From positions 1-21,459 of IMG/VR virus record IMGVR_UViG_3300037858_000044: 21,459 bases of DNA; one strand, written 5' to 3'. This document shows, in pieces, positions 1 to 21,459 of the stretch (position 1 is its first letter; every line of letters starts with the position of its first letter). The notes below the pieces were generated by a model. That model saw nothing but the letters and a program-made list of their open reading frames with translations, searched no databases and had not been told where the DNA came from. The DNA comes from a virus. The translations under genes and the position numbers were made by a program.

Positions 1-1840
1 CGCTTTCCTGCACTCGCGTGATCACGCCCTGTGCAAGTGCAGATGTCTTGCCGAATATGCCCTCTTTCGCGTGCTCAAAAAGGCGCAGCGCTGTGTCGCG
101 GATGGTCTGCCAGGCCCCCGCCCAGTCTTTATTGGTGACTGCCATCACGGTGTTGAGGATCCCCTGGATGAGGATAATCTTGGACTCAATATGATGCTGA
201 ATAAGGCCCCACACGGACGACACAATGGTTTGAATGGTTTCGCCGTGCGTTTGCCAGAGTTGCGTCACAAACGCCAGCCCGGCGGCGATGACCGTGCGGA
301 TTGTCTCTATGGTGAGCGTGATGGTATCGCGGATTTGTGCGAATAGCGGTGCGGTCATGTCGCGGATACCGCCGAAGTTGGTTTCCCACGCCGCATACAA
401 CGCGCCAATTAGTGCAATCAGCGCCACAACCGGCGCATTCACAAGTGCGAACGCCGCAACCGCCCCCGTTATGGCAGGCACAACATTGACCGTAATGACT
501 GTGCCGATGCCGACCAGCGCCGAACGCAGAGCGAGCAAGATCGGCTCCACATTGGCGCGGATGAAATCAACAAGCCCCTGAAATCCAGGGATAACCGTGT
601 TTATTGCTGCAACCATCTCATGTAGCGGGGCGTCGCTGGCCTGGATTTCGCTGATAAATGCCGAGATAGCGTTAACAGCGCCCGTCGCCCGCTCAGTGAG
701 CACGAGGATTACAGGATTGAGGAACTGCGAGATTTTAAGTTGCAGCCCTTCCACTGCCGACGCCAGCAACTCTTGTTTGCCCGCGAGATTATCCATCCGA
801 ATAGCGGCCTGGCCTTCGGCGTCCACGCTGCCCACGGCTGCGGCTAGTTCGTTGTATCCTGTCGTGCCCAGGCCGGCCACCGCCGTCGCTGCACGCAACG
901 CATCGGCACCGAAGATGATGGAGAGTGTCGCGGTTTTCTGCTCTTCGGTCAGCCCAGAAAGCGCGTTTTTCAGAATGCCACTGACCTCTGACATGCTCCT
1001 GAGGTTGCCCGCCGCATCGAAAAATGCATTTGAGCCGTCGGCAGCAAGCAGGTTGAGGTCTGCCATTGCCTCTCTGGCCGGGCCGCTGGCTGGCACCAAC
1101 CTTTGCAGGAAAGTTTTGAAGCTGGTGCCCGCGTCCGAGCCGGAGGCGAACGACGGCGCAATCCCGGCGATGATGGTCGTGAACTCGTCAAATGGCACGC
1201 CTGCCGCTGCTGCCGCGCCGCCGCCCTGGGCGAGTGCGAGGCGCATATCATCGAGCGTGAATTTGGAGTTGACCGTGGCGCCGGTCAGCAGATTGACAGC
1301 GCCTGTCATATTGCTCGCCTCAATGCCGAATACCGACATGGCGTCGGTCGCAACATCGGCAGACATTGACAGGTCGCTGCCAGTGGAGGCAGCCAGAGAC
1401 ATAGAGGCAGCGAGCGCGCCGCCCAGGATTTGCGCTGTGTCGAGGCCGTTGCGGCCCAGCATCTCAATCGCGCCCGCCGCCTCGGTCGCGCTGAATTTCG
1501 TGGTCGCGCCCATCTCCTCGGCGAGCGTCTGGAGGAGCGCAAGTTCTTCATTGGTCGGTTGAAGGATCGCCGCAATGCCGCTGAACGTCGCTTCGAATGT
1601 TTTGCCAACGCCCACAGCTTGCGCGCCAAAATTGAGCAGGCTACGTCCCGCACTCAGGACAATGTTGGTGATCGTCGCGCCCAATTCGCGCAAAGTCCCT
1701 TTGGCTATCTCATCGAGCACGTTGAAGCCGCGCCCAGCCCTATCTACGGCGCGGCTTACATCATCGAGGCCGCGTGTTGCGCCTCGTGTGTCGGCATCGA
1801 CTTTTACAAACAATTTGGCGGCTTCAAGTCCCATAGCCAT
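1..1840 (-). CDS. Tail tape measure protein, TP901 type (C-terminus cut by window edge)
   Basis: This protein sets tail length and threads through the tail tube during assembly. I translated 613 codons from the ATG at 1840 without a stop; the frame leaves the window at the left edge. Residues of about 70-280 match the phage tape measure core: GATTKFSATEAAGA, then a stretch of LAASTGSDLSMSADVATDA, then an AGTSFKTFLQRLVPAS segment. Later parts contain hydrophobic segments typical of tape measure proteins (for example VPAITGAVAAFANAPVVALI). A GGGGG purine tract lies about 8 nt before the ATG. The start overlaps by one base (TAATG) a stop on the same strand. Normally this gene follows the tail assembly chaperone directly; here about 1.4 kb of plus-strand cassette lies between them. 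No minus-strand promoter is visible just upstream, so its transcript probably comes through the cassette in antisense. Confidence 0.95.
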   Translation of the reverse strand, partial: MAMGLEAAKLFVKVDADTRGATRGLDDVSRAVDRAGRGFNVLDEIAKGTLRELGATITNIVLSAGRSLLNFGAQAVGVGKTFEATFSGIAAILQPTNEELALLQTLAEEMGATTKFSATEAAGAIEMLGRNGLDTAQILGGALAASMSLAASTGSDLSMSADVATDAMSVFGIEASNMTGAVNLLTGATVNSKFTLDDMRLALAQGGGAAAAAGVPFDEFTTIIAGIAPSFASGSDAGTSFKTFLQRLVPASGPAREAMADLNLLAADGSNAFFDAAGNLRSMSEVSGILKNALSGLTEEQKTATLSIIFGADALRAATAVAGLGTTGYNELAAAVGSVDAEGQAAIRMDNLAGKQELLASAVEGLQLKISQFLNPVILVLTERATGAVNAISAFISEIQASDAPLHEMVAAINTVIPGFQGLVDFIRANVEPILLALRSALVGIGTVITVNVVPAITGAVAAFALVNAPVVALIALIGALYAAWETNFGGIRDMTAPLFAQIRDTITLTIETIRTVIAAGLAFVTQLWQTHGETIQTIVSSVWGLIQHHIESKIILIQGILNTVMAVTNKDWAGAWQTIRDTALRLFEHAKEGIFGKTSALAQGVITRVQES

Positions 1841-1866
1841 TACATTACCCCCACAAGTGAAATGTA

Positions 1867-1875
1867 TGGTATAAT
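1867..1875 (+). promoter_or_regulatory. Extended -10 promoter of cassette B
   Basis: TATAAT at 1870-1875 is a perfect sigma-70 type -10 box, preceded by TGG at 1867-1869, which makes the extended -10 motif TGnTATAAT. There is no good -35 box at 17 nt spacing. The start of transcription would be near 1882. The leader then has a small hairpin (TGCAC-GTCT-GTGCA, 1883-1896) followed by pentamer array 1. The promoter lies 27 bp from, and points away from, the tape measure start codon. Confidence 0.75.
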
Positions 1876-1901
1876 GTGTGTATGCACGTCTGTGCAAACA
1901 C

Positions 1902-1976
1902 GGCTAGGTAAGGTCGGGCGCGGCGCGGTTCGGTATGGCCCGTTGCGTTGGGGCATGGCGTGACAAGGCAAGGTTT
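1902..1976 (+). repeat. Pentanucleotide (GGYNN) array 1, 15 units
   Basis: Units begin at 1902 and every fifth base to 1972 without a slip. Most start GGC or GGT (GGCTA, GGTAA, GGTCG, GGCGC, GGCGC, GGTTC, GGTAT, GGCCC); four central and late units are degenerate but stay in register (GTTGC, GTTGG, GACAA). The array ends GGCAA-GGTTT. It fills the 5' leader between the promoter at 1870 and the ribosome-binding site of the gene at 2005, so it would be transcribed and lie upstream of the start codon. Confidence 0.85.
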
Positions 1977-2004
1977 TTGACTTCACAAGGAAAGGCATTT
2001 GATT

Positions 2005-2592
2005 ATGGCAAACAACATGCTTACTGCTACTGTTACAATTGAGGGCACCCGCCCGCTTCTCTGGCATCATTTTGGCCCTGATGCGATGCCCCTGGAAAAA
2101 CAGGAGCGCACCGGCGTGGCGGGAAATGACCCCGAAGAGTGGCGCAAAACGGTACTGTTCAGCAATAAGACACGCCAGTTGTATGTGAAGCCCACGTATG
2201 TATTTGGTACAATCCGCGACGGGGCGAAACACACGCCGCGCAAGCGTGGCACCTTGCAGCCGTTTGTAGCCGCGACGCTTCAGGTTGCCGATAATCTTGT
2301 CTGGATTGATCGGTACTTGCCCGAAGAGCCGATCCCGCAAGACCCCGAAGAGCCGGTCTACCTGGACATAACCAGTGTGAAAAACCCCTCCACACGCGCC
2401 CGCAATGTGCGCTATCGCATCGCGGCAAGCCCTGGCTGGCAGGCGACGTTCACTATTGAATGGGACAAGACGGTTGTGAGCCGTGGCGAAATGGAATCCG
2501 CACTGAATGACGCAGGTAAGCTTGTGGGCATTGGCGACGGGCGCGCCATCGGGAATGGCCGGTTTGTTGTCAAGTCGTTTGACGTAGCGTGA
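2005..2592 (+). CDS. Phage protein of unknown function with N-terminal GTRPLLWHH motif
   Basis: This is a 195-aa protein that I cannot name. I recall phage and mobile-element hypothetical proteins with a similar N-terminal 'EGTRPLL-H' strand and a C-terminal G-G-D-R-G-GRF pattern; here they are VTIEGTRPLLWHH (about residues 11-23) and VGIGDGRAIGNGRFVV (about 174-189). The C-terminal glycine-rich GRF segment is loosely reminiscent of RAMP (Cas7/Cas5-like) RNA-binding folds, but that is only a resemblance. I chose the ATG at 2005: AAAGG at 1991-1995 gives 9 nt spacing. A TTG six bases earlier is too close to it. It is the first gene of cassette B, on the strand opposite to the structural operon, and is preceded by promoter and pentamer array 1. 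Confidence 0.85.
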   Translation: MANNMLTATVTIEGTRPLLWHHFGPDAMPLEKQERTGVAGNDPEEWRKTVLFSNKTRQLYVKPTYVFGTIRDGAKHTPRKRGTLQPFVAATLQVADNLVWIDRYLPEEPIPQDPEEPVYLDITSVKNPSTRARNVRYRIAASPGWQATFTIEWDKTVVSRGEMESALNDAGKLVGIGDGRAIGNGRFVVKSFDVA

Positions 2593-2605
2593 CGTTCCGG
2601 CCCTG

Positions 2606-2705
2606 GGTATGGCCTTAAACTGCCTAACTGGGTGTGGTAGGGCTTGGCACGGCCTGGCAAGGCTGGGCAGGGCTGGGCGCGGCCCGGCAAGGCAAGGCAA
2701 GGGAA
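2606..2705 (+). repeat. Pentanucleotide (GGYNN) array 2, about 20 registers
   Basis: Units start at 2606 (GGTAT, GGCCT), lapse for three units while keeping register, then run unbroken from 2631 (GGTGT, GGTAG, GGCTT, GGCAC, GGCCT, GGCAA, GGCTG, GGCAG, GGCTG, GGCGC, GGCCC) to GGCAA-GGCAA-GGCAA-GGGAA at 2686-2705. This is the cleanest array: 12 consecutive units beginning with GGC. It lies right after the stop codon of the 195-aa gene. I see no convincing separate promoter in front of it. Confidence 0.88.
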
Positions 2706-2708
2706 CCT

Positions 2709-2729
2709 GGGCACGTTTGCAAACTGCCC
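2709..2729 (+). other. Hairpin between arrays 2 and 3
   Basis: GGGCA at 2709-2713 pairs with TGCCC at 2725-2729 around a perfect inner palindrome TTTGCAAA (2716-2723). No T-run follows, so it is not an intrinsic terminator. It sits at the exit of array 2, in the only stretch of this intergenic region that is not built of pentamers. It could be an RNA structure or processing site, or a protein-binding palindrome in DNA. Confidence 0.45.
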
Positions 2730-2759
2730 ACACGACGCCCGTAGCGGCGACCATTCCAG

Positions 2760-2819
2760 GGCGGGGCAGGGCTGGGCGCGGCAGGGCGTGGCGCGGCTGG
2801 GCTAGGCAAGGCAAGGATA
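2760..2819 (+). repeat. Pentanucleotide (GGCNN) array 3, 12 units
   Basis: Units start at 2760 and every fifth base to 2815: GGCGG, GGCAG, GGCTG, GGCGC, GGCAG, GGCGT, GGCGC, GGCTG, GGCTA, GGCAA, GGCAA, GGATA. All but the last begin GGC. The register is shifted by one base from array 2, so the two are independent arrays separated by a hairpin-bearing spacer. The final units supply the AAGGA Shine-Dalgarno of the HNH gene, whose ATG is at 2825. Confidence 0.88.
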
Positions 2820-2824
2820 TTGCA

Positions 2825-3118
2825 ATGAGACGACGCAGGCAACCGAGAGAGCTATGGTGCATATCGCGCAAGGCCATACTTACCCGCGACGCATACCAAT
2901 GCGTGCGCTGCGGCGTGTCTGTCACCAGTAGCACGGCCAACATTGACCACATTGTGCCACTCTCGAAAGGCGGCACAAACAGCACCGACAATCTACGAAC
3001 GCTGTGCAGACCATGCCACGTGTTGCGGGCGCGACGTGACCACCAGGGTATGATCTGGAAAGCATTGCGCGATGGTATCATCCCCGCCAATTGGCGCGAA
3101 CTTGTCTGGGACGATTGA
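2825..3118 (+). CDS. Small HNH endonuclease
   Basis: This 97-aa protein is a compact HNH nuclease (beta-beta-alpha metal fold that nicks or cuts DNA). Cys26-x2-Cys29 (CVRC) and Cys61-x2-Cys64 (CRPC) form the structural zinc site. Asp41-His42 in IDHIVPLSKGG is the catalytic part, Asn56 is in TDNLRTL, and His65 follows the last cysteine. The first residues are strongly basic (MRRRRQ). The frame stays open upstream through arrays 2 and 3 to about 2609, but that extension would just read the repeats as Gly-Arg-Ala-rich peptide. AGGA seven bases before the ATG at 2825 supports the short form. HNH genes of this size occur in phages as homing endonucleases or packaging-associated nucleases. Its place far from the terminase, in a reversed cassette, favours a mobility role. 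Confidence 0.9.
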   Translation: MRRRRQPRELWCISRKAILTRDAYQCVRCGVSVTSSTANIDHIVPLSKGGTNSTDNLRTLCRPCHVLRARRDHQGMIWKALRDGIIPANWRELVWDD

Positions 3119-3124
3119 GCCTCG

Positions 3125-3133
3125 TGGTACAAT
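3125..3133 (+). promoter_or_regulatory. Extended -10 promoter before array 4
   Basis: TGG at 3125-3127 followed by TACAAT at 3128-3133 matches the extended -10 form TGnTAnAAT, with one departure from TATAAT. It starts 7 bp after the HNH stop codon. No good -35 box is seen at standard spacing. The predicted start near 3140 lies just before array 4. It resembles the cassette B promoter at 1867 and the cassette A promoter at 6813 (TGGTAT). Confidence 0.55.
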
Positions 3134-3143
3134 GCCCGTACAA

Positions 3144-3198
3144 GGCACGACACGACGTGGCGGGGTGTGGTATGGCTAGTCTGGGCAAGGCAGGGTTT
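3144..3198 (+). repeat. Pentanucleotide array 4, 11 units
   Basis: Units start at 3144 and every fifth base to 3194: GGCAC, GACAC, GACGT, GGCGG, GGTGT, GGTAT, GGCTA, GTCTG, GGCAA, GGCAG, GGTTT. It is more degenerate than arrays 2 and 3 but in perfect register. It shares GGTAT-GGC with arrays 1 and 2 and the GGCAA-GGCAR-GGNNN ending with all of them. Its last three units form the 5' arm of the terminator hairpin. Confidence 0.8.
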
Positions 3199-3215
3199 AT
3201 TCTCTGCCTTTTTTT
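3187..3215 (+). terminator. Rho-independent terminator of cassette B
   Basis: AAGGCAG (3187-3193) pairs with CTGCCTT (3204-3210). Two more pairs (G-U, G-C) extend the stem towards a TTTATT loop (3196-3201). The run of seven T at 3209-3215 follows. Read from the minus strand the hairpin is not followed by a T-run, so it should stop only plus-strand transcripts and let the late operon pass. Confidence 0.8.
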
Positions 3216-3233
3216 GTTTGTTCTCAGCCATCC

Positions 3234-4162
3234 CTATTTCCCTGGCTTCTTACTTGCGGCGTCTCGCGCCTGCGCCTCTGCGCGTTGCTCTGCCTGCCAC
3301 AGCGCCCAGCCCGTCTCGAGCCAGTCCAGCGGCAGGTCGCGCAGTTCGTGCGCCGGAATGTGCCAGAACTGGGCGGCCTTGGCGAGCCGATAGCGATCAA
3401 TGTAGTCCCCGGCCTCCGCTACTGCCTTTTGCCGCGCCCACGTGGTACGCGCTCCGAGCCACGCGGTGAGTCCTGCGACTTTCCCGGATCGGCGCTCATA
3501 TCGCGCATCAGGCCGCGCATCAGTGCCGTGAGAAATCCGAAATCCATCTGGCGCAGTAGTTCAAACGACGGCGCGACCTGGCGCGGCTCGTTCTCCCGGT
3601 AGCGGTCGGTTACGACGACGTCGCCGTCTACCTGAAGTGTGCGGTTCTGCGCCTCGCTCGGGATGACGGCATAGTCGATGCACCAGCCGCCCGGCACATC
3701 CTCGACGACGACATAGCCCTCGCCGCCGTACAGCGCCTCGCGCACCTCCTGCGCGCTGGCGGAGAGCGGTACCTGCGCGACGGCGTCACCGAGCAAAAAC
3801 AGCGCGGCGCCGGCGTCGGCTGGCTGCTCCTCAACGAGCGCCAGGCCACCCGGCTCACCGTGATGATTGCTTGCCCACGGCTGGCCTTGCGCCTGCTCGC
3901 GTGCCGCCGCATACCCGGCAGGCTGCGCGTGCCGCTCGGCCCAGGCCCGCGAGAGCACGGTCACGCGCTCGTGCTGCAACGCCATTGACCAGTCAAACAG
4001 GATGTTCGCCAGGCCCAGCGCCATCGCGTTGATGTCCCCTTGCTGGATGCTCTCGATTGTTGCGGGAGTCACCTGATCGCGGTAGTAGCGCACGCTCAGC
4101 GTCCCATCCCCCATATCAATGTCGAGAGCGCGGGGTGGTTTGATGTTCGGTGTGTAGCTCAT
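3234..4162 (-). CDS. Tail assembly chaperone, frameshifted long form (gpGT-like)
   Basis: This product joins the first 228 codons of the short chaperone to an 81-codon frame that lies in the -1 register and ends with TAG at 3234-3236, giving about 309 aa. The extension starts VAGLTAWLGARTTWARQKAV and continues with AGDYIDRYRLAKAAQFWHIP to a charged tail. It has no good start codon or ribosome-binding site of its own. Many siphophages make such G and GT proteins from the two frames between the tail tube and tape measure genes. The long form links tube and tape measure proteins during tail assembly. The shift site GGGAAAG is at 3479-3485. Confidence 0.8.
3419..4162 (-). CDS. Tail assembly chaperone, short form (gpG-like)
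   Basis: This 247-aa protein occupies the position of lambda gpG, after the tail tube gene. I start it at the ATG at 4162 (MSYTPNIKPPRALDID), which overlaps the tail tube stop as TAATG. The frame is open further upstream but only inside the tube gene. The N-terminal part (DMGDGTLSVRYYRD) is typical of tail chaperones. The middle (about residues 95-190) is an extra segment with a GYVVVEDVPGGWCIDYAVIP motif. The C-terminal 20 residues after the slip site are basic and low in complexity, as expected for a region that also encodes the other frame. Confidence 0.85.
   Translation of the reverse strand: MSYTPNIKPPRALDIDMGDGTLSVRYYRDQVTPATIESIQQGDINAMALGLANILFDWSMALQHERVTVLSRAWAERHAQPAGYAAAREQAQGQPWASNHHGEPGGLALVEEQPADAGAALFLLGDAVAQVPLSASAQEVREALYGGEGYVVVEDVPGGWCIDYAVIPSEAQNRTLQVDGDVVVTDRYRENEPRQVAPSFELLRQMDFGFLTALMRGLMRDMSADPGKSQDSPRGSERVPRGRGKRQ
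3479..3485 (-). other. Programmed -1 ribosomal frameshift site, GGGAAAG
   Basis: On the minus strand the heptamer G-GGA-AAG lies in the zero frame (codons CCG GGA AAG TCG), fitting X-XXY-YYZ. It is the same heptamer used by phage lambda to make gpGT. It precedes the zero-frame stop by 19 codons. The -1 frame then stays open for 81 codons with protein-like content. GC-rich sequence downstream could stimulate the shift, but I cannot define a structure by eye. Confidence 0.85.
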
Positions 4163-5760
4163 TACAGGCTGGCCCTCCCGTTGATCATCGTCGCTTCCAG
4201 CACCTTGCCCCATGTCGCATCCTTGAACAGCCCGACCGTGAACGTTGTGCCGTCCACGCCGTCCAGATCCTCGCTGGCGCTTTCGCTGCGGACGTTGAGG
4301 CACATATCAAGCTGCATCGTGTAGTAGTAGCCGGAGCCAGTCACGACCTCCTCAAGGCTGATCGCCTCCATCCGCACGAAGAAGTGGCCCTGCTGCCTCA
4401 TCGCGGCGCGGATCACATTCGCCTGTCCCGTGCCCACGTTCATCGTGAGCTCAGTACTGGGTGCCATTTCGGTATCGAACGTGAACGCCCCCCGGTTGCG
4501 CTTGATCTGGCTCTGTGGGCCGCGCTTGTCGCTCAGCGAGAACTCGCCTGAGAAGAGCCGATCCATGCCTTCGATATCATCGGCACTCAATTCGCCGTGC
4601 GCCCCGGCGATGTAGAAATTGGTGTCCTGTGGAACAATCGGCTTCGGGGTGAACAGGTTGGTATCCTGCGAGATACGCGCCACGCTGGTGGTCACATCGG
4701 TCAGGCCGGAGCCGTCCACCGTAACCGTCGGGGTATAGCGGTGCTTGTATTCGCCGGTGAAAAAGATTTGCACCGGGCTGGTGCCGAGCGCGCCGCCGAT
4801 GGTCTCGATATCGGCACTCGCGAACGGAAACAGCGCGATGATCGCGGTTTTGACATCCGCCGCGCTGGCGTCGTAGGCAATATTTGCCGTCGTAAACGTG
4901 TGCGTGAACGACAGGCGATAGGTGCCCGCTGTGGCCCCACCCAGCGCGATGGTCTGTTCCTCGTTGCCCGCGCCGCCTGCTGCCGTCTCGGTCACGCCGA
5001 CACCCGTGCCATCGGTCGTGTCGCGCAGCACCTCGAGCAGCGCGACGTCCGTGGAGGCCAACCCGCCGGTAAACTCGACAACCAATGTGGTCACGTTAAC
5101 CGTATCGATATTCGGCAACGCCTCCAGCGCGGCCTTGATATCCGCGTCGCTGGCGCCGTGGGAAATCGGTTCGGTCGTTGCGGTCATCGCAAACGAGAGC
5201 GTCAGGTTGCCCGCTGCTGACGCGCCATGCACCGCGTCAAGATAGCGGATTTTGTCGTGGTGCACTTCTTTCGAAAACCACGAACCGCTTAGCGGGAAAC
5301 TACTGTCGTCGCGGTCGAACGAAAACCCGGCCTCGCTCAGCATCGCATACGCGGCGCTTTTCGCCCAGATGTCCGGGTCGCCCCATTCGAGCGAGAACGA
5401 GGCCGCGTCGTCGCGCCCGCGTGGGCTCGTGCCCATGACGTGCTGGTACACGCCTGTGGCCGGGTTGGTGGTGGTTGGTTTACTGAGAACGCCAGCCCAC
5501 AATTCGATGCCGTTATAGTCCAGCGCCCCTTCGATACTGCCCTCGGTTGGCCCATCCTCGTAGGTCGCCGCCTGCGTGTATTTTTCTCCCGGCGCCCGGA
5601 AGTCCTGCTGCCTGGCGCCAGGCGCAGGCGCGCTGAACGTCATCAGGCCCAGCGCGTTTGTCGCCGCGACCCGCGTCCCCTTCGTTGCTTCAACGCCCAC
5701 ATAGGGCGCCTGATTGACCGTTGACCAGTCGATATTCTGGATCGTTGCGTAGTCTGTCAT
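4162..5760 (-). CDS. Major tail tube protein with inserted beta-repeat domain
   Basis: At 532 aa this is long for a tail tube subunit. The ends look like tube protein (N-terminal EATKGTRVAATNALGLMTFS; a central LFSGEFSLSDKRGPQSQIKR and a C-terminal part with beta strands). Residues of about 180-360 hold two copies of an extra module: GNLTLSFAMTATTEPISHGA-DADIKAALEALPNI (about 184-218) and GTYRLSFTHTFTTANIAYDA-AADVKTAIIALFPF (about 279-313), each followed by a beta strand ending FTG. Such insertions usually decorate the outside of the tail. The gene lies between the tail completion gene and the chaperone, which fixes its role. ATG at 5760 is 3 bp after the upstream stop. Confidence 0.85.
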   Translation of the reverse strand: MTDYATIQNIDWSTVNQAPYVGVEATKGTRVAATNALGLMTFSAPAPGARQQDFRAPGEKYTQAATYEDGPTEGSIEGALDYNGIELWAGVLSKPTTTNPATGVYQHVMGTSPRGRDDAASFSLEWGDPDIWAKSAAYAMLSEAGFSFDRDDSSFPLSGSWFSKEVHHDKIRYLDAVHGASAAGNLTLSFAMTATTEPISHGASDADIKAALEALPNIDTVNVTTLVVEFTGGLASTDVALLEVLRDTTDGTGVGVTETAAGGAGNEEQTIALGGATAGTYRLSFTHTFTTANIAYDASAADVKTAIIALFPFASADIETIGGALGTSPVQIFFTGEYKHRYTPTVTVDGSGLTDVTTSVARISQDTNLFTPKPIVPQDTNFYIAGAHGELSADDIEGMDRLFSGEFSLSDKRGPQSQIKRNRGAFTFDTEMAPSTELTMNVGTGQANVIRAAMRQQGHFFVRMEAISLEEVVTGSGYYYTMQLDMCLNVRSESASEDLDGVDGTTFTVGLFKDATWGKVLEATMINGRASL

Positions 5761-5762
5761 CC

Positions 5763-6185
5763 TTATTTCTCCTGCGCTGATATCTCAAATTGATAACCCA
5801 ACGCGTTATAATGCACGCCATCCTCGACCTGATATTGTTTGATCGCCTGCCCTGTCCGGCGGCACACCCTGATCCAGAGCTCGTCTGTTTCGCCGCGCTG
5901 CTTCAGCGCCGCCGTGAACGCCGCAACAATCGGCGCCAATGTGAGGTGCCCCCCGCCAATGCTGTGCGCCTTGACCACCACCGTGATGTTTTCCCAGACG
6001 ATTGCTGTACCACTCCCCGCCTGCCGAACTGGCGAGCCCGCGTCAACTGGCGCGAACGTGACCGCCGGGTAGATCGCGTCGGGGATATAGGACGCATGCA
6101 CGCGGCCCTGTGCGGCAGTCCCGACCACGGCAGCCGTGATCGTCTCGTAGAGCCAGGTATCGATGGCGGCGGCAATGACGGTCAT
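5763..6185 (-). CDS. Tail completion or terminator protein (DUF3168/gpU-like)
   Basis: This 140-aa protein begins with a helix (VIAAAIDTWLYETITAAVVG) followed by a YPAVTFAPVDAGSP strand, a central beta strand ITVVVKAHS, a helix LTLAPIVAAFTAALKQ and a C-terminal LGYQFEISAQ strand. This order is typical of the tail terminator family that caps the tail tube and contacts the neck. Its position just before the tail tube gene agrees. The ATG overlaps the upstream stop (ATGA). Family assignment is from pattern, not from a search. Confidence 0.75.
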   Translation of the reverse strand: MTVIAAAIDTWLYETITAAVVGTAAQGRVHASYIPDAIYPAVTFAPVDAGSPVRQAGSGTAIVWENITVVVKAHSIGGGHLTLAPIVAAFTAALKQRGETDELWIRVCRRTGQAIKQYQVEDGVHYNALGYQFEISAQEK

Positions 6186-6364
6186 TTCTCGGTGCCCCTC
6201 CCGCGTGGTCTGCCAATTTGCCGCACGGGGTTGCGCGGCTCTTCGGGCTGCGTCTGGCTGTGGATAATCGCCGATTGCATATCCAGCGCATGGCGGATGC
6301 CTGCCAGGTTGCGGTTCAACTCCTTGAGTTGGGCCAGGTATTCAAGCGCCAGCCGATACCACAT
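6182..6364 (-). CDS. Small hypothetical phage protein
   Basis: This 60-aa protein has an N-terminal amphipathic helix (WYRLALEYLAQLKELNRNLA) and a basic C-terminal tail (GRPRGRGTEK). No family is recognised. It is translationally coupled on both sides: its ATG overlaps the upstream TGA as TGATG, and its stop overlaps the next ATG as ATGA. This arrangement is the main reason to call it real. Confidence 0.7.
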   Translation of the reverse strand: MWYRLALEYLAQLKELNRNLAGIRHALDMQSAIIHSQTQPEEPRNPVRQIGRPRGRGTEK

Positions 6365-6762
6365 CAGAAAATCCCTTTCATTCGCCGCACAAACAGCGGG
6401 CGCTCTTCGCGGGCGGAAGGCTGCATGAACGGGCGCGGCGCCACCGTACCATCCGTGTGCCCGTATTCGAGGTCGGGCGCATAGGCGGTATTTGTGTACG
6501 CATAGCCGGTCATGCCGTCGTTTTCGTACGCCTCTTGCAGGCTGTTGATCAGCAGGCCCGTGTCAATCGCCGGAGCCTCCCCCGGCGCGCTGGCCTGGTG
6601 CCTGCCATAGACACGGCCCGTTTTCGGCTCTGCCATCGCCAACTTGGCGCGGGTGTTGATACCCATCGTGGTGAGCCGCACCGCCTGCACCGCATTAGCG
6701 TCCTTTTCGGCGTTGATGGTCGGGATGCGATTACGCATCCGTGTGCGCACTCCGGTTGTCAT
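6364..6762 (-). CDS. HK97 gp10-like neck/tail protein
   Basis: This 132-aa protein matches the HK97 gp10 family of neck or tail completion proteins. Diagnostic features are GRVYGRHQASAPGEAPAIDT (about residues 49-68) followed by GLLINSLQ, then YAYTNTAYAPDLEYGHTDGT and APRPFMQPSAREE (about 86-120), and a basic N-terminus. It lies two genes before the tail tube gene. The plus-strand cassette A lies immediately upstream. Its ATG at 6762 comes 3 bases after the stop (6766) of a long non-genic frame that runs antisense through the cassette. Confidence 0.85.
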   Translation of the reverse strand: MTTGVRTRMRNRIPTINAEKDANAVQAVRLTTMGINTRAKLAMAEPKTGRVYGRHQASAPGEAPAIDTGLLINSLQEAYENDGMTGYAYTNTAYAPDLEYGHTDGTVAPRPFMQPSAREERPLFVRRMKGIF

Positions 6763-6792
6763 AAACTACTCACTATTCCGCATCACAAAGCC

Positions 6793-6821
6793 TTGACAAG
6801 AACACTTGCTTATGGTATGAT
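6793..6821 (+). promoter_or_regulatory. Strong sigma-70 type promoter of cassette A
   Basis: TTGACA at 6793-6798 is a perfect -35 box. Exactly 17 bp later comes TATGAT at 6816-6821, one base from consensus, preceded by TGG at 6813-6815 (extended -10). Transcription should start near 6828, about 37 bp before the ATG of the acidic protein. It points against the late operon. Such a promoter could be read by host RNA polymerase, for example in a prophage. Confidence 0.85.
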
Positions 6822-6864
6822 TGTAAACAAGATAAAGGAAAGAGTAATACAGAAAGGCAAGACA

Positions 6865-7305
6865 ATGCCGTACGTAGTTCGCAACACATTCAGCCCGCAA
6901 TATGATGTAACCCGGAACTGGAGCGCCTGGATTGGTGGGAATTGGGACAGCATCGAAAAAGCATATGAGGATATTGCGGATGATAATGGAGACCTGTTCC
7001 GACTCGCCGAACGCTACCCCGATCTCGATGAAGACGAGATTGTTGAGATGCTTCTGGAGAAAGATGCATATGATGTGCGATGGAATGAAGCATACCAGAA
7101 ATACCAGCACGTTCATCACGACGGTTTGTCGTGTTGGAAACTGGAAGCCGAGAGTGAAACTGAAGCCATAACAGAAGCTCAGAACGGCGTTTTTGAGTGG
7201 CATGGATTTGGTGAGAGCACCTGTGGCAACATCCGTCTGGTGCGTCATATCAAAGACAATCTGTATCTGTACGAATGCGACGACACAACCCCGGAGATTG
7301 AATAA
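6865..7305 (+). CDS. Very acidic protein of unknown function
   Basis: This 146-aa protein has 33 Asp/Glu and about 12 Lys/Arg, a net charge near -21. I recognise no family. It has an acidic middle (YPDLDEDEIVEMLLEKDAYD), many aromatic residues (several Trp and Tyr), and a C-terminal beta-rich part (GNIRLVRHIKDNLYLYECDD). The frame is open upstream, but the promoter -10 box overlaps the next upstream ATG, so the ATG at 6865 with AAAGG before it is the likely start. Acidic phage proteins of this size include DNA mimics such as Ocr and several defence inhibitors; that role here is only inferred. It forms a two-gene operon with the gene at 7321, 15 bp downstream. Confidence 0.8.
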   Translation: MPYVVRNTFSPQYDVTRNWSAWIGGNWDSIEKAYEDIADDNGDLFRLAERYPDLDEDEIVEMLLEKDAYDVRWNEAYQKYQHVHHDGLSCWKLEAESETEAITEAQNGVFEWHGFGESTCGNIRLVRHIKDNLYLYECDDTTPEIE

Positions 7306-7320
7306 ACGAATGGAGATGAA

Positions 7321-7521
7321 ATGACCAAACGAACCCACGGCGGGCGGCGCCCCAACCAGACAGGGCGCCCGCCCAGGCCAGAGGCGCGCTACACGCGCAA
7401 GACCATCACGCTGCCCCCTGACATTGCCGCAGCCATCAAAGAAGCGCAGCAGCCCGGTGAGAGCTTCAGCGAGTGTGTTGTTCGGTTGTGTCGGGCTGCA
7501 TTGCATGTCAAACAATCCTGA
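7321..7521 (+). CDS. Small ribbon-helix-helix-like DNA-binding protein
   Basis: This 66-aa protein has a basic, proline-rich N-terminus (TKRTHGGRRPNQTGRPPRPE) and then RKTITLPPDIAAAIKEAQQP-GESFSECVVRLCRAAL. That is the strand-helix-helix pattern of CopG/Arc type repressors. Residues T-I-T-L (about 29-32) would be the DNA-contacting strand. A GGAG Shine-Dalgarno lies 5 bases before the ATG. In cassette A it could repress the promoter at 6793 or act as antitoxin to the upstream protein; neither is shown. Its last 14 bp overlap the 3' end of the converging minus-strand spike gene. Confidence 0.75.
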   Translation: MTKRTHGGRRPNQTGRPPRPEARYTRKTITLPPDIAAAIKEAQQPGESFSECVVRLCRAALHVKQS

Positions 7522-8554
7522 GTGTCCCGGCGTCATTCCAGAACGCCCCCGTGGGCAGCCCGCTTGCCGATGTGGGGAGGTTGGGATTGATGGTGAGCCG
7601 ATCAGTATAGGCGGTGCGCGGGTAGCCGTCCATTGTGCCTTCGGTGACGGGACACACAATATCAAGGGACCCGGTTCCGTTGATGTCCCAAACCTTACCA
7701 TTTGGCACCTTAATTTGCGCACCGAGTGTATAGCAATAACTTCCACTAGTTACACGGATGCCAACACAATTTGACGGGTTGCCCAACTCTAGGATGTGCC
7801 CAAACCGCAAAATAATAGACGCGCTATACTGGTTGGCATTGACCCCTGTAGCACCATCGCCCACCAGATACAAATCCTCTACATTGACGTGTATGTGCCC
7901 TTGCTGCGACGAACTGTCACCAACCCCAAAACCACCTTGCGGCACCCAGATCTTTGGCGCAAACACAAACAGTATGCTACTGTTGCTATTGTTTTGGACG
8001 CAGTCGGTGTTCGTTCGGCTGCCATCACCAGGCTTCTCAGTAGACGTTGGGCCAGTGCCGTCTAACTCCGAGACATACACATAACTCGTCTCACCCCCGC
8101 CCGCCTTGCGAATGAGGTATTGCCCGTTGCCCGTCGCCCGAATGCGAAAAAAACGGGTCTGTGTATTGTCTCCGAGCGAAATAGTCCCATAGAGCGTGGC
8201 CTTTGGCGCCTCAATAGTCACATAGTCAGGTTGTGTGGTGGTCTCGGTGTAATCACCGGCATCAAGTACCTGAATTGCCACGCGATTATCAATCGTTGGC
8301 GATAAGTCATTCGCCTTTGTCGTCGCCGCATCCAGCGTCGCCAGCGGGTTGTTCGGATTCATGCCCGTGTTGGCGCTGTCACTGCCGTGCTTTGCCACAA
8401 ACAGCGTCCGCACATAGGCCGCCTGTGCCGCTGTGGGTAGTCTGCCAATTTGCACCGAGCCGTAACTGCCCAGGCCGCCGCCGTTGCGCTCAAATAGGAG
8501 CCAGTCATCGGCAGTCGGTGGGGTGATGGATGGATAGCCAGATATCTCGGTCAT
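7508..8554 (-). CDS. Beta-helix (pectin lyase fold) spike- or fibre-like protein
   Basis: This 348-aa protein begins with a short fibre-type lead (PPTADDWLLFERNGGGLGSYG). It continues with FVAKHGSDSANTGMNPNNPL-ATLDAA (about residues 52-77), a signature of phage parallel beta-helix proteins. The middle is made of short beta repeats (RFFRIRATGNGQYLI, SASIILRFGHILELG). The end, GLPTGAFWNDAGTLRIV, is typical of tail fibre tips. It may bind or cleave surface polysaccharide. The gene is coupled to the connector gene upstream (ATGA) and sits among neck genes, which is an unusual place. The middle (about 7680-8100) looks AT-richer than its neighbours. Confidence 0.75.
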   Translation of the reverse strand: MTEISGYPSITPPTADDWLLFERNGGGLGSYGSVQIGRLPTAAQAAYVRTLFVAKHGSDSANTGMNPNNPLATLDAATTKANDLSPTIDNRVAIQVLDAGDYTETTTQPDYVTIEAPKATLYGTISLGDNTQTRFFRIRATGNGQYLIRKAGGGETSYVYVSELDGTGPTSTEKPGDGSRTNTDCVQNNSNSSILFVFAPKIWVPQGGFGVGDSSSQQGHIHVNVEDLYLVGDGATGVNANQYSASIILRFGHILELGNPSNCVGIRVTSGSYCYTLGAQIKVPNGKVWDINGTGSLDIVCPVTEGTMDGYPRTAYTDRLTINPNLPTSASGLPTGAFWNDAGTLRIV

Positions 8555-9012
8555 AGCGTGATAATCAGCCCCCCTTCCGGGTCGAGCACGGCGCCGCCTG
8601 CGGGATCAATCAGCACGCCGTAATATTGCGCCACATCGCCTACATCCACGCAGACGCAGCGATAGGCGGTCAGGTGCGAGCGGTCGAGCACCATCAGGAT
8701 TTCAAACGCACGGTCGCCGCTCACGAGGCGGTCTTGCCGCGTCACATCGGTCGCCGTGCCTGCGCCGTCGTCGAGCGGCAGCGTCCACATATAGCCCGCC
8801 CTGCCCTGCAAGGCGTCGGCCACAACCCCCTCGTTGATGCGCGAGCGGCCCAGGCCGTTCAGGCGGCCCGCGCGCACTTGATGCGGCTGCCAGGACTCCG
8901 TGTAGCGCCCCGCGCCGTCTGGTGTTTTGTGGAGCCGATGGATGGTTACGACCTTATCCATCGTGCCTTCGCGCTGTGCGGCAGCGCGAGCCAGTTGCGC
9001 GGCTGTTGGCAT
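8551..9012 (-). CDS. Head-tail connector (head closure-like) protein
   Basis: This 153-aa protein has the features of a head closure or stopper protein: a VVTIHRLHKTPDGAGRYTES segment, a beta-rich centre containing RAGRLNGLGRSRINEG and AGYMWTLPLDDG, then VSGDRAFEILMVLDRS. Its place after the major capsid gene and the first connector agrees. I start at the ATG at 9012, two bases after the upstream TAG; a GTG nine bases earlier is possible. Family membership is inferred from pattern and order. Confidence 0.7.
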   Translation of the reverse strand: MPTAAQLARAAAQREGTMDKVVTIHRLHKTPDGAGRYTESWQPHQVRAGRLNGLGRSRINEGVVADALQGRAGYMWTLPLDDGAGTATDVTRQDRLVSGDRAFEILMVLDRSHLTAYRCVCVDVGDVAQYYGVLIDPAGGAVLDPEGGLIITL

Positions 9013-9014
9013 CC

Positions 9015-9425
9015 CTACCACCCCGCCTTATGCTGCACGCTGCTGCTGGCCTGTGTGCCGCGGCTCTTCGCCGCCAGCGCGGCCTGCTCCGCCTCGCGTA
9101 GTTCCTGCTCAGCGAGCGCCAGGTTGCGCCGCGCCATCTCGTGCATTTGTGAAGATTTGAAACTATCCTCGTCTGTCGTCTCGTCCACGTGCGAGGCCAG
9201 CCCGGCCAGCGCTGCGCGCCATACCGCCACTTTGGCAGCAGCGCGCAGCAGCCGCACATTCGTCGTGCCACTCGCGTCGTCGAGGCCCAGGCCGAGCAGC
9301 ACATCATTCAGCGGCTCGTCATAGTCGCCGCCCGCCACCGTCCACTCCAGCACCGCCGCCACCCCTGCGACGGTCGTGTGCATATACTCCTTGAGCGTCG
9401 TGTCGGTATAGCTGCTCGGTGCCAT
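9015..9425 (-). CDS. Head-tail connector (adaptor-like) protein
   Basis: This 136-aa protein follows the capsid gene directly, where the first head-tail adaptor lies in HK97-like and lambda-like modules. The content is helical: LKEYMHTTVAGVAAVLEWTV, then VRLLRAAAKVAVWRAALAGL, and a long Ala/Glu-rich helix LALAEQELREAEQAALAAKS near the C-terminus. No diagnostic motif is visible, so the call rests mainly on size, fold type and order. A TAGGAG Shine-Dalgarno precedes the ATG at 9425. Confidence 0.65.
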   Translation of the reverse strand: MAPSSYTDTTLKEYMHTTVAGVAAVLEWTVAGGDYDEPLNDVLLGLGLDDASGTTNVRLLRAAAKVAVWRAALAGLASHVDETTDEDSFKSSQMHEMARRNLALAEQELREAEQAALAAKSRGTQASSSVQHKAGW

Positions 9426-9434
9426 CGGTTACTC

Positions 9435-10571
9435 CTACGTGATGGTCGTGGTCATAATCACGATCCGCTCCGGCTCGGTAATCACGGGCAGGCCGTTGGT
9501 CACGCCGCGCCCGCGCACCTCATACGGCGCGTGTGGCGGCGTGTAGACGTCGATCCAGCGCCCCATCATCCCGCCACCCTCGATGGTTGGCGCGATGTGC
9601 GTATAGCCCAATGCCTCGATGGGGAGCGATGTCGAGCCGTCGCCCGGCTGGTAGTAATTGTTCGCGCCAGTGCTCACCGCGATGACCTTGCCATCGGGGA
9701 TAAAATTGACATTGACCGTCGCGCCGGGATTGCTGGTATCAATAACCTCACCCTGCCGGGCGTAGGTTTCGAGGCGCACCACGTCGTCTACATCGGCGGA
9801 AAACTGCGCGTCGTCGGCTGCCAGACGGCGCAGTGTGACCGCACCAATGCCGCTCGCGCTTGCCTCAATGGCCTCCACCGCCACCGCCTTGTTGACCGAG
9901 TTGTAGCGGATAGCATCGGCGGTGTCGGGGTTGCAGATAAACCGCACGCCGCCGTACCTGCGGAGCTTGCGGCGTGCGCTCTGCACGTCGTCCCAGAACT
10001 TGGAGGTACTGCCGTTGTAGGCATCGTTGCCGCTGCGGCTGGTCAGTTTGTTCGCGGCAGGGATGCCATAATCCACGACGAGGTTTTTGTTGTTGTATGT
10101 CCAGTCAATCGTGCCTGTCGCCAGCGCCTGCCCGCGCAGCCACTCGAACGTATCGAAATGGGCCTGCGCGATAATCTTGTCGGCAAAATTCAACACCGAG
10201 CCGAGCAGATACTCCTGCGTCGGCTGGTTGTTGAACATCATCATCCGCACCATGTCCTGCATCTCACGCTGTGCCTGCTCGCTCAGCAGTACCTCGTTGG
10301 CGATTTTTGCCGTGTTCTCCAGGAACGTGCGGAGTTGCATCGCGCCGCCGGGCGGGTACGGGCTGTCCATCCCGGCCAGGCCCGCCATCGTCGAGCGGAT
10401 GACCAGGTTGTTGATCTGGGCCTGGTAGCCCGGCTTCTGCATCTCTGGCATCAGGCCGAGCAGCATATAGTTGGCCGGTGCATTGGCCGGGTTCTGGTTG
10501 GCGACTTGCCACATCGCATCCGGCTGCTGGCGGCGCAGCGTCTCAAGTGCTGCGGAAAGGGTGAGTATCAT
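9435..10571 (-). CDS. Major capsid protein, lambda gpE family-like
   Basis: This 378-aa protein forms the capsid shell. It lies after scaffold and decoration genes. Recognisable parts are the spine-helix and following region LNFADKIIAQAHFDTFEWLR, the WTYNNKNLVVDYGIP strand, KFWDDVQSARRKLRRYGGVR-FICNPDTADAIRYN, and a C-terminal part with FIPDGKVIAVS and APYEVRGRGVTNGLPVITEP, as in phage capsid E proteins. I start at the ATG at 10571 with GGGAGG seven bases upstream; a TTG six bases earlier is less likely. The start lies 2 bp after the stop of the decoration gene, so the two are probably coupled. Confidence 0.9.
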   Translation of the reverse strand: MILTLSAALETLRRQQPDAMWQVANQNPANAPANYMLLGLMPEMQKPGYQAQINNLVIRSTMAGLAGMDSPYPPGGAMQLRTFLENTAKIANEVLLSEQAQREMQDMVRMMMFNNQPTQEYLLGSVLNFADKIIAQAHFDTFEWLRGQALATGTIDWTYNNKNLVVDYGIPAANKLTSRSGNDAYNGSTSKFWDDVQSARRKLRRYGGVRFICNPDTADAIRYNSVNKAVAVEAIEASASGIGAVTLRRLAADDAQFSADVDDVVRLETYARQGEVIDTSNPGATVNVNFIPDGKVIAVSTGANNYYQPGDGSTSLPIEALGYTHIAPTIEGGGMMGRWIDVYTPPHAPYEVRGRGVTNGLPVITEPERIVIMTTTIT

Positions 10572-10573
10572 CG

Positions 10574-11491
10574 TCAATCCTCCCGGTCATCGCCGTACTG
10601 GATAAAGGCAAAGCCCGTGCCCACCCCGGCGGTCTGCAATTCGGTCTTGTACGTCGCGTTGATGGTCGCCGGTGTGCCGCTGGCCTCTGGCAGCAAGTTC
10701 TCGTACACCACACCGCCGACAATGAGGCCATAGCCGCTCAGTCCTGCCGCCTGGCTGTCTTCCAGCGCCTCGGTGGTGAGCAGGCCGATAGACGTCTCTG
10801 AACCAGGCCGGTCGGCCCGTGGCACGACCTTGCCACTGGAAAGTTCGGCCATGACCGTGCCTGCCTTGATGGCGCGCTTACCCACGCCCCCACCGTTTTC
10901 GGTGTAGGTCGCCGTTGCGTCGTTGGCGATGGCAAACGGCAGCGGCTCCACGGTGATGGTCGTGGCTGCCGCTGCGGCGCTGGCGGTCAATTTGGCCTGA
11001 ATATCGCCGCCGGGGAATGTTGCCGTACTGGCGTCCACAATAGCCGCCGCCAGTTCGACCACAGTCATCGTAGTAACGGCGCTACTGGTGCCGTCCAGGT
11101 CTGCCGCCAGTTTGACAATCTGCACATTGCCAGAACCGTCAACGCCAAAATCCAGCAGCGTACCTGACGGGATGAACCCGGTAAACGAGGCAATCCCGAC
11201 GCTGGTATCTCCAGCACCAGTCGTCGCGTCGTCAATCGTCACGGTCACCGCGTCATAACTGCCGAAGTCCAACACGGTACCCGCCGGGAGTGCCACCGGC
11301 AGCGCGTCCACGGTCACACTGGTATCGCCTGCCGCCACGTCCGCCTGGTTGACGGTGATGGTGTAGTCGGTGCCAGGCGCGTAGCTCACCGGCACGAGGC
11401 TCCAGTCGATCTGCCGCCCGGTGTTGCGCGTGATACTGTGCGGGTCGGCGATGTACTGGGGCATTGAGATGTTATAGGTCGTGTAGCCCAC
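10574..11491 (-). CDS. Head decoration protein with N-terminal beta repeats
   Basis: The C-terminal region (about residues 205-300: AIKAGTVMAELSSGKVVPRA ... GYGLIVGGVVYENLLPEASG) resembles lambda gpD-type capsid decoration proteins. Before it lie repeats: AAGDTSVTVDALPVALPAGT-VLDFG (about 53-77), GAGDTSVGIASFTGFIPSGT-LLDFG (about 92-116) and a weaker copy AAAATTITVEPLPFAIAND (about 173-191). At 305 aa it is longer than gpD. The start is a GTG at 11491, supported by an AAGGAG Shine-Dalgarno seven bases upstream. It lies between scaffold and capsid genes, the usual place for a decoration protein. Confidence 0.75.
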   Translation of the reverse strand: MGYTTYNISMPQYIADPHSITRNTGRQIDWSLVPVSYAPGTDYTITVNQADVAAGDTSVTVDALPVALPAGTVLDFGSYDAVTVTIDDATTGAGDTSVGIASFTGFIPSGTLLDFGVDGSGNVQIVKLAADLDGTSSAVTTMTVVELAAAIVDASTATFPGGDIQAKLTASAAAAATTITVEPLPFAIANDATATYTENGGGVGKRAIKAGTVMAELSSGKVVPRADRPGSETSIGLLTTEALEDSQAAGLSGYGLIVGGVVYENLLPEASGTPATINATYKTELQTAGVGTGFAFIQYGDDRED

Positions 11492-11494
11492 TTT

Positions 11495-12172
11495 CTACTC
11501 CTTTTTGCCGTAGGCGCGCTGGAAATAGGCGCCCACGGGGTTGCTGGTTACTGGTTGCCCCCCGCCGCCCTGCTGACGGGGATATGTCACGCCGCCCCCC
11601 TGGGTCGGTAGTTGTTGCTGCTCGGCTCGCAATGCTGGCAGGAAATCAGCCCAGTGTGTCTGGGCATACTCGGCCAGCGGTTCGGCCTGGTTTTCGCCAG
11701 TCACGACATACGGCACCCTGGCCGTCTGGCCGTCGCGCTGCTCCTCGCGCAGTTCCAGCGTCAGCCCCTCGGCCAGTCGCTCCAGCACGCCGGGCTTATA
11801 GCCTGCTGCCTCAGCCACGCCTCGGATCTGCTCCGCCCGCCGCAGGCCCGCCAGCTCCTGCTGCGCCTGCTCCGCCGCCGTCAGCCGCTGCTGCACATCG
11901 GTCGGCGCGCCGAGGCCCTGATACGTCTGCCACGCCGCGGCCTGGTCGCCGCTCAGCACCACCGCGCCCTCGCCGGGCACGCGCTGCTCCAGCTCGCGAA
12001 TGCGCTGCCGGTGTTCCCGGTTTTCGTTGAAGAGCAAAGTGGCCGCTGCTCCCTCGCCACCCTGGCGCTGGATCAGGTTGGACAGCGCCTGCTGCCAGTC
12101 CTGCCCGCCCCCCTGGGGCTGTGGCTGTTGTTGCTGCTGCGGTGCGGTTTGATTGTTCTGTTCTTCTGACAT
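11495..12172 (-). CDS. Capsid scaffolding protein
   Basis: This 225-aa protein has the features of a phage scaffold: a polar Gln-rich N-terminus (NQTAPQQQQQPQPQGGG), a charged helical or coiled-coil middle (FNENREHRQRIRELEQRVPG; QQRLTAAEQAQQELAGLRRA), and a Gly/Gln-rich linker with a basic end (YFQRAYGKKE), where scaffolds contact the capsid protein. It lies just upstream of decoration and capsid genes. AGGGAG six bases before the ATG is a strong ribosome-binding site. It is the first gene after the promoter-terminator unit at 12203-12315. Confidence 0.85.
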   Translation of the reverse strand: MSEEQNNQTAPQQQQQPQPQGGGQDWQQALSNLIQRQGGEGAAATLLFNENREHRQRIRELEQRVPGEGAVVLSGDQAAAWQTYQGLGAPTDVQQRLTAAEQAQQELAGLRRAEQIRGVAEAAGYKPGVLERLAEGLTLELREEQRDGQTARVPYVVTGENQAEPLAEYAQTHWADFLPALRAEQQQLPTQGGGVTYPRQQGGGGQPVTSNPVGAYFQRAYGKKE

Positions 12173-12202
12173 TTCACGCTCCCTGTCGTGTTTTCTGGAT
12201 AT

Positions 12203-12244
12203 AAAAAAATCGGCACCCGCTCCCCCTGGGAGTCAAGTGCCGAT
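12203..12244 (-). terminator. Rho-independent terminator upstream of the scaffold gene
   Basis: On the minus strand ATCGGCAC (12244-12237) pairs with GTGCCGAT (12216-12209). Inside it CTCCC and GGGAG form a second stem. A run of seven T (12209-12203) follows. It is a strong intrinsic terminator between the head morphogenesis group and the scaffold-capsid group. A second copy of ATCGGCAC at 12258-12251 could compete for the same 3' arm. Confidence 0.85.
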
Positions 12245-12280
12245 GGGTCGGTGCCGATGGGCAGATGGTGTATTTCGTTG
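12203..12280 (-). ncRNA. Candidate small RNA or attenuated leader
   Basis: The region between the promoter at 12286 and the terminator gives an RNA of about 78 nt without a clear open frame. It holds two tandem 14-nt units, each beginning CCATCGGCAC, the second being the 5' arm of the terminator. It could be a stable small RNA, or a leader whose terminator is bypassed late in infection to raise scaffold and capsid expression. No known family is recognised. Confidence 0.5.
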
Positions 12281-12285
12281 CTCAA

Positions 12286-12315
12286 ATTATAGCACACGCG
12301 TCTTCTATCAGGCAA
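12286..12315 (-). promoter_or_regulatory. Internal promoter before the scaffold-capsid group
   Basis: On the minus strand TATAAT (12291-12286) is preceded by TGC (12294-12292), an extended -10 box. TTGCCT (12315-12310) lies 18 bp upstream as a partial -35. The start would be near 12280. It overlaps the end of the 40-aa gene and is the only good minus-strand promoter I noticed among the structural genes. Confidence 0.7.
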
Positions 12316-12430
12316 TACGACGCCCTTCCTGCTCCTCTTCGGCCTGTTTTATCCAGCCATCGAGGATACGCAATGCGCCGGAGAGGAGGCGCCGCAGGTT
12401 TTTGAGCGTTGCTAGATCGATGTACATCAT
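12308..12430 (-). CDS. Very small hypothetical protein (40 aa)
   Basis: This 40-codon frame starts with ATG ATG at 12430, overlapping the stop of the upstream gene (ATGA), and reads MMYIDLATLKNLRRLLSGAL, then RILDGWIKQAEEEQEGRRIA. It looks like a single amphipathic helix with a charged tail. Overlap with its neighbour and coherent composition support it. No function can be given. Confidence 0.55.
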   Translation of the reverse strand: MMYIDLATLKNLRRLLSGALRILDGWIKQAEEEQEGRRIA

Positions 12431-12714
12431 TCCATCTTGTTGAGCGCCGCCAGCACCCGCTGTGCCGGGATGCGCTGCCGCACGGCCCGAACCAGGCAGG
12501 TATGCTGGATGCGCTGCACGCGGTCTCTGTCGGGCGTGCGCTCGGCCTCAACATAGGCCGCCAGCAACGCGTGATCGTCCATCGCGGCGATAAGTTCGTT
12601 GGTGTGCCGCTTGAGCGCCTCGCTCTGTTTCGCCGCAGCGGCGCCGCGTGCAATATACATACTCTCTTTTTCCATCGCCTCTTCCATCGCCTCTGCCCAT
12701 GTTGCCCAATCCAT
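12427..12714 (-). CDS. Small hypothetical phage protein
   Basis: This 95-aa protein is mainly helical: MDWATWAEAMEEAMEKESMY at the start, SEALKRHTNELIAAMDDHAL in the middle, and a basic C-terminal half (VQRIQHTCLVRAVRQRIPAQ). The ATG at 12714 follows the upstream stop by 2 bp with GGGGG seven bases before it; a GTG six bases earlier is possible. It is not recognised. It lies between head morphogenesis and scaffold genes, where small assembly or accessory proteins are common. Confidence 0.7.
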   Translation of the reverse strand: MDWATWAEAMEEAMEKESMYIARGAAAAKQSEALKRHTNELIAAMDDHALLAAYVEAERTPDRDRVQRIQHTCLVRAVRQRIPAQRVLAALNKME

Positions 12715-12716
12715 AC

Positions 12717-13682
12717 TCACACCCCCAGTTCACTCAGCGGTCGCACCTGCACGCTCGGCCCCCAGACCGGATCATCGACGATTTTCGCCATGTCCTCCCA
12801 GGCAAATTTCCCGCGCACCAGGCCCTCGTAGCGACGCGGGCTCTGCAACTGCTCGCGCTGCTGCTCCTCCGGCTGCGACCGAAACCACTCCTGTATACTC
12901 TGCCGTGCAGGCAGGCCAGACAGGTCGGGGATGAGTGTCATCCGGCCATTCGGGTGATCGTACGGGCGCTGATCCATCGGGTAGCGCGTGCCATCCAGGG
13001 CAAGACAACCGGGACACGTGCGCCGGTCTTTTGCCTCGATCCTGATCCACTGCTCCACACCCGCCGCCGCATACTGCTGCCTGCTCGCCTCCCGATACAC
13101 GCGCAGCGTCTCGGTGCGCGCGATGGTCTGCGCTCGCGTCAGGCTGGCCCCAGTCCCGCGCACCATCCGCCGCGCCACCTCCCGCGGCCCCAGGCCCTCG
13201 CCGAGCCCGTTGATCAACTCCTGCGTCAGCCGATCCACGGCGTCCGGCCAGGTGCGGGCGAGCAACTCTTGCAACGGCGTCCCGTCCCCGGCCAGGCCGA
13301 TGGCTATATTCAGCGCCTCGACCGGCAACCGATTGAACGCGGTCATCGCTGCCGCATCGAAATATTGCGCGCTGTCGAACAGGCCGAGCTGCGCGTACTG
13401 GCCCTGCTGTTGTGCCAGGTATGGCGCGGCAGTCTGGCTATAGAGCGCAATCTGCTCCCGCACCTGGGCCAGGAGCGTCTGGTAGCGTTCCATCCGTGCA
13501 ATCTGGCCCGGATTGGTGCGCCGCAGCCCGCGCTGCTGGATCTCCTGCGCCAGTAGCTCCATCTGCGGCTCCAGCGACGCCTCCAGTGCCCGCCAGCGCC
13601 GCGCCATCTCCGCCAGCGTGGCCTGGTCGCGCGCTTGCAGCGCCTCCTGGTGGCGCTCGATGATGCGGTCAAGTTCGCTCAT
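12717..13682 (-). CDS. Phage head morphogenesis protein (Mu gpF / SPP1 gp7-like)
   Basis: This 321-aa protein is a minor head protein that works with the portal. The N-terminal half is helical (EALQARDQATLAEMARRWRA, then RYQTLLAQVREQIALYSQTA). The C-terminal domain (about residues 180-260) has the family pattern: RAQTIARTETLRVYREAS, then RRTCPGCLALDG with the Cys-x2-Cys pair, and DQRPYDHPNGRMTLIP. Its position after the portal group and before the scaffold gene agrees. ATG at 13682. Confidence 0.85.
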   Translation of the reverse strand: MSELDRIIERHQEALQARDQATLAEMARRWRALEASLEPQMELLAQEIQQRGLRRTNPGQIARMERYQTLLAQVREQIALYSQTAAPYLAQQQGQYAQLGLFDSAQYFDAAAMTAFNRLPVEALNIAIGLAGDGTPLQELLARTWPDAVDRLTQELINGLGEGLGPREVARRMVRGTGASLTRAQTIARTETLRVYREASRQQYAAAGVEQWIRIEAKDRRTCPGCLALDGTRYPMDQRPYDHPNGRMTLIPDLSGLPARQSIQEWFRSQPEEQQREQLQSPRRYEGLVRGKFAWEDMAKIVDDPVWGPSVQVRPLSELGV

Positions 13683-13688
13683 TGGTCG

Positions 13689-13967
13689 TTATCCAAGCCG
13701 CTGTACCAGTTGCAACAGGTTGTTACTGGCAATGTCAGTCACCGCGCCCGCCACCAGGTTGTACACGGTTTGCCCGGTGCCCGCCGGGAGCTTGTAATAG
13801 GTTTCGATGGCGGTATAGTCCGTGCCGTCGATCATCTTGTCCATCTGTGATTTGATGGTAGGCAAACGCTCTTGCGCCGTTTCTACCGTGTTGACGATGT
13901 TCTGAAGTTCCGATGCCTTCTGCCCGCCTGTTGCGGTCGTGTCAATTTTGATGTATTCGACTGCCAT
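13689..13967 (-). CDS. Small hypothetical virion-region protein
   Basis: This 92-aa protein begins MAVEYIKIDTTATGGQKASE and continues with a helix LQNIVNTVETAQERLPTIKS and a C-terminal helix LVAGAVTDIASNNLLQLVQR. No family is recognised. Its ATG lies 3 bp after the stop of the 56-aa gene upstream, in the string of small genes between portal and head morphogenesis. Confidence 0.65.
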   Translation of the reverse strand: MAVEYIKIDTTATGGQKASELQNIVNTVETAQERLPTIKSQMDKMIDGTDYTAIETYYKLPAGTGQTVYNLVAGAVTDIASNNLLQLVQRLG

Positions 13968-13970
13968 TGT

Positions 13971-14141
13971 TTATGCCCTTTCTTCGTTCATATGGTACGC
14001 TATCCCCGACCCGCCATTGAGCAGGCGCGCAACCTCCTCGCTACTTAATACCTTCTCCCCTCCCGCACTTTCGTTGATATACAACGAGCCATCCGGCTTG
14101 AGCCATACGCCATTGCCAAGATATTCGATTCGGTCTGCCAT
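13971..14141 (-). CDS. Small hypothetical protein (56 aa)
   Basis: This 57-codon frame begins with ATG at 14141 behind a very good AAGGAG (8 nt spacing) and ends with TAA at 13971-13973. It reads MADRIEYLGNGVWLKPDGSL, then YINESAGGEKVLSSEEVARL and a short tail. The first half looks like a small beta hairpin and the second like a helix. Tight spacing on both sides and the ribosome-binding site support it. Function unknown. Confidence 0.65.
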   Translation of the reverse strand: MADRIEYLGNGVWLKPDGSLYINESAGGEKVLSSEEVARLLNGGSGIAYHMNEERA

Positions 14142-14159
14142 TGTTCATACTCCTTCTTG

Positions 14160-14876
14160 TTAGAACGGGAACGTTATTCCCGCGCCGCTATTGTAGAGGA
14201 TGAGCATTTCTGATGCCGTGAGTACACGGTTCCATATGCCAAACTCGTCTATGAGAGTTCCGCTAAATACCTGATCGATACCGTCTGCTCTTGCCCCTAG
14301 TGCCCTTTGTCCGTTATAGGACGAAAGTACGGGCGCGGTTGTTGTTCTGTCAAGTGCGCCGTTTAGATATATGTTTAACGTCCCTGTTGAATTTAATGTA
14401 AAAGCTATATGAGTCCACGTATTAAGAGCAACATCACTGGTAGAAGCTGTCCACGGCAACCCCGAAAACCAGACCCATTTGTTTGGTATGCTAACACTAA
14501 TACCAAAACCATACCCATGATAAGGCGGTACGCTGGCATATCCTCCAAAGACCTGTTGTATTGACGTACTAACGGCATATACCCAACCGGCAATACTTAT
14601 AGCTCCGGTAATGTTCAATGAGGGATTAGTAACAGTAAGAAAGTTAATCCCGTTAAATAGAGCCGCATTCCCTATCTTGCCCGTAGTACTCCCGACGCTG
14701 CCATTGTCTGCCAGGTTGTTTGGCCCGGCGCTGTCGATGCGCGTACCACTGCCCTCGTCCAGCTTCCAATAGGCGACAAGGCCGTCCAGCAGGGGTAGCG
14801 TCGTGATATCACGCTGTCGCAGCACGCCCAGGCTGTTTGCGCTGCGTTGGACGCCGTATGCTGACAGGCCGCGCAT
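14160..14876 (-). CDS. LamG/concanavalin-like domain protein
   Basis: This 238-aa protein carries a laminin-G-like jelly-roll domain: LLDGLVAYWKLDEGSGTRID, then GKIGNAALFNGINFLTV, ITGAISIAGWVYAV, WTHIAFTLNSTGTLNIYLNG and the closing LIDEFGIWNRVLTASEMLIL. Such domains bind sugars and occur on phage virion surfaces. I start at the ATG at 14876 with GGAGG upstream; a TTG 21 bases earlier is an alternative. The domain part (about 14160-14700) is clearly AT-richer than flanking genes, which suggests recent acquisition. It lies among head genes, so it may decorate the head or neck. Confidence 0.85.
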   Translation of the reverse strand: MRGLSAYGVQRSANSLGVLRQRDITTLPLLDGLVAYWKLDEGSGTRIDSAGPNNLADNGSVGSTTGKIGNAALFNGINFLTVTNPSLNITGAISIAGWVYAVSTSIQQVFGGYASVPPYHGYGFGISVSIPNKWVWFSGLPWTASTSDVALNTWTHIAFTLNSTGTLNIYLNGALDRTTTAPVLSSYNGQRALGARADGIDQVFSGTLIDEFGIWNRVLTASEMLILYNSGAGITFPF

Positions 14877-14877
14877 C

Positions 14878-15324
14878 CTAAAATACCTCCAGGTCAACCA
14901 CGACCGATGCCGTGGCGCTGCGCAGTCTCACTGTCCGTCCTGTGCCTGCTTCCAGGAGCCTGACCTCCCACTGAGCAGCCTTCGCAACGCCCCCGACAGC
15001 CAGCGCCGTCGCTGCGATGGTCGTGGCGCTGCTCGTTGCCACCGCTGCCGGGTCTTCGCCGATCGCAAACCGGATCGCGTCTGAACGCGGATAGAGCCTC
15101 ACGCCACGCGCCGTGTCAGGGATCGTGACCGTAGTGACCGTGCCCGGTGTGGCGCTCAGCGTGATCGCGATACTCGATAGCGCGCCAGTTCGGGCATCGG
15201 CGTTGAGTGCGGCGCCAATGGTGTACAGCGGCGTGGTGCCGTCGATGGTTTCGCCGCTGTCTGTCAACTTCACGGGCAGTTCGTAGCTCGTGCTGCGCCC
15301 GACAATGTAAAAACTATCCGCCAT
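14878..15324 (-). CDS. Hypothetical beta-rich virion protein
   Basis: This 148-aa protein is not recognised. It starts MADSFYIVGRSTSYELPVKL and is rich in Thr, Ala and beta strands (SSIAITLSATPGTVTTVTIP; TVRLRSATASVVVDLEVF). There is a possible two-part layout around an Asp-Ala-Ile-Arg-Phe segment. Its start overlaps the portal end by 11 bp and its stop abuts the LamG gene, so it belongs to the same transcriptional unit. A structural accessory role is likely but not shown. Confidence 0.65.
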   Translation of the reverse strand: MADSFYIVGRSTSYELPVKLTDSGETIDGTTPLYTIGAALNADARTGALSSIAITLSATPGTVTTVTIPDTARGVRLYPRSDAIRFAIGEDPAAVATSSATTIAATALAVGGVAKAAQWEVRLLEAGTGRTVRLRSATASVVVDLEVF

Positions 15325-16870
15325 CTGTCATGCCTCCATTACGATCAAACTGCATCATCGCCTCGCCTAACGAAAGCCGCGCCTGCTGCCGCTGCTGCTC
15401 CTGCTCCTGCTCTATCTGCTGCTCTTCGGCGTCCGGGTCGTCGATGCCCAGACGCGCCATTGCCTTGCGCCTGCTCATCAGCCGAGCCCCGACCAGTTCG
15501 GTCAGGGCCCGCTGGTCGTCGGCACTCAGCGGCCCTACGTCGATGCGGGCCATCGCGTTGACACGCAGGCCCACGTAGCGGTTTTCGTCTCCCGCGAACA
15601 CGGCCGCCAGGTTGAGTGTCGTTTCGAGGAGCCAGCGCAGCGCCCGTTCAACCTCCTCGGCAGTGTCCATCAGGCTCATCGTGAAATCATACAGCGCCTG
15701 CTTGCGGCTCTCGCCACTCGCTGCCGCGTCACCGGATATCAGGGCGTGCATCTGGCGCGTCTCGCTCAGGATGCCCCGGTAGGCGTGCTGCTCCGTTTCG
15801 ATAAACGTGGCGACAGGCACCGGGTCACGATACACGACGCTCGGATTAGCGTAGCCCGTCGTGTTCCCTTCCGTGTCCACAATCGGCACCCCGGCGAAAA
15901 AGTTTGTAGTACCCGCGCCGACCTGGAACGTGCCCGCTGTGAATGTCTCCTCGCCCGTCGCGGCGTCGCGGCTCCACGTTCCCGGCACCTGTGCATTGAG
16001 CAGCACGCGCTCCAGGAAGCCGCCGACGACGACGTTCCTGGCTAACATCGTCTTTGCCAGGTTCAGCAGTTTCTGCTGCTGCCTGACCTGCTCGCCTATC
16101 AGCGGCTCGCGCTCCATCTGGTGGATAAGCAACGCGCCGTCTAACGCCAGCCTGGCCGGGTCGCTCTCCTGCTCCGTGCCGAGCACGCGCAGCACAGTCT
16201 GGTCATCGTCGAGGTACGTGAGCTCGACCATCTCGCTGCTCTCTGTGCCCTCGACATCCTCAATCGTGTAGGCGTAGATGCCCACATCCTGCATGCTCGC
16301 CTGATCGGTGTAGACCGTGGCCTGGTCGGGCGGCACCCGCTCCGCATAGGCGTACCAGATGCTCTCAGCGACGTCCACCGTGGGCAGGCTGCCATCTTCG
16401 TTGCGGCGCGCATTCGGCACAAACAACCGCAGTGGCGCCCGCCCGGCCAGCAGCAGCCCGATGACCGCCTCTCTGATCAGGCGATGCCCGCCGCGCCAGT
16501 CCCACCACTCGCGCAGCAACGCTTCGGCTTCCTGGATCAGCGCCTGCTCCTGCTCGGTCGGCTCTTCGCCTTCTGCCAGCGCTCGCCGCACGACCAGATG
16601 CCACTGTGGCTCCTGCCCGACCACGCCAGCCAGATGACGCAGCACCGTCTCGCGGATGGCATTGCGCGCCACGAAATTGCGCTGGATATCCGCCAACACC
16701 TGCGCCGAATTGGCGTCAGTCACTGCAGGCAGCGGCCCGATCCAGCCATTGCCGCCCTGCCAGTGGTCGCCGTTGTAGTAGGCCCGGCTGGCCGCCTGGC
16801 CGTCGCTCGTGGCGTCGGCGATGAGTGTTTTGGCGCGGCTGGCGCTCAGGTTGTCGAATGGCGTCGGCAT
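15314..16870 (-). CDS. Portal protein
   Basis: This 518-aa protein is called portal by order (directly after the large terminase), size and content. It has an N-terminal FDNLSASRAKTLIADATSDG segment, DIQRNFVARNAIRETVLRHL, AGVVGQEPQWHLV, a long central beta/alpha region, and the portal-like C-terminal part SRRKAMARLGIDDPDAEEQQ followed by a Gln/Glu-rich helix. Portals form the dodecameric ring through which DNA is packaged. The ATG at 16870 comes one base after the terminase TGA. The same frame is open upstream to 17062 but that part lies inside the terminase gene. Confidence 0.85.
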   Translation of the reverse strand: MPTPFDNLSASRAKTLIADATSDGQAASRAYYNGDHWQGGNGWIGPLPAVTDANSAQVLADIQRNFVARNAIRETVLRHLAGVVGQEPQWHLVVRRALAEGEEPTEQEQALIQEAEALLREWWDWRGGHRLIREAVIGLLLAGRAPLRLFVPNARRNEDGSLPTVDVAESIWYAYAERVPPDQATVYTDQASMQDVGIYAYTIEDVEGTESSEMVELTYLDDDQTVLRVLGTEQESDPARLALDGALLIHQMEREPLIGEQVRQQQKLLNLAKTMLARNVVVGGFLERVLLNAQVPGTWSRDAATGEETFTAGTFQVGAGTTNFFAGVPIVDTEGNTTGYANPSVVYRDPVPVATFIETEQHAYRGILSETRQMHALISGDAAASGESRKQALYDFTMSLMDTAEEVERALRWLLETTLNLAAVFAGDENRYVGLRVNAMARIDVGPLSADDQRALTELVGARLMSRRKAMARLGIDDPDAEEQQIEQEQEQQRQQARLSLGEAMMQFDRNGGMTDGG

Positions 16871-16871
16871 G

Positions 16872-18155
16872 TCACATTGTCCTCGTGCTGTAGCTCGGCG
16901 CGCGCCGCCGTGCCGCCGGGTCGGGCGTCTCAACCATTGCATACGTAAGCGCCCAGACCAACGCATCGAGACGGTCAGGCGATTGCATGCCCGGCAGCCA
17001 GGAACATAACTGATCTTCGAGTGTGCCGAACGTGCCCACGTGGTGTACCCGGCCTTGCTCATAGAGCGCGCTCACCGGCTCAGCACGGGTCTGTTTGCCA
17101 CGGCTGGCCCATACCGTTGTTATGGGAAGGCTGGCGCCACCATCAGTGTTGCGGATGGTTTGTTCTACCATCTCTCCGCCGTTGTTTCGCTCGGCAATGA
17201 TGCGGTCAGCGCGAAAGGTGTGGTATGCGGTAATAACAGCGCTGGCCCACGCCTTTGGGCTGCCCTGTACCGTGCGGTCATCCAGCACATAGCCGTGACC
17301 TTGCGCGTCGGTGCCTGCAATGACAATGCCCGTCTCGGCGCCGTCACTGCTGGCTGCCGGGTCAACCCCGACCACAATGCGGGTCAGGTCAGGCGCCCGC
17401 AGCACGCGGTGCTGCTCGATATCGGTTCGCACCCATAGCGCGCCCGGCACATCGTCAAGGAGTTCTGCGTTGAGTTCTTGCCTGCCCAACGTTGTGCCCT
17501 CATAGCGCGCCAGTATGAGACCCTGGAATGCGTCGGGCAAGTGCGGATTTTCGTAGGTTGTGGCGTGGCTGGACACGACCGTCGCGTCTTTGAGAAGCGC
17601 CTTGATACGCGGCAAGGGACGCGGCGTGGTCGTTGCCATCCATCGCGGGTCAGTGCCCAGGCGCAGGCCCATCAACGCCATATCCATCGTGTTGTCCAGA
17701 TAGCGCATCGCGGCGAGCTCATCGAACCAGATACGGTGGTGTTGAGGCCCGCGCAACCTATCCGGGCGCTCATCGCTATAGAGTTTCAGGAACGCGCCAT
17801 TGATGACCGCCTCGCCCATCGAACGGTTATACGTCTCGATGGTGTAGCCATGCGCACGTGCCAGAGCCAGGACGCCCGACGGCCCCTCCATGCAGGTGCC
17901 ACGTGCATCGGCAAACGTCGGCGCAACAATGGCAATGCGCTCACCCGGCTGAAGGCTCGTCAAAACCCAGGCAGCCCCGGCGAATGTCTTACCTGCACCA
18001 CGTCCGGCAAGCAAAAGCCATCCGCGCCAGTCGCCGGACGGTGGTTTCTGGTGCTCAAGCAGGTGGGGGATGGTTGGAAGGTCAGCGGCAGGCGCAACGA
18101 CATACGCCTGTTCAAGACTATCCAATCTCCTTTTGATGTCCGTCAATCTTGGCAA
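16872..18155 (-). CDS. Terminase large subunit
   Basis: This 427-aa protein is the DNA-packaging motor and nuclease. The ATPase domain has Walker A GRGAGKT (residues 51-57), Walker B IWFDE (142-146) and coupling motif ATTTPRP (174-180). The nuclease domain has VVGVDPAASS (Asp265), AERNNGG (Glu322) and DRLDALVWAL (Asp397), the RNase-H-like acidic triad. The family resembles Terminase_6 types. The only plausible start is TTG at 18155 (GAGGAA 11 bases before), which overlaps the small subunit by 38 bp. Another TTG 9 bases later is possible, so the exact start is uncertain. Confidence 0.92.
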   Translation of the reverse strand: MPRLTDIKRRLDSLEQAYVVAPAADLPTIPHLLEHQKPPSGDWRGWLLLAGRGAGKTFAGAAWVLTSLQPGERIAIVAPTFADARGTCMEGPSGVLALARAHGYTIETYNRSMGEAVINGAFLKLYSDERPDRLRGPQHHRIWFDELAAMRYLDNTMDMALMGLRLGTDPRWMATTTPRPLPRIKALLKDATVVSSHATTYENPHLPDAFQGLILARYEGTTLGRQELNAELLDDVPGALWVRTDIEQHRVLRAPDLTRIVVGVDPAASSDGAETGIVIAGTDAQGHGYVLDDRTVQGSPKAWASAVITAYHTFRADRIIAERNNGGEMVEQTIRNTDGGASLPITTVWASRGKQTRAEPVSALYEQGRVHHVGTFGTLEDQLCSWLPGMQSPDRLDALVWALTYAMVETPDPAARRRAPSYSTRTM

Positions 18156-18465
18156 TGCGCTCTAGTTCCTCAATGCGTTTCAAAAGTTCGGTGTGTTCGC
18201 TCAGTCCGCGCCGTGTTTTTTCGTACCAGATGATAGCCGCTGTGTTACCCTGCCTGCACTGCCCCATCAGTGCGCTGCTGACCTCACGTGCGCCCTGTGC
18301 CCTACCTCTTTTTAGGGCAGCCGCAAAATCCGCATTATCTTGCTTCCGCCTGCCAATTGTGTCGGTGCTGATGTTGAGACACGCGGCTATTTCCTCTTCG
18401 GTCAGCCCTTGCGCGGCAAGACGCTCAACCTCAGCCAGGTCAATTTCAATACGACGGCGGCCCAC
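18118..18465 (-). CDS. Terminase small subunit-like DNA-binding protein
   Basis: This 115-aa protein lies directly before the large terminase and overlaps it. It has a helix-turn-helix (LAAQGLTEEEIAACLNISTD-TIGRRK, about residues 16-41) that would bind the packaging site. The next segment is FAAALKRGRAQGAREVSSAL, then AAIIWYEKTRRGLSE, a pattern common to small terminases, and a helical C-terminus. The start is GTG at 18465, with GGGG upstream. Confidence 0.85.
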   Translation of the reverse strand: MGRRRIEIDLAEVERLAAQGLTEEEIAACLNISTDTIGRRKQDNADFAAALKRGRAQGAREVSSALMGQCRQGNTAAIIWYEKTRRGLSEHTELLKRIEELERIAKIDGHQKEIG

Positions 18466-18481
18466 ATGTATCCCCTGCTCC

Positions 18482-18772
18482 CTACAACTTCGCCCGCATC
18501 TTGTCGAGCGTGCTGATATAGTTGCCCGGTGTCGTCGCCTGGTTGGTCAGCAGCAGGCCCAACTGCTGCGCGACGGTAATGGACGCGCCGAGTGTCGCGG
18601 CGTCGAACTGAAATCCGGCGGCGGTCAGATCGGCATCAGTAATTTCATTCGCGCCGCCGCTGTTCCAGCCGCGAGCGAAATAGATGCGCTCTGCCGCCTC
18701 CATAACCTCATACGCCTGCACAATGGCGGTCATAGCCGCCTGCACATCCTCTGCAAATTGCTGCTCATCCAT
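18482..18772 (-). CDS. Small hypothetical phage protein
   Basis: This 96-aa protein starts MDEQQFAEDVQAAMTAIVQA, continues with a helix through ERIYFARGWNSGGANEITDA, and ends LLTNQATTPGNYISTLDKMR. It is not recognised. Its start overlaps the stop of the gene upstream by 8 bp. It lies between the fibre genes and the small terminase. Confidence 0.65.
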   Translation of the reverse strand: MDEQQFAEDVQAAMTAIVQAYEVMEAAERIYFARGWNSGGANEITDADLTAAGFQFDAATLGASITVAQQLGLLLTNQATTPGNYISTLDKMRAKL

Positions 18773-19004
18773 AGATCCTGCTCCTGTTCAGTGTGATGGC
18801 TGCCGTTCGGCGCGGCAGCGCGGGCTGTAGCTTGTCGAATGACGCGGCCTGGCGCGTGGGGACGTCGGCAGGCTCCGGCGTGTTGCCCGCCGCGAGCCAT
18901 TTTTGATACTCCTGCCAGTGCCGGTTGTTCGCGTCGGGCGGGATGCTGCGCCCGCTTGGGGCGTGGTAGACGCCGCCGCCTTCGAGTAGTTTGTAGTCTG
19001 CCAT
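18765..19004 (-). CDS. Tail fibre-associated small protein (XkdW-like)
   Basis: This 79-aa protein has the pattern of small proteins encoded next to tail fibres: ADYKLLEGGGVYHAPSGRSI-PPDANNRHWQEYQKWLAAGN-TPEPAD, that is a beta start, 'IP-D-N-W-Y-WLA-GN-P' and a short tail. I start at the ATG at 19004 because CGGAG lies 7 bases before it and the fibre stop just upstream; the frame also has an ATG at 19019. It may be a fibre chaperone or virion-attached partner of the gene at 19006-20169. The assignment is by pattern only. Confidence 0.65.
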   Translation of the reverse strand: MADYKLLEGGGVYHAPSGRSIPPDANNRHWQEYQKWLAAGNTPEPADVPTRQAASFDKLQPALPRRTAAITLNRSRIYG

Positions 19005-19005
19005 A

Positions 19006-20169
19006 CTAAAGCTCCGCATCCAGATACAACTTCACAGCACCACCGAAGAACACTAAGCCTAAGTCTCCACCGCTACCACTAAAGGAATTGGCTTGCAGGA
19101 AAAAAGATAATGCATCAGAACGTGGTTGTACCAATATACCTATGAAATTAGTGACGGTTGTGTATGCCGATGCATTATCATTATAAAAAGCAACTTCATT
19201 ATTTGTACCTGGATTAGCTGTTGCCCAAGTGGGGTTACTATCGGTCACCGTTGGTACGGCGCGCATAGGCACACCTAAGACAAAACCTTGTCCCCTGATG
19301 TAATTAGAGCTCCCGCTAATTGCAGAGCGAAAGCCTAGCACTCTCTCAGGCAGCGGCGCGAGCTGAAAATACCGCTGGCACAGCGCCAACTCCGCCCCCA
19401 CAGGGCGCACCTCGAAGGGCGTCGCCGCGCCGCCACGCTCCAGTTGCGCCGCCTCAAGGTCAAGCGTCACGTTCTGCGCCAGCGTCGTGTCAGTCCAGAC
19501 AAATAATATCAAGTTTTCAAAGCTGCTTCCAAGTGTGACGGTTGTCGAAACATCGGCCCACGTCGAGACGCTCAGCGCCGTCTGTCCGGTGCTGCCCGCC
19601 TGCGTGACGCTTGTTGCCAGCGTTGGCAGGCCCGAGCCAGACCACGACGCAGCCACGTCGGACGTGACGCTATCCTCAGTGCCGCCCCATTCCAGTAGGG
19701 CGATGTTGATGGTTTCGGCTGCGCTGCATTGCGTCCGAACACTGAGCGTCACCTCTTGCCCGCGCAGGTGTTGGCAGTTCGCCCCCTCAATGATCTGGGC
19801 CAGACCAAACTGCTGCGCCGTCGCCTGCTTCTGCGTCAGTCGCGCCGCATGGCGCTGCGTATCGCCGTCTATCCGCTGCGCGTCGATGGGGCCGCTCTCC
19901 GTCAGGACATACCAGCGGTCGGCGCAGTACTCATCGTCGGCGTACTCGGTCGTCGTCGCCGGGTCGGCCTGCCGCTGCCAGATGGCAAACGAGCCGTTGA
20001 TCAGTGCATTGCGCCAGAGGTAGACGCCGCCGCCGCCCATCTCGGTTTCCACGCCGCTGCTGTCGCGGTAGTAGAGTTTGTCGTCGGTTTTACTGTACAG
20101 GCTCACCTTCCCCGACGCCGGGTTGGTTGGGGTTGCCCCAGTTGCGAGAATAATTTCTGCTGCGCTCAT
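19006..20169 (-). CDS. Tail fibre / receptor-binding protein
   Basis: This 387-aa protein starts with a fibre-type segment (ATPTNPASGKVSLYSKTDDK-LYYRDSSGVETEM). It continues with a carbohydrate-binding-like beta domain: NALINGSFAIWQRQ, YCADRWYVLTESG, LRGQEVTLSVRTQC, VTLDLEAAQLERGGAATPFE and VGAELALCQRYF, a pattern frequent in phage fibres. The last 110 residues (from about SAISGSSNYIRG) form a separate tip that is encoded by AT-richer DNA (about 19015-19320). That suggests tip exchange, as expected for host-range determinants. ATG at 20169 abuts the amidase stop. Confidence 0.8.
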   Translation of the reverse strand: MSAAEIILATGATPTNPASGKVSLYSKTDDKLYYRDSSGVETEMGGGGVYLWRNALINGSFAIWQRQADPATTTEYADDEYCADRWYVLTESGPIDAQRIDGDTQRHAARLTQKQATAQQFGLAQIIEGANCQHLRGQEVTLSVRTQCSAAETINIALLEWGGTEDSVTSDVAASWSGSGLPTLATSVTQAGSTGQTALSVSTWADVSTTVTLGSSFENLILFVWTDTTLAQNVTLDLEAAQLERGGAATPFEVRPVGAELALCQRYFQLAPLPERVLGFRSAISGSSNYIRGQGFVLGVPMRAVPTVTDSNPTWATANPGTNNEVAFYNDNASAYTTVTNFIGILVQPRSDALSFFLQANSFSGSGGDLGLVFFGGAVKLYLDAEL

Positions 20170-20850
20170 TTACCACTCCACTCCACTTTTGTGCACCCAT
20201 CCGCCGTTTGAGAGGCGCCCCCAAGCGCCCTGCCATTCGGCGATGTGGATGGTCGAGCCGGGGGCTAACATCCCGCCGATATTGCGAGTGCCCTGCACCT
20301 CCGGCTGATATCGCACGGTCGCAACGACGCGACGGGGCACCGTGTACCAATCAGGCGCAACAGGTTTGTTGGTTGTGCCGAGCAGTTGCGGCTTCCATTC
20401 GTGCCAGCGGTGGCCGGGACACGACGTTTCCCAGCCCGAAACAGCAATCTCCTTATGTCCCACAATACGCGCATTGGGCCATCGCTGGCGAGCAACCGCA
20501 ACGCGGGAGGCAAACGCATCAATCCACTTCTGTTCTGGAATTGTGTTGCTGAAATTGGTCAAGGCTGAGATGTGGAACGAACGCCCGTTTTGATAGGCCA
20601 CGCCATAGCGCAGCAACGCCGGGTCGCTGGTGACGTAGCAGGCAATGCGACCATCTATCTCTTCTATCAAGCACTCGTGATACCCCACGCCCGTACCCCA
20701 CTTGTCGGTATGGTAACGGTGGACGGCGTCCAATGCGGCAATACCAGGCGGGTATGACCACGCGGCGTGATGGATGACAATATAGTCAGTACGCGTTCGC
20801 ATGTCGTCATACGCGCCCTGGTAATCGCTGCTCACGTCATGCACTAACAT
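20170..20850 (-). CDS. N-acetylmuramoyl-L-alanine amidase with SH3-like domain
   Basis: This 226-aa endolysin-type enzyme cuts the bond between N-acetylmuramic acid and the peptide stem. The amidase_2/PGRP domain has DYIVIHHAAW (His27 as zinc ligand), GVGYHECL, VGHKEIAV (His132) and SCPGHRW (Cys144). The last 55 residues (RRVVATVRYQPEVQGTRNIG ... WGRLSNGGWVHKSGVEW) form an SH3-like wall-binding domain. There is no signal peptide, so a holin would be needed. I start at the ATG at 20850 with GGGAGG 7 bases before it; a GTG further upstream also lies in frame. It overlaps the previous gene by 7 bp. Confidence 0.9.
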   Translation of the reverse strand: MLVHDVSSDYQGAYDDMRTRTDYIVIHHAAWSYPPGIAALDAVHRYHTDKWGTGVGYHECLIEEIDGRIACYVTSDPALLRYGVAYQNGRSFHISALTNFSNTIPEQKWIDAFASRVAVARQRWPNARIVGHKEIAVSGWETSCPGHRWHEWKPQLLGTTNKPVAPDWYTVPRRVVATVRYQPEVQGTRNIGGMLAPGSTIHIAEWQGAWGRLSNGGWVHKSGVEW

Positions 20851-21290
20851 TCCAGCGCCTCCCACTGCTGCATCAAATCCCGCATCCGGTCTGCCGCGCC
20901 GGGACGGCTGGCAATAGGCGCGTACTCGGCGGCAATCACATCCAGATGCATCCGCGTGCGCCAGCGATGCTGGATGTATTCAAGCCAATCGTTGAGGCTG
21001 GTGAGCCAGTTGGGATAGATAGCAATGTCGCGCGCGGTGTCGCGCCCTGTGGCGCGGTCGGGATAGTGCGCGTCCTGCATCAATCCCCAGTTGCGCGTGA
21101 TACGGGCCGTCTCATCTGTGCCGTAGTTGCTGAGCAAAGCCAATGTCGCCAGGGCGAACGCCGGATCAATGTGCGCGATCTGGCATGCGCTGTAACAATG
21201 CGTGCCAGTGCCGAGCACTGGCGATTGCGCGTCTGAGAGCACGCGAACAAAACACGGGCGCGTGATGCGAGTTGTGTTCGCGACGTTCAC
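20844..21290 (-). CDS. Glucosaminidase/lysozyme-like protein, catalytic Glu apparently missing
   Basis: This 148-aa protein resembles phage glucosaminidase-type lysozyme folds: HIDPAFALATLALLSNYGTD, TRNWGLMQDAHYPDRATGRD, IAIYPNWLTSLNDWLEYIQH and a C-terminal VIAAEYAPIASRPGAADRMR-DLMQQWEAL. In related proteins the first helix normally ends with Glu-Ser before the 'GT' turn; here the codons give Leu-Leu-Ser, so the usual catalytic glutamate is not there. The GTG start overlaps the upstream stop (GTGA), which supports it. With the amidase it forms a lysis pair, or else it is a structural wall-binding protein. Confidence 0.7.
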   Translation of the reverse strand: MNVANTTRITRPCFVRVLSDAQSPVLGTGTHCYSACQIAHIDPAFALATLALLSNYGTDETARITRNWGLMQDAHYPDRATGRDTARDIAIYPNWLTSLNDWLEYIQHRWRTRMHLDVIAAEYAPIASRPGAADRMRDLMQQWEALEC

Positions 21291-21459
21291 GGAATGTTTG
21301 TCTCTTCCGGGCGCTTCTGGAGCGCCTCAACAACGCGGTCAATGAGGTCGGTGGCGTGCTCGCCACCCTGATCAATCACACGCCGCACAGTCAGCAATGT
21401 ACCAATCAGAGTGTTCTGATCGTCGTCACTGAGATTGATGAACTGTTCGATGTGGACAA
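21287..21459 (-). CDS. Hypothetical protein, N-terminus cut by window edge
   Basis: Only the last 56 codons are visible. They read HIEQFINLSDDDQNTLIGTL, then LTVRRVIDQGGEHATDLIDR and VVEALQKRPEETNIP before TGA at 21287-21289. The content is helical and polar. The stop overlaps the GTG start of the next gene (GTGA). No family can be named. Confidence 0.65.
   Translation of the reverse strand, partial: VHIEQFINLSDDDQNTLIGTLLTVRRVIDQGGEHATDLIDRVVEALQKRPEETNIP

What the first reader, a model, noticed from the sequence alone, without database searches (positions are those of the whole stretch)
1902..3198. Four pentanucleotide (GGYNN) arrays placed before each gene and at the end of one reversed cassette
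Seen directly: arrays at 1902-1976, 2606-2705, 2760-2819 and 3144-3198 keep a strict 5-nt register, each with its own phase (2, 1, 0 and 4 modulo 5). Units are mostly GGC or GGT plus two free bases. The arrays share polarity, an internal GGTAT-GGC (1932, 2606, 3169) and a common 3' end GGCAA-GGCAR-GGNNN. The units differ from one another, so this is not recent slippage; what is kept is the GG spacing. Known parallel: TRAP binds RNA with about 11 triplets spaced by 2-3 nt, a 5-nt period. Inference: the arrays may be RNA binding sites for a multimeric or filamentous protein, runs of two-layer G-quadruplex (GG-N3-GG), or recombination sites that allow the cassette to exchange genes. I know of no described element with this layout.
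Basis: partly seen in the sequence, partly recalled or inferred. Interest (0 to 1): 0.88.

Follow-up and report, generated by a model that had tools for sequence, protein, structure and literature searches.

The report
Phage VIPR RNA-guide locus with nuclease
The five-letter GG arrays are guide RNAs of VIPR, a recently described phage weapon related to CRISPR in which a small protein carries a repeated RNA to matching DNA of rival phages; this copy sits beside a DNA-cutting enzyme gene and belongs to a known kind of system rather than a new one.

Summary
In detail: four GGYNN arrays, register kept and all on one strand, absent from the rest of the window and never matched by shuffles. The gene between arrays 1 and 2 (2005-2592) is a Vipr. 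Its family profile matches exactly one PDB sequence, "SUSP1 Vipr protein" (E 9.7e-9), and its model folds like Csm3/Cas7. Among 115 contigs chosen only for GGYNN arrays, 62 to 74 carry a vipr-like gene, against 0 of 89 controls. All 33 vipr relatives tested have arrays on the coding strand. The second gene is an HNH nuclease; it lies just downstream of vipr in 36 of 38 loci, partly in one more. This is an HNH-linked VIPR locus, probably used against competing phages. I found no DNA target for its guides, so target, cleavage and activity remain inferred. It is a new member of a known kind; whether the preprint's nuclease types include this HNH could not be checked.

The parts
1867..1875 (+). 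extended -10 promoter-like motif TGGTATAAT, 27 nt before array 1
   Evidence: sequence and motif list; consensus match only, no -35 found by the scan
1902..1976 (+). array 1 (candidate vrRNA 1), 15 GGYNN units, three degenerate; NN = TA AA CG GC GC TC AT CC GC GG AT GT AA AA TT
2005..2592 (+). vipr gene, 195 aa, RAMP-fold Vipr protein (ATG at 2005; mechanical ORF from TTG 1999)
   Evidence: hhalign to SUSP1 protein 97.7%; PDB hit 36pp_D 'SUSP1 Vipr protein' E 9.7e-9; Csm3/Cas7 fold; phrog_4652
2631..2705 (+). array 2 (candidate vrRNA 2), 14 strict units to 2700; ragged extension back to 2606
2706..2758 (+). possible 3' tail of array 2: two hairpins in the centroid fold, not better than shuffles (z 0.69)
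2760..2819 (+). array 3 (candidate vrRNA 3), 11 strict units to 2814, running straight into the ribosome-binding region of the HNH gene
2825..3118 (+). HNH endonuclease, 97 aa, candidate vipr-accessory protein (vap)
   Evidence: PF01844 E 6.3e-13; HNH homologue beside vipr in 36 of 38 loci; catalytic residues invariant in 34 aligned
3125..3133 (+). extended -10 promoter-like motif TGGTACAAT before array 4
   Evidence: consensus match only
3144..3198 (+). array 4 (candidate vrRNA 4), 11 units, three degenerate
3187..3210 (+). intrinsic terminator built on the last units of array 4 (9-bp stem, T run)
   Evidence: fold z -4.1

Best explanation
The segment 1867-3210 is a VIPR locus carried as a reversed cassette between structural genes of a tailed phage. 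The four arrays encode guide RNAs (vrRNAs). Vipr subunits (2005-2592), which have a Cas7/Csm3-like RAMP fold, assemble along the vrRNA by holding each GGY; the free NN pairs are exposed and together pair with double-stranded DNA, by the published rule of one skipped target base per unit. Shown here: the arrays, the Vipr homology and fold, and the linkage of arrays, vipr and HNH across phage contigs and bacterial genomes. Taken from PMC13142463 for other VIPR types: RNA binding, one-nucleotide-skip DNA recognition, transcriptional repression and use against competing phages. Inferred: that the HNH protein is the accessory effector and cuts or nicks DNA bound by the guide complex, and that arrays 1 and 4 have their own promoters while arrays 2 and 3 are made from the vipr-hnh transcript. 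The confidence given is for the VIPR identity; for HNH-mediated cutting it is about 0.55.
For: Array statistics. Profile of 12 relatives against SUSP1 protein 28474-29061: hhalign 97.7%, E 1.3e-12, 27% identity over 166 columns. Only PDB sequence match: 36pp_D SUSP1 Vipr protein, E 9.7e-9 over profile positions 7-188. AlphaFold model (pLDDT 73) matches Csm3/Cas7 chains by Foldseek, E from 2e-6, and VIA-align Z up to 10.8. The same scan finds GGY arrays, two with the same tail, at the SUSP1 locus, a positive control. Contigs chosen by arrays alone carry vipr-like genes: 62 of 115 (74 with SUSP1 in the profile) against 0 of 89 controls. 33 of 33 vipr relatives show GGY arrays on the coding strand above shuffles and above the opposite strand. 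HNH homologue beside vipr in 36 of 38 loci plus one partial, from Chloroflexota, Bacillota, Acidobacteriota, Chlamydiae and others. vipr and HNH distances correlate, r 0.45, above all 2000 permutations. Literature: PMC13142463.
Against: No DNA target was found for any of the four guides in IMG/VR, nor for guide 1 in 82 genomes of the order of a Chloroflexales relative beyond its reversed control; a skip-rule comparison on fetched loci gave no excess for any skip length. A shared 3' tail is visible in some relatives (L139, L162) but not shown for the window's arrays; arrays 1 and 3 run almost directly into genes. No expression data.
Confidence: 0.95

Rival explanations
1. The cassette is VIPR, but the HNH gene is only a free-standing homing endonuclease that spreads the cassette and takes no part in guided DNA recognition.
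For: HNH homing genes are common in phages; the cassette lies reversed among structural genes; the HNH matches generic HNH families.
Against: Found just downstream of vipr in 36 of 38 loci across several bacterial phyla, including chromosomes, with invariant catalytic residues and co-varying distances. The preprint reports nuclease-type accessory genes in VIPR types III-V.
Confidence: 0.25
2. The arrays are cis-acting leader elements: RNA sites bound by a multimeric protein, TRAP-like, that control translation of the gene that follows.
For: Arrays 1 and 3 end shortly before start codons, and in several relatives the last units run into the HNH ribosome-binding region.
Against: In many relatives arrays follow the HNH gene or stand alone on the other strand kilobases away; NN pairs are hypervariable; array 4 lies before a terminator, not a gene; the associated protein is a RAMP and a homologue of SUSP1 Vipr.
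Confidence: 0.05
3. Low-complexity GC-rich DNA, translated repeats or recombination sites without RNA function.
For: Array ORFs are open on the + strand because of the repeat.
Against: Register is 5 nt, not 3, with different phases; shuffles never match; arrays are strand-specific and linked to vipr genes.
Confidence: 0.01

Closest known systems
VIPR systems (PMC13142463; Escherichia phage SUSP1, KT454805)
   Same: Vipr homologue along its whole length, tandem GGY/NN arrays of 9-16 units, minimal locus of vipr plus one accessory gene, phage-borne, arrays flanking the genes.
   Different: Accessory gene is a 97-aa HNH nuclease, not the SUSP1 gene next to vipr (28031-28471, about 146 aa, presumably vap1); some units relax the second G (GT/GA); an array sits between vipr and the accessory gene, and array 3 runs into the HNH start. 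The preprint's main text does not mention HNH.
Class 1 CRISPR-Cas backbone proteins (Csm3, Cmr4, type VII Cas7)
   Same: RAMP fold of the 195-aa protein; works like them in coating a guide RNA (inferred).
   Different: No CRISPR repeat-spacer array seen in the repeat search; guide has 5-nt GGY/NN units rather than a contiguous spacer.
TRAP (trp RNA-binding attenuation protein) sites
   Same: RNA triplets at about 5-nt spacing bound by a multimer (general knowledge).
   Different: Triplet GGY not (G/U)AG; the neighbouring protein is a RAMP; arrays differ in NN content and are not confined to one regulated gene.

Membership tests
VIPR | Vipr protein: small RAMP homologue | tested here: met
   hhalign 97.7% to SUSP1 protein; only PDB match is SUSP1 Vipr protein; Csm3/Cas7 fold
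VIPR | vrRNA of about 9-16 tandem GGY/NN repeats with hypervariable NN | tested here: met
   arrays 2 and 3 have 14 and 11 strict units; arrays 1 and 4 have 15 and 11 with three degenerate each
VIPR | invariable, structured 3' tail after the repeats | tested here: inconclusive
   array 2 hairpins no better than shuffles, array 4 ends in a terminator; shared tails visible in L139 and L162 and in SUSP1
VIPR | vipr-accessory gene (vap) in the locus | tested here: met
   HNH gene linked to vipr in 36 of 38 loci plus one partial; that it acts with Vipr is not tested
VIPR | targets matched by NN pairs with one skipped base | tested here: inconclusive
   no target found for the four guides; local comparison of skips 0-3 shows no excess
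VIPR | vrRNA expressed, bound by Vipr, represses target DNA | not testable with these tools
   needs RNA sequencing, pull-down and reporter assay
VIPR type (I-VII) assignment | Vipr phylogeny, array architecture and vap kind of a named type | not tested
   type data are in supplements that could not be opened; types III-V are said to carry nucleases or helicases
CRISPR-Cas class 1 | CRISPR array of identical repeats and spacers | tested here: not met
   repeat search shows only the GGY arrays as clustered direct repeats
TRAP sites | (G/U)AG triplets bound by TRAP | tested here: not met
   triplets are GGY; locus protein has a RAMP fold

The most novel reading that the evidence does not exclude
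A VIPR variant that destroys rather than only silences DNA: a phage-borne Vipr with its own HNH nuclease, in which guides are partly embedded in the leader of the nuclease mRNA, so that guide supply and nuclease synthesis are coupled, spread from Chloroflexota phages to Bacillus chromosomes and not described as such.
Probability: 0.2. Interest if true: 0.65.

Novelty: new member of a known kind. Interest (0 to 1): 0.4.

Why it matters
It places an uncultivated phage in the newly described VIPR group and shows that a tight vipr-HNH pair with GGY arrays spans several bacterial phyla. That gives a compact set of two proteins and short guides for testing whether a VIPR complex can direct DNA cutting, which bears on how CRISPR effectors arose. 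The array-first search also shows that GGYNN arrays alone find VIPR loci in metagenomes.

Tried and rejected
Targets under the one-base-skip rule: 8- to 9-unit patterns for all four guides in IMG/VR gave 1, 4, 21, 12 and 4 stretches, none extended convincingly beyond the core. Guide of L163 in 193 genomes of its family (one 2-mismatch hit, and two hits with the reversed control) and in IMG/VR: nothing. Guide 1 in 82 genomes of the order of a Chloroflexales relative: one 3-mismatch hit, against hits in four genomes for the reversed control. Skip 0-3 comparison of 246 guides on fetched loci (4.7 Mb counting both strands): mean mismatch 0.231-0.237 for all skips, and the set was biased by loci fetched with skip-1 patterns, so no conclusion. 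Guide 1 read as codons with a free third base gives Y[KN]RAAS[IM]PAG[IM]V, protein-like, but this is suggestion only. Rfam: no family in the region at its gathering score; hammerhead ribozymes, as in some VIPR arrays, not among the matches. Vipr in the phage collection by tblastn: no match at E 0.01. PADLOC: no family for Vipr.

Full report
What is there. The four arrays are real. A scan for GGY every 5 nt finds 1902-1976, 2631-2700, 2760-2814 and 3159-3198, all on the + strand and nowhere else in the window; 1000 dinucleotide-preserving shuffles of the region reach a net score of at most 5 where the observed scores are 9, 14, 11 and 6. Units vary in the two free bases while GGY is kept. Two small genes lie among the arrays: 2005-2592 (195 aa) and 2825-3118 (97 aa, HNH endonuclease, PF01844). 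The cassette is reversed relative to the surrounding structural genes (terminase and Mu F-like genes on the - strand; major head protein).

Not unique. In 115 of these, after five with simple repeats were set aside, the arrays have variable units like the window's; pooled over 409 arrays and 5036 units, position 1 is G 97%, position 2 G 96%, position 3 C 75% or T 22%, and positions 4 and 5 are mixed. The scan selected for GGY, so these figures describe the arrays rather than prove the motif.

Literature. A search for pentanucleotide repeats in phages returned PMC13142463, a preprint of April 2026 (version 2, June 2026) on VIPR systems. It describes a small RAMP protein, Vipr, and guide RNAs (vrRNAs) of 9-16 tandem GGY/NN repeats, whose NN pairs recognise double-stranded DNA with one skipped base per unit, used for transcriptional repression of competing phages, with seven types and accessory vap genes that in types III-V are predicted nucleases or helicases. 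Only this paper in the library holds the words VIPR and vrRNA.

Test of membership. Eleven viral relatives of the 195-aa protein were fetched and aligned. The profile matches the SUSP1 protein at 28474-29061 with 97.7% probability, 27% identity over 166 columns. Against all PDB sequences it matches exactly one, 36pp_D, 'SUSP1 Vipr protein', E 9.7e-9, over nearly the whole length. The predicted model (pLDDT 73, pTM 0.73) is closest to Csm3, Cmr4 and other Cas7-like chains: Foldseek E from 2e-6, VIA-align Z up to 10.8 with 154 residues at 4.1 A. The model is weak at 22-47 and 117-136. The protein also matches phrog_4652, of unknown function, over its whole length. As a positive control the array scan finds three GGY arrays at the SUSP1 locus, two of them with the same tail.

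Independent association. Contigs picked only for arrays were searched with a profile of 34 viprs: 62 of 115 carry a match, 74 of 115 when SUSP1 is added to the profile, and 0 of 89 control contigs. Weak matches near E 0.001 are less certain, and some stretches are too short to include the gene. In the other direction, each of 33 vipr relatives has a GGY array on the coding strand that exceeds its own shuffles and the opposite strand (these shuffles kept base composition only), including L151, whose units often relax the first G.

The HNH gene. An HNH homologue lies just downstream of vipr in all 12 phage loci, window included, and in 24 of 26 genome loci, with a partial one in L171; L173 holds only a vipr fragment. 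Hosts include Chloroflexales, Bacillus and relatives, Paenibacillus, Desulfosporosinus, Bryobacterales, Chlamydiae and Verrucomicrobia (several are metagenome bins, so host names are provisional). The HNH residues are invariant in 34 aligned sequences, and vipr and HNH distances correlate, r 0.45, above all 2000 permutations; shared ancestry of hosts could contribute to that. I read the HNH as the accessory gene; guided cutting is an inference.

Anatomy. Arrays 1 and 4 each follow an extended -10-like motif, TGGTATAATG at 1867 and TGGTACAATG at 3125; similar motifs also occur inside the genes, so this is weak evidence. Array 4 ends in an intrinsic terminator at 3187-3210 that uses its last units as the 5' arm. 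Array 3 runs into the start of the HNH gene, as do the arrays before HNH in L137, L139, L140, L141, L142, L143 and L144, while in the Bacillus-type loci arrays follow the HNH gene. Tails after the repeats are alike between arrays of L139 and of L162, but the window's own tails, the terminator apart, are not shown to be structured beyond chance.

Targets. None was found. Exact scans of IMG/VR with 8 or 9 units for each guide gave few stretches, none extending clearly past the core. Searches in genomes gave no more than their reversed controls. The scans demand exact cores and the collection may lack the target, so this neither supports nor refutes the skip rule here.

Verdict. This is a new member of VIPR, with an HNH partner. 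Whether that HNH type is already in the preprint's supplement could not be checked.

Noticed in passing
window 6868-7521 +: A second pair of small genes on the + strand among - strand structural genes (145 aa and 66 aa); no PHROG match for either.
   Followed up: partly
L136:1933-2017 -, L140:3631-3796 -, L141:3123-3207 -, L143:4633-4682 -: Extra GGY arrays on the opposite strand, about 1 to 4 kb from the vipr-HNH pair, so guides also occur outside the core locus.
   Followed up: no
L097, L039, L108, L066: Contigs with seven or more arrays each, apparently large guide collections in phage contigs.
   Followed up: no
L151:6579-6744 and L153:3549-3714: Two related Chloroflexales genomes share the same array, with units that often relax the first G (CGCAC, AGCGC).
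   Followed up: partly
window 2005-2592: phrog_4652, a family of unknown function, matches the Vipr protein over its whole length, so it may be a Vipr family.
   Followed up: partly
L136:3394-3501, L141:4810-4956: A second HNH-like match in the same contig, kilobases from the vipr-HNH pair.
   Followed up: no
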